This document shows, piece after piece, positions 1 through 64,000 of a stretch of 64,000 nucleotides of DNA. The stretch lies in NCBI GenBank assembly GCA_026415295.1, contig JAOAHJ010000010.1, forward strand, positions 1 through 64,000, written 5' to 3'. The notes under the pieces were generated by a model. That model had not been told where the DNA came from and searched no databases. It saw only the letters and a program-made list of their open reading frames with translations. The stretch's first letter is position 1. Each line of letters starts with the position of its first letter. Position numbers and translations under genes: made by a program. The DNA is from Spirochaetota bacterium (GTDB taxonomy: Bacteria; Spirochaetota; JAAYUW01; JAOAHJ01).

Positions 1-197
1 AAATAATTATTTAATTTGAATTTTATTTTTTTTATGTTAATTTTTTAAAAATAAATATAATTTTTTTTACAAAATTTATTATTTCATCAAAATTTATTAA
101 TTTTATTAATTTTATTATCTTTGTAATTTTAAAAAATTACTTTATTTTTATTAAATATTATAAAAACATACATTTTTATTTTCCAAAATTAATAAAT

Positions 198-206
198 GCT
201 ATATAA
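198..206 (+). promoter_or_regulatory. weak extended -10 upstream of the MCP gene
   Basis: TG-C-TATATAA lies about 60 bases before the MCP start and resembles an extended -10 box. I see no convincing -35 at 16-18 bases. The rest of positions 1-264 is featureless AT-rich DNA. Confidence 0.25.
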
Positions 207-264
207 GCTAAATTTTATTAAAAATTTAACATTTTAAATAATTATTTTTAATAAGGAGATAATA

Positions 265-2349
265 ATGATAAAAACAATTAAAGGTAAAATTATTATTAAT
301 TTTTCTCTTCTTGCAATTATTATTTTATCATTGCTTTCATTTTTAATTATATCATATGTTCAAAGTAATATTGTTCCTTATATTGATAATCTTGGAATTG
401 AAATTGCAAAAAAAGGAGCAAGTTCTATAGAATCATTATTATTAGGATTTATTTCAGAAGGAAAAGCCATAGTAACAAATCCTGAATTTAAATCTGGAGA
501 TATAAAAAAATGGGATGAAATGATTGATTTTTTAAAAGGCAAATTAAATCCAAATTTTGAAATGTTATTTTATGCGACTCAGACAGGAGATACATATACT
601 ACAACAGGAACTAGAGTAAATGTAAAAGATAGAGAATATTTTCAGGAAGTTATTGTTAAAGGCAAAGACTATTTTATAAGTGATCCTATAATATCAAGAG
701 CAACAAACAAGCCTATAATAGTAGTAGCAAATAAAATAGTTGACACCAATAATAATTTATTAGGAATTATTGGGATAACTATAACACTTGAAAAATTAAG
801 TGAAATTGTAAATAATATAAAAATGGGGAAAACAGGATATGGCTGGGCAATATCCTCAACTGGATTAATAGTAGCTCATCCAAATAAAGAATATGTTATG
901 AAGAAAAATATTCTTGATTTAGATAAAGAAGGGTTCAAAGGATTTACTAAATTTTTCGAATATATAAAAGACAAAGAAAATGGTATATATCTCATAACAA
1001 GAAAAGATGGTGTTAAAGAGATGCTTATTTTTTCTAAGGTATCTTATACAAAGGGATGGTATGTTGGAATTGCCATAGAAGAAAAAGAACTTAATCAACC
1101 TGTTAATAACCTCTTAAGAATTATCTTAACTATTATCATTTTTGCTATTATTTTAACATTCATTATTTCAACAATATTAGGAAATAATATTTCAAAAGGA
1201 ATAACTAAAATTAATAAATTTTTTATTCAACTTTCAAAAGGTGAGGGGGATTTAACCCAAAGAATAACAATTAATTCAAAAGACGAAGTTGGTATTTTAG
1301 CAAATAATTTTAATCTTTTTATAGAAAAACTTAATAAAATTGTCTCATCCATCAAAGAAGCTATTGAGAATTTAAAAAATATAGGGAACACCCTTTCTTC
1401 TAATATGACAGAAACTGCAACTGCTATAAATGAACTTACTTCGAATGCAAATAGTATAAATGGTCTAGCTGATAATCAAATAGAGTTTTTTAAAAAATCT
1501 TCTCAATCTATTTTAGATATGGTTAAAAATATTGAACAATTAAATAACTTAATAGAAAGCCAATCTGCTGCTTTAATAGAATCATCTTCTTCAATAGAAG
1601 AAATGGTTAGAAATATTCAATCAACAACTTCAATTTTAGAACAAAACTCTATTTCAGTTTCTGATCTTCTTAAAGCTTCTGAAGATGGGAAAAAAAGTAT
1701 GGATGCTCTTAATAATGTTGTTGAAGAAATATTAAAAAGTTCAGAAGGTTTATTTGAAGCATCTGAATCTATTCAAAAAATAGCTGATCAGATAAACTTA
1801 CTTGCAATGAATGCTGCCATTGAGGCAGCTCATGCTGGTGATACAGGAAGAGGTTTTGCAGTTGTTGCTGATGAAGTTAGAAAGTTAGCTGAAAGTTCTA
1901 TGGTTCAAGGGAAAGATATATCTTACAAACTTTCAAATATAAAGAAATCTATAGATAAAGTTTCTTTAACAACTAAGGAGACCGTTAAACTTTTTGACAA
2001 AGTTTTTGCTCTATCTAAAACTGTTGCTCAACAGGAAGATATAATCAAAAACGCAATGAAAGAACAAAACACTGGTTCTGTTCAGATTCTTGAAGCTATA
2101 AAACAGATAAGTGGAATAACTGCTCAAATTAAAACATTTTCAACTTCTATGACAGATTTAAATAATTCTATAAAAGAAGATATAGATAAATTAAATAAAA
2201 TGACTTACGAGGTTAATCACTCTATTTCTGAAATGAATATTGGCTTTTCTGAAATAAATAAAGCAGTTGCACATATTGAAAAAGTTTCTGAAGATAATAG
2301 AAATAATATTTTTAATGTCGAAGAACAGGTTAAAAAGTTTAAAACTTAA
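265..2349 (+). CDS. methyl-accepting chemotaxis protein, Cache-type
   Basis: Transmembrane chemoreceptor of 694 residues that senses an external ligand and controls CheA/CheW. The order is a short N-terminal tail, TM1 about residues 9-32, a periplasmic dCache-like sensor about 35-275 (containing GYGWAISSTGLIVAHP near 190), TM2 about 283-305, HAMP about 306-358 and a long cytoplasmic coiled coil. The conserved signalling tip, INLLAMNAAIEAAHAG followed by GRGFAVVADEVRKLAE, lies near residues 508-540. A strong AAGGAG site lies seven bases before the ATG. The gene stands alone and faces the convergent barrel gene; no hairpin terminator is visible after it. The ligand cannot be read from the sequence. 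No C-terminal CheR-tethering pentapeptide is evident; the protein ends VKKFKT. Confidence 0.95.
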   Translation: MIKTIKGKIIINFSLLAIIILSLLSFLIISYVQSNIVPYIDNLGIEIAKKGASSIESLLLGFISEGKAIVTNPEFKSGDIKKWDEMIDFLKGKLNPNFEMLFYATQTGDTYTTTGTRVNVKDREYFQEVIVKGKDYFISDPIISRATNKPIIVVANKIVDTNNNLLGIIGITITLEKLSEIVNNIKMGKTGYGWAISSTGLIVAHPNKEYVMKKNILDLDKEGFKGFTKFFEYIKDKENGIYLITRKDGVKEMLIFSKVSYTKGWYVGIAIEEKELNQPVNNLLRIILTIIIFAIILTFIISTILGNNISKGITKINKFFIQLSKGEGDLTQRITINSKDEVGILANNFNLFIEKLNKIVSSIKEAIENLKNIGNTLSSNMTETATAINELTSNANSINGLADNQIEFFKKSSQSILDMVKNIEQLNNLIESQSAALIESSSSIEEMVRNIQSTTSILEQNSISVSDLLKASEDGKKSMDALNNVVEEILKSSEGLFEASESIQKIADQINLLAMNAAIEAAHAGDTGRGFAVVADEVRKLAESSMVQGKDISYKLSNIKKSIDKVSLTTKETVKLFDKVFALSKTVAQQEDIIKNAMKEQNTGSVQILEAIKQISGITAQIKTFSTSMTDLNNSIKEDIDKLNKMTYEVNHSISEMNIGFSEINKAVAHIEKVSEDNRNNIFNVEEQVKKFKT

Positions 2350-2440
2350 TAAAACAAACTAATAATTAAAAAAATAAATTTAAAAAGAAAAAATAAAATG
2401 AAAAAATACCATATAATTAAATAGAATTAAATTGATTTAA

Positions 2441-3436
2441 TTAAAAATTAATTAATATTTCACACTCAAAAATTATTTGTTTAAGATTTGTATCAAATAA
2501 AACGCCAGGCTTAGGGAAATAATAAGGTTTATAACCTCCAACTACAATAATGTAGATGTTTTTAATAGGTTTGTATATTATTCCGCCATTAAAGTAAAAG
2601 TTGTAATAATAAAGGTTATCTATTGATGTAGGTGATCCATTTAAATATTGGTTTAAACTATTTACTATAACTCCAGCACTTATTTTATATCCTAAAAATG
2701 AGTAAGTAGGGATCATTCTAAGGGATAAAATAAATTTTTTAATACCAATTTTATAGTAGGTCAAATTATCTTGATAAAAAGCTGATGAAAAATTACTGTA
2801 TATAAAAGAAAGCTCATTTTGATAAATATATATTCCTACTTCAAATTTAGAATTTGTTCTTTCAAATATTTCAAGGTTTAAGTTTTCTTCATAAAAATTC
2901 ATAAGCTTGATTGGATAAAATGATGAATAAAAATTAGTTCCAATAAAAAAATATGGATAAAGATCCAGTTTTAAATTTATATTCAACCCATTAAAATAAT
3001 TATTAAAATTTCTTGTTAAAAAATCAATATTAAATGATAAAAAAATAATCTTGTTTAAATAGATCAATCTAATAGTTGCTCCATATGGATCAAGATTAAA
3101 ATTATCATAAAATAGATTTATTCCAGCATAAATAGTACCACTATCAGTATTAAATTCTCCTTTATTTAAAGTTTTACTAATAAAATTTAATAAGTAATTT
3201 AAATTAAAAGTAAAAGAAAGATAGTAAGAATAATAAATATTTTCATAAATTTTATTTGGAAGACTATTTTTTATATCAAATGTGGTAAAAGAATAAAAAT
3301 ATCCGCCCCTTATCTGAAAAGGGGAGTCAAATAAAATAAAATAATCCTCTTCTGCGCTATATAAATTTAATGATAAAATAGATAAAAATAAAATTAAGAT
3401 AAATAAATAAAAAATTTTTAATCTAACTTTTTTCAT
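2441..3436 (-). CDS. putative outer-membrane beta-barrel protein
   Basis: A 331-residue protein I do not recognise. It starts with a Sec signal peptide: a Lys/Arg-rich n-region, a hydrophobic core about residues 8-25, and a likely cut after LNLYSA. The mature part is rich in aromatic residues and shows alternating beta-strand patterns (for example NIYIIVVGGYKPYYF near the end). It ends in Phe (CEILINF), as outer-membrane barrels often do. That makes an outer-membrane barrel the best guess, from pattern only. A good sigma-70-like promoter lies at 3478-3506. The ATG is preceded only by a weak AGAG. It follows the radical SAM gene 95 bases away on the same strand, but its own promoter suggests separate transcription. 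Confidence 0.7.
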   Translation of the reverse strand: MKKVRLKIFYLFILILFLSILSLNLYSAEEDYFILFDSPFQIRGGYFYSFTTFDIKNSLPNKIYENIYYSYYLSFTFNLNYLLNFISKTLNKGEFNTDSGTIYAGINLFYDNFNLDPYGATIRLIYLNKIIFLSFNIDFLTRNFNNYFNGLNINLKLDLYPYFFIGTNFYSSFYPIKLMNFYEENLNLEIFERTNSKFEVGIYIYQNELSFIYSNFSSAFYQDNLTYYKIGIKKFILSLRMIPTYSFLGYKISAGVIVNSLNQYLNGSPTSIDNLYYYNFYFNGGIIYKPIKNIYIIVVGGYKPYYFPKPGVLFDTNLKQIIFECEILINF

Positions 3437-3477
3437 TTTTTGTATTCTCTAAAAATATTTTAATTTTTTTATTTCAT

Positions 3478-3506
3478 ATTATTAATTCTTTATTAAATTT
3501 TGTCAA
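3478..3506 (-). promoter_or_regulatory. sigma-70-like promoter for the barrel gene
   Basis: On the minus strand, a perfect TTGACA (3506-3501) is followed by a 17-base spacer and AATAAT (3483-3478, five of six matches to TATAAT). The expected transcript start is about 35 bases before the ATG of the 331-residue protein. Confidence 0.5.
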
Positions 3507-3531
3507 CTAATATATTTCCAGTTTAATATAG

Positions 3532-6108
3532 TTATATTATTAATAAACCATTTTTCTTTATTTTTGCAAAGTTTTTAGAGGTAACAAACGATAAAAATGG
3601 GATTTTTAATCTTTCCTCAAAAAGGGCTGCAAATTCAGATAATTTCATACATTTATAACTATTTTTTTCAATATTAATAGACTTTTCTTTTAGTATCCCT
3701 TCATCATAATTATTTCCCCATTCATCATTCATTGATATTTTATTAAGAATCTCTTGAAAAAAAAGACAGAATTGCAAAGAAAGTTTGAGCCTTTTTTTCT
3801 CTCCTTCATAAAACCAAATAAGCTCTCCATTATAATCATCAATTTTATTCACATAAATTTTACTTCCTATAAATAAAACAATTTTATCATAAAGATTTTT
3901 ATCTATAATAATTTCATAATTTATATTTTCTATAATTTTTTTTACAAAATTTTCCTCTATATCAGGTGAAACAATATCAAAATCAAAAAAAGATGATATA
4001 GGTTCATCAAGTCCAATAAAATTATTATAGTTATATGCTACTTTATTAAGCCCCTCATCAAACCTATCATAAAATGAACTATTCCAAAATGAAAGATCGT
4101 TAAAAGCAAAATCATATTCTGGAAATAAAATTTTATTTGATTCTATAATTTTTATATTTTTATCAAATTCAGTATTTTTATCTTCTACTTTAATTTTATT
4201 TTCTAATCTATTTTCTTTTTTTTCTATAAATTTATTTTTAATAGTTATAAATCCTTTATTTATAAGTTCATTTATATAATCTGAATAATAAGTTAAAACA
4301 AATCTATGAAAAAATATAGAATCTACTATACCTTCAACAAACATTTGTCTAACAATCTCTATCATATTAACTATATCAGATTCAGTTTGTTCAAAAGCAC
4401 CATAAATAAGATAAAGATGTACATAAACACCTTCTGATTTAAAGAAATATAAAATTCTTATTAAATCTTCAAGATTAATCCCTTTTCTTATTTTATTTAA
4501 TTCCTCCTGCAAAACTGTTTCTGCTCCAACTGTTATTGCGATTAAGCCAGATTTTGAAAGAAGTTTTACTATATCATAACTTATTCTTTTATCCAATCTC
4601 AGATTTCCCCAAAATGAAAAAGGTTTTCCTCTCTTAATATTTAGCAAACTAAAATTAATAAGTTTATCAATAGGCATAGCTTCATCAACGAAGTGTATAC
4701 CTGATATGCCTTCCTTTTCTAAAATATGTTTATTTTGTAAAAGGAAGTTATTTAAAAGGTTCTCCTCATCAACTTCAATAAAATCATTTATATAATCAAG
4801 ATTAACATCACAAAATCTACACTTTCTCCACCAACATCCCCAAGCAAGAAAAGCTTTTATCCACTTTTCTGAAGACCAAAGAGAATACATTGGATTGCTT
4901 AACTCTTTTAATCTTATATATTCCCCAAAATCTATATCAGAATAATCAGGATATGATTTATAAACAAAATTTTTTTCTAAATTATCAAGTTCATTCTCAT
5001 TATTAAAGTTTAAGAAAACAATATTATTATTGTTTATATATTTTTTGGATTCTTCATCGTAATTTTCAATGACATTTTTATTTTTTAAAAAGTAAAAATA
5101 CTCTTTATCTTTATTGGGGAAATTAATAAAATTAATATTTTTTTTATCAAAAAAAATAGTTTTATATAAATTTTCATATTCAAGTTCATATTCATTTGAA
5201 CCTCTTCTTAAAAAACTAAAGATAATCTCTTTTATAGAAGCATATCCTTTATCCAAAACAAGAAAATCAACATAGTTAAATAATTCTGGATTTTTAACAT
5301 TTCTTAACTCAGATGAAACATATCCCCCACCAAGTACAATAGTAGAATTTTCTCCTATCTTATTTTTTATAATTTCTCCTAAATATATTGAAGGAACAAT
5401 GCATGATGGAAATGGACATGTAATTAAAAAAATGTTTTGTCTATTTTTAGAAATCTTATCAAATTCAAATATATCACTTAAAAGAGGATAAAATAATAGA
5501 TTTAATATTTCTGCTTCTAAAATTTTTTCCTTTAATTTAGAAAAAAAATTAAATTCAGTTTGAACAGAATATGCATAATAAGAAAGTTTAAAATTTTTAT
5601 CAAAAAATAAATTTATAAAATCAACAAGTTCATCAATTACCAGTGAAAAAATTTCAAAAATAGCTTCATAACTATAATTTAAACTATTAAAATCAAGGTA
5701 ATTTTTTATTCTATACCCTATTGGAATATCCTTTAGTAGATTATAATAAAATGATAAATTATTTTTATCTCCTTTCCCTTTTAAAAAATCAACTATTTTA
5801 TCAATATTATTTATATAAAACTCTCTATTTAAGTAATAAAATAAAAAATAATCCCTTTTTTCTTCTTCTAAAATATGCTCTTTTACTTTATATTTTTCAT
5901 ATGCTCTTTCAAATATTAACTTTAAACCTTCTTTTGCAAATATTCGATTTATAAGCTTAATGTTTAAATCAATAAAACTAAGTTCAAATGGAATTTTGCC
6001 ATTTATAGAAAATTCAGATTTTATAAAATTTTTTAAATATAAGCATGATGGATAAGGGGAATTTATCTGCATAAAAGGAGGATTAATTAAATAAACATTA
6101 ATACTCAA
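3532..6108 (-). CDS. B12-binding-type radical SAM protein
   Basis: An 858-residue member of the cobalamin-binding-like radical SAM class, substrate unknown. The N-terminal half (about 1-330) looks like a Rossmann-type B12-binding region: LINPPF at the start, then FLITCPFPSC and IVLGGGYVSSEL. No classical DxHxxG cobalamin ligand is obvious. The radical SAM core begins with GCWWRKCRFCDVN; the cysteines are residues 425, 430 and 433, spaced C-x4-C-x2-C. GISGIHFVDEAMP and GLIAITVGAETV follow as TIM-barrel strands. The last 250 residues are Asn/Lys/Glu-rich and unfamiliar. Translation starts at TTG; AAGGAT lies eight bases upstream and no earlier ATG fits. No precursor peptide or obvious pathway gene is adjacent. 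Confidence 0.85.
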   Translation of the reverse strand: MSINVYLINPPFMQINSPYPSCLYLKNFIKSEFSINGKIPFELSFIDLNIKLINRIFAKEGLKLIFERAYEKYKVKEHILEEEKRDYFLFYYLNREFYINNIDKIVDFLKGKGDKNNLSFYYNLLKDIPIGYRIKNYLDFNSLNYSYEAIFEIFSLVIDELVDFINLFFDKNFKLSYYAYSVQTEFNFFSKLKEKILEAEILNLLFYPLLSDIFEFDKISKNRQNIFLITCPFPSCIVPSIYLGEIIKNKIGENSTIVLGGGYVSSELRNVKNPELFNYVDFLVLDKGYASIKEIIFSFLRRGSNEYELEYENLYKTIFFDKKNINFINFPNKDKEYFYFLKNKNVIENYDEESKKYINNNNIVFLNFNNENELDNLEKNFVYKSYPDYSDIDFGEYIRLKELSNPMYSLWSSEKWIKAFLAWGCWWRKCRFCDVNLDYINDFIEVDEENLLNNFLLQNKHILEKEGISGIHFVDEAMPIDKLINFSLLNIKRGKPFSFWGNLRLDKRISYDIVKLLSKSGLIAITVGAETVLQEELNKIRKGINLEDLIRILYFFKSEGVYVHLYLIYGAFEQTESDIVNMIEIVRQMFVEGIVDSIFFHRFVLTYYSDYINELINKGFITIKNKFIEKKENRLENKIKVEDKNTEFDKNIKIIESNKILFPEYDFAFNDLSFWNSSFYDRFDEGLNKVAYNYNNFIGLDEPISSFFDFDIVSPDIEENFVKKIIENINYEIIIDKNLYDKIVLFIGSKIYVNKIDDYNGELIWFYEGEKKRLKLSLQFCLFFQEILNKISMNDEWGNNYDEGILKEKSINIEKNSYKCMKLSEFAALFEERLKIPFLSFVTSKNFAKIKKNGLLII

Positions 6109-6436
6109 AATTTTATCCTTAGCTTTTATAATTATTTTTTAAATCTAATTTATATTTAAACTATTTACAAATTATATTTAATTTATTTATTTATAATTTT
6201 TAATCAATTAATTAAATATAAATTTTTTAGCTGTCTTGATTTTAAATAGCTTATCTTAATAAGATTTATACTATTATTAAATTTAATCAAATTTTTTATT
6301 TAATTATTTTTTTATTAGAATTTTTATAAAAAAGGCTGCCCATCAGTATGAGCAGCCCTTTAATTTTATTTTTATTTTTTTCTATCTATAAATCTAACTT
6401 TTTTATATAATTTTTATGATTAATATATATTAAAAA
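6109..6436. other. 328-base intergenic region
   Basis: Between the radical SAM gene and the lipoprotein gene. It contains one clear rho-independent terminator on the minus strand (see 6326-6361). The rest is AT-rich sequence with no open frame. A TATAAT-like box for the radical SAM gene may exist on the minus strand, but no matching -35 was found. Confidence 0.6.
6326..6361 (-). terminator. rho-independent terminator after the small lipoprotein gene
   Basis: On the minus strand a 10-base-pair stem, GGCTGCTCAT against ATGGGCAGCC (one T-G wobble), closes a four-base loop (6334-6357) and is followed by six T residues. It is one of the most GC-rich spots in the window. It lies about 75 bases after the lipoprotein stop codon and insulates the radical SAM gene. 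Confidence 0.85.
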
Positions 6437-6865
6437 TTATTTCTTAATTAAATATTCAATGCCAAATAATTGAAACCAGTTAACCCAATCATTATTATAT
6501 TTATAATAAATATACATTTTATTCCTATTTTCAATTACTATTTTTATCTCATCTGTTTGATATTTTGTAATCCATTGACCATTTTCGTATGACTTTTCTT
6601 GATACTGGGGCCCTTCAAATGTAGATCCAGACCCTTTTAAATCAATAGTACCTTTACTTCCAGAATTTAAAACATTATTTTTTTTAACTTCTAATGTGTA
6701 TGATTTCATACCATAAGTAACAGTTACTGTATAATTATTCCCAAGTGATGAACCTGAATTTTCCCATATTCCTATATAAGGATAAAATAGACTACATGAA
6801 GATGATATAATAGCTAAAGAAAATAAAATAAGTAAAATAAATGAATTTTTTAAAAAATTCTTCAT
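6437..6865 (-). CDS. small putative lipoprotein
   Basis: A 142-residue protein with a lipoprotein signal peptide: basic start, hydrophobic stretch about residues 7-20, lipobox ISSSC with Cys24. The rest has Ser/Gly/Asn/Tyr-rich segments typical of small beta-sandwich or lipocalin-like secreted proteins (GIWENSGSSLGNNYTVTV; later ENRNKMYIYYKYN). This recalls META/lipocalin-like lipoproteins of spirochaetes, but I cannot place it in a family. AAGGAG lies ahead of the ATG. It is a single-gene unit ending at the strong terminator. Confidence 0.75.
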   Translation of the reverse strand: MKNFLKNSFILLILFSLAIISSSCSLFYPYIGIWENSGSSLGNNYTVTVTYGMKSYTLEVKKNNVLNSGSKGTIDLKGSGSTFEGPQYQEKSYENGQWITKYQTDEIKIVIENRNKMYIYYKYNNDWVNWFQLFGIEYLIKK

Positions 6866-6985
6866 TTTTTTCTCCTTTATAATTTAAAAATATAAAATTA
6901 AATTAATTTTTAACAAATATCCTAATAATAATTCAATAAATAATCTTTATATTATAATATTAAATTCTATCATATTAAAAATTAC

Positions 6986-7005
6986 TTAATAGTTCTTGCT
7001 ATTAA
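6986..7005 (-). terminator. weak inverted repeat downstream of murA
   Basis: TTAATAG and CTATTAA form a 7-base-pair stem with a 6-base loop, followed on the minus strand by a T-rich run. It lies about 115 bases past the murA stop. It may be an AT-type terminator, but such repeats can occur by chance in DNA this AT-rich. Confidence 0.25.
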
Positions 7006-7118
7006 TAATAATTCAAAATATAAAAAAAAACAACCTAAAATATTAATAATATAAAAAAATATATTTTTATGAGATATAAATAAATAATAGCTTTTATAAA
7101 ACATTGATTAAAATAGAT

Positions 7119-8429
7119 TTAAGATAACTTTTCTATAATAGCTCCAAGACTTCTGTATATTTCAACTATTGATGGATATCTTCTTCTTAAAATATCTGTT
7201 CCATGTATAATAGTTTGAACGGGATCTGCTAACGCAGCTAAAAATATAGCTTTTGTGCCTTGAATTATACCTGGTGCTGCAACTTCTCCTCCAATATATT
7301 CAACAATTGGTTCCATAACAATAATCTTTTGAGGATCTGACATAAATATTTCGGCTCCCATATAGTTAAGTTCTCTAACAAAATCAAAACCAGATTCATA
7401 CATCCAATTTTGAAATAACATAGATCCTTGAGCTTTTGTAGCTAAAGTTACCATAACTGGTAAAAGATCAACTGGAAATCCTGGCCATGGTCTTACAGTA
7501 AATTTTGGGAGATCCCTACCTGCTTGGGGAAATTTATCTTTTTGAATAACAAGCTTCTTATCTCCTTTTACAACTAGATCTTTATCTTCTCTTTTTATAT
7601 CAACACCAAAAAGTTCCATCCATTTTATTATACCATCAACTATATATGGAATGTTGGCTCCTTTTATCCTTATTTTACCCCCTGTAATAGCAGCAGCTAC
7701 AATATATCCTCCAATATCAACAAAATCAGGAGAAGCTTCAAAATCGGTTGATTTTAAACTTTGTGTCCCTTTTATAAAAAGCTTATTTGTGCCTATCCCT
7801 TCTATTTTAGCTCCCATTTTAACAAGTGTTTTTAATACATCTACAACATGAGGCTCACAAGCAGCATCTATTATTTCAACTTCAGAATCAATAGCTGAGG
7901 CAAATATAGCTATATTAATAGTTGCTGTAACTGAAGCCTCCATTAACCATATGCTTTTTCTTAATATCCCTTTATTTTTATAAATCAAAAATATTGATCC
8001 ATTTTCATAATTATATGTTACACCTAAATCTGAAAAACCATTAACATGTGTTGCAATAGATCTCATGCCAAGTTTACATCCACCAGGTACTGGTAACTTT
8101 GCATGTCCAAATCTTGCAAGTAAAGGACCTGCAAAAGTAAAAGCCCCTCTAAATTTTTTACCTAATATCTCATCTATATCACTACTTTTAATATTTTTTG
8201 AATCAATTAATGTAAAATTGTCATCAGTTTTAACGATTTCAGCTCCCAAAGTTTCATATATTCTTAAAAAATTTTCTACATCTGAAGTTGAAGGTAGATC
8301 TTTAAATCTTATTCCCCCACAATTAAGCATAGCTATCGGCAGTGCACCCATTAAAGAGTTTTTATTGATTATTGGAGTAACCTCGCCAACAAGTTTTCTT
8401 CCCCCTATAACTTTAATAGTTCCATTCAT
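7119..8429 (-). CDS. murA: UDP-N-acetylglucosamine 1-carboxyvinyltransferase (MurA)
   Basis: Transfers enolpyruvate from PEP to UDP-GlcNAc, the first committed step of peptidoglycan synthesis in the cytoplasm. The 436-residue length is slightly above the usual 420. Family marks are the N-terminal Lys-Asn pair (INKNSL), the catalytic-loop cysteine in PVPGGCKLG (Cys118, the fosfomycin target in the family), GFPVDLLPVMVTLA with the conserved Asp, and the C-terminal RRYPSIVEIYRSLGA. The KNSL and KLG motifs differ from the commoner KNAAL and AIG, so this is a divergent copy. AAAGGA precedes the ATG. The next gene downstream on the strand is the small lipoprotein, with a 250-base gap. Confidence 0.9.
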   Translation of the reverse strand: MNGTIKVIGGRKLVGEVTPIINKNSLMGALPIAMLNCGGIRFKDLPSTSDVENFLRIYETLGAEIVKTDDNFTLIDSKNIKSSDIDEILGKKFRGAFTFAGPLLARFGHAKLPVPGGCKLGMRSIATHVNGFSDLGVTYNYENGSIFLIYKNKGILRKSIWLMEASVTATINIAIFASAIDSEVEIIDAACEPHVVDVLKTLVKMGAKIEGIGTNKLFIKGTQSLKSTDFEASPDFVDIGGYIVAAAITGGKIRIKGANIPYIVDGIIKWMELFGVDIKREDKDLVVKGDKKLVIQKDKFPQAGRDLPKFTVRPWPGFPVDLLPVMVTLATKAQGSMLFQNWMYESGFDFVRELNYMGAEIFMSDPQKIIVMEPIVEYIGGEVAAPGIIQGTKAIFLAALADPVQTIIHGTDILRRRYPSIVEIYRSLGAIIEKLS

Positions 8430-8541
8430 AAATATATTTTCCTTTTAAATCTTTTTTTGATAATCGACTTTTTCAAAAATCCTTAAATTTTACATAATTT
8501 TTATTTTATTATTCAAATATTTTATTTTATCTATTTAATTT

Positions 8542-9312
8542 TTATTTTAATTTTACATCATTTTCTATACTATATGGAATTTCACCCCAAACTAAAAGTT
8601 TAATAAAATTTTTTTTTACCTCAAAAATATTGATACTACAATTATTTAATGAATACTTTCTAATATTTATATCTTTTAGATCAAAACAGAACTTGAAAAT
8701 AGATTCAACAACTCCCCCATGAGTTATAAAGAGAACATTAGAATCATTTTCTACAACATTAAGAAGAGAAAAAGTAAAATTTATAACCCTATTCATAAGA
8801 TCTTCATTACTTTCACCTGCTGGAATTTTAAAAGAATAAGAATGAACTTTTTCAAAAAAATTATTTTTATATTCAGGATATTTTTCAATTATTTCATTTA
8901 GAGTCAACCCTTCAAAAATACCAAAATTTTTTTCTCTTAGCTCAGCTTTCTTTTCATATTGAAATTTTAAATATTTTTTTAAAATTTCAGCAGTTTGAAT
9001 AGCTCTACCTAAGTCTGAAGAAAAAGCATAATCAATATAAAATTTTTTATTTAAGTTTTCTTTACTATTTCTATAAGAAATTAAATTAAAATTACTTAAA
9101 AAATTATCTATATATCTATTATTAAAATATTTTTGTAAGAAATTTGGAACAAAAAAATATTTGTTTTTCAAATATTTTCCAAGATATTCTGTTTGTTTTA
9201 TTCCATTATAAGTTAAAGGAGAATCTCTAAAACCTTGAATTCTTAACTCTTTATTCCATAAAGTTTCTCCATGTCTTATAACAAATAACTTAAATTGCTT
9301 TTCAGAATTCAA
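8542..9312 (-). CDS. histidine phosphatase (phosphoglycerate mutase family)
   Basis: A branch-1 histidine phosphatase; the substrate is uncertain (broad phosphatase, alpha-ribazole phosphatase or mutase). It has the phospho-accepting VIRHGETLWN near the N-terminus, LRIQGFRDSPLT, SSDLGRAIQTAEIL, LREKNFGIFEG and the second catalytic His in LFITHGG. About 40 extra residues (Lys/Asn/Phe-rich, roughly 50-90) sit between the first two motifs. An in-frame GTG at 9318 overlaps the only Shine-Dalgarno site (GGAG at 9321-9318), so the TTG at 9312, with normal spacing, is the better start. It lies 112 bases upstream of murA, same strand. Confidence 0.85.
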   Translation of the reverse strand: MNSEKQFKLFVIRHGETLWNKELRIQGFRDSPLTYNGIKQTEYLGKYLKNKYFFVPNFLQKYFNNRYIDNFLSNFNLISYRNSKENLNKKFYIDYAFSSDLGRAIQTAEILKKYLKFQYEKKAELREKNFGIFEGLTLNEIIEKYPEYKNNFFEKVHSYSFKIPAGESNEDLMNRVINFTFSLLNVVENDSNVLFITHGGVVESIFKFCFDLKDINIRKYSLNNCSINIFEVKKNFIKLLVWGEIPYSIENDVKLK

Positions 9313-9361
9313 ATGCACTCCATTTTAATAATATATTTATTTAAATATATTCTTAATAAAA

Positions 9362-9419
9362 TAAAAAAAATTAAATTAAACTTAACTAAATTAAATTAAT
9401 TAAATTACTTAAGTTTAAT
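9362..9419 (-). terminator. AT-type terminator of the asparaginase-rlmM unit
   Basis: A perfect 11-base inverted repeat (9375-9385 and 9409-9419, ATTAAACTTAA and its complement) encloses 23 bases that can pair further. On the minus strand it is followed by a run of eight T. It lies about 145 bases after the rlmM-like stop. The stem holds a single G-C pair, so the call is tentative. Confidence 0.4.
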
Positions 9420-9561
9420 ATTTTAAACAAATTTTTTTAATTATTTTTTATTTAATTTTTTCTGCATTATGCTTTTTATTTTAAATTAATCTTTATTAAT
9501 AATTCAAAACTTATAAGCATTAACATATATCTTACATTAATTTTAATTTTTATTTTTTTAT

Positions 9562-10716
9562 TTATTTCAATATTCCTAAAAAAGTAATCTCTTCTCTATC
9601 TGAAAAAAGATGTATAAATCTATACTCACTAAAATTTTTCTCAAATTCCAATTTTTTAAGTTCTAAAAATAAATTTTCAAAATTTGAAAAACCAATTTTG
9701 AAATTAATAATATAAAAATAAGCCCATCTATTGGTAATCCATTTCATAGCTAATTTAGCAATTTTTTCAGGTTTTTCAATAATATCGCATAAAAACCATG
9801 ATAATTTATAATTGTAGTCTTTACTATCTGGAACAAATTTAAAAGCATCATTTTTAATATGAAAAATATTGCCTTTTTTTATTTCATCCCTAAGAATATT
9901 ACTTCTTAATTCTCCATTATCTATAGAATAAACTATAGCTCCTTTCTTAAAACAGGAATATGTCCATCCACCTGGACTTGCTCCAAGATCAAAAACTATA
10001 TTATATGTTCCAGGTTTTTTACAAAATATTTTAAAGGCTTCTTCTAACTTTAAATATGACCTTGATGGAGATTTATTATCAAAAATCATTCTTTTTTGAC
10101 CATTGTAGAAACAATAAAAAGAATAAAAACATCTGTCTTCTGATAAAATAGATAAAAAACAAACTCTTTCTCTTCTAAAATCATAAAAATCATTATATTC
10201 AAGTTGATTAAAATCAGAGACAAACTTTTTTACAACCCTCGATATTTTCTTTTTAAGAAACTCTTTTATCAAAATTTCAAACTTTTTTAACCTAAGAGAA
10301 ACTTTTTTATTTTTATTATTATTTAAATTATTAATCTCTAAATTATTAATTTTTAAAAATAAAAAAAATATATTTTCATCTAATTTTTTACCTTTTATAA
10401 ATAAAAGAAACTCATTGCATAAATCACAAAGTAGGGTACTTTTTTCAAATTTATAGTAAGGATCATAATCAAAATTTTTGTTTTTAGGAATACTTAAAAC
10501 TTTTAAATCTATAAAAGTCATATACGGGAAAATAAAACCATCATATTCTTTTGATTTAATTATGTCAATTATCTTTGAATCTTTTTCTAATTCTAAAAGA
10601 ATTAATCCACTTCTAGAATAGAGAACCTTTTTATATAAATTTTGTCCAAATCTATATTTCAAATATTCTAAAAACAGTTCTTCATATGAAGCACACAAAT
10701 AAAAAGCTATATACAT
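9562..10716 (-). CDS. rlmM: RlmM-like 23S rRNA 2'-O-methyltransferase
   Basis: A SAM-dependent 2'-O-ribose methyltransferase of the RrmJ/FtsJ fold; RlmM of E. coli modifies C2498 of 23S rRNA. The C-terminal domain (about 220-384) carries the SAM motif FDLGASPGGWTY, YSIDNGE, WFLCDIIEKPEKIAKLA (compare CDMVEKP in RlmM), FKIGF with the catalytic Lys, and SDREEITFLG at the end. The N-terminal 200 residues are a poorly conserved THUMP-like region rich in Lys/Asn/Phe. Its ATG overlaps the last ten bases of the upstream asparaginase-like gene, so the two are translationally coupled. The RlmM assignment rests on motif similarity only. Confidence 0.75.
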   Translation of the reverse strand: MYIAFYLCASYEELFLEYLKYRFGQNLYKKVLYSRSGLILLELEKDSKIIDIIKSKEYDGFIFPYMTFIDLKVLSIPKNKNFDYDPYYKFEKSTLLCDLCNEFLLFIKGKKLDENIFFLFLKINNLEINNLNNNKNKKVSLRLKKFEILIKEFLKKKISRVVKKFVSDFNQLEYNDFYDFRRERVCFLSILSEDRCFYSFYCFYNGQKRMIFDNKSPSRSYLKLEEAFKIFCKKPGTYNIVFDLGASPGGWTYSCFKKGAIVYSIDNGELRSNILRDEIKKGNIFHIKNDAFKFVPDSKDYNYKLSWFLCDIIEKPEKIAKLAMKWITNRWAYFYIINFKIGFSNFENLFLELKKLEFEKNFSEYRFIHLFSDREEITFLGILK

Positions 10717-11891
10717 AACCCATACTCACCAACAGGTTCACCATGTTCATTTAAGTTTATTCTATTTATATACTTTTCTATTAAAGAAATATCACAACTA
10801 TCTAAAAAACCATGTTTTTTTAAAATATTTACAATTGCAAATTCTGAAATTTCATAATCACCATCAATAATTTTTAAAGCAATTCCATAATATTTATTAT
10901 CCTTTTTTATTCCAACACAATATACCCCATCAGCACCAACTTTTGCAATTCCATTGCCATTAAATATTTTTGTAAGTAAAGAGCAAAGCCCATCTGTTCC
11001 TGCTATCATCTCTGGAAAAGATATCATTGCATCTTTTATCAAATTCAATGCCTCATTAATATTTTCTTCAAATAATAATGATTTTAATTTTTTTATAATT
11101 ATTTCTTTGTTATTCTCAGTTGCAAAAATATTTGAAGTTATAAGTTTAAGATACGCTTTTGCCATATTAATAACAGATGAAGAATAAACCGGAACACCAC
11201 ATCCATCTATACCTGCTATAAAGTTTGCTTCATCTGTATCATAAATTATACTTAAAATTTTTCTAATATCTTGTTGAACTGGATGATCAAATACTTTATA
11301 ATTATAAATTTGTTCAGAATTTCTAAGTTTATCATAAATAACTCTATTTTTATCAAAAGATAAATAATCTTTATTTTTTGTTTTTTCATACATATATTTA
11401 GAATAAGCTATCATCTGTAAATGTTTAGCACTGCAATCTGAATAAAATTTAGAAGGGGAAATTCCTTCTTTTTTTTGAGCTTCTCTTATTTTTTTATTTC
11501 TTGAATATGTTATAGGACATAAAAGTTCATCTTCACTTATTGATGCTTTTTTCATAATATTATACAAAGTTTCAACATGGAAATTCTCACCAAAATGTGA
11601 CGAACACATTAAAGAAAGCTCTTTTTTATTAAAATTAAATTTTTCATATGCTCCACTAACTATCAATGGTAAAACTTGAAAAGGTTTTGCTGTTGATCTT
11701 GAAAAAGTAATATAATTGTGATCTCCATAAGAATAAACTATATCACCTTTTTCATTAATAATAACATAAACACCATGAAAAACTTTCTCTTTTAATTCTC
11801 CTCTTTTAGCGTAAACTAGGGGATATATCTTTTTATAACTTTTCCTAATTAAATTTTTATTTTCTTTTTTTAACATATTATTAAAATTCAT
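10707..11891 (-). CDS. asparaginase-II family protein
   Basis: A 394-residue member of the family named for Rhizobium L-asparaginase II; predicted amidohydrolase, likely Asn to Asp plus ammonia, cytosolic. Visible family features are VYAKRGELKEKVFHGVYVI, FSRSTAKPFQVLPLIVSGA, LMCSSHFGE, the PITYSR region, FIAGIDGCGVPVYSSS and the late GTDGLC and VGADGVYCVG blocks. The N-terminus is longer than usual by about 20 basic residues and a nearby internal ATG is possible; no clear ribosome site marks the start. It is followed by an overlapping RlmM-like gene, an odd pairing that says nothing obvious about function. Confidence 0.85.
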   Translation of the reverse strand: MNFNNMLKKENKNLIRKSYKKIYPLVYAKRGELKEKVFHGVYVIINEKGDIVYSYGDHNYITFSRSTAKPFQVLPLIVSGAYEKFNFNKKELSLMCSSHFGENFHVETLYNIMKKASISEDELLCPITYSRNKKIREAQKKEGISPSKFYSDCSAKHLQMIAYSKYMYEKTKNKDYLSFDKNRVIYDKLRNSEQIYNYKVFDHPVQQDIRKILSIIYDTDEANFIAGIDGCGVPVYSSSVINMAKAYLKLITSNIFATENNKEIIIKKLKSLLFEENINEALNLIKDAMISFPEMIAGTDGLCSLLTKIFNGNGIAKVGADGVYCVGIKKDNKYYGIALKIIDGDYEISEFAIVNILKKHGFLDSCDISLIEKYINRINLNEHGEPVGEYGLCI

Positions 11892-12055
11892 AAAAAACTT
11901 TGTTATATAATATCACATTATTTTTATTAAATTATTTTTTATATTCTTATTTGAATATTAACTTTATTTTTTAATATTTTCATTTTATTTAATATTAAAT
12001 TATTTTACTTAAAGTTATTTTTAATTTAATTTTATTTTTATTTAGATTTAAATTA

Positions 12056-14518
12056 TTATTTTTGGAGTAATTCTTGAATAGTTTCAGATAATTCTATAAA
12101 ATCAAATGGTTTATTAATGAAAATAACATCTTTAAACTTAAACTTTATATCTTTGATTTCAGATAATTTTTCATCTTCAAGATATCCTGTTGCAAAAATA
12201 ATCTTAAAATCAGGGTTTTTATCTTTAATCTTCCTAAGAAGCTCACTCCCAGACAAACCTGGCATAATAAAATCAATTATTGCAAGAGAAAGATTATTTT
12301 CATTTTCAATAAAAGCTCTATAACCATCATTACCATTTTTTGATATAATAACATCATAACCACATTTTTCAAGCATCTTTTCAGTAGCTTGCAAAACTGT
12401 TTCATCATCATCTACTACAAGAATAGTACCACTACCTTTCACAAGCTTCTTTTCATCAATTAACTCATCACTAAAAATAAAATCACCTTTATAAATAGGT
12501 ATATAAATATAGAATGTTGTCCCAAATCCTTCATTTGAATAAAAATCTATGTAACCATTATGAGAACTTATTATTTTATAAACTATAGAAAGCCCCAGGC
12601 CTGTTCCTTTGCCATCAGTTTTTGTTGTAAAAAAAGGATCAAATATTTTATCCTTGTATTCTTCAGGTATACCCACACCCTCATCTTTAATACTAATTAA
12701 AAAGTTTTCTAAGTTATTTCTTTTTACCTTTTCAACTTTTATAAAAATATTTCCTCCAATTTTATCATCTTTCCTCATCACTGTCATAGCATCATTTGCA
12801 TTTAATATTAGATTTATAAAAACTTGTTCTAATTTTATTTTATCTCCTTTTACAATAGCTTTATCATAATAAGGTTCAAATTTTATCTTTACAGTTTTAT
12901 CAATAGAAGGAGCTACAATAGCTATTGAACTATTTATAACAGAATTCAAATCTATAAATTCACCACTACTTTTAGTTTCCCTTGATAACTCAAGTATTTG
13001 ATTAACTATCCCAGAACCTTTAGAAATAGATTTTTCGATTATTTCAATATTTTCAATAAGATCATTTTTGTTTATATTTTCATTCTCTTCAAGATCAATT
13101 TTCATTAAAGAGGCTATTCCACTTATCCCATGAAGAATATTATTAAAATCATGTGCTATACCACCAGCTAAATTTCCTATCATTTGAAATTTCTGAGCTT
13201 TCATTAAAGTTTCTTCCATTCTTTTTATATCAGTGATATCCTGAAGATAAACTATTACACTTGACAGCATCTTTTTAATACTTAATTTTTGACTAGGTAT
13301 TGATTCTTTTTTATTATCAAAAATTTTATAACTTTCTTCTTCAAAGTGGTATTTAAATGGAAAAACTTTTACAGAAAAATAAAATTTTTCATTATTAAAA
13401 ATTATATCTTTTATCTTTTCTATATTTTCATAATTAGAGTTAAATATTAAAATTATAGAATCTTTTATGTCTTTGTCTTCTATCAATCTTTTTATTAAAT
13501 TTTCATAATTAAAATTATCAGTTTTCTTAATATTTTTATATATCTCTGGAATATGAATATATTCAATATCTAAATTTTTATTAAAAATAATAAAAATTTC
13601 AGGGATAGAATTTAATAATAACTTTAATTTTTCTTTCTCATTTTCAAGTTCTCTAAGAGTATCTCTTAAATTCTTTGTCCTGGAATCCACCTCTTTTTTC
13701 AAAATTAAGCTTGTAAGTAATAAGATTAAAAATACAATTAAAAAACCTATTAAAACAAAAAAAATTATTCTAATGTAATTAAAACTTAATAGTTGTACGC
13801 CAAACCATTTTTTTCTAAGCTCAGTTATTTTGTTTTTATCAATATTTTTAAATCCATCTTCAATTAAATTTAATAATTGTTCATTCCCTTTTCTAACTGC
13901 TCTATGAAATTGACCTGTATAAAGAATAGGTCCTAACTTAAAATCTTGATAAATGTTATATTTTATAAGGTAGTAAACAGCAGGAGGACCATCTATTGAG
14001 AATATTTTTACATTTCCAAACTTTGCTTCTTTTATAATATCTTCATAACTTGAATAATAATGTAAATCTTTTATTCCATTATTTTTAAGAAAATTTATAA
14101 CATTATCGCCAGCTTTAACAGCAATTGAAAATCCTCTAAGTGCTTTTATGCTATTTATTCCTGTTATAGATTTATGATAATATATAGGAACTTCTATTTT
14201 TTCATAAGGATTGCTATATGTTAACCATTTTGCTCTTTCGGGATTAAAAAAAATAGTATCAATAACATCACCTTCTCCATTTTTAAATCTTGTTAATGCT
14301 TCATCCCAATTAAAAGCTTTTATTTCAACTTTAATATTATTTTCTTTTTCCCATAACTTCCATAAATCAACAAGAAATCCTGTAAGAACTCCATCTTCAT
14401 CAACAAAAATATAAGGAGGATAATTTATATCAATGTAAACTTCTATATAATCTTTATTATAAAATGAATTTATTCTTTTTTTATCTTGATTATTTGATTC
14501 TATTTTTATATTTAGCAA
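12056..14518 (-). CDS. hybrid sensor histidine kinase with periplasmic binding domain
   Basis: Senses a small solute and phosphorylates itself and its own receiver. The domains are a type-3 solute-binding domain about residues 25-245 ([20 protein letters not shown]), one TM about 248-272, a coiled linker, a PAS-like region about 300-430, HisKA with GGIAHDFNN (His near 456), HATPase ([39 protein letters not shown]) and a C-terminal receiver about 695-818 ([19 protein letters not shown]). The first usable standard start is TTG at 14518. The frame stays open upstream to 14584 and codes a perfect Sec signal peptide ([19 protein letters not shown]), so the true start is probably near 14572 at a non-standard ATA. 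There is no separate response regulator next door. Confidence 0.9.
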
Positions 14519-14609
14519 AAAAATAAAAATAAAAATTAAATGATAAATAATTAAGAATCTCTTTTTTTTTATATGTATACCCTTTTATCTTAATTTAATT
14601 TTAAAAATA

Positions 14610-14637
14610 ATTATAAATAATTTCTTTTAAAAAACAA
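14610..14637 (-). promoter_or_regulatory. candidate promoter for the hybrid histidine kinase
   Basis: On the minus strand, TTGTTT (14637-14632), a 16-base spacer and a perfect TATAAT (14615-14610). The predicted transcript start is near 14603, then AAAAGGG at 14586-14580 and the ATA at 14572. This placement fits translation starting upstream of the TTG at 14518. The -35 match is poor. Confidence 0.4.
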
Positions 14638-14679
14638 TAACATTTTATAAAACTAGTAATATTTTTAGCAAAATGTTAT
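14629..14679 (-). terminator. AT-type rho-independent terminator after hslU
   Basis: ATAACATTTT (14637-14646) and AAAATGTTAT (14670-14679) make a 10-base-pair stem, with an inner TAAAA/TTTTA stem inside the loop. On the minus strand it is followed by six T. It begins about 22 bases after the hslU stop and overlaps the kinase promoter candidate. Confidence 0.6.
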
Positions 14680-14700
14680 ATTATACTTATACTCTAAGTT

Positions 14701-16056
14701 TTATAATATATATTTCATAATATCGTTATCTTGTATAATTCCAGCAAGTTTTTTTCTTACAAATTCTCTATCTATTTTTATCTCTTGTCCACTAAGTTCT
14801 TGAGCTTCAAATGATATATCTTCAAGCAAATACTCTAAAACTGTATGTAATCTTCTTGCACCAATATTATCAGTTTTTTGATTTATTTCATAAGCTATTT
14901 TTGAAATTTCATCTAAAGAATCCTCTGTAAAACTAAGTTTAACCCCTTCTGTTGCTAATAAAGCTTCATATTGTTTAATTAAAGCATTCTCAGGTTCAGT
15001 CAATATCCTTTTAAAATCTGCATTTGTTAATGATGAAAGTTCAACTCTGATAGGAAATCTTCCTTGCAATTCAGGAATAAGATCGGAAGGTTTAGAAAAA
15101 GAGAAAGCACCAGCTGCTATAAAAAGTATATGATCTGTCCTTATTATACCATACCTTGTATTAACAGTAGTTCCTTCAACTATTGGGAGTAAATCTCTTT
15201 GCACACCTTCTCTTGAAACATCAGGTCCATGAGTATCTCTTTTACCTATAATTTTATCAATCTCATCAATAAAAACAATTCCTAAATTTTCTACTCTATC
15301 CTTAGCAATATCAACAACTTTATCAAAATCAATAAATTTTTCCACTTCCTGATCATAAAGTATTTTTTTGGCTTCTTTTACTGTTACTCTTCTAGATTTC
15401 TTTTTAGGAGGAAGGCCTGGGAATATTCCGCCAATAGCAACACCCATATCTTCCATACCAGGTACATTAAATAGATCACCTATTGATTGTTGTTCAATAA
15501 CCTCAATTGTTATTGTTTTATCATCAAATTTACCATCATAATAAAGTTTAGATATTTTATCTATAGAATTTGAAAAATCTGTATCAACTATCTCTATTTT
15601 ACCTGATGAATTTAATTCAGAAGAGATTGGAATAAGTTTTTTAATAATAATATCATCAACTTTTTCTTTAACTTGTCTTTCTACATTTTTAATCATCTCT
15701 TTTTTAACCATATTTATGGCTATATTAAGGAGGTCCTTAATAATTCCTTCAACATTTCTTCCAACATAGCCTATCTCTGTGTATTTTGTAGCTTCTACTT
15801 TAATAAAAGGAGCCCCTGAAAGTTGAGAGATTCTTCTTGCAATTTCAGTCTTACCTACTCCTGTTGGACCTATCATTATAATATTTTTTGGCAATATTTC
15901 ATTTCTTATATCTTCTTTTATAAGTTTTCTTCTTATTCTATTTCTTAAAGCAATTGCTATAGCTTTTTTTGCTTTTTCTTGTCCTATAATATATTTATCA
16001 AGATGTTTAACTATATCTTTGGGTGTAGCTTTTTCTAAATCTATGACCTTATCCAT
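14701..16056 (-). CDS. hslU: HslU, ATPase of the HslUV protease
   Basis: AAA+ unfoldase that feeds proteins into HslV in the cytoplasm. It is 451 residues, normal length. It has Walker A GPTGVGKTE near residues 64-72, the pore-loop region KYTEIGYVGRNV, an intermediate domain about 110-230 with FPGLPPKKKSRRVTVKEA near 230, Walker B VFIDEIDK, and sensor/arginine-finger blocks around ELQGRFPIRVELSSL. It ends NDIMKYIL, the hydrophobic tail type that docks into HslV. AAGAGGT precedes the ATG. It is the last gene of the hslV-hslU pair, 36 bases after hslV, and a terminator follows. Confidence 0.97.
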   Translation of the reverse strand: MDKVIDLEKATPKDIVKHLDKYIIGQEKAKKAIAIALRNRIRRKLIKEDIRNEILPKNIIMIGPTGVGKTEIARRISQLSGAPFIKVEATKYTEIGYVGRNVEGIIKDLLNIAINMVKKEMIKNVERQVKEKVDDIIIKKLIPISSELNSSGKIEIVDTDFSNSIDKISKLYYDGKFDDKTITIEVIEQQSIGDLFNVPGMEDMGVAIGGIFPGLPPKKKSRRVTVKEAKKILYDQEVEKFIDFDKVVDIAKDRVENLGIVFIDEIDKIIGKRDTHGPDVSREGVQRDLLPIVEGTTVNTRYGIIRTDHILFIAAGAFSFSKPSDLIPELQGRFPIRVELSSLTNADFKRILTEPENALIKQYEALLATEGVKLSFTEDSLDEISKIAYEINQKTDNIGARRLHTVLEYLLEDISFEAQELSGQEIKIDREFVRKKLAGIIQDNDIMKYIL

Positions 16057-16092
16057 TTTTACCTCTTAAATATTTTATTTTTAATTGATAAA

Positions 16093-16629
16093 TTATTTCA
16101 GTTCCTCATAGTTAAAATTACTATTTGTATATATACATATTTCAGAAGCTATTTTCATAGATTTTTCACAAATCTCTCTTGGTTCCAGATTTGTATTTTC
16201 ATAAAGTGCTTTTGCAGCAGAATATGCAAAAAATCCTCCTGAACCAATAGCAATTACCGGAATATCAGGCAATATAACTTCTCCAGTACCAGATAATAAT
16301 ATAATATCATTTTTATCTGCTGCTATCATCATAGCTTCAAGTCTTCTTAATATTCTATCAGTTCTCCAATCCTTTGCTAGTTCATATCCACTTCTTTTTA
16401 AATCCCCATTAAATTTGTTTAACTTTTCTTCAAACCTTTCAAGAAGTGCAAAAGCATCAGCAACAGCACCAGCAAAACCTACAAGAACTCTATCATTATA
16501 TATTTTTCTAATTTTTCTTGCATTATTTTTTAAGATAGCATTTTGCAAAGTAACTTGCCCATCTCCAGCCATACAGACTTTATTATCTCTTTTTACACAC
16601 AATATAGTAGTCCCTTCAATTTTAAACAT
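16093..16629 (-). CDS. hslV: HslV, peptidase of the HslUV protease
   Basis: N-terminal-threonine peptidase that forms the dodecameric core degraded into by HslU. It is 178 residues. The start MFKIEGTTILCVKRDNK places the catalytic Thr at residue 7, so a short six-residue prosequence must be removed; many family members have Thr directly after Met. AGDGQVTLQNAILK, FAGAVADAFALLERFEEKL and the C-terminal IASEICIYTN are typical. A strong AGGAGAT site precedes the ATG, and a candidate promoter lies at 16674-16702. The order topA-xerC-hslV-hslU on one strand is a known bacterial housekeeping arrangement. Confidence 0.97.
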   Translation of the reverse strand: MFKIEGTTILCVKRDNKVCMAGDGQVTLQNAILKNNARKIRKIYNDRVLVGFAGAVADAFALLERFEEKLNKFNGDLKRSGYELAKDWRTDRILRRLEAMMIAADKNDIILLSGTGEVILPDIPVIAIGSGGFFAYSAAKALYENTNLEPREICEKSMKIASEICIYTNSNFNYEELK

Positions 16630-16673
16630 TAATATCTCCTATCTATCATTTAAAGGTATATTTCTCTGTAAAA

Positions 16674-16702
16674 AAAATAAAGAAAATAATTATTAAAGTC
16701 AA
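16674..16702 (-). promoter_or_regulatory. candidate promoter for hslVU
   Basis: Minus strand TTGACT (16702-16697), a 17-base spacer, then TATTTT (16679-16674). The expected start is about 38 bases before the hslV ATG. No heat-shock operator such as CIRCE is visible. Confidence 0.4.
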
Positions 16703-16750
16703 TAATTAATTTAATAATTATATATTTTTTAAGAAAATTTAAAAAATATT

Positions 16751-17770
16751 TTATCCATGTGGATGAAATTCTTTATAAATTCTTTTTTTTCTTTCTATAT
16801 CAAGATGTGTATATACTTCTGTTGATGCTAAAGAAGAATGCCCAAGTAATTTTTGAATAAATCTTATGTCTGCTCCATTCTGTAAAAGTAAAGTAGCAAA
16901 AGTATGTCTTAACTTATGTGGAAATATATTGCTATTATTTTTACCCCATGACAAAAATCTTTTTTTTATTATAAAAAATACACCCCCCCTTGTCATTTTT
17001 CTTAATTTTTTATTTAAAAATATAAAGTCATTCTTGTTAATATCATTTGAATAATCTTTATTAAGGTTACCTTTATTAAAAATTTTCTTATTATTAATAT
17101 CTTTTTTACAATCAATATATTTATTTTTTTTCGATTCTAATAAAATTAACAGCTCCTTCTTATATATCAAAAAATATTTAAGAAATGTTTCTGAAATTGG
17201 AACAATTCTAAATTTACCGCCTTTACCATAAACTCTTATAACTTTGCCAATGGTACTTATACTTGAGAAAGATAAATTTATAAGTTCAGAAACTCTCAAA
17301 CCAGAGCCAACTAATAATTCAAAAATTAAATAATCTCTTAAATCAAAAATATCATTACTTTTTTCATACTCATTTTTCAAATAATTCAAAAATTCGAAAA
17401 TTTCATTATCAGTAAAAAATGATGGAAGTTTTTTACCCTTTTTTAAAGTTTTTAATATGTAAGATGGATCTTTATTTACCAAGTTTTTTTTATAAATAAA
17501 ATTATAGAATCTTTTTATAGAAGAAATTTTTCTATTAATAGAAGATGGTTTAAAATTTTTTAATCTTAACTCTTGAATATAGTTTTCAAGATGATAGCTC
17601 TCTACTTCTAAAAGACTTATCTTAAAATTTTCTCTTAAATACTCTTTTAAATCTTTTATATCTTGAATATAAGCATTTCTAGTATTTTCAGAAAACAATT
17701 TTATAGATACCAAAAAATTTTCAAAATCTGTTACATATTTATCTGCAATTTTTTCATCTCTTTTTTTCAT
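16751..17770 (-). CDS. xerC: tyrosine recombinase XerC/XerD
   Basis: Site-specific recombinase that resolves chromosome dimers at dif together with a partner. The N-terminal SAM-like core-binding domain spans about 8-100 and the catalytic domain about 120-339. The catalytic set is visible: Arg in GSGLRVSEL (near 158), the Lys in YGKGGK, His285 and Arg288 in PHKLRHTFATLL, His311 in LLGHSS and the nucleophile Tyr320 in EVYTHL. An Asn/Lys-rich insert of about 40 residues (roughly 205-250) splits the catalytic domain between the beta-hairpin Lys and His285, making it longer than the usual 300. It starts 15 bases after topA. The XerC name follows this context; XerD cannot be excluded. Confidence 0.88.
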   Translation of the reverse strand: MKKRDEKIADKYVTDFENFLVSIKLFSENTRNAYIQDIKDLKEYLRENFKISLLEVESYHLENYIQELRLKNFKPSSINRKISSIKRFYNFIYKKNLVNKDPSYILKTLKKGKKLPSFFTDNEIFEFLNYLKNEYEKSNDIFDLRDYLIFELLVGSGLRVSELINLSFSSISTIGKVIRVYGKGGKFRIVPISETFLKYFLIYKKELLILLESKKNKYIDCKKDINNKKIFNKGNLNKDYSNDINKNDFIFLNKKLRKMTRGGVFFIIKKRFLSWGKNNSNIFPHKLRHTFATLLLQNGADIRFIQKLLGHSSLASTEVYTHLDIERKKRIYKEFHPHG

Positions 17771-17785
17771 TTCTCGTATTATAAA

Positions 17786-19936
17786 TTAAATTTTAAGTTT
17801 TTTCAAATCATCTTTACTAAATTCTTTTCCACAATCTTTATTTACACACTTAAATATTTCACCATTTATATTAACTATTAATTCACCACATTTATCGCAT
17901 TTTAAATAAGATAATTTTTTACTAAAACCAACCCAGTTGCAATTTGGAAAATTTGAACAACCCGCAAAATATTTCTTCTTATTTTTTGACACTCTTTTAA
18001 TAATTAAGCCAGTTCCGCATTGAGGGCATACTCCAAAAGTATAATTCTTTATATTTTTACACTTAGGATAATTTTCGCAACCAACAAACTCACCATATTT
18101 ACTAAATTTTTTAATCATCTTTCCTCCACAAAGTTCACATTTTATGGAAGTTTCCTCTTTAATTTTATCTTTTACAGACTCAATTTTTAAAAACTTTTGC
18201 AAATATGGCTCAAAACCATTCCAAAAACCTTTTAAAACTTTTAAATAATTCGAATTTCCATTTTCAATTTTATCTAACTCCTCTTCCATTTCTCTAGTAA
18301 AATCATATTTAAAATGTTCTGGGAAATTTTCTACTAATAGATCACAAACAATTTTACCTATTTTAGTCGGTACAAGTTTTTTATTTTCTACAACTACATA
18401 ATTTCTCTCTTTTAAGGTAGAAACAATTGTAGCATAAGTAGAAGGTCTACCTATACCACTCTCCTTTAACTTCTTTATAAGAGTTCCTTCATCATATCTT
18501 GCTGGAGGTTCAGTAAAGTTTTTTTCTAACTCATAAAAATATAGGGGGAACAATTCTCCTTTTTTAATATCTGGAAACTCTTCAAAAGATATTGGTAATT
18601 TTAATTTTTTATAAACTTCGAGATATCCTTTTTCCACAACTCTCCTCTTAGTTGTCTTAAATATTATTCCTTCATAGTTGATAGAAATATCTAAAACTTC
18701 TATTTTCACAGGTTTCATAAAACTGGAGACAAATCTTTCCCATATTATTGAATAAAGTTTAAATTGATCTTCATTTAAATATTCTTTAATTTTCTCAGGT
18801 GTTAAACTTACATCTGTAGGTCTTATAGCTTCATGAGCATCTTGCGACAATTCATCTGATATTGAAAACAACTTTTCATTGTAAAAATAATTATTTTCAC
18901 CATAATTTTTAATTATGAACTCCTTAACTTCATCTTTAGCAGTTTGGGAAACTCTTGTTGAATCAGTTCTCATATATGTAATAAGCCCCATTCTTGTTGA
19001 GCCAATTTCAACCCCCTCATATAAAGTTTGAGCTACCAACATTGTTTTCTTTACTGGAAAATTTAATAAAGAAAATGCTTCCTGTTGCAATGTAGCAGTA
19101 ATATATGGGGGTTTATTTTTAATTTCTGACTTTCTTGATTTTATCTCTAATAGTTCACCTTTAAGATACCTTTTACATAATTGTTCCAATGTTTGAAAAA
19201 TTTCAAAATCTTTTGAATCTATTTTTTTACCATTATAATTTATTGCTGTTGCAATCAAAAATAGATCTTTATTCTTTTCTATATATTTTTTATCTATTTT
19301 TTTTCTATCAATTTCATTTGAACCATTTAAATCTTTTTTTATTAAAAAAGATCCTATTAATTTGTAATACTTTTCTGGAATAAATTTTTCTCGTTCTTTT
19401 TCTCTTTCAACAATCATTCTTAAAGCAACAGTTTGAACTCGTCCTGCTGAAAGATCTCCACCAGCTTTTTTGATAAGAATTGGAGATACTTTATACCCAA
19501 CAAGTCTATCTAAAACTCTACGAGCTTTTTGTGAGGATACTTTATTTTGATCAACATCCCTAGGATTTTTTAATGAATCTAAAATTGCTTTTTTAGTAAT
19601 TTCATTAAAAACTACTCTCTTTATATTTGCATTTTTTACTTCTTCTTCTATAATTTCTTTTACATGTGCAGCAATTGCTTCCCCTTCCCTATCATTATCC
19701 GAAGCAATTAGTATATTTTCCGCTTTTTTTGAAAGTTCTTTTAATGCTTCAATCTCTTTTTTTCTATCTTTTTTTATAACAAATTTAGCCTCAAATCCAT
19801 TTTCAATATCAACAGCAATTGGCCACTTAGGAAGATCCTTTATATGACCTTTTGTCGATATTACTTTATAATCTTTACCTAAATATTTTTCTATTGTTTT
19901 AGCTTTAGATGGAGATTCAACCACAATAAGATTCAT
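17786..19936 (-). CDS. topA: DNA topoisomerase I
   Basis: Type IA topoisomerase that relaxes negative supercoils. It is 716 residues. The Toprim domain is at the start (MNLIVVESPSKAKTIEKYLG; later SDNDREGEAIAAHV with its acidic triad). The active-site Tyr is in YMRTDSTR near residue 322, and GIGRPSTYATIVSTLKERNYV follows. Three C-terminal four-cysteine zinc ribbons are visible: CELCGGK...GCENYPKC, CPQCGTG...GCSNFPNC and CDKCGEL...CVNKDC. It is the second gene of the dprA-topA-xerC-hslV-hslU series and is separated from dprA by 97 bases. Confidence 0.97.
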   Translation of the reverse strand: MNLIVVESPSKAKTIEKYLGKDYKVISTKGHIKDLPKWPIAVDIENGFEAKFVIKKDRKKEIEALKELSKKAENILIASDNDREGEAIAAHVKEIIEEEVKNANIKRVVFNEITKKAILDSLKNPRDVDQNKVSSQKARRVLDRLVGYKVSPILIKKAGGDLSAGRVQTVALRMIVEREKEREKFIPEKYYKLIGSFLIKKDLNGSNEIDRKKIDKKYIEKNKDLFLIATAINYNGKKIDSKDFEIFQTLEQLCKRYLKGELLEIKSRKSEIKNKPPYITATLQQEAFSLLNFPVKKTMLVAQTLYEGVEIGSTRMGLITYMRTDSTRVSQTAKDEVKEFIIKNYGENNYFYNEKLFSISDELSQDAHEAIRPTDVSLTPEKIKEYLNEDQFKLYSIIWERFVSSFMKPVKIEVLDISINYEGIIFKTTKRRVVEKGYLEVYKKLKLPISFEEFPDIKKGELFPLYFYELEKNFTEPPARYDEGTLIKKLKESGIGRPSTYATIVSTLKERNYVVVENKKLVPTKIGKIVCDLLVENFPEHFKYDFTREMEEELDKIENGNSNYLKVLKGFWNGFEPYLQKFLKIESVKDKIKEETSIKCELCGGKMIKKFSKYGEFVGCENYPKCKNIKNYTFGVCPQCGTGLIIKRVSKNKKKYFAGCSNFPNCNWVGFSKKLSYLKCDKCGELIVNINGEIFKCVNKDCGKEFSKDDLKKLKI

Positions 19937-20033
19937 CTTTTTTACTCCTACTTATTTTTTATCAATATCAATAATAATAAACTTAAAGAAATATAAAAAA
20001 ATAATTATTATTATCAATAAAAAGTAAGCTAGT

Positions 20034-21293
20034 TTAGCAAAATCCTATTAATTGATCAAAAATAGTGTCTTCAATTTTAATATTATTATAAATTGGGTAA
20101 TAGTAAAGACCATTTGATATTTTTATTTTATTTTTTTTTATTAAATCAACGATAGTTCTCAATATTATTTTAATATCAATTTTTATTTCATTATCATTAA
20201 TAAATTTAACTATTTTATTAAAATCTGAATATGGTTTCAAAATAAAATAGCTCAATATTAACTTATTTAAGTTACTTACAAATAGCTTATCATCAAAATT
20301 ATTGTTTTTATTTTTATAAATACTAAAAAAGTTATTTTCTATTAAAAAGTGTTGCCCATTTGAAAAAAAATTAAACAACTTTACTTTATCATTATTAGTT
20401 CTAGAAATTTCAATATTACCTTCATATCTTTTATCATCTTTTTTAAAAAATGAATAAACTTCTTTCCCAAATTTTATAGAATATTTAGCAGTTATTAGTC
20501 CTCCAGAAGGAATTGCTCCTTGGATGAAATATATTTTATTACCAATAAAAGCAATAAGTCTATTTCTAACATAAAAATTTTGTTTAAAAGGCATTGTACC
20601 TGGTGGATATTCAGATATTAATAGAGAATTACCATTCAACATCTTCTTGTATAAGACCAAGTTTTCAGCAGGATAAATTATATCAAGTCCATTACCAACA
20701 ACTGCTAATGTTTTTCCACCATTTTCTATTGCAGCTAAATGAGCAAAAAAATCAACCCCCTTAGCAAAACCAGAAACAACAATATAACCATTTTTTGAAT
20801 AATAAGATGAAATTTTTACTGTCATCTCTTTAGAAATTTCAAGTATATTTCTTGAACCTACAATGGAAACATATTTTTGTTGTTCTTCAAATAAAATTTC
20901 TATATTTCCAATATAAAAAATCACAGGTGAAGGTTTAAGGAATTCCTTATCAAAAATTAATCCTGGTACTCTCAATGGATAATTTTCATCATAAATTGTA
21001 ATAACATTAATATTAATGTGATCTTTTTTTTTAATTTTTCCTTCTATTAAATTGGAAGCTTGCTCCTTGAAATAATCCCATTTTTCTTTTATTGCATTTT
21101 CTTTTATCTTTAATTCACTTTCTTTTATTTTAATAATTTTATTCCAACTTTCATATTTAAATTTCAATATTTCATCTATATCTTCATTAAAATAGTAAAA
21201 TAATTTAATTTTGTTTTTAAGAGAAATAACCTTTTCATCTATTAGAAAAAAAGAGATTAAATCTATTTTATTAAATTTATTTTTCCATTTCAT
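20034..21293 (-). CDS. dprA: DprA/Smf DNA-processing protein
   Basis: Rossmann-fold protein that loads RecA on incoming single-stranded DNA during transformation; in many bacteria it is kept without known competence. It is 419 residues. The core (about 110-300) has SIVGSRNI, GYIVVSGFAKGVDFFAHLAA, AVVGNGLDIIYPAEN, LLISEYPPG, YVRNRLIAFIGNKIYFIQGA and SGGLITAKYSIKFGKEVY. The N-terminal 100 residues form a SAM-like region rich in Lys/Ile, and the last 100 match the position of the winged-helix DML1 domain. No other competence gene is present in the window. Confidence 0.93.
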   Translation of the reverse strand: MKWKNKFNKIDLISFFLIDEKVISLKNKIKLFYYFNEDIDEILKFKYESWNKIIKIKESELKIKENAIKEKWDYFKEQASNLIEGKIKKKDHININVITIYDENYPLRVPGLIFDKEFLKPSPVIFYIGNIEILFEEQQKYVSIVGSRNILEISKEMTVKISSYYSKNGYIVVSGFAKGVDFFAHLAAIENGGKTLAVVGNGLDIIYPAENLVLYKKMLNGNSLLISEYPPGTMPFKQNFYVRNRLIAFIGNKIYFIQGAIPSGGLITAKYSIKFGKEVYSFFKKDDKRYEGNIEISRTNNDKVKLFNFFSNGQHFLIENNFFSIYKNKNNNFDDKLFVSNLNKLILSYFILKPYSDFNKIVKFINDNEIKIDIKIILRTIVDLIKKNKIKISNGLYYYPIYNNIKIEDTIFDQLIGFC

Positions 21294-21410
21294 AAATCAA
21301 ATTTTTTAATATTTATTTTCTATTAATTTTACTTTTTAACTAATTTCCATTTTTTCAATAATAACTCTATTTTATTTTTCTGTTTTTTAAAATTTAATTT
21401 TTTTATATGC

Positions 21411-22142
21411 TCATTTATTTTTTAATTCATTTTGAATTTGTTCAATATTCTTTTTAACCTGATCAATTCTTGAATCGCCTTTTGGTAATTTTTTTAATAA
21501 ATCAAGGTAAATATTTAAAGAGGATTGTTTATCTCCCATCAAATAATATATTTGTCCCATTACAAATAGAGCTCTTATATGATCAGGGTTTAATTCTAAT
21601 ACTTTTTCAATATATTTTTTTGCTTCTAAATAATCATCCATTTGATATAAATAAAAAACCCCCATAGCATAATAAGCAGTTTCATATTTAGGAGATATAC
21701 TAATAGCCCTCTCATAATGTTTTAAAGCATTTTCTATATAATCTTTCCTTCTCTTTTCGATAATTTCAGATGAAATTAAATTAGCATAACAGACACCAGC
21801 ATAATAGTTTGTTTCAGCTTGAACAGGGTCAATCTCCAAACTTTCTAAAAAATAAGGCAGCGCATCTTTAAATTTTTCATCATAAAAGTAGACTTCTCCA
21901 ATTTTTTTATTAACATTTTTTAACCCTTCTCTTGCTGTCAAATCACTGCTATACTTTTCATAAATTTTTTTTGCTTCAAAAAGCGAAGGAAGATCGTTTC
22001 TAGCTAAAAGTTTATTAGCTTTATAAAGTTCCCAAGATTTACCTGAACATGAATATAAAACTATTAATAACAAAATTAGTGTTATAATTTTCAAATTTAA
22101 CAACAATTTATTGACAATTAAATAAAAAAATTTCTTTTTCAT
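21411..22142 (-). CDS. TPR-repeat lipoprotein
   Basis: A 243-residue protein with a lipoprotein signal (hydrophobic residues about 15-31, lipobox VLYSC) followed by three or more TPR repeats: KIGEVYFYDEKFKDALPYFL, NALKHYERAISISPKYETAY, EAKKYIEKVLELNPDHIRAL and QSSLNIYLDLLKKLP. TPR proteins are scaffolds, so a periplasmic complex-forming role is likely but the partner is unknown. It lies 117 bases upstream of dprA on the same strand and may be the first gene of that series. Confidence 0.85.
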   Translation of the reverse strand: MKKKFFYLIVNKLLLNLKIITLILLLIVLYSCSGKSWELYKANKLLARNDLPSLFEAKKIYEKYSSDLTAREGLKNVNKKIGEVYFYDEKFKDALPYFLESLEIDPVQAETNYYAGVCYANLISSEIIEKRRKDYIENALKHYERAISISPKYETAYYAMGVFYLYQMDDYLEAKKYIEKVLELNPDHIRALFVMGQIYYLMGDKQSSLNIYLDLLKKLPKGDSRIDQVKKNIEQIQNELKNK

Positions 22143-22352
22143 ATCATCCTCTTTAAATTATTAATAAAACTCTTTAACTTCTGAAAATAATAATTTTAGA
22201 AATAATTATTTTGAAAAAACAAAAAATCTTTAATTATAAAAAAAATAGATTAATTAGAAAAAATTTCAAAAATATTAATAATTTACTCAACTTTTATTAT
22301 ACTAAAATTTATTAAAAAATATTTCTTACTAAAAATAAAATTTTTTTTAATC

Positions 22353-22841
22353 TTATTTTCTTATTAATTGAGCTCCATAATATACACTTAAGAAGATTAA
22401 AAAAACTGTTATAAAATTAAAAAATAAAATCCTAAAATGATAGCCCATCTTTATATAAAATAGGTATAAATTTAAATTGTTTCCTTTATAAAGAATAGTT
22501 TGAGGATAAATTGTAAAAACAAATGTTAAAATAGAAGATAAAATAAAAATAATAAGAGAAAAGATTAATCCAAAATAACCATTCTGATATCTAAAATATA
22601 TCCCACCTAAAAAAGAATTAATTATAATAAATAATACATAAACAAATAAATTTGACTCATTTTCATATCTACCTAAAATAGGTATTTGGAATAAAGAAAA
22701 AAGCAATGAAGTTAATAAAATATAGACAGCAAGGTTAATATAGTAAACAAATGTTTTTTCTCTTAAATTCTTATATTTTTCTCTAATTTCATCTAAATTG
22801 TAAATAAACTTTCTTTGACTATTTTTGTTTTCATCTGACAT
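22353..22841 (-). CDS. four-TM membrane protein of unknown function
   Basis: A 162-residue protein. A charged N-terminal tail of about 30 residues is followed by four hydrophobic segments, roughly residues 31-52, 66-86, 88-110 and 135-158, predicted to be membrane-spanning. I do not recognise a family. It is next to another small membrane-anchored gene (43 bases upstream, same strand), which suggests a two-gene unit working at the inner membrane. Confidence 0.7.
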   Translation of the reverse strand: MSDENKNSQRKFIYNLDEIREKYKNLREKTFVYYINLAVYILLTSLLFSLFQIPILGRYENESNLFVYVLFIIINSFLGGIYFRYQNGYFGLIFSLIIFILSSILTFVFTIYPQTILYKGNNLNLYLFYIKMGYHFRILFFNFITVFLIFLSVYYGAQLIRK

Positions 22842-22884
22842 AATAGAATCTCCAAATAATTTATTTATTTATAAAATATAATTA

Positions 22885-23385
22885 TTAATAATAAATTAAA
22901 TTAAGGTTCTCATTAAAAGTATAGTTAATTTTATATTTTGAAACAGTTGGATTAGTTTCAATAGATATACTCCCTTTGAAATGGATATTTTCAATATTAA
23001 GATTCTTTTTCATATCATTTAGCTCAATATATAAATGATCATCTTTTCCAGAATCAATTGTATGAAATACATTAAAGTTTCTCACTCTTCCATTAAAAAT
23101 ATTTCCATTTTTAACATTAACTTTATAGAAAATATCATAATAAGTAATAAATATTGGAAAATTAGAACTATTATAAATATAAAATACAAGGAAATATTTA
23201 TTTTCTTTAAAAATGAACTTTTCACTTTTTATAGTTATTTTTTTTATCTGTTTGGCAGAAAAAGATAAATCCGAAATAAGATCAATATATTTTTTAGAAA
23301 CAAAAAACAATAATATTAATAAAACAAAAAGGATACAAAAATCTATTTTAATTTTTTTTCTTTTTTCTATTAAAAAATCTCCCAT
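22885..23385 (-). CDS. membrane-anchored protein, possible LEA14-like fold
   Basis: A 166-residue protein with a single N-terminal TM (about 14-31) after a basic cytosolic start, then a beta-rich periplasmic part. Patterns such as FLVFYIYNSSNFPIFITYYD and FKGSISIETNPTVSKYKINY recall the LEA-14/WHy immunoglobulin-like fold, in which a ligand-free beta sandwich is membrane anchored. This is a resemblance only. It shares an operon with the four-TM protein downstream and is divergent from cheB. Confidence 0.6.
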   Translation of the reverse strand: MGDFLIEKRKKIKIDFCILFVLLILLFFVSKKYIDLISDLSFSAKQIKKITIKSEKFIFKENKYFLVFYIYNSSNFPIFITYYDIFYKVNVKNGNIFNGRVRNFNVFHTIDSGKDDHLYIELNDMKKNLNIENIHFKGSISIETNPTVSKYKINYTFNENLNLIYY

Positions 23386-23571
23386 TTTAACCTCTAATTT
23401 AAAACTTTTATTTAATTTATTTTTAATATATTTATCAATAAAATTATAAAAATTACAATAAAAAATTCTTAAAAAAATATATAAATTAAATAAAAATAAT
23501 TACAATTAAATTAAATTTGAATTTTTTATAAAATTATTTATCTTTTGTAAAAATATTTGGTTTTAAGAATA

Positions 23572-24228
23572 ATGAAAAATTTAAAAAATGAGCTTAAGAC
23601 ATCTACAAATATTTTGTCAACACCATTTAAATATAAAATAATATTAATAGGCTCCTCTACAGGTGGAGTAACTTGTCTTCAAAAAATAGTTGAAAATTTG
23701 AATCCAAATTTACCACCAATAATAATAATACAACATATGCCAGAAAATTATACTGCAAATTTTGCAAAAAGATTAAATGATATATCAAAATTATTTGTTA
23801 AAGAAGCTGAAGATGGTGATATTCTTCAAATTAACTATATTTATATTGCAAAAGGTGGAAAACACTTAACATTAGATTATTTTCTAGATAAAGACAAAAT
23901 GGTTAAATATAAAATTAAACTTTCAGATATTGAAAAATATAATTACATTAAACCTTCAATAGATATTACTTTCATAAGTGCAAGTAATATTTTTAACCAA
24001 AATATTCTTGCTATTTTACTTACTGGAATGGGGAAAGATGGAGCTGAAGGACTTAAAATTATTAAAGATCGCGGTGGTTATACCATAATACAGGATAGAG
24101 ATTCTGCAGTTGTATGGGGAATGCCAGGTCATGCTTATAAAATAGGTGCATATCACGAAATTTTGCATATAGAAGACATTGCAGATAGAATAATGGAACT
24201 TGTAAATAAAGATCAAACTACTATATAA
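23572..24228 (+). CDS. cheB: stand-alone CheB methylesterase domain
   Basis: Protein-glutamate methylesterase that removes methyl groups from chemoreceptors during adaptation. It is about 218 residues and holds only the catalytic domain; no receiver domain precedes it. The catalytic triad is visible: Ser in IGSSTGG, His in IQHMPENYTANFAKRL and Asp in LLTGMGKDGAEGL. VWGMPGHAYKIGA is also typical. An upstream in-frame TTG at 23557 exists, but the ATG at 23572 leaves the normal distance to the first strand. Its last 16 bases overlap the end of purC on the other strand. No other che gene is adjacent. Confidence 0.9.
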   Translation: MKNLKNELKTSTNILSTPFKYKIILIGSSTGGVTCLQKIVENLNPNLPPIIIIQHMPENYTANFAKRLNDISKLFVKEAEDGDILQINYIYIAKGGKHLTLDYFLDKDKMVKYKIKLSDIEKYNYIKPSIDITFISASNIFNQNILAILLTGMGKDGAEGLKIIKDRGGYTIIQDRDSAVVWGMPGHAYKIGAYHEILHIEDIADRIMELVNKDQTTI

Positions 24229-25298
24229 TTCTTAATAATCTTAATAGAATCTTTTAAATCAAAAATATTTTTAAAATAATCAAATCCAATTATTTTATTT
24301 GTAACATAGCAATATATAGAGGATATAGCTTTTTTTAAGTCTTCAGGAAGTTTTTCTGGTTTACTTTTACATATCTCTTTCCAGTTAAATCTATCCTTTT
24401 TTTTAGCATATTCTAAATCTTTATACCATTCACTATTTCTATAGTATATTCTTAAAATCTCCTTACTTAAATGAACTCCTTCATAAAAAAACCTACATTC
24501 ATCAAGAGTTCCAACTACATCAACCACCATAAAATCTCTGTTTTCATCAAAAGCAACCTCTATTTTTCCATCTATATTTTCAAACCCTAATCTATTATAT
24601 TCTTCAGAAATAATATTATTAATGGACATTAAAAGCTCTATTAATTTATTCATTTCAAAATTATTTAGCCCAGATATCTTTTGAGCTTCATACCTATTAA
24701 TATATCTATCAGTAATTTCCAATTTTGTAGAAAAATCAAAGATTGGTTTATTCAAGAAAACATCTATTTCAGGAAATTTATCAAGGTCATAATCCAAAAG
24801 ATTTATTTTATTTTCTCTGAATCTTTTCAAGAAAGAGCTACCTTCTGTTATTTTATTTCTGTAAATAATTTCAAGTGGAAGTAAAAAATTTGAAGTTTTG
24901 ATTTTATAAACATCATAATTGTAATTATTATTCAAAAGATTAGGTTTATAAACATTTACAAGTTTTATTTTCATTTTATCAAATCTATTTTGATCTTTAT
25001 AATTATAATTAACATGATTTTTATTTTTATATATTTCATTTTTTAAATCTTCAACTGTAAATAGTTTTTCATTATCTCCAAATAGGATCCCTTTATAGTG
25101 AGTTTTGATGCCTTTTTTTTCTAGTAATTCAAAAAAATATGCCGAAAGAATATTTATTGCCTCTCCCTTATTTTGAATATGATCTGGCATCTCACCCCAA
25201 TCAAAAACAGAATATCTATCAGAAAAAACAAAAATACCTTCGCCAGATATATTTTCAGAAGGTTCTTTTATTACTTTTAAATCTTTAACTGACCCCAT
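24213..25298 (-). CDS. purC: SAICAR synthetase
   Basis: Phosphoribosylaminoimidazole-succinocarboxamide synthase, which joins CAIR and aspartate using ATP in purine synthesis. It is 361 residues, longer than the 240-residue E. coli type. The N-terminus GIFVFSDRYSVFDWGEMPDHI is characteristic of the longer variant, followed by NKGEAINILSAYFFELLEKKGI, SSFLKRFRENKIN, KLEITDRYI and VVDVVGTLDECRF. GAGGG precedes the ATG. It starts 20 bases after the end of rnj and so probably belongs to that operon. Convergent overlap with cheB at its 3' end. Confidence 0.93.
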   Translation of the reverse strand: MGSVKDLKVIKEPSENISGEGIFVFSDRYSVFDWGEMPDHIQNKGEAINILSAYFFELLEKKGIKTHYKGILFGDNEKLFTVEDLKNEIYKNKNHVNYNYKDQNRFDKMKIKLVNVYKPNLLNNNYNYDVYKIKTSNFLLPLEIIYRNKITEGSSFLKRFRENKINLLDYDLDKFPEIDVFLNKPIFDFSTKLEITDRYINRYEAQKISGLNNFEMNKLIELLMSINNIISEEYNRLGFENIDGKIEVAFDENRDFMVVDVVGTLDECRFFYEGVHLSKEILRIYYRNSEWYKDLEYAKKKDRFNWKEICKSKPEKLPEDLKKAISSIYCYVTNKIIGFDYFKNIFDLKDSIKIIKNYIVV

Positions 25299-25318
25299 AT
25301 GCCCTCAAAACTTAATTT

Positions 25319-27001
25319 TCAGTTTTCTTCTATCTCCACAATCATAGATAGTATCATAGGTTCTCTATCAAGTACTCTCTTATAATATTTTTGTAAAATG
25401 GATCTAATTTTATTTTTTAAGTTTGTAAAGTTTACGCTTTTCCTATCATTAATAGTATCATCAAGCCATTTTTGGTATATCTTTATAACAAGTTTGACAC
25501 TTTTTTCAATAAATTCTTCTGAATCATTCACATAAATAAACCCTCTTGTAACAATTTCCGGGTTTGAAATAAGCTCAAGATTTTTTTTATTTACAGTTAG
25601 TAAAACAAAAACAACCCCGTTTGTTCCTAATATTTTTCTATCTTTAATAACAATATCTGGGATATCTCCTATACCCTTTCCATCTATGAAAACTTCATTC
25701 AATTCAAGGTTAGTAACCTTTTCTATTCTATTTTCATCTATCTCAATAACATCACCATTTGATAGAATAAATATATTTTCATCTTTTATTCCTACCATTT
25801 TTGCAAGTTCTGCATGAGCATAAAGATGCCTTAATTCTCCATGAACAGGAATAAAATATGATGGTTTTGTAAGATTTAACATAATTTTTAGTTCTTCAGC
25901 AGATGCATGTCCTGAAACATGTACATCCTCTATTTCTTTATTATAAACCTTTGCTCCAAGTTTATAAAGTTTATTAATAATTCTAACAACTAGTGGTTCA
26001 TTTCCTGGGATAGTAGATGATGAAAAAACAACAATATCTCCTTTTTCTATACTTAAAAATTTAAAATTATCATCAGCTATTTTACTTAAAACAGAGAGAG
26101 GTTCTCCTTGAGTTCCTGTAACAATAATAACTTTTTCCTTATTAGGAAAATCATTTATATCTTGAATAGGGTGTATAAAATTATCATTTATATCAAGATA
26201 TCCAAGTTCCTTTGCAATCTTAATATTCTTTTCAAGAGACATGCCAGAAACAAATATATGTTTTCCATTTTTAATTGAGATTTCAGCAATTTGTTGTATT
26301 CTATGTATATTTGTAGAAAAAGTTGCAAATATTATTCTTCCTTTAGATTCTTTAATTAATTTTTCAAGTGTGCCTGAAATTTTTTTTTCTGACTCAGAAA
26401 ACCCTTGACTCATAGAATTAGTTGAATCAGATAAAAGAAGAAGTACCCCTCTTTCTTTTGCTTCAGCCAAGCTATAAAAATCAAATGTCTCCCCATCCAC
26501 CGGTGTATTATCTATTTTAAAATCACCTGTATAAACAATATTGCCATACTTTGTCTCTATAATAAATCCTACAGAATCGGCTATAGAGTGATTAACTCTA
26601 AACGGTATTAAAATAAAATCACCAACCTTATACTTAAACCTTTGATTTAATTCTATAAAATTTAAATCAATAAAATTATTTAATCCAATTAATCGGTTTT
26701 TAATAAAAGCATTTGTAAGTTTTGTACCATAAATATTTACTTTGCCAAATTCTTTAATTAAATAAGGGATTCCACCAATATGGTCTTCATGCCCATGAGT
26801 TAAAAATAAAGCTTTAAACTTTTCCCTTTTTGACCTTATATAATCAAAATCAGGAATAACAAGGTCAATCCCATATAAATCATAAGATGGAAACATTACA
26901 CCACAATCTATTGCAATTAAAGTGTTTTCAGTTTCAAACAGAGTCATATTTCTACCAATTTCACCTAACCCACCAATAGGAATAATCCTTAACACAGCCA
27001 C
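25319..27001 (-). CDS. rnj: ribonuclease J
   Basis: Metallo-beta-lactamase/beta-CASP nuclease with 5'-exonuclease and endonuclease activity in RNA decay and rRNA maturation. It is 560 residues. It has the metal motif LTHGHEDHIGG, TGDFKID, the beta-CASP part with FATFSTNIHRIQQIAE and HVSGHASAEELKIML, then the C-terminal domain. IPVHGELRHLYAHAELA is a family signature. It lies 35 bases after dut and 20 before purC on the same strand. Together with pnp two genes upstream this makes an RNA-turnover cluster. Confidence 0.95.
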   Translation of the reverse strand: MAVLRIIPIGGLGEIGRNMTLFETENTLIAIDCGVMFPSYDLYGIDLVIPDFDYIRSKREKFKALFLTHGHEDHIGGIPYLIKEFGKVNIYGTKLTNAFIKNRLIGLNNFIDLNFIELNQRFKYKVGDFILIPFRVNHSIADSVGFIIETKYGNIVYTGDFKIDNTPVDGETFDFYSLAEAKERGVLLLLSDSTNSMSQGFSESEKKISGTLEKLIKESKGRIIFATFSTNIHRIQQIAEISIKNGKHIFVSGMSLEKNIKIAKELGYLDINDNFIHPIQDINDFPNKEKVIIVTGTQGEPLSVLSKIADDNFKFLSIEKGDIVVFSSSTIPGNEPLVVRIINKLYKLGAKVYNKEIEDVHVSGHASAEELKIMLNLTKPSYFIPVHGELRHLYAHAELAKMVGIKDENIFILSNGDVIEIDENRIEKVTNLELNEVFIDGKGIGDIPDIVIKDRKILGTNGVVFVLLTVNKKNLELISNPEIVTRGFIYVNDSEEFIEKSVKLVIKIYQKWLDDTINDRKSVNFTNLKNKIRSILQKYYKRVLDREPMILSMIVEIEEN

Positions 27002-27036
27002 TAAAACCTCTTAAAATTCTTTATTTAAAATAATTA

Positions 27037-27474
27037 CTAAATCCCAGTACTTCCAAAACCTCCAGAACCTCTCTTGGTTTCTGATAAATCATCTACTATT
27101 TGAATTTCAGGTTTATAAACCTTTGCAAAAACAAGTTGAGCAATCCTAGAAAGAGGTTTAACAACAAATTCTTCACTTGATAAATTTATTAAAATAACAC
27201 AAATTTCTCCTCTATAATCAGAATCAATTGTTCCTGGAGAGTTTAAAACAGTTATTCCATGTTTTATAGCAAGCCCAGATCGCGGTCTAATTTGTGCTTC
27301 ATATCCTTCAGGGATTTCTAAAATAATACCAGTTTTAATAAGAACCCTCTCAAGAGGTTTTATCATTAAATCATCATCAATATCAGCATAAAGATCAATC
27401 CCTGAAGCACCTTCAGTTTGAAAGAATGGAGATTTAAAATTTTTATTTTTAGAAACTATTTTAATTTTTACCAT
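27037..27474 (-). CDS. dut: dUTP diphosphatase
   Basis: Hydrolyses dUTP to dUMP and pyrophosphate, keeping uracil out of DNA and feeding dTMP synthesis. It is 145 residues, the normal trimeric type. The five motifs are seen: ASGIDLYADID, PRSGLAIKHG, GTIDSDYRGEICV, RIAQLVF and RGSGGFGSTG. Its first 14 bases overlap the end of pnp in another frame, so it is translationally coupled to pnp. Confidence 0.96.
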   Translation of the reverse strand: MVKIKIVSKNKNFKSPFFQTEGASGIDLYADIDDDLMIKPLERVLIKTGIILEIPEGYEAQIRPRSGLAIKHGITVLNSPGTIDSDYRGEICVILINLSSEEFVVKPLSRIAQLVFAKVYKPEIQIVDDLSETKRGSGGFGSTGI

Positions 27475-29635
27475 TAAAAAACTCTTTATGACTTAAAGAA
27501 TATTTTCCAGTAGGATCTATTTTAATAAGTCTAACTTTTATTTTATCACCAATTTTATAAAGGGAATTTATATTATCAACCCTTATTGGTGCAAGTTCTG
27601 AAATATGAATTAATCCCACTTTGCCTTGAGCAAATTCTACAATAATTCCAAAATCAAGTATCTTTTTAACTATTCCAATATAAACATTTCCTATCTCTAT
27701 TTCATCATTAACAAGAGCTAAAATATGTTCAATAGTCTCATCAATTTTCTTTAAATCTTTATTTGAAATAGTAACAGTACCATCTTCCCCAATATTTATA
27801 GTAGAATTAGTCTCTGCTGTAATAGCTCTTATATTTTTGCCCCCTGGACCAATAACTAAACCTATTTTTTCCTGGTCAATTTTAATAATTTTAATTTTAG
27901 GTGCAACTGGAGAAAGTGAACTATTTTTATCAAGACAAGCTTTATAAATAATATCAAGAATTTTTAATCTACCTTCCTTTGCTTTTAATAATGCTTTTTT
28001 AAATATATCATAAGATATTCCTTCAATTTTAACATCCATCTGAAAACCAGTTATTCCATCTTTAGTCCCTGCAACTTTAAAATCCATATCTCCTAAATGA
28101 TCTTCAAGTCCCATTATATCAGAAAGAATAGCATATTTATCTCCCTCTGTTATTAAACCCATGGCTATTCCAGCTACATGTTTTTTAATAGGAACTCCAG
28201 CATTAAATAGTGAAAGGGAACCCCCACATACTGAAGCCATAGATGAAGAACCATTTGATTCTAAAATTTCTGAAACAACTCTTATTGTATATGGAAATTC
28301 TTCAAAATCTGGAATTATTGCCTCAAGAGATCTTTCTGCAAGATGTCCGTGCCCTATTTCCCTTCTCCCAGGTGACCCGTATCTACCTACCTCTCCAACA
28401 GAAAATGGTGGGAAATTATAATGAAGCATGAATCTTTTCTGTTCTTCTCCTTCTATATCATCGACTTTCTGTTGATCAAGAACTGTACCTAAAGTTGTAA
28501 TAGCAAGACTTTGAGTCTCTCCCCTTGTAAAGAGTGCAGAACCATGAGTATAATCAAATAAACCAAGCTTAATAGTTATAGGTCTTATATCATCTAAAGA
28601 TCTACCATCAGCTCTCAGGCCTTTTTCAAGAATATTTTTTCTCATTAATTCCCTTGTAAACTCATCAAAAATATTTGAATAATATTTTTTAAAATAATTT
28701 TTTAATTTAATCAATTTGCTTTTATCATCATCAAATTCATCAAAAGAACTACTAATATCTATATTGTCTTTAATAAATTCAATATTTTCTGACCATATTT
28801 TAGAAAAAAAGTTTTCTTTAACATTTTTCAAAGCCTCAGATCTAGCTTTTTTCTCATAAATATATAAAGCCTTTTCAAGTTCTTCTTTTATCACTTTTTT
28901 TATTAGATTATCAATTACCTCCCATCTAATAGGTTCCTTAATTTCTATCTTTGGTTTACTTACCTCTTTATAAATATTTTCAAAAAACTCAACCAACTTT
29001 TGGATCTCTTTATGAGCAACAATACATGCATCATAAAAAACTTCTTCACTAATTTCGTGAGCACTTCCTTCTATCATAAGTATAGCATCTTTTGTTCCAG
29101 CTATGACGATATCTAATTCACTCTCAAGAAGTTCATTAATGGTAGGATTAATAACAATATTGTTATTTATATAACCTACCCTAACAGCAGCAACTGGTTT
29201 TGAAAAAGGAATATCTGAAATTAAAAGAGAAAGAGATGAAGTATTTATTGCAAGAATATCTGTTTGAGTATTTTGATCCGATGAAACTGCATAAGTTGTT
29301 ATTTGAACCTCTCTATTAAAATAATCTGGGAAAAGTGGTCTTACTGATCTATCTATCAATCTTGAAATTAAAATCTCTCTATCAGATGGTTTTCCTTCCC
29401 TTTTTATATATCCTCCTGGGAATTTTCCCGCTGCATAAGCTTTCTCAAAATAGTTAACTGTTAAAGGGAAAAAATCAAGATCAAGTTCATTTTCGGACAT
29501 AACAGATGCGGATAATACAGCAGTCCCTCCTTGCCTTCCAAGAACTGACCCATTTGCTTGTCTTGCTAATTCTCCAATTTCAAATATAAATTTTTGATTT
29601 GCAACTTCAATTTGAAATATTTTAATGTTTTCCAT
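27461..29635 (-). CDS. pnp: polyribonucleotide nucleotidyltransferase
   Basis: Phosphorolytic 3'-5' exoribonuclease of 724 residues. Two RNase PH domains are visible (first: GGTAVLSASVMSE, SRLIDRSVRPLFP; second: LRADGRSLDDIRPI, GSALFTRGETQSLAITTLG, GSPGRREIGHGHLAERSL and ILSDIMGLEDHLGDMDFKVAG). A KH domain with the GXXG loop IGPGGKNIR and a C-terminal S1 domain with GIVKKILDFGIIVEFAQGKVGLIHISEL follow. It sits downstream of rpsO, the classical pairing, with a hairpin in the 258-base gap. Confidence 0.97.
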   Translation of the reverse strand: MENIKIFQIEVANQKFIFEIGELARQANGSVLGRQGGTAVLSASVMSENELDLDFFPLTVNYFEKAYAAGKFPGGYIKREGKPSDREILISRLIDRSVRPLFPDYFNREVQITTYAVSSDQNTQTDILAINTSSLSLLISDIPFSKPVAAVRVGYINNNIVINPTINELLESELDIVIAGTKDAILMIEGSAHEISEEVFYDACIVAHKEIQKLVEFFENIYKEVSKPKIEIKEPIRWEVIDNLIKKVIKEELEKALYIYEKKARSEALKNVKENFFSKIWSENIEFIKDNIDISSSFDEFDDDKSKLIKLKNYFKKYYSNIFDEFTRELMRKNILEKGLRADGRSLDDIRPITIKLGLFDYTHGSALFTRGETQSLAITTLGTVLDQQKVDDIEGEEQKRFMLHYNFPPFSVGEVGRYGSPGRREIGHGHLAERSLEAIIPDFEEFPYTIRVVSEILESNGSSSMASVCGGSLSLFNAGVPIKKHVAGIAMGLITEGDKYAILSDIMGLEDHLGDMDFKVAGTKDGITGFQMDVKIEGISYDIFKKALLKAKEGRLKILDIIYKACLDKNSSLSPVAPKIKIIKIDQEKIGLVIGPGGKNIRAITAETNSTINIGEDGTVTISNKDLKKIDETIEHILALVNDEIEIGNVYIGIVKKILDFGIIVEFAQGKVGLIHISELAPIRVDNINSLYKIGDKIKVRLIKIDPTGKYSLSHKEFFNGKN

Positions 29636-29784
29636 AATTTCATTCCTTAAATTTAAAATAATAAATTAAAATATTAATATATTTTTATAATTTTAGAAAA
29701 ATCAAAATAAATAGAATTTTTTCAAAATTTAGAATACAATTAACAAAAAATAAAAATATTATCAAATATCAAATTTCTATAATT

Positions 29785-29838
29785 AAACATAAAAATAAGA
29801 TTAAGCAGAAGGTTCTATTTGAAGCCTCCTGCTTAATC
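29785..29838 (-). terminator. hairpin between rpsO and pnp
   Basis: GATTAAGCAG (29799-29808) and CTGCTTAATC (29829-29838) form a 10-base-pair stem, extended by AGG/CCT and TTC/GAA with one bulge. On the minus strand it is followed by TTATTTTTATG. It is 56 bases after the rpsO stop. It can act as a terminator or attenuator of rpsO. In E. coli the equivalent gap also holds the RNase III site used in pnp autoregulation, but that role is only inferred here. Confidence 0.75.
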
Positions 29839-29893
29839 ATAATTTATTTATAAAAAAGGGGGTAAAACAAATCATAAAAAAATAATTTATAAA

Positions 29894-30163
29894 TTATTTT
29901 CTTAAATCTAATTTATTGATAATCTCTTTATATTTTTCTAAATCTTCTCTTCTCAAATACTCAAGGAGTCTTCTTCTTTTTCCAACAAGTTTCATCAAAC
30001 CTCTTCTACTACTATGATCTTTAGGATTTTTTTCAAGATGAGAAGAAATATTATTTATTCTTTCAGTAAATAGTGCTATTTGTACCTCTGTAGAACCTGT
30101 ATCTTTATCATTTTTCCCAAAGCTTTTAATTATTTCAATCTTTTTTTCTTTAGTCAAAGACAT
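29894..30163 (-). CDS. rpsO: ribosomal protein S15
   Basis: Small-subunit protein of 89 residues that binds the central domain of 16S rRNA and helps the subunit bridge. Conserved parts are [32 protein letters not shown] and [12 protein letters not shown]. The frame stays open 17 codons farther upstream, but AAGGAGC lies ahead of the ATG at 30163 and the family length is 89, so that start is chosen. Confidence 0.97.
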
Positions 30164-30184
30164 AAAATAATTGCTCCTTTTTTT

Positions 30185-30214
30185 TAAATAAAAAAAAAAT
30201 TTTAAATTTGTCAA
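30185..30214 (-). promoter_or_regulatory. candidate rpsO promoter
   Basis: Minus strand, a perfect TTGACA (30214-30209). The -10 is poor: TATTTA at 18 bases (30190-30185) or TTATTT at 17. The short leader to the ATG at 30163 still holds the ribosome site. Confidence 0.35.
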
Positions 30215-30259
30215 GTTATTTTATAAATTAAAGCAATTAAGAAAAAATATTTAATTATT

Positions 30260-30286
30260 TAAACAAAAATATTTTCTTGACGATAT
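30260..30286 (+). promoter_or_regulatory. sigma-28 (flagellar sigma)-like promoter for the deacetylase
   Basis: TAAA (30260-30263), exactly 15 bases, then GACGATAT (30279-30286). The known FliA/SigD consensus is TAAA-N15-GCCGATAT, so there is one mismatch. The -10 ends 11 bases before the ATG at 30298, leaving a leader of only a few bases; no Shine-Dalgarno sequence is seen. Confidence 0.5.
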
Positions 30287-30297
30287 AATTTAAGCCT

Positions 30298-31101
30298 ATG
30301 ATAAATAATAAAATTAAATTTTTTTTTACAATATTTTTTTTTATATTTTTCTTACAGTTAATTTTATACAAGTTTAATAAAACTATAAATGCCAATGAAA
30401 GTAATAGTTTTAACAATTTTATTTTTCCCGTTTTATGTTACCATAATATAAAATTAAAAGAAACCAATATTTATGATGTTAGTTTAGAGAACTTTGAAAA
30501 ACAAATAGATTATCTATATAAAAACAATTTTAAATTTATATTTGCTTCAGAAATTATAGAATTATTGAAAAATAATAAAAATATTAATAAAGATACAAAA
30601 TATATTGGAATAACTTTTGACGATGGAAATAATGGAGTATATTTATACGCAAAAAAAATATTTCTTAAGTATAAAATAAAAGCAACAATTTTTATCTATC
30701 CATCAATTATAATTGCAAGAGAAAAAAAAGAGAATAGCTCATATATGAGTTTCTCACAAATAAGAGATTTAATAAATACAGGATATTTTGAACTTGGTTG
30801 CCACTCATTTTATCATCCATATATGACAAAAGAAGATGAAAAAGGATTGGTTTTAAATACTATAAAAGCTAAAAATATATTATATTCAATAATTGGAGTG
30901 GATCAAAAAGCTTTTGCATATCCATTTGGGCTATGCAATGAAAATGTAATTAATTATATAAAAAAAGCTGGATTTTTAGGTGCTTTTACAGTTGAAAGAA
31001 AATATGTGTCAATTGACACTTATATATATAAAATTCCAAGGTTTTTGATAACTTCAAATATTAATATGGAAGAATTTATCAAATTAGTTAACCCAAAATA
31101 A
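30298..31101 (+). CDS. polysaccharide deacetylase (NodB family)
   Basis: Membrane-anchored or secreted carbohydrate esterase family 4 enzyme of 267 residues, likely removing N-acetyl groups from peptidoglycan or another glycan. An N-terminal hydrophobic segment (about 7-26) is a signal anchor. The catalytic motifs are FPVLCYHNI, ITFDDGNNG (metal Asp), LGCHSFYHPYM (His metal ligands) and FAYPFGLCNENVINYIKKAGFLGAF. The ATG has no clear ribosome site and lies just after a sigma-28-like promoter. It is divergent from rpsO. Substrate unknown. Confidence 0.9.
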   Translation: MINNKIKFFFTIFFFIFFLQLILYKFNKTINANESNSFNNFIFPVLCYHNIKLKETNIYDVSLENFEKQIDYLYKNNFKFIFASEIIELLKNNKNINKDTKYIGITFDDGNNGVYLYAKKIFLKYKIKATIFIYPSIIIAREKKENSSYMSFSQIRDLINTGYFELGCHSFYHPYMTKEDEKGLVLNTIKAKNILYSIIGVDQKAFAYPFGLCNENVINYIKKAGFLGAFTVERKYVSIDTYIYKIPRFLITSNINMEEFIKLVNPK

Positions 31102-31113
31102 AAATAAATAATA

Positions 31114-31139
31114 TTAATTTCAACTTTATTTTCCGATAT
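31114..31139 (+). promoter_or_regulatory. possible sigma-28-like promoter for the potassium channel
   Basis: TCCGATAT (31132-31139) matches seven of eight bases of the flagellar -10 GCCGATAT. The -35 side is only TTAA with a 14-base spacer, so the match is partial. It is 60 bases before the channel ATG. Confidence 0.3.
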
Positions 31140-31198
31140 TTTAAGAAATTAGATTAAAATTTTAATAAAACGTTTCATAATAAATAAGGGCTAATTTA

Positions 31199-32356
31199 AT
31201 GAAAAATCTATTATCTAAAATTGTTTTTTTAATAAGTTCAAATCTTTTTAAAATTATTTTGTCTTCAATATTAATTATCTTATTTTTTTCATTTATTATT
31301 TTAATAATTGAAAACCAAAATCATCAAGGGATAAATAATTTTTTCGATTCCATATGGTATATTATTGTTACTTTTACAACAACAGGTTATGGAGATGTTG
31401 TACCTCAAACAAAATATGGAAAAATTATAGGTCTTCTTACAATTATTTTTGGAGTAGTTTTAACAGCTTTAATAACAGGTGAACTAGCTTCTATATTAAT
31501 AGAATTACAACAAAAAAAAGGGAAAGGTCTTATGGACTATAGCAAAAAAAAAGAACACATTATTATATGTGGATGGAAAAATGATTTTATTAATTTTATA
31601 AAAGAACTTTTAACACAAAATCCAGACTTAGGTGCTTCAGATATAGTCATTCTTAATAATGAACCTCTTGAAAACATTCAATCAATATTAGCAGACCCTG
31701 AATTAATGAGAATAAATTATGTTCATGGAGAGTATTTTGATGAAAGTTCCCTTCTTAGAGCAGGTTTATTAAATGCAAAAAAGGTTATTATTCTTGCAGA
31801 TGATACAGGAAGATATTCTCAATCTGAAATTGACTCAAAGAATGTTATGACAGTATTGACAATTGAAAAATTAAATAAAAACACATATATATGTGCTGAA
31901 ATATTTGACTCAAAGTTTGTTAAATATCTACAACAATCACACTGTGATGAAATAGTTTTATCTAAAGATTTTTCCAAAAAAGTTATCATAAATTCCATAA
32001 GCACTAGCGGTTTCTCAAATATTATAGAAGAAATTATTAATCCAAAAAACAACTCAAGATTACAAACTTTAGAAATAAGTCAGGAATTCATTGGCAAAAA
32101 ATTTGAGGATCTATTTAATCATTATAAAAACAATGATAACCTTCTAATAGGATTACTTGAAAATGTTGGTAACTTCTATATCAGAAAAACAGAAGCAATA
32201 AAAGAAGCCCAGAAAACTCCAGATATATCAAAGCTTGTTGAAAATTTAAAACTTATTAAAAAATTAAAGCCGAACGAACCAATAATTAACCCTCCTTCAA
32301 ACTATATAATAAAACCTAAATCATATGCTATTGTTTTAACAAGAACTAACAAATAA
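31199..32356 (+). CDS. two-TM potassium channel with RCK domain
   Basis: Potassium channel of 385 residues of the MthK/Kch type. The order is TM1 about 15-38, pore helix and selectivity filter TTTGYGDVVP near 60-70, TM2 about 76-98, then RCK-N about 115-235 (IIICGWKNDF) and RCK-C about 255-382. The RCK strand lacks a clear GxGxxG dinucleotide motif, so Ca2+ or another ligand, rather than NAD, may gate it. A 25-residue linker inside RCK-C is unusual. AAGGG precedes the ATG. It is followed after 27 bases by a cyclic-nucleotide-binding protein, which suggests joint function. Confidence 0.92.
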   Translation: MKNLLSKIVFLISSNLFKIILSSILIILFFSFIILIIENQNHQGINNFFDSIWYIIVTFTTTGYGDVVPQTKYGKIIGLLTIIFGVVLTALITGELASILIELQQKKGKGLMDYSKKKEHIIICGWKNDFINFIKELLTQNPDLGASDIVILNNEPLENIQSILADPELMRINYVHGEYFDESSLLRAGLLNAKKVIILADDTGRYSQSEIDSKNVMTVLTIEKLNKNTYICAEIFDSKFVKYLQQSHCDEIVLSKDFSKKVIINSISTSGFSNIIEEIINPKNNSRLQTLEISQEFIGKKFEDLFNHYKNNDNLLIGLLENVGNFYIRKTEAIKEAQKTPDISKLVENLKLIKKLKPNEPIINPPSNYIIKPKSYAIVLTRTNK

Positions 32357-32383
32357 TTAAAATTTATGTAAAGGAAATTAAAT

Positions 32384-32896
32384 ATGCAAATATTAAAAGA
32401 TTATAATATAAATGAATTAATAGACAAAATTTCAAAGATCGAAATATTTACAGGTTTAACAATAGAAGAAATAAAAAAGATAATCGAAAACTCAAAGGTT
32501 GTTCAATTCCCTAAAGATAGTTTTATTATAGAAGAAAATAGTTCAGGCAATGAAATGTACATTATTTTAAAAGGTGCAGTTAGAGTATTAAAAAAAACTT
32601 TTTCTGATGAACTTTATACTGTCATAGACTTAACTGAAAAGGAAAATGCTTTTTTTGGGGAATTTGCTCTAATTGATAGTGATAAAAGATCTGCTTCAAT
32701 TTTAACTTTAAATGAAACAATATGTTTGATGATAGAAAAAGATGAATTTGAAAAAACAATTACTGAAAATTATAAAATTGGGTATTTTGTTATAAGAAAT
32801 ATTGCTAAGAGAATAGCAGCAAGATTAAGGAATGCTAATAAAGACATTATTACTCTATTTGAAGCTTTACAAAATGAAATCCAATTTGAAGACTAA
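32384..32896 (+). CDS. stand-alone cyclic-nucleotide-binding domain protein
   Basis: A 170-residue protein that is essentially one CNBD fold: IEIFTGLTIEEIKKI, then VVQFPKDSFIIEENSSGNEMYIILKGAVRVLKK. The phosphate-binding cassette FFGEFALIDSDKRSAS keeps the Gly-Glu and Arg needed for cyclic-nucleotide phosphate contact, so binding looks possible. No DNA-binding helix-turn-helix follows the domain; the last 30 residues are helical. AAAGGA precedes the ATG, 27 bases after the channel gene. The likely role, inferred from context, is a soluble sensor for the channel. Confidence 0.88.
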   Translation: MQILKDYNINELIDKISKIEIFTGLTIEEIKKIIENSKVVQFPKDSFIIEENSSGNEMYIILKGAVRVLKKTFSDELYTVIDLTEKENAFFGEFALIDSDKRSASILTLNETICLMIEKDEFEKTITENYKIGYFVIRNIAKRIAARLRNANKDIITLFEALQNEIQFED

Positions 32897-32938
32897 ATTT
32901 TAAAAAAATTTTATATATTCAAGATATAAATATCAAAT

Positions 32939-32967
32939 TTGACAATTCAAATAATTTAAGTTATCAT
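32939..32967 (+). promoter_or_regulatory. sigma-70-like promoter upstream of the 178-residue protein
   Basis: A perfect TTGACA (32939-32944), a 17-base spacer and TATCAT (32962-32967). The expected transcript would have a leader of about 170 bases. A second, weaker pair (TTGAAA 33046-33051, 18 bases, TTTAAT 33070-33075) is closer to the gene. The 247-base gap holds no open frame. Confidence 0.45.
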
Positions 32968-33143
32968 TTAACTGGATATTTATAAATTTCTTGGATTATT
33001 AATTTATTTAACAAAATTATATCAATATTATTTTTTTAAAAATTATTGAAAGATTTATAAAAAATATTTTTTAATAAAGATAAAAGATAACATTTAAATT
33101 TTTAAATTTTTTATATAAATAATACTATTATAAGGAGGATAAA

Positions 33144-33680
33144 ATGGAGTTTGATATAATTAAAAATCTTTTTTCAAAAAATAAAAAATTAATTTCTAAA
33201 GAACAAATTATTTCTGAAATTAAAAAATTTTTAACAAAAGTAAAAGTTGCTATAGAAATAGATTTTAACAATATATTTAATCAACTGAAAAAATTTTCAA
33301 AAATTGAAGTTGACGAATTTGAGAATATTTTTAGTCTCTTTGAATTTGACAAAAAGACAAGTAAAAAGGACCTTTTTGCACAACTTAAAAATTGGGCTAA
33401 ATTATATTTTAAAATCAAACTTGATGATATAAAAATAAAAGATGAGGAACTTTCTGATGAACTAGAAGATATGTTTGAAAAAGAAGGATTTAGCATTAAT
33501 AAAACAATTAAATACTCATTAAGGGAGTGGTATAAAGAAAAAATATATGAAAAAGAAAAATCTATAAATATTAATGAAATAAAAAACAAACTTTTTTCAC
33601 TTTCAGATTATGAAATATTAACTCTATATTTTATTATAGTATGTGCAAAAAATCCATATGAATTTCTTGTAAAAGAATAA
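33144..33680 (+). CDS. hypothetical charged helical protein
   Basis: A 178-residue cytosolic protein, very rich in Lys, Glu, Ile and Phe, predicted mostly alpha-helical, with no signal peptide or TM. It has no motif I recognise. The Shine-Dalgarno site AAGGAGG is the strongest possible, so it is surely translated. Its stop is three bases from the stop of the convergent TPR lipoprotein gene, with no hairpin terminator between them. It follows the channel and CNBD genes but has its own promoters. Confidence 0.75.
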   Translation: MEFDIIKNLFSKNKKLISKEQIISEIKKFLTKVKVAIEIDFNNIFNQLKKFSKIEVDEFENIFSLFEFDKKTSKKDLFAQLKNWAKLYFKIKLDDIKIKDEELSDELEDMFEKEGFSINKTIKYSLREWYKEKIYEKEKSININEIKNKLFSLSDYEILTLYFIIVCAKNPYEFLVKE

Positions 33681-33683
33681 AAA

Positions 33684-34556
33684 TTAATTTATATTTTTTA
33701 GCTTTTCTTCAATCTTTTTAATATATTTTTCTAAATTAAGATAAAAAGCTAGGTGGTAAGCTTTTGAAAGATAGTATAACTGTTTTTCTTTATCATTAAT
33801 TTTTTCATATATTTCAGAAATAAGCAAATAATCATAAAAAATTCCGAAAACATTTTCATTAATATTGTCAGCATAAAAAGCTTTATTTATGTAATTTAAT
33901 GCTTCACTATATTTTTCTGTAAGATAATAAATTTTGGCTAAATTATAATATATATCACCTAATAAATTATATGCTTTTTTGTTTTCTGCTATTTTTTGAG
34001 CTTTTATTAAAAAATTAGTTGCTTGATCATAATTTTTAATCTCTATATAAACTTTAGAAATTTTATTATAAATAAAAGCAAAATTTACATCATGCTTTGT
34101 TGAACTTAAAGCTTTATTGTAAAATAATAAAGAATTATCAAAATCCTTTTTAAAAAAATAATAATCACCTTTAACATAATAATAAAAATAATATTCGTTT
34201 TCAGATAACCTTTCTTTTTCATGTTTAATAATTTCTTCTATTTTTTTTATATATATCAAACAATTTAAATCATCTTCTTTAAAAATATATATCATAAGAA
34301 TTTTTGTTAAAACTAAAAACTCACTATTTAAATCATTTATAGAAATTGCCATATTTAAAGCATCCAAGTAATTTGTAAATGCTTTATTTATATCACCTTT
34401 ATTAAAATATTTTGTTCCTTCCTCTATATAATAAGATATTCTTTTCTTAACATCATTTCTTATAGTATTATTTTTATAGCCACAAGAATAAAAAAGAGTT
34501 GTCAAAAATAATAAAATTATTATAAAGTAAAATAATAAAACTTTTTTATTCCTCAT
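33684..34556 (-). CDS. TPR-repeat lipoprotein
   Basis: A 290-residue protein. Lipoprotein signal: hydrophobic residues 7-22 and lipobox LFYSC. At least five TPR-like helical pairs follow (GTKYFNKGDINKAFTNYLDA, KGDYYFFKKDFDNSLLFYNK, YNKISKVYIEIKNYDQATNF, NLAKIYYLTEKYSEALNYIN). It is the last gene of the tdk-mlaF-like-mlaD series, 37 bases after mlaD, which suggests a scaffold in a lipid-transport or envelope complex. That link is inference. Confidence 0.82.
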   Translation of the reverse strand: MRNKKVLLFYFIIILLFLTTLFYSCGYKNNTIRNDVKKRISYYIEEGTKYFNKGDINKAFTNYLDALNMAISINDLNSEFLVLTKILMIYIFKEDDLNCLIYIKKIEEIIKHEKERLSENEYYFYYYVKGDYYFFKKDFDNSLLFYNKALSSTKHDVNFAFIYNKISKVYIEIKNYDQATNFLIKAQKIAENKKAYNLLGDIYYNLAKIYYLTEKYSEALNYINKAFYADNINENVFGIFYDYLLISEIYEKINDKEKQLYYLSKAYHLAFYLNLEKYIKKIEEKLKNIN

Positions 34557-34593
34557 AAAAATTCCTTTGTTTAAGTTAAAGTTAATTATTAAT

Positions 34594-35568
34594 TTATCTT
34601 CCTACATTAATATTTGAAGAAGAACTTTTTGTTTCACTCTTAGGTATTAAAGGGAGATTTTCTAGGACATACTTAAGTTGTATAAGATTTTCCTGCAATA
34701 ATACAATTATTTTCTTTAAATCCTCAGGTAGATTGTTAAATTTCGAAATTAAATTATTTATGTTTGAAATACTTGAGTTCAAAGTGTCCAAAGTGGATTT
34801 AACGCTATTATATAATCTGTTATCATCATTTAATATTGATCCAATAGAATTGTCCTTAGAATTCAAAGTTGAATTAAGCTTATAAACAATGTCATTTAAA
34901 CTTTTAACTGAACTATTAACAGAATTTATTATATTATTAATAGAGCTCAAGATATTAAAAATTTCTTTACCCAGTTTACTATCTTCACCCCCTTTTAAGC
35001 TCCCTGTTATACTTTTAACATCTGATGTAATATTATTAATATTTACTAGAGTTTTATATATTACCGGTTTCATCTCAAGAATCATATCTAGAACTTGTTG
35101 TGCTTGTACTGTTAAATCTCCTGATTTTTGCACCGTTGCATTTTGAGCTAAAATATTCATGCCTTCTTGCATATCTGAAGAAAAAACAAGTGATCCTGGT
35201 TCTACTTCCTCTCCTTTACCTGGTATAACAGTTAAGCCTCCTCCTCCTAAAAGCGCTGAAGATATTTTTAAGACTGTATCTTTTCTAATTAAATAATTAT
35301 AATTTTTATAAATAACAAAATTAACTAATATATTATCATTATTATCAAGTTTTAAACTAATTATTTTACCAATATTTAACCCTTTATATTTAATTTGACT
35401 ACCTGAACTTAAACCATAAGTTTGTTGGAAATATGTAAAGTATTTAATTTTTTTTTCAAAAATGTTATTACCTTTTAGTATAAATATTAAGATTAATAAA
35501 AAAAGAAAAAAACCAAATACTATAAAAATAGCAACTCCTTTTTGAAATCTATTAAATGTAAATGGCAT
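34594..35568 (-). CDS. mlaD: MlaD/MCE-domain lipid-transport protein
   Basis: A 324-residue protein that carries substrate lipids across the periplasm in Mla-type systems. One N-terminal TM (about 12-30), then an MCE domain about 40-120 (YGLSSGSQIKYKGLNIGKI, LGGGGLTVIPGKG). The long C-terminal half (about 150-310) is helical coiled coil with Asn/Ser/Lys repeats, probably a needle-like extension, ending with Ser-rich residues. It lies 58 bases downstream of the MlaF-like ATPase. No MlaE permease is in this cluster. Confidence 0.88.
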   Translation of the reverse strand: MPFTFNRFQKGVAIFIVFGFFLFLLILIFILKGNNIFEKKIKYFTYFQQTYGLSSGSQIKYKGLNIGKIISLKLDNNDNILVNFVIYKNYNYLIRKDTVLKISSALLGGGGLTVIPGKGEEVEPGSLVFSSDMQEGMNILAQNATVQKSGDLTVQAQQVLDMILEMKPVIYKTLVNINNITSDVKSITGSLKGGEDSKLGKEIFNILSSINNIINSVNSSVKSLNDIVYKLNSTLNSKDNSIGSILNDDNRLYNSVKSTLDTLNSSISNINNLISKFNNLPEDLKKIIVLLQENLIQLKYVLENLPLIPKSETKSSSSNINVGR

Positions 35569-35626
35569 ATAAATCCTCTTTTAAATATAATTTCTCAATC
35601 TATTAAATAAATTAAATACCACTAAT

Positions 35627-36346
35627 TTACTCTATAAGCTTTTTTATAAATCTACTTTCTATTTTACCAATTTCATCAGGTAAAAATATTTCACTTATTT
35701 TGCCTTCTGAAATGACACCTATCTTATCCCCTATAGCTTTTGCAAAATTAAAATTATGTGTTGAAATAATGATAAGTTTACTCTTATTTTTTAATTCTCT
35801 TATTATATTGATTATATTTGAAATAGAAATATTATCAAGATTGGAATCAGGTTCATCCATAAATAAAAAAATTGGATCATGAATTACAGCTCTAGCAATA
35901 TTAACAAGTTTAACATTTGAAATTGAAAGATTTGCAGGTCTTAAATTTAAATATTTTTCAATTTCAAACTTTTTTGCTATATTTAATACTATTTCATTTA
36001 CTATTTCTTTATTAAACCTTGTGTGATAAGTCATATATAATGATAAATTATCCATTATTGACATATTACTTATTAAACCTGACTGTTGAAAAACAAAACC
36101 TGTTACTTTGTGATATTCAAGTATCTGCTCCTTAGTAAAATTTTCAAGCTTTTTACCCCCTATTGAAATAGAGCCTTTATTAAAATAAATTAATCCCGCA
36201 ATTATTTTCAATAAAGTAGTCATGCCACATCCAGCCCTTCCTAATAGAACAAAAGTTTCATTTTCATTAAATGATGCAGATAAATTTTCAAAGATAAGAT
36301 TAATATCATAATTAAATGTTAAATTATTTACTTCAATATTAAACAT
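35627..36346 (-). CDS. MlaF-like ABC protein with degenerate nucleotide-binding motifs
   Basis: A 239-residue ABC-ATPase-fold protein. In the family, MlaF powers the MlaE permease. Walker A reads GRAGCGMTT: the invariant Lys is Met (codon ATG on the minus strand). The signature reads LSISN instead of LSGGQ. The Q-loop (FVFQQSG), Walker B with catalytic Glu (IFLFMDEPDSNLD) and the His switch (ISTHNF) are kept. ATP hydrolysis by a normal homodimer is therefore doubtful. It starts 19 bases after tdk and precedes mlaD, so the gene is clearly in a functional operon. Possibly it acts as a structural partner. Confidence 0.85.
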   Translation of the reverse strand: MFNIEVNNLTFNYDINLIFENLSASFNENETFVLLGRAGCGMTTLLKIIAGLIYFNKGSISIGGKKLENFTKEQILEYHKVTGFVFQQSGLISNMSIMDNLSLYMTYHTRFNKEIVNEIVLNIAKKFEIEKYLNLRPANLSISNVKLVNIARAVIHDPIFLFMDEPDSNLDNISISNIINIIRELKNKSKLIIISTHNFNFAKAIGDKIGVISEGKISEIFLPDEIGKIESRFIKKLIE

Positions 36347-36365
36347 AAATAATAAACTCTAAAAA

Positions 36366-36893
36366 TTATTTTTCTAAGCACATTCTACATCTTGCTTCAT
36401 AAAGTTCTTTACCACCTATTTTTATTTTCTCTTTTTTTTCACCTGCTTTATAGAATGTAAAAGCTCCATATTCGCTCCCACATTTCGTACAAATAGCATT
36501 TAATTTAATTACTTCTTCAGAAAAAGGAATTAAATTAATAATTTCATCAAATGGGATCTGTTCTGATGTTGCATCAAGACCAGCAACTATTACTTCTTTA
36601 CTTTCTGATGCCCATTTATTTGCATAATAAGAAAGATTTTTAAAAAATTGTCCTTCGTCTATGCCTATAACATCATAATTTCTATAATCAAGATTATTTA
36701 AATCATCTACAAAAATAAAGTTAAAATCATTTTTATTACCAACCTCCTTATCATCATGAGTCAATATTCCTCTTTTATCAATAGATGGTTTAATAAGTAT
36801 AACTTTTCTTCCGGCAATTTTAGCTCTTTTTAACCTTCTTATAAGTTCTGTGCTTTTACCAGAAAACATAGGACCTATAATTAAATGTATCAT
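36366..36893 (-). CDS. tdk: thymidine kinase
   Basis: Type II thymidine kinase of 175 residues that phosphorylates thymidine with ATP. It has P-loop GPMFSGKSTELIRRLKRA at the N-terminus, the DEGQFF motif (VIGIDEGQFF), the lasso loop and the zinc site CTKC...CRMC. The start lies 55 bases downstream of the end of the NFACT gene on the same strand, with no terminator seen. Confidence 0.95.
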   Translation of the reverse strand: MIHLIIGPMFSGKSTELIRRLKRAKIAGRKVILIKPSIDKRGILTHDDKEVGNKNDFNFIFVDDLNNLDYRNYDVIGIDEGQFFKNLSYYANKWASESKEVIVAGLDATSEQIPFDEIINLIPFSEEVIKLNAICTKCGSEYGAFTFYKAGEKKEKIKIGGKELYEARCRMCLEK

Positions 36894-36948
36894 CTATTTT
36901 CTCCTGTCCAAAACAAAATTTAATTTTCTACCAGAATATAATAAAATA

Positions 36949-38538
36949 TTAGTAATCAAGTGAGTTTTCTTTTAAAATTTTAATTCTGTTTTCATCAATT
37001 TCAATATAAATATTTTTATCATTTGTATATAAAATTTTACCACTTTTCTTATCTGCAAACCTTAAGTATTTAACTTTTGTATAAACAACATCTCCTTTTT
37101 TAGAATTTCTTCCTTTTGAAAAATATAAAGCCAACATTGCAGCATCAATTATAGAATTCTGTGAAATATTACTTTTTTTATCTTTTGGTTTTAGTATGAC
37201 ATAAGCACCTTGATAATCTCTTGCATGAAACCAATAATCTTCACCCCTACAAAATTTTTTAATTAAAACAATATTTGACTTTGCAGACTTTCCAACAAGA
37301 ATATCTTCTCCAGAATTACTTTTAAAAATATAAAAATGTTGTTTTTTACTTGTTTTTTCTACTTTTTTTTCATTCAAATTATTTAACTTCTTATAAATAT
37401 TAATATCTAACTTATCCTTTAATTTCTCTATAATTAACCTTAAATTATTTCCAATTTTATATTCTTCTTTAAATTTTTCCTTCTCATCAAATAACTTATT
37501 TAATTTATCTTCTAAATAGATCAAATATTTATTTATTTCTTCATTTTTCTTTTTTTCTTCTTTATACAAAGAATAATAATTATTTGCATTTTGTATTAAA
37601 TTTTTTCTTCTGTCAATATTAATATTATAATATTTTCCATCAAAATTTTCTAATTTAATATTTTCTAAATTTTTATCTTTATTAATAATTTCTTTTATAT
37701 TTTCAAGGTTACTTATCAAAAGGTCACCTTTTATCTTCAGTTCTTCAATGTCTTCTTCTGATTTTTTACTTTTATTTAGTTTTTCAATATTTTTTTTAAT
37801 CTTTATAATTTTTTCATCAAATTTTTTAAGCTCCGACTTTATAAAATTATTAAAAATTTCCTCAATATATTTTTCAAAAACTCTTTCAAAATCAGAAAAC
37901 TCTTCTCTTATTTTAAACTTTTTAAAATCATAAGATTCTTTATCTAGATTCCCATCTTCATTAAATTTTTCTATTAAACTATTATATTTCCCACCTACAT
38001 CCTCTTCTCTTAACTTGCTTTCCTTTTTTATCATTTTTCCAATTATATTATTTTCTTTATCAAGTAAAAAGATATTACCATTTCTTCCGAGCATCTCAAA
38101 AACAAGAATTGAATCAACAAAATAAAAATAAAAAATTCTGTCATTTTTTTTTATTTCAATTTTCTCAATCTTCTTCCCAACTATCCATTTTTTCAATAAC
38201 AAAGTAAAGAGAAAAGGATTTTTGGGAGAATTTATTAAAGGTTTACCATTCGCAATAAAATTAAAATTATTTGATATTTTAATAAATAAATTCAATGTTT
38301 TTTTATTTCCTCTAATTTGTAAATACAACTCATCATTAAAAATCTGTCTTGCATCAATAACATAAATTTTATTTGATGAATAATTATATTTATTAAGAAT
38401 AATCTCATAATTTTTTAAAATTAAATCATCAGAAATTTTATCAGAAAAAATCTCATTATTATCTATTTTTATATCAAATAAAGTAATTAAAATTTTAGAT
38501 AGAATTAAATTTATTTCATTAAAGTTTAAATTAATCAT
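36949..38538 (-). CDS. NFACT-family protein (RqcH-like)
   Basis: A 529-residue NFACT protein; bacterial RqcH binds stalled 50S subunits and directs Ala-tailing of stuck peptides, and older annotations call it fibronectin-binding. NFACT-N lies at about 1-190, a Lys/Glu-rich coiled coil at about 210-390 and NFACT-R at about 400-500 (GEDYWFHARDYQGAYVILK, NSIIDAAMLALYFSKGR, KGDVVYTKVKYLRF). It is slightly shorter than usual. Divergent from the radical SAM gene across 90 bases. Confidence 0.88.
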   Translation of the reverse strand: MINLNFNEINLILSKILITLFDIKIDNNEIFSDKISDDLILKNYEIILNKYNYSSNKIYVIDARQIFNDELYLQIRGNKKTLNLFIKISNNFNFIANGKPLINSPKNPFLFTLLLKKWIVGKKIEKIEIKKNDRIFYFYFVDSILVFEMLGRNGNIFLLDKENNIIGKMIKKESKLREEDVGGKYNSLIEKFNEDGNLDKESYDFKKFKIREEFSDFERVFEKYIEEIFNNFIKSELKKFDEKIIKIKKNIEKLNKSKKSEEDIEELKIKGDLLISNLENIKEIINKDKNLENIKLENFDGKYYNINIDRRKNLIQNANNYYSLYKEEKKKNEEINKYLIYLEDKLNKLFDEKEKFKEEYKIGNNLRLIIEKLKDKLDINIYKKLNNLNEKKVEKTSKKQHFYIFKSNSGEDILVGKSAKSNIVLIKKFCRGEDYWFHARDYQGAYVILKPKDKKSNISQNSIIDAAMLALYFSKGRNSKKGDVVYTKVKYLRFADKKSGKILYTNDKNIYIEIDENRIKILKENSLDY

Positions 38539-38628
38539 TTCAACAAATATAATTTAATATTTTTAAAAAAAAATAAAATAAGAATTGATTTAAATACAAT
38601 TTATTTTATTTTTCAATTAATAAATAAA

Positions 38629-39519
38629 ATGCCTAAAATAGAAGAAAAAAGAAACTTTGTATATATTAAAACATTTAAAACTTTAGCTCTCTCCACAACA
38701 GGGGAATTCTGTAAATTAAATTGTCCTCATTGTAGAAAACATTATATAAAAAAAATGTTTGATATTTCTAAGTTTTCTGAATATAAAACCAACTTTGAAT
38801 CCGACTTATATGATAATAATTATATTAATTCTTTTTTCAATTATAATTCTTTTTTAATAAGTGGTGGTATGAATAAAGATCTTGAAATTCCAATTGAAAA
38901 ATTTGAAAATTTTTATCTTTTTCTAAAAAAAAATAAAAAATTAATAAATTTTCACACTGGTTTTTTAAAAGAAGAAAAATTTTATATTTTTCGATACGCT
39001 GATGCTATATCTTTAGATTTAATTTTTTCAAATGAAGCAATCAAAAATATCTACAAAACTAAAAAAACAAAGAAAGATTATATAAAATATTTAGATAGTG
39101 TAATAAATTTTTGCGAAAAAGAAAATATTGATTGTAAAATAGTCCCTCATATAACAATAGGATTAAATTTTGGAGCTCCATCAGAAGAAAAAGATTTAAT
39201 AAAATATATTTCTAATTATAAAAATTTAAAAATGATAGATAAAATTGTTCTAAATATTTTGAAACCAAATACAAATATCAGTTTTTATTATTCACCAGAT
39301 ATTAATTATTCAAAAGAAATTATTGTTTATGCAAGAAGTATGCTTAACAAAAAATTAATATTTTTAGGATGTATGAGACCATCTGGGAAATATAGAAAAG
39401 AAATAGATAAATTTTCATTAATAGAAGGAATTGATGGTATCGTGAACCCCTCTTTTGAATATAGGCCAGAATATAGTTTATATGAAAACTGTTGCTCACT
39501 TTTTTCTTTAGGCTTGTAA
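38629..39519 (+). CDS. radical SAM protein of unknown substrate
   Basis: A 296-residue protein with a standard C-x3-C-x2-C cluster (FCKLNCPHCRKHYIKKM, near residues 27-43), a GGMNKDLEIPIEKF strand and TIGLNFGAPSEEKDLI. The C-terminal block GCMRPSGKYRKEIDK followed by GIDGIVNPS resembles the biotin-synthase-like superfamily. The rest is Lys/Asn/Ile-rich. I cannot name the substrate. It has a weak ribosome site and no functional partner next to it; the next gene is a sensor kinase 96 bases downstream. Confidence 0.8.
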   Translation: MPKIEEKRNFVYIKTFKTLALSTTGEFCKLNCPHCRKHYIKKMFDISKFSEYKTNFESDLYDNNYINSFFNYNSFLISGGMNKDLEIPIEKFENFYLFLKKNKKLINFHTGFLKEEKFYIFRYADAISLDLIFSNEAIKNIYKTKKTKKDYIKYLDSVINFCEKENIDCKIVPHITIGLNFGAPSEEKDLIKYISNYKNLKMIDKIVLNILKPNTNISFYYSPDINYSKEIIVYARSMLNKKLIFLGCMRPSGKYRKEIDKFSLIEGIDGIVNPSFEYRPEYSLYENCCSLFSLGL

Positions 39520-39615
39520 TTAATATTAATTTATTTAAAAAATAAAATTTTATATTAATATAAATAATAAAGAAAGTAAAATCTTATTAATAATTTCTAA
39601 AATAGTAAAATAAAG

Positions 39616-42600
39616 ATGAAAATTAGAGAAAGAACATTTTTATACATAATATTATCAATTATTTCTATAATTATATTTACTTATTTTTTTAATAATTTCA
39701 TTGATAACTCAATAATTAACAAAGAATTTCTATATTCAAAAAATTTATTTCAAAGAGAACTTGAAAAACTTATAAGGGAAGACTACAGTAAAAAATACTA
39801 CTTTTTTCAAACTATTTTTTCATTAAATAATATTTCTGAAATTAATATCAATAAAACCAAAAAAATTAAAATTCCAACAAATTTTGAAAACTATTTATAT
39901 GAAAACAGTATAGAAAAAATTTTCATATTTACAAGCGATCTAAACCCTCTTTTTATAATTAACCCAGGTTTTTATATATATGATTCTAAAAATTATGATA
40001 TAGAAATTTTAAGCTTAATTAAAAAATATTTAAGTAACTATTTAAAAAATAATTTTATTAATAGTTTTGATAGGACTTCTAATCCTCAAGATAAAATAAA
40101 TATTCTTATGTTTAATGAAATAGAAAAATACAAATTATATACTTATTATATTTATTTCTATTTTGATAATAAAAATTTAAAATATTATTATTTTATTTTA
40201 AAAATAGATGGAATATTATGGATAAAAAAAATAATAAAAAACTATCCTGAAAATTTTGAAATAAATACAAGATTTTCATATTATGATGAAAAAATAGAAG
40301 AAATAGAAAAAAAAGAAAAAACTAAACTAAAAGATAAAATATTTTTAAATTATTATCTAAACGACTCATCAAATAAAGTTTTTGGTTATTTAAATATTTC
40401 TATTCCATGGGACAAATATAGTAGTTCTATAAAGGTTAAATATTATATGAACATCTTTACAATTGGTGGATTATCTCTATTTTTAGTAGTATCTATTACT
40501 ATTCTTTTTTTACATGTCTTAAAACCAATATATGTTATACAAAAAGTTCTCGAAACTGGAGAGCTTGATCTATTTTATAATTTAAAATACCTAAGCTACG
40601 AAATAAGAGAAATTATAAAAATGATAATTAACTTCTTTGAGCAAAAACAAGTACTTAAAAGTGAGATAGAGGAAAGAGAATATATTTCACTACAGCTTAA
40701 AGAAAGTGAAGAAAGATACAAGACTTTAATTTATAATTTACCTGATGCAGTATGTGTAATAACTGATGGATTTCTTGTTTTTGCTAATGATAAGATTTTC
40801 GATCTTTTTCAAATAGATAAAGATAGTTTTTTTAAGATAGATATAATAAACTATATTCATATTGATGATAGATATATCGTTAAAAATTTAATAGAAAATT
40901 ATAAAAACTTACTAACAAATGATAAAGAAAAATATTTAAGCCCAATAGAAATAAGAATATTTGATTCAAAAAAAACCTTAAAATTTTGTCTTTTATATTC
41001 ACTAAAAATCAATTTTAATTATAAAGACTCTATAATGCTTGTTTTCTCTGATATATCAAGAATAAAAGAAATAGAAAAGGAAATAATTATTTCAAGAACA
41101 AGATTAAGCTCTATGATAAACAATATTCCATTTTTTGCCTGGATGAAAGATACTAATGGAGTTTTTATAGAAGTAAATGAAAATTTTTGTCATTTTTATA
41201 ATAAAAGCAAGGACCAAATTATAGGAAAAACAGAATTTGATCTTGTTCCATCAGATAAAGCTATAAAATATTATGAAAAAGATCTTCAAGCTTTAACAAG
41301 TAAAAAAAGAATTTCATATGAGATAGTAGATGTTATAAATGGAGAGCAAAGATGGTTTGAAGTTTTTAAAAGCCCTATACTTGATGAATATGGAACCCCA
41401 ATCGGAACTATAGGCCTTTCAAGGGATATAACTGAAAAAAAACTTATTGAAAATCAATTAATAGAAAGTGAAGAAAAATTTAGAGAGATTGCTGAAAATC
41501 TAGATGAAGCAATATGGTTAATAAATGAAGAAACTTTGGTTTATGTTAGTCCTGGATTTAATAATATTCTTGAAACTGCTGAAAGCTTTATCAATTCAAA
41601 CATATCCAACTTACTTAAATTTATAAATGAAGAAAATAAACAAAATCTAGTAAATACTTATCAAGAATTTTTAAAAGATGAAAAAAAGGAAAAAATTGAT
41701 AAAGAAATAAAGATAGTAACACAAAACAATTCCACCAAATGGTTATGGTTAAGGTTAATAAAATTATCTCATCAAAAAATAAAGATTCTTGGCATAGCTG
41801 AAGATATTACTAAGAAAAAAGAAGATGAAAAAAAATTACAAGATGCTCTTAAAGAAACTGAAAAAATAAACAAAGAACTAGTAAAACTCAATGAAGAACT
41901 TGCAAAAGAGATAAATGAGAGAGAAAAAGCTAAAAATATATTAAGAAAATACGAATTTATTGTTAATACATCGCAAGAACTTATGGCATTAATAAATAAA
42001 AATTATATATATGAAGCTGTAAATGATTATTTTTGTAAAGTATTTGAATTAAAAAGAGAAAATATTATCGGTAAAAGTGTAAAAGAAATATGGGGAGAGG
42101 ACCTTTTTGAAAATATTATAAAACCAAGAATTGAAGATGCATTAAAAGGAGTATCAAACAGCTATAATGAGTGGGTAAATTTAGGTAAATTAGGAAATAG
42201 ATTTGTTGCTTCAACATATTATCCTTTTTTTGATTTAGAAAATAAAATTAATGAAGTTGTTATAATATATCATGATATAACAGAACTTAAAGAATACTCC
42301 GACCAACTCCAAGAGTTAAATTCTAATCTCGAAAGAATGGTAAATGAAGCAGTAGAAGATATAAGAAAAAAAGATCAATTAATTATTCATCAATCAAGAC
42401 TTGCTGCAATGGGAGAAATGATAGGAAATATTGCTCATCAATGGAGACAACCTCTAAATTCTCTATCTCTTTTAATACAAAATATTAAAGACGCATATGA
42501 TTATAATGAACTTACAAAAGAATTTATGGAAAAAATGGAAAATCAAGCTTTAAAACTAATTGAACACATGTCTCATACTATAGATGACTTTAGAAATTTT

Positions 42601-43065
42601 TTTAAACCAGATAAACAAAAAATTAAGTTTTCAATTAAAGATTCTATAAATCGTGTAATTGATATAGTTTCAGCAACTTTTGATAATTACCGGATTTCAA
42701 TATATATCGATATAAAGGAAGACATAATGATAGAAGGATACCCAAATGAATTTGGACAAGTCATACTTAACCTTCTAACAAATGCAAAAGATCTTTTTCT
42801 TGAAAAGAAAACTGTTAACCCATTTGTAAAAATAAGTGTTTTTAAAAAAGAAAAAAATGTTATTATTGAAGTCCAAGATAATGGTGGTGGATTCTCAGAA
42901 TCGGTATTGAAAAATCTTTTTCAACCTTATTTTACAACTAAAGAGCATGGAACAGGAATTGGTTTATATATGTCCAAATATATAATTGAAAAAAATATGA
43001 ATGGTAAGATTTTAGCTTTTAATAAAGAAAATGGTGCTTGTTTTCATCTAATTTTTGAAATTTAA
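39616..43065 (+). CDS. multi-PAS sensor histidine kinase
   Basis: A 1149-residue membrane kinase. TM1 about 8-28, an extracytoplasmic sensor about 30-275 of unknown fold, TM2 about 280-305, then four PAS domains (about 365-490, 495-615, 620-740 and 775-895). One carries PFFAWMKDTNGVFIEVNENF and another ends with TGTIGLSRDITEKK-type PAC residues. After a coiled coil come HisKA with MIGNIAHQWRQP (His near 942) and HATPase (ILNLLTNAKDLF, DNGGGFSESV, GTGIGLYMSKYI). No receiver is fused; the response regulator with a PP2C output, 59 bases downstream, is the evident partner. Confidence 0.92.
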   Translation: MKIRERTFLYIILSIISIIIFTYFFNNFIDNSIINKEFLYSKNLFQRELEKLIREDYSKKYYFFQTIFSLNNISEININKTKKIKIPTNFENYLYENSIEKIFIFTSDLNPLFIINPGFYIYDSKNYDIEILSLIKKYLSNYLKNNFINSFDRTSNPQDKINILMFNEIEKYKLYTYYIYFYFDNKNLKYYYFILKIDGILWIKKIIKNYPENFEINTRFSYYDEKIEEIEKKEKTKLKDKIFLNYYLNDSSNKVFGYLNISIPWDKYSSSIKVKYYMNIFTIGGLSLFLVVSITILFLHVLKPIYVIQKVLETGELDLFYNLKYLSYEIREIIKMIINFFEQKQVLKSEIEEREYISLQLKESEERYKTLIYNLPDAVCVITDGFLVFANDKIFDLFQIDKDSFFKIDIINYIHIDDRYIVKNLIENYKNLLTNDKEKYLSPIEIRIFDSKKTLKFCLLYSLKINFNYKDSIMLVFSDISRIKEIEKEIIISRTRLSSMINNIPFFAWMKDTNGVFIEVNENFCHFYNKSKDQIIGKTEFDLVPSDKAIKYYEKDLQALTSKKRISYEIVDVINGEQRWFEVFKSPILDEYGTPIGTIGLSRDITEKKLIENQLIESEEKFREIAENLDEAIWLINEETLVYVSPGFNNILETAESFINSNISNLLKFINEENKQNLVNTYQEFLKDEKKEKIDKEIKIVTQNNSTKWLWLRLIKLSHQKIKILGIAEDITKKKEDEKKLQDALKETEKINKELVKLNEELAKEINEREKAKNILRKYEFIVNTSQELMALINKNYIYEAVNDYFCKVFELKRENIIGKSVKEIWGEDLFENIIKPRIEDALKGVSNSYNEWVNLGKLGNRFVASTYYPFFDLENKINEVVIIYHDITELKEYSDQLQELNSNLERMVNEAVEDIRKKDQLIIHQSRLAAMGEMIGNIAHQWRQPLNSLSLLIQNIKDAYDYNELTKEFMEKMENQALKLIEHMSHTIDDFRNFFKPDKQKIKFSIKDSINRVIDIVSATFDNYRISIYIDIKEDIMIEGYPNEFGQVILNLLTNAKDLFLEKKTVNPFVKISVFKKEKNVIIEVQDNGGGFSESVLKNLFQPYFTTKEHGTGIGLYMSKYIIEKNMNGKILAFNKENGACFHLIFEI

Positions 43066-43124
43066 ATTATATCAAAAATCAGATTATAAATATTTTTAAA
43101 ATAAATTTTTATTAAGGATTTTAT

Positions 43125-44312
43125 ATGAATGAAATTTTTGAAGAGGGGAAAATTATTGACTTAAAAATTCTAATTTGCGAAGATGATAGTATAGCAAGAA
43201 GTCTATTGCTTAATATATTAAAAAGAAAATTTGAAATTATAATTGAAGCTGAAAATGGAAAAATAGGTTTAGAAAAATATAAATTAGAAAAACCTGACCT
43301 AATTATATCTGACATAAATATGCCTGAATTAAATGGAATTGAGTTTGCAACTGAAATTAGAAAAGAAGATAAAAAAACTCCAATTATATTTTTAACTGCT
43401 TATTCTGATACTAGCTACTTTATAAACTCAATAGAACTTGGAATTAATGGATATGTATTAAAACCAGTTGTAAAAGATAGTTTGTTTAATGTTCTTCAAA
43501 AAGTAATCTCAAACTTAAAACTTGAAAGAAAAATTGAAGAGCAAAGGAAAAAAATTGAAGAACTTTATAATCAACTTAATTTCGAGTTAGATATTGCTTC
43601 AAAAATACACCAATCTTTACTTCCTCAACACAAGATTCAAAATGAACACTACTTATTTGAATTTATTTATAAACCTCTAGAACAAATAGGAGGGGATTTT
43701 TTTGAAATTATAAACATCAATGAAAATGAAACTCTTATTTTTTTAACAGATGTTACTGGGCATGGAGTACCAGCAGCACTTTTTTCAGCTATGTTTAAAG
43801 CTAACCTTTATTATATTATTAAAAATGATATAAGTCCTCAAAAAATATTAAATTCACTTAATTTAGATCTCCCAAAAATTTTACCTTCTGACTTTTTCCC
43901 TTCTTTTTTTATTGCTATATTCAATAAAAAAGAAAAAATATTAAGATACTCTAATTCAGCACACCCTTCTCCTATAATTTACAATATTTCAAATAATACT
44001 TACAAAATATTAAAAGAAAAAGACCCCTTTCTTGGAATAGATAAAAACTATAATTTTTCCGAAAAAAAAATTTTTCTTAATAAAAATGATATACTTTTTA
44101 TATACACTGATGGATTGTATGAATTTGAAAATAAAAATGGAGAAATAATTCAAGAAGAAGAATTTTATGAAATTTTTATAAATTATTTAAATAATTACAA
44201 TTTTGATGAAAAAGAAAAACTTTTAGAAAATTTTGTTAACTATATGCTTTCATTATCAAAAGAAAATAAATTTTCAGATGACTTCTCTTTACTTAAATTC
44301 GAAATAATATAA
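43125..44312 (+). CDS. response regulator with PP2C (RsbU/SpoIIE-like) phosphatase output
   Basis: A 395-residue protein. The N-terminal receiver domain (about 12-130) has acidic ICEDDS, the phospho-acceptor Asp in LIISDINMPELNG and the Lys in YVLKPV. A coiled linker (about 135-165) precedes a PP2C-type phosphatase with its metal aspartates (QIGGDFFEI, FLTDVTGHGVPAALFSAMF, SNSAHPSPIIYN, LFIYTDGLYEFEN and SDDFSLLKF). Such proteins dephosphorylate anti-sigma-factor antagonists or other STAS proteins. No STAS or anti-sigma gene is in the window, so the target is unknown. It lies directly upstream of the flagellar operon. Confidence 0.93.
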   Translation: MNEIFEEGKIIDLKILICEDDSIARSLLLNILKRKFEIIIEAENGKIGLEKYKLEKPDLIISDINMPELNGIEFATEIRKEDKKTPIIFLTAYSDTSYFINSIELGINGYVLKPVVKDSLFNVLQKVISNLKLERKIEEQRKKIEELYNQLNFELDIASKIHQSLLPQHKIQNEHYLFEFIYKPLEQIGGDFFEIININENETLIFLTDVTGHGVPAALFSAMFKANLYYIIKNDISPQKILNSLNLDLPKILPSDFFPSFFIAIFNKKEKILRYSNSAHPSPIIYNISNNTYKILKEKDPFLGIDKNYNFSEKKIFLNKNDILFIYTDGLYEFENKNGEIIQEEEFYEIFINYLNNYNFDEKEKLLENFVNYMLSLSKENKFSDDFSLLKFEII

Positions 44313-44465
44313 TAAAGTTCAACATTTTTAAATTTAATTTATTCCTATATTATTCAATTAAAAATTTAATAAATTATAATTAAAAAATATATAATATATA
44401 ATTTTTTTTAATTTTTATAAAATTATTAATTTTATAAAATATAATATTTTTTAGTTAAATTTGCC

Positions 44466-44491
44466 TAAAGAATTTATTCCTATACCGAAAA
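44466..44491 (+). promoter_or_regulatory. sigma-28-like promoter of the flagellar operon
   Basis: TAAAG (44466-44470) and ACCGAAAA (44484-44491), with 14 bases between TAAA and ACCGA. The known flagellar consensus is TAAA-N15-GCCGATAT, so the CCGA core is kept and the spacer is one base short. It is 41 bases before the flgC ATG and is one of the few C/G-bearing spots in the 220-base gap. Confidence 0.45.
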
Positions 44492-44532
44492 TTTATAAAA
44501 ATATTTATTAATAAATGAAGGTTTAAAATAAT

Positions 44533-44997
44533 ATGATACCAAATATATTTTCTATGTTTAATACTGCTTCCACTGGATTAACTGCTCAAAGGTTAAGAAT
44601 GGATGTTATATCAAATAACATAGCAAATGCAGAAACAACCAGGACACCAGAAGGTGGTCCATATAAGAGAAAATTTGTAATTTTTAGACCGATGGATGAA
44701 AAAATGGAAATTCTTTCACCTTTCAGACCACCGGAAGATCTTGAAAAAGAAATAGGCACTGGAGTTAAAGTTGTTAAAATTGAAGAAGATTCTTCACCAT
44801 TTAGGCTTGTCTGGGATCCAGAACATCCTGATGCTATTAAAACTGGACCAAAAAAAGGATATGTTATGTATCCAAATATAAATATTGTAACAGAAATGAC
44901 AGATTTAATATCAGCTTCAAGATCCTATGAAGCAAACGTAACTGTATTAAATACAGCAAAACAGATTCATTTAAAATGCCTTGAAATATTAAGGTAA
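44533..44997 (+). CDS. flgC: flagellar proximal-rod protein FlgC
   Basis: Rod component, 154 residues, exported to the periplasm and polymerised on the MS ring. It has the N-terminal rod motif FNTASTGLTAQRLRMDVISN plus NIANAETTRTPEGGPYKRK, and a C-terminal coil ASRSYEANVTVLNTAKQIHL. It is the first gene of the flagellar operon; flgB, the usual partner and neighbour, is absent upstream. A weak AAGG site precedes the ATG. Confidence 0.97.
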   Translation: MIPNIFSMFNTASTGLTAQRLRMDVISNNIANAETTRTPEGGPYKRKFVIFRPMDEKMEILSPFRPPEDLEKEIGTGVKVVKIEEDSSPFRLVWDPEHPDAIKTGPKKGYVMYPNINIVTEMTDLISASRSYEANVTVLNTAKQIHLKCLEILR

Positions 44998-45114
44998 TTA
45001 AATAAATTTAAAGATTAAAATATTAAAAATAAATTAAAATTATTAAAATAAAATAAAAAAATGTTGATAAATATAAAAATTATTGTATATTAAAGTTTAT
45101 GGGGAGGGGTATTT

Positions 45115-45495
45115 ATGGGAATAAGACCAGTTGATCCAGTAATTAGTTCATTTGTTAAAGAAACTTCATCTATTATTAAGCCAAAAGAAATTAATATAGA
45201 ACCAGATGGTTATAAAGTAGAACTAAAAGCAACTTCAGAAAAGCATTTTAATTTTAAACCTAAAAAAGACAATAGTTTAACTTTTAGTAACTACATAAAA
45301 GACTCAATTATTTCAACAAATGAGTCTATTGCAAAATCCGAATTACTACAAGAAAAATTAATAACAGATCCAACAAGCGTTAATATAGAAGAAGTAACTA
45401 TTGCTGCTAAAGAAGCTGAAGTTTCATTGAATCTTGCAAAAACAATATTAAATAAATTAATTCAAGGCTATAAAGACTTGATAAATATTAGATAA
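45115..45495 (+). CDS. fliE: FliE, MS ring-rod junction protein
   Basis: A 126-residue small adaptor between FliF and the rod, needed for export and rod assembly. The C-terminal helix SVNIEEVTIAAKEAEVSLNLAKTILNKLIQGYKDLINIR is split by hydrophobic heptads; VTIAAKEAEVSLNLA is the family core. The N-terminal half is polar and long compared with the 104-residue E. coli protein. A GGGGAGGGG site lies ahead of the ATG. It follows flgC by 117 bases. Confidence 0.93.
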   Translation: MGIRPVDPVISSFVKETSSIIKPKEINIEPDGYKVELKATSEKHFNFKPKKDNSLTFSNYIKDSIISTNESIAKSELLQEKLITDPTSVNIEEVTIAAKEAEVSLNLAKTILNKLIQGYKDLINIR

Positions 45496-45532
45496 TAATT
45501 TTATATTAAATAAGTATAAAATAAATATAATT

Positions 45533-45569
45533 ATTATAAAAATTTATATTGAAATTATAAAAATTTATA
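45533..45569 (+). repeat. 16-base direct repeat upstream of fliF
   Basis: ATTATAAAAATTTATA occurs at 45533-45548 and again at 45554-45569, period 21 bases (two helical turns). Each copy contains the near-palindrome TATAAA-AA-TTTATA. It lies 104 bases ahead of fliF. It could be a protein-binding site or chance AT-rich repetition. Confidence 0.4.
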
Positions 45570-45672
45570 ATAAGATTAAATAAAGAAAATTAGCTAAATT
45601 ATTATTTTATTTTATTATTTTTATTTAATTCTTATAAACTTTTTCTTTTTTGTTTTATTTGGGGAGGGGGAA

Positions 45673-47385
45673 ATGAATGAATTTATTAAGAGAATTACAG
45701 AATTTATCAAAAACATATTTTCAAAATTAAACACAACTCAAAAAATTATAATATTTTCTATTATTGGTTTATCAATAATTGCAGTTGTTGTTATAACATC
45801 AATTTCATCAAAACCAGAAGCTACTCTTCTTTTTCAAAAACCATTATCTCTTGAAGATTTTGCAAGGGTTACAAAAGCACTTGATTCAATGCAAGCTCAA
45901 TACAAAATAAAAGATGATAAGTATATTATTGTTAAAGATAAAGAAACAGGGGATAGATTAAGAATGCAACTTGCACAGGAAGGAATAATTCCTGGAAATG
46001 TAAAAGGATGGGAACTTTTTGATATCCAGAAATGGACAGTTACTGATTTTGAAAGAGAAATAAATGTTCAAAGAGCAATCAAAGGAGAAATAATAAGACA
46101 AATTAAGCTCATTGAAGGAATACAGGATGTAATGTTAAATATTGCATTCCCAAAAGATACTCTTTTTACAACTCAATCAATGCCAGTTACTGCTACCCTT
46201 ACTATAATACCAGAACTTGGATCAAATATTACAGAAGATAAAAAAAGAATAGAAGGTATAAAAAAAATAGTTTCATATGGTATACCAGGCCTTACTCCTG
46301 AAAATGTTATAATTACAGATCAATTCGGAAATATAATATCTGATTTTAGTGGTGATGATATTAAAAATTTTCTTGATTTAACAAAAGAACAAATGGCTAT
46401 AGTAGAAAGAGAGAGAGTTAAAAGAGAGGTTGTATTAAGACAAAATTTAAAAAATTTCCTTGGAAATACAAAGGTTGATGTACAATTAAATATAGATATA
46501 ACCTTTGATCAAACAGAAATTGAAAAAAACGAGATTATTCCAGTTGTTGTTAAAAAAGACAATCCAAATACCCCATACGATGATTCCGAAATAAAAGATT
46601 CTGTAATAGAATCACAACAAGTTATAGACAAAGAATACAAAGCTCCAGGAACAATTCCAGAGGGTCCTCCAGGAGTTGAACCAAATGTACCACCTGGATA
46701 TAAAGAAAATTTAGGTCAAACTATAGTAAGTAAGGAAAAGCAAACAACAACTAACTATGCTTTTTCTACCCAAAAGGTAAATGAAAAAAAGACTCCTTAT
46801 CAGATTCAAAGGATAACATGTTCGGTATGGATAGATGGGAAATGGGAAATTAGAGTTGATGAAAAGGGAAATTATGTTGTTGATAAATCTAGAAAAAGAT
46901 ATGTTAGAGACTATTTTCCCTATCCAGAAGAAGATTTGAAAAAATTAACAGAAGTTGTAAAGGCTGCTATAGGTTATAGCAAAGAGAGAGGAGATACAGT
47001 TACTGTCCAAAATATTCCTTTTAACCATGATGAAGAATTTGCAAAAGAAGATGCAATATTACAAAGACAGGAAACTTTAAGAAAAGCTTTATTAACAGGA
47101 ATTTTATCAATAGTTGGTTTTGTAATTATTATTTTACTATACAAAATAATAGCTGCTGAAATTCAGAGAAGAAGAAAGTTGAGAGAAGAAGAACTTTTGA
47201 GAAAACAGCAGGAATTAAGAGAACAAGCTTTAAGAGCTGCTGAAAAAGAAGGAATCGAGGTTGAGCTTTCTATGGAAGAAAAGGCTAGACTTGAACTACA
47301 GGAAAATGCTATTAATATCGCAAGAGAACACCCTGAAGAAGTTGCTAAACTTATTAGAACATGGCTTGCTGAAGATCAAACATAG
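45673..47385 (+). CDS. fliF: FliF, MS-ring protein
   Basis: A 570-residue ring builder in the inner membrane. TM1 about 22-43, ring-building motif region about 55-230 (QLAQEGIIPGNVKGWELFD; ERNI-type EREINVQRAIKGEI), a periplasmic proline/glycine-rich loop about 310-360, TM2 about 474-495 and the charged cytoplasmic tail, ending EHPEEVAKLIRTWLAED, which binds FliG. A strong GGGGAGGGGG precedes the ATG. It follows fliE by 177 bases. Confidence 0.97.
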   Translation: MNEFIKRITEFIKNIFSKLNTTQKIIIFSIIGLSIIAVVVITSISSKPEATLLFQKPLSLEDFARVTKALDSMQAQYKIKDDKYIIVKDKETGDRLRMQLAQEGIIPGNVKGWELFDIQKWTVTDFEREINVQRAIKGEIIRQIKLIEGIQDVMLNIAFPKDTLFTTQSMPVTATLTIIPELGSNITEDKKRIEGIKKIVSYGIPGLTPENVIITDQFGNIISDFSGDDIKNFLDLTKEQMAIVERERVKREVVLRQNLKNFLGNTKVDVQLNIDITFDQTEIEKNEIIPVVVKKDNPNTPYDDSEIKDSVIESQQVIDKEYKAPGTIPEGPPGVEPNVPPGYKENLGQTIVSKEKQTTTNYAFSTQKVNEKKTPYQIQRITCSVWIDGKWEIRVDEKGNYVVDKSRKRYVRDYFPYPEEDLKKLTEVVKAAIGYSKERGDTVTVQNIPFNHDEEFAKEDAILQRQETLRKALLTGILSIVGFVIIILLYKIIAAEIQRRRKLREEELLRKQQELREQALRAAEKEGIEVELSMEEKARLELQENAINIAREHPEEVAKLIRTWLAEDQT

Positions 47386-47486
47386 TTTATAAATTTAGAA
47401 ATCATTTTATTAATTTCTTATTTTATTAATAAAATATGATTATTTAAAAAATATTAGAATTTAAAATATATAATGAGGGAAAAAAT

Positions 47487-48515
47487 ATGGCTAAAGGGAA
47501 AGATACTAAGACAAAAGAAAAGATCTCTGGTAAAAGAAAAGCTGCCATATTCCTTGTAACAGTAGGTTCAGATATAGCTGCACAAATTTTTAAATACCTA
47601 AAAGAAGATGAAGTTGAGCAACTTACATTTGAAATAGCAAGAATTGAAAAGGTTGATGCAGAAGAAAGAGATAAAGTACTTGTAGAGTTTCAAGAACTTA
47701 TGATGGCACAAGATTTCATTCAAACTGGTGGTATAGATTATGCTAAAGAATTACTTGAAAAAGCTTTAGGTTCTCAAAAAGCAATAGATATAATTACTAG
47801 ACTTACAACAACAATTCAAGTTAGACCTTTTGATTTTATAAAAAGAACGGATCCTTCACATTTAATCAACTTTATTCAAAACGAACATCCACAAACTATT
47901 GCATTAATTCTATCATATCTTGAGCCTAAAAAAGCATCAAACATTATTGCTGCATTAAACCCGGATTTACAAGCAGATGTAGCAAAAAGAATTGCAACTA
48001 TGGATAGAACAAATCCAGAGGTAGTAAGAGAAGTTGAGAGAATACTTGAAAGACAAATATCTGCAATAGCAACAGAAGAATTTGCATCAGTTGGTGGAAT
48101 TCCTACAGTTGTTGAAATATTAAACTCAGCAGACTCTACAACAATGAAAAATATTCTTGAAAAACTTGAAGAAGAAGATCCTGATTTAGCTGAAGAGATA
48201 AAGAAAAACATGTTTGTATTCGAAGATATTGTTCAACTTGATGATAAGTCTGTTCAAAGATTGTTAAGAGAAGTTGATATGGCTGATGTTGCAAAAGCTC
48301 TAAAGAATGTTGATACAGAAGTTCAGGATAAAATTTTTAGAAACCTCTCAAAAAGAAGTCAAACATTGCTTAAAGAAGATATGGAATTTATGGGGCCTAT
48401 TAGATTAAAGGATGTTGAAGAAGCTCAAAGTAAAATTGTTGCTGTTATCAGAAGACTTGAAGAACAAGGAGAGATCCAAATTGCAAGAGGAGGAGAAGAC
48501 GAAATTATCTATTAA
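47487..48515 (+). CDS. fliG: FliG, motor switch protein
   Basis: A 342-residue C-ring component that contacts FliF, FliM and the stator. N-terminal domain about 20-110, middle domain with EHPQTIALILSYLEPKKAS, and a C-terminal ARM/charged helix region (MFVFEDIVQLDDKSVQRLLREVD and LKNVDTEVQDKIFRNLSKR) where the motor's charged residues lie. Good Shine-Dalgarno GAGGG. It has 102 bases after fliF, no terminator. Confidence 0.98.
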   Translation: MAKGKDTKTKEKISGKRKAAIFLVTVGSDIAAQIFKYLKEDEVEQLTFEIARIEKVDAEERDKVLVEFQELMMAQDFIQTGGIDYAKELLEKALGSQKAIDIITRLTTTIQVRPFDFIKRTDPSHLINFIQNEHPQTIALILSYLEPKKASNIIAALNPDLQADVAKRIATMDRTNPEVVREVERILERQISAIATEEFASVGGIPTVVEILNSADSTTMKNILEKLEEEDPDLAEEIKKNMFVFEDIVQLDDKSVQRLLREVDMADVAKALKNVDTEVQDKIFRNLSKRSQTLLKEDMEFMGPIRLKDVEEAQSKIVAVIRRLEEQGEIQIARGGEDEIIY

Positions 48516-48726
48516 TATTAATATTATTAAAAAATATTACAATTTTACTAAAAAATTTTTAATAATATATAAATGAAATTATTTAAATAAAATTAATTTA
48601 TTGTTTATTCTATAATAAAAAAATTTTATTAAAAAATTTTGTTATAATTATATAACTTACTTTATTCTTAAACAATTTATATTTTTTAACTCAAACAATT
48701 TTAAATTAAAATAAAAAGAGGGTAAA

Positions 48727-49659
48727 ATGCCTAGAAATGTTATTAAAAATTTTCAATTAAAAGATCTTGGGAAAAAGTACATAATACCACCTCCTAAAAT
48801 AGAAGTAAAAGAACCAATAAAAGAAGAAAAAGGTGAAGAAGAAGTACTATTAACATTAAAAGAACAAGTTAGAAAAGAACAACTTGAAATTGATAGATTA
48901 AGAAAAGAATGGGAAGAAGAAAGACATAGAATTGAAAAAGAATTAAATGAAAAGAAAGAAAAAATATTAAAAGAAGCAGATGATCTTGCTTTCTCTAAAA
49001 TAAAATCAGCGCAAGCACAAAGCAATTTAATTATAGAAGAAGCAAAAAAACAAGCAGAGAAGATAATTCAAGATGCAAGGTTTGAGGCAAACAATATTAT
49101 TAACGATGCTAAAGAAAACTCAGAAAAAATAGTTGAAGAAAATAGAAAAAAAGGCTATGATGAAGGTTTTGAGAAAGGTTTCAATGAAGGATTTGAAGAA
49201 ACTAAAAGATTAACTGAAATGTTACATAAAATAATCTCAGAAATAATGAATAAAAGGATAGAAATAATAGAAGGTACTGAATATCAAATTATAAGCATAG
49301 TTATGCTTATTGTCAAAAAAGTAATAAAAGTTATTTCAGAGCATCAAAAAACTGTTATTATTAATAATATTATTGAAGCTCTTAAAAAAGTTAAAAATAC
49401 AAGAAAAATAATAATAAGAGTTAATGTTGATGACCTCCAAGTATGCAATGAAAATATGGAAAAATTTATAAACCTTGTTGAAGGGTTAAAAGAGATTCAA
49501 TTTGTTGAAGACTCAACTGTAGATAAAGGTGGATGCATTATTGAAACTGATTTTGGTGAAATAGATGCAAGAATTTCTTTACAATTAAAAGAAATAGAAG
49601 ATAAAATTCTTGAATTGGTTCCAGTAAAAAGAAAATTAATGGGTGAGGGAAAAGAATAA
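48727..49659 (+). CDS. fliH: FliH, export ATPase regulator
   Basis: A 310-residue export-apparatus linker that ties FliI to FliN/FliM. Long charged coiled coil about 45-180 (Glu/Lys/Arg, with QAEKIIQDARFEANNIINDA) and GYDEGFEKGFNEGFEE glycine-repeat segments, then the C-terminal FliI-binding domain (VSE...VDDLQV, VEDSTVDKGGCIIETDFGEIDARIS). Its stop TAA overlaps the fliI ATG by one base, so the two are translationally coupled. A 211-base gap before it shows TATAAT-like boxes but no complete promoter. Confidence 0.92.
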   Translation: MPRNVIKNFQLKDLGKKYIIPPPKIEVKEPIKEEKGEEEVLLTLKEQVRKEQLEIDRLRKEWEEERHRIEKELNEKKEKILKEADDLAFSKIKSAQAQSNLIIEEAKKQAEKIIQDARFEANNIINDAKENSEKIVEENRKKGYDEGFEKGFNEGFEETKRLTEMLHKIISEIMNKRIEIIEGTEYQIISIVMLIVKKVIKVISEHQKTVIINNIIEALKKVKNTRKIIIRVNVDDLQVCNENMEKFINLVEGLKEIQFVEDSTVDKGGCIIETDFGEIDARISLQLKEIEDKILELVPVKRKLMGEGKE

Positions 49660-50969
49660 TGTCAGTTTATGATAAATATGAACAGGCAATAATGGAAATA
49701 GATCCTATAAAATATAAAGGTACTATAAAAGAAGTTATAGGGTTTTTAATAAAAAGTGTTGGACCATATTCAAAAGTTGGAGAACTTTGCAAAATACTAA
49801 TTGACAATTCCCTTGATAACTTTATAAAAGCTGAAGTGGTTGGTTTTAAAGAAAATGAAGTTTTGCTTATGCCTCTTTCTGAAATGGTTGGTATAGAACC
49901 GGGCATGAAAATTCTTGCTACAGGTAACCCTCTCTCCATTCCAGTTTCAGAAAAATTACTTGGAAGAATACTCAATGGCTTAGGTGAACCAATTGATAAT
50001 AAGGGAGAAATTTATTCCCCAATAAAATATCCTATTTTTAATCCTGCACCATCATCTCTTATAAGAAAAAGAATAGATACACCTCTTTATACAGGAGTTA
50101 AAGCAATAGATGTTCCTTTAACAATTGGTAAAGGACAAAGAATAGGTATTTTTGCTGGTTCAGGTGTTGGTAAATCTACTTTACTTGGAATGATAGCACA
50201 CTATACAGAAGCTGATGTAAATGTTATTGCTCTAATAGGTGAAAGAGGAAGAGAAGTAAAAGAGTTTTTAGAAGATATATTAAAAGAGGATGGGCTGAAA
50301 AGATCTGTAGTTGTTGTTGCTACTTCAGATGCCTCTCCACTTGAAAGAGTTAGAGCTATTTTTACAGCACAAACAATTGCAGAATTTTTTAGAGATCAAG
50401 GAAAAGATGTACTTCTTATGGCTGATTCCATAACTAGATTTGCATGGGCTCAAAGAGAAATTGGTCTTTCTATTGGAGAACCTCCATCTACAAGAGGATA
50501 TCCCACATCTGTTTTTACCTTATTACCCAAAATTTTTGAAAGAGCTGGAAATTCTGATAGAGGTAGTATTACAGGAATATATACTATACTTGTTGAAGGT
50601 GATGATTTTAATGAACCAATTTCAGATACAGTTAGAGGTATACTTGATGGACATATTGTGCTTTCAAGAAATCTTGCAGAAAGAAATCAATTCCCATCTA
50701 TAGATGTATTAAAGTCAATTTCAAGGCTCTTTCCTAAACTTGCAAATCAAGAACAAAAGGAAATTGTAGCTAAGTTGAGAAAAATTTTATCTGTATATTA
50801 TGATAAAGAAGATTTAATTACAATAGGAGCTTATGTCAAAGGATCAAATCCAGAAATAGATTTTGCAATTGAAAATATTGATAAAATTAATTCATTTTTA
50901 TCACAGGGAGTTGAGCAAGGTTTTGCTTTTGAAGAAAGTTTCCAAATATTAAAAAATATCTTATCGTAA
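49659..50969 (+). CDS. fliI: FliI, flagellar export ATPase
   Basis: A 436-residue hexameric ATPase of the type III export apparatus. It has Walker A GSGVGKSTL near residues 167-175, RIGIFAGSG, ALIGERGREV, Walker B LLMADSITRFAWAQREI and the type III secretion signature YPTSVFTLLPKIFERAG. The short N-terminus fits the spirochaete form. It overlaps fliH by one base. Confidence 0.98.
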   Translation: MSVYDKYEQAIMEIDPIKYKGTIKEVIGFLIKSVGPYSKVGELCKILIDNSLDNFIKAEVVGFKENEVLLMPLSEMVGIEPGMKILATGNPLSIPVSEKLLGRILNGLGEPIDNKGEIYSPIKYPIFNPAPSSLIRKRIDTPLYTGVKAIDVPLTIGKGQRIGIFAGSGVGKSTLLGMIAHYTEADVNVIALIGERGREVKEFLEDILKEDGLKRSVVVVATSDASPLERVRAIFTAQTIAEFFRDQGKDVLLMADSITRFAWAQREIGLSIGEPPSTRGYPTSVFTLLPKIFERAGNSDRGSITGIYTILVEGDDFNEPISDTVRGILDGHIVLSRNLAERNQFPSIDVLKSISRLFPKLANQEQKEIVAKLRKILSVYYDKEDLITIGAYVKGSNPEIDFAIENIDKINSFLSQGVEQGFAFEESFQILKNILS

Positions 50970-51112
50970 AATTTTCATTTTTTTGAAATAAATTTTAAAA
51001 TGAATTTTTCAAAAGTAAAACAAACTTAAAAAAACACTAAAAAATAAAAGCAAAACATAAATTTAAAGATAAATAAAAAAAATAAAAATATAAAAAATAT
51101 TAGTAAGTTTTT

Positions 51113-51541
51113 ATGAAAAAATTTCATTATAATTTTGAAAAAATTCTTAAATTAAAAGAATTTATAAAAAAGGAAAAAGAAGAAGAATTTGTTAAAATTT
51201 CATCTAAAATAGATTCACTTAAAGTTAAGATAGCACAAAACAATTTTATTATGATGAATACTAAAAGAGATTCTTCTAATCCTATTATATCTTTATTTAC
51301 AACAAAATATTTCGATAGACTTGCAAAAGAAAATGAACTATATGAAGAAGAAATTGAATCTTTAATGGATGAATTTAATAAAAAAAAAGAGGAATATGTA
51401 CAAGCTAAAATTGAAGAAGAAAAATTTAAAAAATTAAAAGAAAAAAAGTTTGCAATTTTTAAAAACGAATTTTTTAAAGAAGAACAAAAATTTTTAGATG
51501 AAATATCAACCCAAAATTTTATAAATAATAAAAAAAATTGA
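51113..51541 (+). CDS. fliJ: FliJ, export chaperone stalk
   Basis: A 142-residue, almost fully helical, Lys/Glu-rich coiled coil that in the family forms the central stalk in the FliI hexamer. It starts YNFEKILKLKEFIKKEKEEEF, the usual FliJ opening, and ends with polar coils. Sequence conservation is low, so position after fliI is the main argument. No clear ribosome site is visible; the gap from fliI is 143 bases. Confidence 0.85.
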   Translation: MKKFHYNFEKILKLKEFIKKEKEEEFVKISSKIDSLKVKIAQNNFIMMNTKRDSSNPIISLFTTKYFDRLAKENELYEEEIESLMDEFNKKKEEYVQAKIEEEKFKKLKEKKFAIFKNEFFKEEQKFLDEISTQNFINNKKN

Positions 51542-51598
51542 AAATAAATTAAAATTTTTTTTTAATAATGTTTTTACTTAAATTTTAGGAGTATTTTA

Positions 51599-52231
51599 AT
51601 GGCTAAGGAAAAAGTTAGAAGCTCAACACTTCAAATATTTCTGTTGCTTATATTGTTAATTATGGTTATAATTGCTACAATATATTGGTTCAATTATATT
51701 GGACTTTTAAATATTCAGAGAACTATATTTAAGCTATATCAAAAATTTCCATCATTAAGAGTTTCTAAAGAAATTACCGACCCATTTTTAATTGAAAAAG
51801 AGTTTCTTGAAAAATTTAAAATTTCCCTTGAAAATAAAGCTTTAGAATTAAAAAAAATTCAAACTGATTTAAATAAAAGAGAACTTGAAATAAATAACAA
51901 AGAGGTTGAGATCAAAAAGAAAGAAACTGCTTTAGCTCAAAAAGAGGAAAATATTAATGCAATTTTAAAACAATACGATAACATTAAAAATAATTTAAGA
52001 AAACAAGCAATTGATTTAACAAATATGCCTCCCCAAAAGGCAGTTGAAATTATGAATAATATGGATATTCTGCTTGTTTGTGATATTTTAAGAACTATTA
52101 ATGAAATTGCAGAAGAACAGGGGGAAGCCTCCATAACACCTTATCTTCTTTCATTAATGCCTCCCCAAAGAGCTGCACAAATTCAAGAATATTTAAATGC
52201 AGGAGCAACCACTTTACCAAAAAATTATTAA
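51599..52231 (+). CDS. flbB: FlbB/MotE-like periplasmic collar protein
   Basis: A 210-residue protein with one N-terminal TM (about 10-30), a periplasmic coiled coil about 65-130 (KALELKKIQTDLNKRELEIN and later) and a C-terminal MgtE-N-like part with two MPPQ motifs: NMPPQKAVEIMNNMD and LMPPQRAAQIQEYL. In Borrelia the FlbB protein at this locus builds the spirochaete motor collar; family resemblance and position support the name. AGGAG-like TTAGGAG precedes the ATG. Confidence 0.85.
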   Translation: MAKEKVRSSTLQIFLLLILLIMVIIATIYWFNYIGLLNIQRTIFKLYQKFPSLRVSKEITDPFLIEKEFLEKFKISLENKALELKKIQTDLNKRELEINNKEVEIKKKETALAQKEENINAILKQYDNIKNNLRKQAIDLTNMPPQKAVEIMNNMDILLVCDILRTINEIAEEQGEASITPYLLSLMPPQRAAQIQEYLNAGATTLPKNY

Positions 52232-52242
52232 GGAGAATAAAA

Positions 52243-53841
52243 GTGATTAATCAACTCTCTATAACTGCTAATTTAATTAAAAGTTATAGGGAGGAGGAAG
52301 AAAAAAAAAGAAATGACTTAAGGGGAATAGATTTTAGTCATTTCTTTTTGTCCGCATTAAAAAACAATTCTGAAAATTTATATAACAATCAAATTGAAAC
52401 AAAAAATATTAATATTTCAGATCAATTAATCAATTTAAACAATTTTAATAATAGTAGCGAACCATCAAATAAAAATAATAGTGAAATAGGAACAAGTTAC
52501 CTTAACAAAGAAAACAAAAACTATTTTTTTGAAAATGAATCCAAAATCATTACCTCCAATGAAAATGAGATAAACAAATCCATAGATAGCCAAAATATTA
52601 AAAATCTAGAAAGTATAAAAAAAAATCTGACTGAAGATAAAAAAGAAGATTCTATTTATCTTAAAGATAATTTATTAAGTCACATTAATAATGAAAATAA
52701 TACTTTTAAAAAAATAAATAATAATGGTGAACAAAATTTTGCTTTTTCTAAAAAAAATACATATATTGATAATGAAACTAAAACTTTTGATAAAAAAGGT
52801 AAAATTATATTTAATAGAGAAAATTATTATACTTTAGATAAAAATAATTCAGAAACTTTTGTTAAAAATAGGGACTATGTAAAAGAAAAAATTAATAATT
52901 TTTTTGACAATAAAAATAATTTAAAAAACCCAAACAACCAAAACAATACTAAAAATTCAGATGGTACAAATAATAAAGAATATATAAATTTTCCAAAAAA
53001 TATAAATATAGAATCAATTTTAGAAAATAAAGAAAAAAATAAAAAGTATACAAATAAAAAAGATAAATTATCTCAAGATTTAAATATAAATAATAGACAA
53101 AAAAATAAAGATGAATTTTTAAATATTGAAAAGTTAAATAATAAAGAAAAAGCTTATTTAGAAAAAGATCTTGATAATATAGATATTTTTCAAAAAAATC
53201 AACTAAAATTAGATAAAAATAAAATTAATAAGTCAGATAATAATAACTCCTTAAGAATAGAAAAAAATGAGCCAAATAAACAAAAAGCTGAAAAAGTTGA
53301 TAACATTTCAAATAAAGTCGATATTAATAAACCATTTGAATTTAACAAAGATGACTTTTCAAAAATTTTTATAAAAGAATTAAAAACAAATATTCCTCTT
53401 AGCTCAAAAAATTATATAGAAACACTCAATTCTATTAAATGGGATATAAATGGAAATTCATACATCTTAAAAATAGATCTTTATCCAGAAGAGTTAGGAA
53501 AAGTTGAAGTAATTTTAAGAAAAAACAATGATATAATAACAGGGAAAATCATAACTGAATCAAATTTAGTAAGTGAAAAAATAAAAGAAAATTTAGAATC
53601 TTTAATAATTAATCTATATGAAAAAGGAATAAATATCTCATCATTTAATATAGCATCTTCAACTTATAATGAAAATAAAAATAGCGATTCATTTGATAAA
53701 ATTTTTAATTTAGAAAGTAATTCCAAAATTTTAGAAAAAAATAAAAATATTAATTTTGAAAATAATAATTTAAATAAAGACTCAACAAATTTATACTATA
53801 CCGATTTATACATAGGAAGGAAAATAAATATTAAAATATAG
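52243..53841 (+). CDS. fliK: FliK (FlbC), hook-length control protein
   Basis: A 532-residue protein. Only the C-terminal domain (about 390-475) is conserved: NGNSYILKIDLYPEELGKVEVI then EKIKENLESLIINLYEKGINISSF, typical of the hook-length control domain that contacts FlhB. The first 380 residues are a low-complexity Asn/Lys/Glu/Ser stretch, probably the unfolded ruler, with no Cys. Start GTG at 52243; AAGGAG at 52230 supports it, 11 bases after the flbB stop. Confidence 0.88.
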   Translation: MINQLSITANLIKSYREEEEKKRNDLRGIDFSHFFLSALKNNSENLYNNQIETKNINISDQLINLNNFNNSSEPSNKNNSEIGTSYLNKENKNYFFENESKIITSNENEINKSIDSQNIKNLESIKKNLTEDKKEDSIYLKDNLLSHINNENNTFKKINNNGEQNFAFSKKNTYIDNETKTFDKKGKIIFNRENYYTLDKNNSETFVKNRDYVKEKINNFFDNKNNLKNPNNQNNTKNSDGTNNKEYINFPKNINIESILENKEKNKKYTNKKDKLSQDLNINNRQKNKDEFLNIEKLNNKEKAYLEKDLDNIDIFQKNQLKLDKNKINKSDNNNSLRIEKNEPNKQKAEKVDNISNKVDINKPFEFNKDDFSKIFIKELKTNIPLSSKNYIETLNSIKWDINGNSYILKIDLYPEELGKVEVILRKNNDIITGKIITESNLVSEKIKENLESLIINLYEKGINISSFNIASSTYNENKNSDSFDKIFNLESNSKILEKNKNINFENNNLNKDSTNLYYTDLYIGRKINIKI

Positions 53842-53874
53842 ATCAAAAGACAATAAAATAAAAAAGAGGATTTT

Positions 53875-54534
53875 ATGGATTTAAATAGCTTAACTCTTGA
53901 TAAAGAATCTATGGTCAAAACTATGCTAGAAGTTGAATCTTTTAATAAAAAAATACTAAATGGAAGAGAATTTAAAAGAGAACTCGGAAAAGATGATTTT
54001 CTTAAACTTTTAATAACACAATTAAGATATCAAGACCCAACAAAACCTCTTGAAGATAAAGAATTTATTGCTCAAACTGCTCAATTTTCTTCCTTAGAAG
54101 TTTTAAATAACATAAGCTCTAATATTGCTATGCTTCAAAAAGGATTTCTTGTAACTCAAACTTTATCATTACTTGGAGCAGATGTAACAATCCAAAATGG
54201 AACAAACCTTATAAATGGTATTGTAACAAAAATAGTATTTATAAATGGGTTACCACAGATTGAAGTTAATGGAGATCTATACTCAACAGCAAATATTATT
54301 AAAATTGGATTTAATCCAGCAATATTTAATCAATCTTCTCCAAATGAAAATACCCAAAATACTAAGTCAACTGAAAATATAAAAAATTCTGAGATTAAAG
54401 TAAATGAAAATAAAAATATTACAAAAACAAATGAAAATAATTCAGAAGAAATTAAAGTAGAACAAATTGAATTGGATGAGACAAAAAATGAAATAGATAT
54501 ACAAGGAAATAATAATTATACAAATATGCTATAA
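53875..54534 (+). CDS. flgD: FlgD, hook cap / scaffold protein
   Basis: A 219-residue hook-assembly scaffold. The N-terminal core has FLKLLITQLRYQDPTKPLEDKEF and IAQTAQFSSLEVLNNISSNI, a clear family signature. The middle part (about 95-150) is a short beta-rich domain, and the last 60 residues are an Asn/Glu/Lys-rich tail without recognisable fold. AGAGGA precedes the ATG. It lies between fliK and flgE, as in other spirochaetes. Confidence 0.95.
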   Translation: MDLNSLTLDKESMVKTMLEVESFNKKILNGREFKRELGKDDFLKLLITQLRYQDPTKPLEDKEFIAQTAQFSSLEVLNNISSNIAMLQKGFLVTQTLSLLGADVTIQNGTNLINGIVTKIVFINGLPQIEVNGDLYSTANIIKIGFNPAIFNQSSPNENTQNTKSTENIKNSEIKVNENKNITKTNENNSEEIKVEQIELDETKNEIDIQGNNNYTNML

Positions 54535-54599
54535 AATAAATTTTATAATTTATTATTTAATTAATTATTATTCATAAGATTATTTATAAGGAGAAGGAT

Positions 54600-55982
54600 A
54601 TGTTAAGATGTTTATTTGCAGGTGTTGCAGGACTTAAAAACCACCAGGTAAGAATGGATGTTATTGGTAACAATATTTCCAACATCAATACTCATGGATT
54701 TAAAAAGAACAGAGTTACTTTTCAGGATCTTTTATATCAAAATTTGGCTGGTGCTGCTGCTCCTTCTGATGAAATTGGTGGTATCAACCCACAACAGGTA
54801 GGTCTTGGAATGAAAATTGCTTCAATCGATACTATATTTACTCAAGGAGCTTTAGAAACTACTGGTAGAAATCTTGATCTTGCAATTATGGGTGAAGGAT
54901 TTTTTATACTTAAAAATGGTGACAAAACTCTATTTTCAAGAAATGGTGCATTTGGAATAGATAAAAATGGAACACTAGTTTATCCTGCAAATGGTTTTAG
55001 AGTTCAAGGATGGAGTTCTAAATTTGAAGGTGGTAAATGGTTCATAAATAATTCAGATCCTATTGGAGATATTATAATTCCTGTTGGTAGCAAATCCCCT
55101 GCCAAAGCAACAGAGACAGTTTGGTATAAATCAAACTTAAATTCAGAAACTCCATTTTTACCCCAGGGAAGAGAACCTACACCTGAAGAAATAGCTCAAG
55201 CTGTTCATAAAACAACTATTGATATATATGATTCTAAAGGTAATGTTCATCAATTACAACTTTCTTTTGAAAGAGTACAAGGAACAGAAAACCAATGGAG
55301 AGTTACTGCTACTTTACTTGATCAACCTGATGTAGTCGTAAATCTTGATGTTCCTGGAAACAATAGAAACAATTCAAATTCAATTATAATTCAATTCAAT
55401 AATGAAGGTGCAATTGTTTCAGCTTCTGATTTACCCTCAGTTGCTGGAGCTCCCTTTGATATCATAACAAATGGCATATTAAATGCAAATGTATCATTTA
55501 CTTTACCTGATGGTCAAAACCAGACTATAAATTTAAATCTAGGTACAGCTGGAAAATATGATGGAATTACTCAATTTGCTTCTCCTACTTCAACAAAAGC
55601 AGTTGATCAAGATGGTTATCCAATGGGATATCTTGAAACATTTATAATAGATAATAAAGGTGTAATAACAGGAATATATTCAAATGGAGAGAAGATTCCT
55701 TTAGGGCAGGTTGCTTTAGCTACCTTTACAAACCCTGAAGGTCTTGAAAAAGCTGGAGATAATATGTTTGTTCAAACTAATAACTCAGGTATTGCTTTAG
55801 TAGGTGCTGCAAATACTGCTGGTAAAGGTTCTTTACAAGCAGGTACTCTTGAAATGAGTAATGTTGATTTGTCAGAAGAATTTACTTCTATGATAATAAC
55901 ACAAAGGGGTTTTGAAGCAAATTCAAGAACTATAGTTACTGGTGATCAGATGATACAAACTATACTTGGATTGAAAAGATAA
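54600..55982 (+). CDS. flgE: FlgE, flagellar hook protein
   Basis: A 460-residue hook subunit. N-terminal rod motif AGVAGLKNHQVRMDVIGNN, then SNINTHGFKK, the central body GEGFFILKNGDKTLFSRNG and the C-terminal MSNVDLSEEFTSMIITQRGFEANSRTI. In spirochaetes a Lys165-Cys178 lysinoalanine crosslink hardens the hook. Here Lys165 is present (GSK) but residue 178 is Ser (YKSNL; codon at 55131-55133 is TCA). The only Cys is residue 4. The strong GGAGAAGG site precedes the ATG. It follows flgD by 65 bases. Confidence 0.97.
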   Translation: MLRCLFAGVAGLKNHQVRMDVIGNNISNINTHGFKKNRVTFQDLLYQNLAGAAAPSDEIGGINPQQVGLGMKIASIDTIFTQGALETTGRNLDLAIMGEGFFILKNGDKTLFSRNGAFGIDKNGTLVYPANGFRVQGWSSKFEGGKWFINNSDPIGDIIIPVGSKSPAKATETVWYKSNLNSETPFLPQGREPTPEEIAQAVHKTTIDIYDSKGNVHQLQLSFERVQGTENQWRVTATLLDQPDVVVNLDVPGNNRNNSNSIIIQFNNEGAIVSASDLPSVAGAPFDIITNGILNANVSFTLPDGQNQTINLNLGTAGKYDGITQFASPTSTKAVDQDGYPMGYLETFIIDNKGVITGIYSNGEKIPLGQVALATFTNPEGLEKAGDNMFVQTNNSGIALVGAANTAGKGSLQAGTLEMSNVDLSEEFTSMIITQRGFEANSRTIVTGDQMIQTILGLKR

Positions 55983-56067
55983 GAAAGTTTACTAAAATTA
56001 AACTAAAAAATAAATATTTTTTGATTAATTTATAATTTTTATTAATTTAATTAATATATAAGGATAT

Positions 56068-56268
56068 TTGATGATCAAATTAACAAAATTAAATGGTGAG
56101 GATTTTTATGTAAATCCTCACCAAATAGAATTTATAGAAAAAGTACCAGAAACTATTTTAAGAATGCTTTCAGGTAAAACTATATATGTTAGAGAATCAG
56201 TAGAAGAAGTTATCGAAAAAATAATAGATTATAGGAAAAAGATAACCTATTTTAAAGATGTTCTTTAA
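56068..56268 (+). CDS. flbD: FlbD, small flagellar protein
   Basis: A 66-residue protein of the FlbD (SwrD) family found between flgE and motA in spirochaetes; the homologue in Bacillus affects motor torque. Features: MIKLTKLNGEDFYVNPHQI, EFIEKVPETIL, LSGKTIYVRESVEEVI. AAGGAT-like site precedes the ATG. It lies 85 bases after flgE. Confidence 0.92.
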   Translation: MMIKLTKLNGEDFYVNPHQIEFIEKVPETILRMLSGKTIYVRESVEEVIEKIIDYRKKITYFKDVL

Positions 56269-56419
56269 CATTTTTTATAAAAAAAATTTTGTTTTTGTGT
56301 TTTAATAATTTTATAAAATTTTATTAAATTACAATATTTTATTAAATAATTAAAATTTATATTATTATTCATTTTATATTATTAACATAAAAAAATTATA
56401 CAATAAAAGTGGGGGAATT

Positions 56420-57199
56420 ATGGATCTTGCAACAATAATTGGTGTAGCTGGTGGATTTGCAATGGTTTTATTTGGTATTATATCTGCAAGAGGCGATATA
56501 AGATTATTTATAGATGTACCATCAATTTTTATTACTTTTGGAGGAGGATTACTTGCCTGTTTAGTTGGAACTCCACTAAAAGATTTTATTAATATAGTAA
56601 AACTAGTAAAACTTGTTGCTTTCGTACAACCTTTTGATCCTGCATCCACTATAAGAATGTTAATTACATTTTCAGAAAAAGCTAGAAGAGAAGGAGTTCT
56701 TGCACTTGAAGATGATATTCAAGAACTTGATGATCAATTTTTGAAAAAAGCTATTCAACTTGTTGTTGATGGTACAGAACCAGAAAAAATAAAAAATATT
56801 CTTTACACAGAAATGGAATACATAAATCAAAGACATCAAGTTGGAATTAATATTTTTTCAGAATTAGATTCTCTTTTCCCAGCTTTTGGAATGATTGGAA
56901 CATTAATCGGACTAATAATAATGCTTGCAAACATGAATAATAAAGCTGCTTTAACCCAAGGTCTAGCAACTGCATTAATAACAACTTTGTATGGTTCAAT
57001 CCTTGCAAACATTATAGCTCATCCATTTTCTACAAAATTAAAAGAGAGAAATGATAAAGAGATGCTTATAAAAGAAATCATGATAGAAGGAACTCTTTCT
57101 ATTCAATCAGGAGAAAATCCAAGACTATTAAAGGATAAATTAATCTCTTTTCTTCCTAATGAATTAAGAGAACAATTGCAGAAAGAACTCGGAGACTAA
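56420..57199 (+). CDS. motA: MotA, stator ion-channel protein
   Basis: A 259-residue inner-membrane stator subunit with four TMs (about 2-22, 32-52, 150-170 and 180-200). Signature parts are ARREGVLALEDDIQELDDQFLKKA, with the charged loop that meets FliG, and SLFPAFGMIGTLIGLIIMLANM. It starts after GTGGGGG. The motB ATG follows its stop codon after three bases, so the pair is coupled. Confidence 0.97.
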   Translation: MDLATIIGVAGGFAMVLFGIISARGDIRLFIDVPSIFITFGGGLLACLVGTPLKDFINIVKLVKLVAFVQPFDPASTIRMLITFSEKARREGVLALEDDIQELDDQFLKKAIQLVVDGTEPEKIKNILYTEMEYINQRHQVGINIFSELDSLFPAFGMIGTLIGLIIMLANMNNKAALTQGLATALITTLYGSILANIIAHPFSTKLKERNDKEMLIKEIMIEGTLSIQSGENPRLLKDKLISFLPNELREQLQKELGD

Positions 57200-57202
57200 A
57201 TT

Positions 57203-57931
57203 ATGCCAAGAGAAAGGAAAAAACCTGAAGAAAAAGGAAAAGCTCCTTCTTGGTTAACAACCTTTGGTGATATGAATAACCTTCTTTTAACATTTTTTGT
57301 ACTTATGTTTACTACTGCTGAAATTGAAGGAGAAAAGATGAGATTAATTTTATCTCCTTTTACTGGAGGTCTTGGACCATTAAAAGGAGGTATGACTTTA
57401 GAAGCAGGACAATTTGCTGAAATGGGAAATAGTATAGAGGCACTTCCTGCACAAGAAAAAGGACAGAAATTATCAACTGCTATAGATAAAGCTATTTCAT
57501 ATCTCTCCCCAGAAATTATTGCAAAAAGAGTTCAAGTAAGATTAGATGAAAGAGGTGTTGTCATAACACTTGGTTCAGATTTTTATTTTAAACCTGGTTC
57601 TGCAGAATTAAATGATGACGCAAAAGAAGTCCTTCAAACTATATATAAAGTTTTACTTATGATTCCAAACTTAATTAAAGTTGAAGGACATACAGACAAT
57701 ACTCCGATTCCATTTGGCTCAAATCTTTTTCAACAATTTAAGGATAATTGGGAACTTTCAGGAGCAAGAGCTTTAGCTGTTTTAAGATATTTAACTGATT
57801 TAGGATTTGATCCTGAAAGAATATCCTATGCTGCTTATGGAGATACAAGGCCTATAGAAAGCAATGATACACCAGAAGGAAGGGCATACAATAGAAGAGT
57901 AGAGATAATAATACTAAGAGAAAGCAAATAA
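57203..57931 (+). CDS. motB: MotB, stator peptidoglycan-binding subunit
   Basis: A 242-residue stator subunit. N-terminal TM about 18-40 with the essential Asp in TTFGDMNNLLLTFFVLMF, then a plug/linker and a C-terminal OmpA-type peptidoglycan-binding domain about 120-240 (FKPGSAELNDDAKEVL, VEGHTDNTPIPF, NWELSGARALAVLRYL, RISYAAYGDTRPI and NRRVEIIIL). The GGAG ribosome site lies inside the end of motA. Confidence 0.97.
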   Translation: MPRERKKPEEKGKAPSWLTTFGDMNNLLLTFFVLMFTTAEIEGEKMRLILSPFTGGLGPLKGGMTLEAGQFAEMGNSIEALPAQEKGQKLSTAIDKAISYLSPEIIAKRVQVRLDERGVVITLGSDFYFKPGSAELNDDAKEVLQTIYKVLLMIPNLIKVEGHTDNTPIPFGSNLFQQFKDNWELSGARALAVLRYLTDLGFDPERISYAAYGDTRPIESNDTPEGRAYNRRVEIIILRESK

Positions 57932-58313
57932 ATATTAATAATAAAAGAAAACATGTCATAATTTTTTAATAAGAATAAAAAATATTTAAATAAAAATATT
58001 ATTAAATAAAAAAACAAGATTCTAATATTTAATTTAATTTTATTTTATTAAAAAATTCAAATTCAATTTTAATTAAATTTTAGATATATATAGTTTATAA
58101 AATTTAATTATTTAATAAATCAATAATATCAACACATTCAAAAATATAACCTATTTGACATTTTATAAATATTATTTAAATTTAAAATATAACGATAATA
58201 AAAATAAATATAAGAACAAATTGTTTTTTGTGTTACTTTTAATTTTTATCTTTTAATAGTTTTTCATATAATATTAAAAATATATTTATTAGATAAATTG
58301 TGGAGGTTATTTA
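57932..58313. other. 382-base gap between motB and fliL
   Basis: Very AT-rich, no open frame. It holds one exact TTGACA (58155-58160) with a weak TAAATT 16 bases on (58177-58182), and AACGATAA at 58191 without a matching -35. A GGAGG site sits ahead of fliL. The gap is the longest within the operon and could hold an internal promoter for fliL-fliM-fliY-fliO. Confidence 0.5.
58155..58182 (+). promoter_or_regulatory. possible internal operon promoter
   Basis: Perfect -35 TTGACA with a 16-base spacer to TAAATT (four of six -10 matches). About 130 bases ahead of the fliL start, within the longest intergenic gap of the flagellar operon. Confidence 0.25.
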
Positions 58314-58886
58314 ATGGCTGACAAATTAGATGATCTCAATAAAGGTGAAGAAGTTTTAGATGAAGAAGAACAAGAAGAAGGTGGTGGAGAAGAAGAGAAA
58401 CAAGCCAAAAAAGGTGTTAAACTAGTAGGCCCTGGATTTATTAAAATAATACTTATTATTATTGGGCTTATACTCTTAATTGCTATATCTGTAACAGTTT
58501 CATATTTTGTTACCAAAAGTATGGTTGAGAAACCACAAATGGAAGCAACTTATGAATCTACTACAGCAAAACTTGAACCTTACAGCACATGGGAACCAGG
58601 GGAATTCTCTATAAATACAGCTGATATTGATGAAGTTCATTTTGTTTCTGTTAAAATTGCTTTAGCTTTTGATAAAAATAATACTATTTTAGCTTCAGAG
58701 CTTGATAGTAGAAAAGCTCAAATTAGAGATATGATAAACAATATTTTAAGCTCAAAGTTTATGAGAGAACTGGTTACAATTGAAGGAAAAAATAATTTAA
58801 AACTTGAAATAAAAAATTCTATTAATAATATTTTAAAAAATGGTAGAATAAGTGATGTTTATTTTATAGACTTTGTTGTTCAATAA
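58314..58886 (+). CDS. fliL: FliL, stator-associated membrane protein
   Basis: A 190-residue protein: acidic N-terminal tail (Glu/Gly-rich, about 10-35), one TM about 43-66, and a periplasmic domain about 90-190 (FSINTADIDEVHFVSVKIALAF, SRKAQIRDMINNILSSKF, EIKNSINNILKNGRISDVYFIDFVVQ) that ends right after the last strand, as FliL does. FliL circles MotB plugs and supports torque. GGAGG precedes the ATG. Confidence 0.95.
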   Translation: MADKLDDLNKGEEVLDEEEQEEGGGEEEKQAKKGVKLVGPGFIKIILIIIGLILLIAISVTVSYFVTKSMVEKPQMEATYESTTAKLEPYSTWEPGEFSINTADIDEVHFVSVKIALAFDKNNTILASELDSRKAQIRDMINNILSSKFMRELVTIEGKNNLKLEIKNSINNILKNGRISDVYFIDFVVQ

Positions 58887-58971
58887 TAATTTTTAAAATT
58901 TTGATATTTTAATGTTTAATTTTTTTATATAAAGTTATTTATATAATACCTATTAAAAGGAAAATAATAAT

Positions 58972-59991
58972 ATGACAGAAGTATTATCTCAGGATGAAAT
59001 AGACCAACTACTGAATGCTATATCAACTGGTGATACTAGTATAGAAACAGTTTCAAAAACTACTGTACAAAAAAAGATAAGAATATACGATTTTAAAAGA
59101 CCTTCTAGGTTTTCAAAAGAACAACAAAGAGCTATAAATATGATTTATGATTCTTTTTCTAGATTTTGCCAAACTACTTTATCAGCTCTTTTAAGAACAC
59201 CTATCCATTTTAGAGTTGCTTCTGTAGATGAGTTAACTTATGAAGAATTCACAAGATCAATTCCTAACCCAACCACTATGGCAATTTTAAATATGGACCC
59301 ATTAAAAGGAAATGCAATTTTTGAAATAGATCCATCAATTTCATTTGCAATTATTGATAGAATATTCGGAGGACAGGGCAAGAGTTTTGAAAATGCAAAC
59401 AGAGAATTAACAGATATTGAGATTGCTGTTATAGAATCTATTATTGTTAAATTATTATCAAACCTAAGAGAAGCATGGGCAAACTTTGTAGATTTAAGGC
59501 CAAGGTTAAGTACTATTGAAACAAACCCATCTTTTGCAACTATTGTTCCCCCTACTGACATGACAATTCTTGTAACTCTAGAATCAAAAATTGGAGATGT
59601 TGAAGGAATGAGTAATTTCTGTTTACCACACTTAACACTTGAACCTATTTTAAATAAATTAACACCTCAAATATGGTTCTCTTCAATTTCAAAAACAACA
59701 ACTGCAGAAAATTTTACAGCATTAAAAAGCAATATAGAAAATGTTCCTGTTGAAATGAGCGCTATACTTGGAACTACCAGACTTAAAATAAAAGATGTAT
59801 TAGAATTTGATGTAAATGATGTAATATTATTAAATAAAGATGTAAAAAGTGACATAGATATTTATGTTGGAGACAAACTAAAATTTAAAGGAAAGCCTGG
59901 TATTCATCAAGGAAACCTTTCAGTTCAAATAACTAAAGTACTTGAAAATAAAGAATTAGATGAAATTTTAACGGAGGATGAAAATGGGTGA
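58972..59991 (+). CDS. fliM: FliM, flagellar switch protein
   Basis: A 339-residue C-ring component. The N-terminal CheY-P binding motif is LSQDEIDQLLNAI. The middle CheC-like domain (about 40-230) has YDFKRPSRFSKEQQRAI, RDLRPRLS-type LRPRLSTIETNP and the C-terminal SpoA domain (about 255-335), VPVEMSAILGTTRLKI, DVNDVILLNKD. Its last eight bases overlap fliY. Confidence 0.97.
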   Translation: MTEVLSQDEIDQLLNAISTGDTSIETVSKTTVQKKIRIYDFKRPSRFSKEQQRAINMIYDSFSRFCQTTLSALLRTPIHFRVASVDELTYEEFTRSIPNPTTMAILNMDPLKGNAIFEIDPSISFAIIDRIFGGQGKSFENANRELTDIEIAVIESIIVKLLSNLREAWANFVDLRPRLSTIETNPSFATIVPPTDMTILVTLESKIGDVEGMSNFCLPHLTLEPILNKLTPQIWFSSISKTTTAENFTALKSNIENVPVEMSAILGTTRLKIKDVLEFDVNDVILLNKDVKSDIDIYVGDKLKFKGKPGIHQGNLSVQITKVLENKELDEILTEDENG

Positions 59992-61042
59992 TCAAGCATT
60001 ATCACAAGATGAAATAGATGCTTTACTTCAAGGCTCTGATGAAATTTTTGAGGATAGTTCCGCTGCTTCTACCTTTCCTGGAACAATTGATTCCCTATCT
60101 GGAGATGATCTTCAAAAACTTAGAAATTTATATCTTGATGTTCTCGATTCACAATCAAATGCTTTGACTACTCTTTTCCAAAAAGATGTTATAATAAGTT
60201 CACCAGTTGTGGAACTTATTAATAAAGACTCATTTATGGATAGGATTCCAGTTCCATTTTTACAAATAAATATTCCATTTACTGAAAATATAGTGGGGGA
60301 AAATATATATATTTTTCTTGAAAATGATGCTATTAAAATTGGTTCCATTATGATGGGGCAAGATGTTGCTGAACTTACTGAAATGCTAATATCCGCAGTT
60401 GCAGAAGCTTCATCTCAACTTGTAGGCAATACACTAACAACTTTTTCAAACAAATATAAAACTCAAATAAAAACTGGGTCTCCATCCCAAATTGTTGTTA
60501 GAAATTATAGTGATGCTATATTACCTCCTGATGAATCTTTTATTTTAATTTCTTATAATATTAAAATAGATAATTATAATTCAAAATTCTATCAAATTTT
60601 ATCATTAAATGCTGCTAAAGGTTTAGTAAATATGAGTTCACCCTCTGTTTCTTTTACTCAACCTCAACCTAAAATGGATAGAATGCAACCATCTTCATCT
60701 TATCAAGCTACAACTCCATCATCTCAACAATTTCAGACAGCCCAATTTTCAAGACTTGAGCCAGTTTTAACTCCAGAGGAAAAAAAGAATATATCTCTTA
60801 TACTTGATGTTGAAATGGAAGTAACAGTTGAACTAGGTAGAACTAAAAAAACTATTAAAGAAATTCTATCTATGGGTGAAGGTACTATAGTTGAGCTTGA
60901 TAGGCTTGCAGGTGAAGCTGTAGATTTATTAGTAAATGGTAAAAAAATTGCAAAAGGTGAAGTAATAGTTATTGAAGAAAACTTTGGATTAAGAATCACT
61001 GAAATATTAAGTAAAAGTGAAAGATTAAATTCTTTGAGTTAA
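59984..61042 (+). CDS. fliY: FliY/FliN, switch protein with CheC-like domain
   Basis: A 352-residue C-ring protein. N-terminal LSQDEIDALLQG copies the FliM CheY-binding motif. The middle part (about 25-210) is CheC-like (LTEMLISAVAEASSQLVGNTLT) and the C-terminal SpoA domain (about 265-350) is FliN-like (LDVEMEVTVELGRTKKTIKEIL, VDLLVNGKKIAKGEVIVI). An ATG six bases upstream directly follows GGAGG, so the ATG at 59984 is the better start. CheY-P dephosphorylation is possible but the catalytic motif was not confirmed. Confidence 0.93.
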   Translation: MGDQALSQDEIDALLQGSDEIFEDSSAASTFPGTIDSLSGDDLQKLRNLYLDVLDSQSNALTTLFQKDVIISSPVVELINKDSFMDRIPVPFLQINIPFTENIVGENIYIFLENDAIKIGSIMMGQDVAELTEMLISAVAEASSQLVGNTLTTFSNKYKTQIKTGSPSQIVVRNYSDAILPPDESFILISYNIKIDNYNSKFYQILSLNAAKGLVNMSSPSVSFTQPQPKMDRMQPSSSYQATTPSSQQFQTAQFSRLEPVLTPEEKKNISLILDVEMEVTVELGRTKKTIKEILSMGEGTIVELDRLAGEAVDLLVNGKKIAKGEVIVIEENFGLRITEILSKSERLNSLS

Positions 61043-61091
61043 TTATTTTATTAATTTAATATTTTTTATTTATAATAATAAGGAGTCTATA

Positions 61092-61724
61092 TTGAAAAAT
61101 TTCACCAATAGTTTTTGCCTATTTTTTTCAAAAAATTTTTTAAATAATAGGAAAGTTTTTATATTATTTTTTATTATTTATATAATATTTTTTTTATTTT
61201 TTAATTTATATGTGTATGGACAGGAAAATAATAATAACTTAGACACTAAATTTAATGAATTAAAAAAAAGTGTTGAAAATCAACAAAATGATCAAAACAT
61301 TAATTTAGAACCTACAAGACTTCCTATTTTAAGAACAATTTTAATTTTAATTGTATTAATTATTATATTTTTTATTTCCCAATATTTTATTAAAAGAAAA
61401 AATATAAATTTAACTATTAATAACCAAATTTCAGAAATTATATATAAAGAACCACTTACAAATAAATCTTTTTTTGGTATAATAAAAATTTTTGATAAAT
61501 ATTTTGCGGCTATTATTGATGAATCGATTAAAATAATATATGAAATAACAAACCAGGAAGAAATAGATACAGCAATATTACTTAAATCTAAAAATACGAA
61601 TCCTAATAAAAGTTTTTTTGAACTAATAAAAAATATTGCAACAGGTTCAAATAACCAAAATTTTGATGGTCTAAAAAAGATTAAAGAAAAATTAAATTCA
61701 ATTAAGTGGAGAAAAAATGAATAA
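61092..61724 (+). CDS. fliO: FliO (FliZ), export-apparatus membrane protein
   Basis: A 210-residue poorly conserved protein. N-terminal signal-like hydrophobic segment about 22-43, a polar linker, TM about 77-97 (LRTILILIVLIIIFFISQYFI), then a cytosolic part. It fits FliO by position after fliY and by architecture; sequence alone would not prove it. TTG start at 61092 with AGGAG ahead. The end overlaps the next gene by eight bases. Confidence 0.75.
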   Translation: MKNFTNSFCLFFSKNFLNNRKVFILFFIIYIIFFLFFNLYVYGQENNNNLDTKFNELKKSVENQQNDQNINLEPTRLPILRTILILIVLIIIFFISQYFIKRKNINLTINNQISEIIYKEPLTNKSFFGIIKIFDKYFAAIIDESIKIIYEITNQEEIDTAILLKSKNTNPNKSFFELIKNIATGSNNQNFDGLKKIKEKLNSIKWRKNE

Positions 61725-62943
61725 TCTCCAACTAAATATTGTTAGGCATAAAGCTAATTCTTATATAATGATTGAAGGTGATCATAATTCAAGTTTATTT
61801 TATATTATTCAAGAAGGAGTAGTTAAAATAAATGATACCGTTTCTAAACTTCTTGGCTACGGTGAACAAACTCTTCAAAAAGGGGACTTCTTTGGGGTTG
61901 TCTCTTCAATGAGCAAATTTCCAAGAATTGAAACTGCTTTTTCTCAAACAGATACTTTGTTGATTGCAATTAAAAATGATCAATTCCCATTATTATTACA
62001 AAAATCTCCAAATATAGCATTAAAAATTATTAAAAAGTTTTCAACAGATTTAAGGCATTATGATGAATATATTGCAAAATCAAATATAAAAAGTAGTGGA
62101 ATGGTTAATGTAAATGAAGAAGATGTATTGTTCAACAATGGCAATTATTATCTTTCAAAAAATAACTATAACTTTGCTTATAGAATTTTTTCAAACTATA
62201 ATTTAAGTTATCCTGAAGGCAAATATAAAAAGCAAGCTAATGAAAAAATAAATCTAGTAAAACCATATATAAATCCTTTATATACAGAACTTAAACTACA
62301 GGGTTTAAATGCTATAGTTCCAGAAAATTTTCTTATTTTCTCAGAAGGGGAAATAGGAGATAAACTATATATAATCCAGAAAGGAAAAATAAAAATTACA
62401 AAAATCATTAACAATAGTGAAATATTAATAGCTGTCTTAAAGGATGGGGACATTTTTGGTGAGATGGCTTTACTTGAAGATAAACCAAGAACAGCAAATG
62501 CTATAACTTCTGAAAAAACAAATCTCTTAGTTGTTGATAGAAAAAATTTTAATTTTATGGTAATTAATCAACCAGCTATGGCTACAAAACTTATAGAACT
62601 TTTATCCGAAAGAATATGGGTTGCTTATAGACAAATACAAAACACATTTATCAATGATCCTATGGGCAAATTATGGGACATGCTATTAATCCAATTGTTA
62701 AAAAATAGAGTACAAATTATTCCTAAAGGACAGTTTCAATGCCCATTTGGAATTAAAGATTTAATAAAAATGGTTGGATTATCTGAGGCTGACTTAACAA
62801 AATATTATAATGAATTAATTGGAACAAAAAAGATAGAAGAAATAAATGGTAATTTATTTATTAAAGATGTATCTATAGTTGAAAAACAAGCTGAATATTA
62901 TAAAAAAATCCTAGAAATTCAGAGCAAAATTAAAAAAAATTAA
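61717..62943 (+). CDS. CRP-like regulator with two cyclic-nucleotide-binding domains
   Basis: A 408-residue protein: CNBD1 about 5-115, a helical TPR-like linker about 125-185 (YYLSKNNYNFAYRIFSNYN), CNBD2 about 195-310 and a winged-helix-like end about 315-395 (CPFGIKDLIKMVGLSEADLTKYYNELIGTKKI). CNBD2 has an intact phosphate cassette (FGEMALLEDKPRTANA), CNBD1 a degenerate one (FFGVVSSMSKFPRIETA). It could be a DNA-binding cyclic-nucleotide sensor. The ATG lies inside the end of fliO, with GGAG ahead, so it is translationally coupled to the flagellar operon; fliP is expected here. Confidence 0.87.
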   Translation: MNNLQLNIVRHKANSYIMIEGDHNSSLFYIIQEGVVKINDTVSKLLGYGEQTLQKGDFFGVVSSMSKFPRIETAFSQTDTLLIAIKNDQFPLLLQKSPNIALKIIKKFSTDLRHYDEYIAKSNIKSSGMVNVNEEDVLFNNGNYYLSKNNYNFAYRIFSNYNLSYPEGKYKKQANEKINLVKPYINPLYTELKLQGLNAIVPENFLIFSEGEIGDKLYIIQKGKIKITKIINNSEILIAVLKDGDIFGEMALLEDKPRTANAITSEKTNLLVVDRKNFNFMVINQPAMATKLIELLSERIWVAYRQIQNTFINDPMGKLWDMLLIQLLKNRVQIIPKGQFQCPFGIKDLIKMVGLSEADLTKYYNELIGTKKIEEINGNLFIKDVSIVEKQAEYYKKILEIQSKIKKN

Positions 62944-62955
62944 AGGAGTTAAAAA

Positions 62956-64000
62956 TTGCCCTCATTTGATGATAGAATAATTCAAAAAGGAGTCATTTTC
63001 CCAAAAGGTGCTATTGTTTTAGATTCAAATCAAAACTTAAAAAAATTAAACTATATATTAAATGGAAGTTTATCTCTTTTTTTTGAAAATATTTCCAATC
63101 AAGATAAATTTGTTTTTAACTGTTTTTCAAAATCTATACTATTCCCTTCATTACTTTTAACAAACGAACCAAATTTTCTTAAAATTATTGCTAATGAAGA
63201 TGTAACAATAGACTCTTATCCATTCCAATTAAATCCAATTCTATTTTTTAAGCAAAATTCTCCTTTTACAAAAATTTTTATAAAATCAATCTTAATAGAT
63301 TTTAATAATGTTATAAAACAAATAAAATCTTTCATGCAATTATATTTTATGGTTGAAAGACTATTTGATAATTTTCTTATTTTTGTTGGCAACATTAACA
63401 ATTCAATGATTATAATGAGTTTAAGCAATGCAGATAGAACACTATATGAAAAAATAGAAGATTATAAGAGAAAATTTCAAAAAAATGGAGGATTTTTCCC
63501 AAATGATTTCAATATTAATTTTTTTAATCAAGATTTCTCAAGATATTTAGAAAAAAATTATAGTTTTTCAATTGATCACTTAAATTGTGACCCGGAAGGA
63601 ATTTCATTAATGCTTTCTTATTCTAAAATTCCTCAAAATATAATAGATTCTCTATTGTCTTCAAACCCTGATTTTATATACTACCTTTTTAAATCTTTTT
63701 CTAATGATTTAAATTCAATTTTAAAATATATAAAAGAATATTATATCTCTCTTGATAATAAATTAAATCTTCTTTTTTCTGATGAAAATAATCTTTGCAA
63801 TAACATTTATTCCTATATAGAATCAACTTATAAAAAGAATAATGGTATAAAAGAAGATTTTAAAAAATTCATTTCTGAAAATTTTAACAAAATATCATCA
63901 ATGTATAAAAATTATTTCAATATTATTTCACTGCCTTTTGTTCTAAATCAAAAAACAAACTCATTAATTTATTCATCTATTTCAAACTCTTTAGAAAATA
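62956..64000 (+). CDS. cyclic-nucleotide-binding-like protein, cut at the window edge
   Basis: An open frame of at least 348 codons, no stop before the end of the window. Start TTG at 62956; AGGAG at 62944-62948 supports it, 12 bases after the previous stop. Residues 5-75 follow the CNBD pattern (IIQKGVIFPKGAIVLDSN, KLNYILNGSLSLFFEN) but no Gly-Glu/Arg phosphate cassette is seen, so ligand binding is doubtful. The remainder is helical, Asn/Ser/Phe/Lys-rich and unfamiliar. It probably acts with the two-CNBD protein. Confidence 0.75.
   Translation, partial: MPSFDDRIIQKGVIFPKGAIVLDSNQNLKKLNYILNGSLSLFFENISNQDKFVFNCFSKSILFPSLLLTNEPNFLKIIANEDVTIDSYPFQLNPILFFKQNSPFTKIFIKSILIDFNNVIKQIKSFMQLYFMVERLFDNFLIFVGNINNSMIIMSLSNADRTLYEKIEDYKRKFQKNGGFFPNDFNINFFNQDFSRYLEKNYSFSIDHLNCDPEGISLMLSYSKIPQNIIDSLLSSNPDFIYYLFKSFSNDLNSILKYIKEYYISLDNKLNLLFSDENNLCNNIYSYIESTYKKNNGIKEDFKKFISENFNKISSMYKNYFNIISLPFVLNQKTNSLIYSSISNSLEN

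Follow-up and report, generated by a model that had tools for sequence, protein, structure and literature searches.

A predicted cyclic-nucleotide receptor lies in a conserved flagellar block of one spirochaete order and co-occurs with class III cyclases across the phylum

The question raised by this locus is why two genes for proteins with cyclic-nucleotide-binding domains (CNBDs) directly follow fliO in a spirochaete flagellar run. The window (the whole stretch of DNA that was analyzed, 64,000 nucleotides) covers positions 1-64000 of contig C10 (JAOAHJ010000010.1), which is 69051 long. The two genes are called gene 1 and gene 2 here. A first-pass annotation had described them as a pair fused to the end of the run in place of fliP, and had proposed a second-messenger sensor that controls motility. 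Our reading is that gene 1 is a spirochaete receptor for the product of class III cyclases and that in this order it is wired to motility together with gene 2. We are evenly balanced between accepting and doubting this reading as a whole.

Layout of the locus

The features are listed in Table 1. Gene 1 overlaps fliO by 8 bases and gene 2 starts 12 bases past gene 1, which confirmed the first-pass coordinates. They are separate genes, and nothing is fused. The pair does stand where fliP is absent: fliP is on another contig of the same genome, C23, in the block fliP-fliQ-fliR-flhB-flhA-flhF-flhG. It does not end the run. On the whole contig, fliD lies 238 bases 3' of gene 2. Between fliL and fliD, the coding strand showed no terminator-like site.

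The name fliO is reasonable for the small membrane protein, though weak by its own match. All four fliO candidates of the order matched TIGR03500 at E ≤ 1, the best at 2.2e-7. The window's own protein gave E = 0.87 and 9.7 bits (cut-off, 55.25).

Table 1. Features of the flagellar run, gene 1 and gene 2 (contig C10 positions)
Feature	Position	Strand	Evidence or remark
motA	56420..57199	+	PF01618 1.9e-30
motB	57203..57931	+	PF00691 2e-21, PF13677 3.4e-13
fliL	58314..58886	+	PF03748 1.8e-18
fliM	58972..59991	+	PF02154 2.7e-71
fliN/fliY	59978..61042	+	PF01052 1.7e-24
Probable fliO, small membrane protein	61092..61724	+	TIGR03500 and position after fliN; stop TAA at 61722-61724
Gene 1, 408 aa: CNBD1, helical linker, CNBD2, winged helix, C-terminal helix	61717..62943	+	ATG at 61717; stop ends at 62943; Shine-Dalgarno-like GGAG upstream
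Gene 1 CNBD1, residues about 7-125	61735..62091	+	Phosphate-binding motif lost family-wide
Gene 1 CNBD2, residues about 196-310	62302..62646	+	Intact phosphate-binding cassette
CNBD2 motif, residues 244-263	62446-62505	+	
Gene 1 CRP-like winged helix, residues about 315-384	62659..62868	+	Recognition helix variable
Gene 2, 844 aa (N-terminal 348 in window)	62956..64000	+	TTG at 62956; AAAGGAG upstream; runs on to C10 position 65490 (whole contig read)
Gene 2 degenerate N-terminal CNBD and long C-helix, residues about 10-146	62983..63393	+	

Gene 1: domain architecture and nucleotide pocket

Gene 1 was searched for in 60 relative genomes, and 41 orthologues were aligned. All 60 genomes gave a match, most with a full-length relative. 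A scan returned 569 relatives; the best 80 of the 569 came from records titled as spirochaetes, except for one titled only "bacterium". Among plasmid records, those of Leptospira gave only partial CNBD matches. The orthologues share one architecture across the phylum: a degenerate CNBD1, a helical linker, CNBD2 and a CRP-like winged helix. PF00027 matched gene 1 at 1.7e-33 in two stretches, which are the two CNBDs. The AF2 model (pLDDT 87.9) contains CNBD1, three linker helices, CNBD2, a long C-helix, the winged helix and a last helix. In profile searches gene 1 matched the tandem CNBDs of PKG and PKA and whole CRP-family chains, with residues 196-389 aligned to whole CRP/FNR chains (e.g., 3h3u, 2.3e-30).

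The two pockets differ. CNBD2 has the phosphate-binding motif in 41 of 41 orthologues, and its G248, E249, R258, A260 and A262 are invariant. CNBD1 has the motif in none of the 41; its Glu position is V or L in every one, and its Arg is kept in only 15. Prediction of gene 1 as a cyclic-nucleotide receptor is well supported by these residues. The ligand is most likely cAMP, and cGMP is also possible. The residue after the CNBD2 Arg is Ser or Thr in 39 of 41 orthologues and Ser in Escherichia coli CRP. It does not decide between the two ligands.

The PKA regulatory subunit and PKG carry tandem CNBDs as gene 1 does and were its best Foldseek matches by E-value. Unlike them, gene 1 has no kinase or inhibitor segment and has lost the CNBD1 pocket motif in all 41 orthologues. 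Whole-chain TM-scores were 0.2-0.3 by query length, which indicates a different domain arrangement. A search for a kinase domain in gene 1 and gene 2 found none.

Does the winged helix bind DNA?

Gene 1 could be a CRP-type transcription factor. It would then bind DNA when triggered by cAMP and regulate flagellar or other genes, and its operon position would be autoregulatory or incidental. It resembles the CRP/FNR receptors (E. coli CRP, Mycobacterium tuberculosis CRP and GlxR) in the CNBD2 pocket motif, the C-helix and the winged helix, and it aligns with their whole chains. Those receptors have a single CNBD in about 200-240 aa, whereas gene 1 has two in 408 aa. It adds an N-terminal CNBD without a pocket and a helical linker, and here it sits in a flagellar block. 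Its recognition helix does not keep the equivalents of R180, E181 and R185, the canonical CRP contacts. The helix has an internal glycine in 26 of 41 orthologues and a mean net charge of -0.98, against +0.35 in the CRP set. The same genomes also carry separate CRP-like proteins. We considered the variability of the helix as an argument against DNA binding and dropped it as nondiscriminating: in the phylum's single-domain CRP-like proteins this helix varies about as much as in gene 1 (mean entropy, 2.42 versus 2.64 bits), so the variability is compatible with DNA binding. Sequence-specific DNA binding by the gene 1 winged helix is possible but unsupported. We regard the transcription-factor explanation as rather unlikely.

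Gene 2: a CNBD without a pocket and a conserved C-terminal domain

Relatives of gene 2 occur in 56 of the 60 relative genomes. Its N-terminal domain has the CNBD fold by profile (5.5e-10) and by AF2 model, and the phosphate-binding motif is present in 0 of the 33 copies compared. The first-pass annotation had given both proteins the CNBD fold, with CNBD2 apparently able to bind a nucleotide and with CNBD1 and gene 2 apparently degenerate. The profiles, models and motif counts bear this out.

The conserved part of gene 2 was not described in that annotation. It is a large C-terminal domain of ~430 aa (residues about 405-843), preceded by residues 332-402 that are disordered in the model. The domain also occurs without the CNBD in proteins of about 490-570 aa from other families (hhalign probability 100%, 4.4e-43). 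It had no Pfam match and no PDB fold match. A single-sequence scan of the contig collection with gene 2 gave no match. Gene 2 thus adds a widespread spirochaete domain without a Pfam or PDB counterpart.

We dropped the idea that gene 2 strictly tracks flagella. It is absent from some flagellated lineages (family f44 and genus f10/g35) and is fragmentary in some genomes of family f36. The f36 fragments of the C-terminal domain contain stops (G100 C1:406052-406739 and G075 C1:412831-413037). Other f36 genomes, e.g., G233, have the domain intact, and decay appears to be in progress.

Gene 1 follows class III cyclases

We compared 247 genomes of the phylum for FliM, gene 1, gene 2 and class III cyclases (PF00211). 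For the co-occurrence count we used the 144 genomes with a completeness of at least 95%. In 143 of these, gene 1 and a cyclase are either both present (98 genomes) or both absent (45). One genome has a cyclase without gene 1, and none has gene 1 without a cyclase. The exception, G237, encodes a cyclase and FliP. Fisher's test gave p = 9e-37, which ignores shared ancestry; a hand count by lineages gave ~1e-5. We take the pattern to reflect several co-losses. The window's genome has 8 PF00211 matches.

The lineages without cyclase and gene 1 are f10/g10, f10/g80, f36, f44 (one genome), f47 and f49. Judged by size and gene content, f10/g10 probably corresponds to Brachyspira, f36 to the Borrelia group and f49 to Sphaerochaeta. 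For Borrelia burgdorferi, no annotated CRP has been reported, and its only cyclase is described as one of class IV (PMC8186283). Single-domain CRP-like proteins persist in most f10/g10 genomes, so these have not undergone a general loss of CNBD proteins. Genus f10/g35 (G042 and G050) retains gene 1 together with a single class III cyclase but has no gene 2; another genus of the family, f10/g10, has neither cyclase nor gene 1.

Family f49 is the only one of those checked in which FliM and FliP are both missing throughout. It also lacks class III cyclases, so its profile gives no way to tell a flagellar role from one tied to cyclases. Gene 1 is absent from this nonflagellate family and also from the flagellated f44 (as is gene 2) and f36. 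The flagellated f36, f47 and f10/g10 have neither gene 1 nor cyclase, which shows that gene 1 follows cyclases and not flagella. Family f44 had been taken as nonflagellate on a weak or missing FliM. FliP is clearly present there. We therefore dropped that assignment, and with it the idea that gene 1 depends on cyclase and flagella together; G237 stands as an exception to the cyclase rule.

Placement of the pair in the order and elsewhere

The order motA-motB-fliL-fliM-fliN-fliO-gene1-gene2 is identical in the four genomes compared from this order, which represent two families. Overlaps between fliO and gene 1 are 4-8 bases. Gaps between gene 1 and gene 2 are 12-20 bases (16-20 in the three genomes besides the window's). 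In the two other genomes whose contigs extend far enough, fliD again follows gene 2. Gene 1 identity across the two families is about 50%. With the same block in all four genomes, the placement is old and not a recent insertion. The run was therefore interrupted after fliO, and the pair installed there, before the two families diverged. The continuation through fliP, fliQ, fliR and flhB to flhA, which the first-pass annotation had described for other spirochaetes, was seen in three other families as an unbroken run from fliM (L212, L213 and L235).

The fliP blocks of the order (L003 and L209-L211) are similar: pfk adjoins fliP in the three genomes besides the window's, and on C23 of the latter the two are separated by a response-regulator/histidine-kinase-like gene.

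A further result beyond the first-pass annotation is that in nearly all of the other sampled spirochaetes gene 1 and gene 2 lie apart, unlinked and with mostly unrelated neighbors. In families f11 and f20, gene 2 lies 6-11 bases upstream of fliQ (PF01313 7.7e-26 for the f11 copy), and in f11 fliR is next after fliQ. These two families group together in the gene 1 tree, apart from the window's order. This is a second, independent flagellar association of gene 2. A rough estimate of the chance of a flagellar neighbor is about one in 20 families, so one such clade is about what chance could give and its weight is modest.

These neighborhoods bear on another explanation, in which gene 1 serves cyclases as a general receptor with a nonmotility output (e.g., metabolism or envelope) and its flagellar place is a chance join kept for expression. 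In favor of it, gene 1 stands alone among miscellaneous neighbors in most families and occurs where cyclases do rather than where flagella do. However, two CNBD-fold genes that are unlinked elsewhere share one flagellar block here, with coupled starts held across two families, and gene 2 joined fliQ independently in another clade. We consider a general receptor with a chance placement improbable. A recent insertion or assembly artifact at the operon end is barely credible: the contig does end 3.6 kb past gene 2, but the same gene order stands on independent contigs of three other genomes, and both genes are found phylum-wide. The counter-case in the first-pass annotation, with fliP directly after gene 2 and the pair absent from relatives, is ruled out by this distribution and by the place of fliP.

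Proposed role

In the cyclase-receptor reading that we prefer, a ligand made by a cyclase would bind CNBD2, and CNBD1, its pocket lost, would play a structural role. A partner may receive the ligand-dependent change through the C-helix, the winged helix or CNBD1. Expression of gene 1 in this order, and probably its transcription, would be shared with the motor switch genes and gene 2. The gene 2 CNBD would be a nonbinding scaffold and its conserved C-terminal domain the probable effector. Cyclase output would then tune flagellar assembly or rotation. A motility output in this order is likely, mainly from gene order. Of the sensor proposed in the first-pass annotation, the sensing part fits gene 1, given its CNBD2 pocket and its co-occurrence with cyclases; control of motility is suggested by placement.

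In Leptospira kobayashii, cAMP made in light (LprA) alters swimming within a second (PMC9043183). The cyclase is known there, the receptor has not been identified, and the authors leave direct action on the motor undetermined (PMC9043183). The likeness to our locus is that of a spirochaete in which cAMP alters swimming; there only the cyclase is known. That finding makes a nontranscriptional receptor plausible.

In one form of this reading, gene 1 would be a direct cAMP receptor whose action on the flagellar motor needs no transcription, and gene 2 would be the partner that faces the flagellum. We offer this form only tentatively and think it unlikely. PilZ/YcgR proteins are c-di-GMP motor brakes. 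Gene 1 would be their cyclic-mononucleotide counterpart: like them a flagellum-linked second-messenger receptor, it differs in messenger and fold. A PilZ gene follows gene 1 by 6-12 bases in f11 and f20 (L060:10380-10730 and L048:1829-2185; PF07238 1.9e-12 and 3.8e-12). This adjacency suggests cross talk between cAMP and c-di-GMP.

No published description of gene 1 or gene 2 was found in the literature searched. Gene 1 is of a known kind, a CNBD protein. As far as that literature shows, its distribution, pocket pattern, flagellar placement and partner are undescribed. Spirochaetes carry many class III cyclases, and gene 1 is a testable candidate for the receptor through which cAMP affects swimming. 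With a presence that follows cyclases, a competent-looking pocket and a place in the motor block, it offers a specific gene and domain to target in cultivable spirochaetes.

Other neighbors and a second CNBD pair

Genes for STAS-domain proteins lie directly downstream of gene 1 in family f6 or of gene 2 in family f17 (L046:10633-10938, L073:2276-2578 and L100:8589-8999). A FapA gene (PF03961, confirmed in L043) adjoins gene 1 in convergent orientation in f5 and f23 (L037, L043, L045 and L071). A FapA gene is also found near gene 2 (L099). Many spirochaetes encode a second tandem pair of CNBD genes, of about 345-370 aa and about 220-245 aa, the latter CRP-like (e.g., G004:C56:4744-6301, G039:C153:794-2324 and G020:C1:2012666-2014237). 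The first member of this pair resembles the N-terminal half of gene 1.
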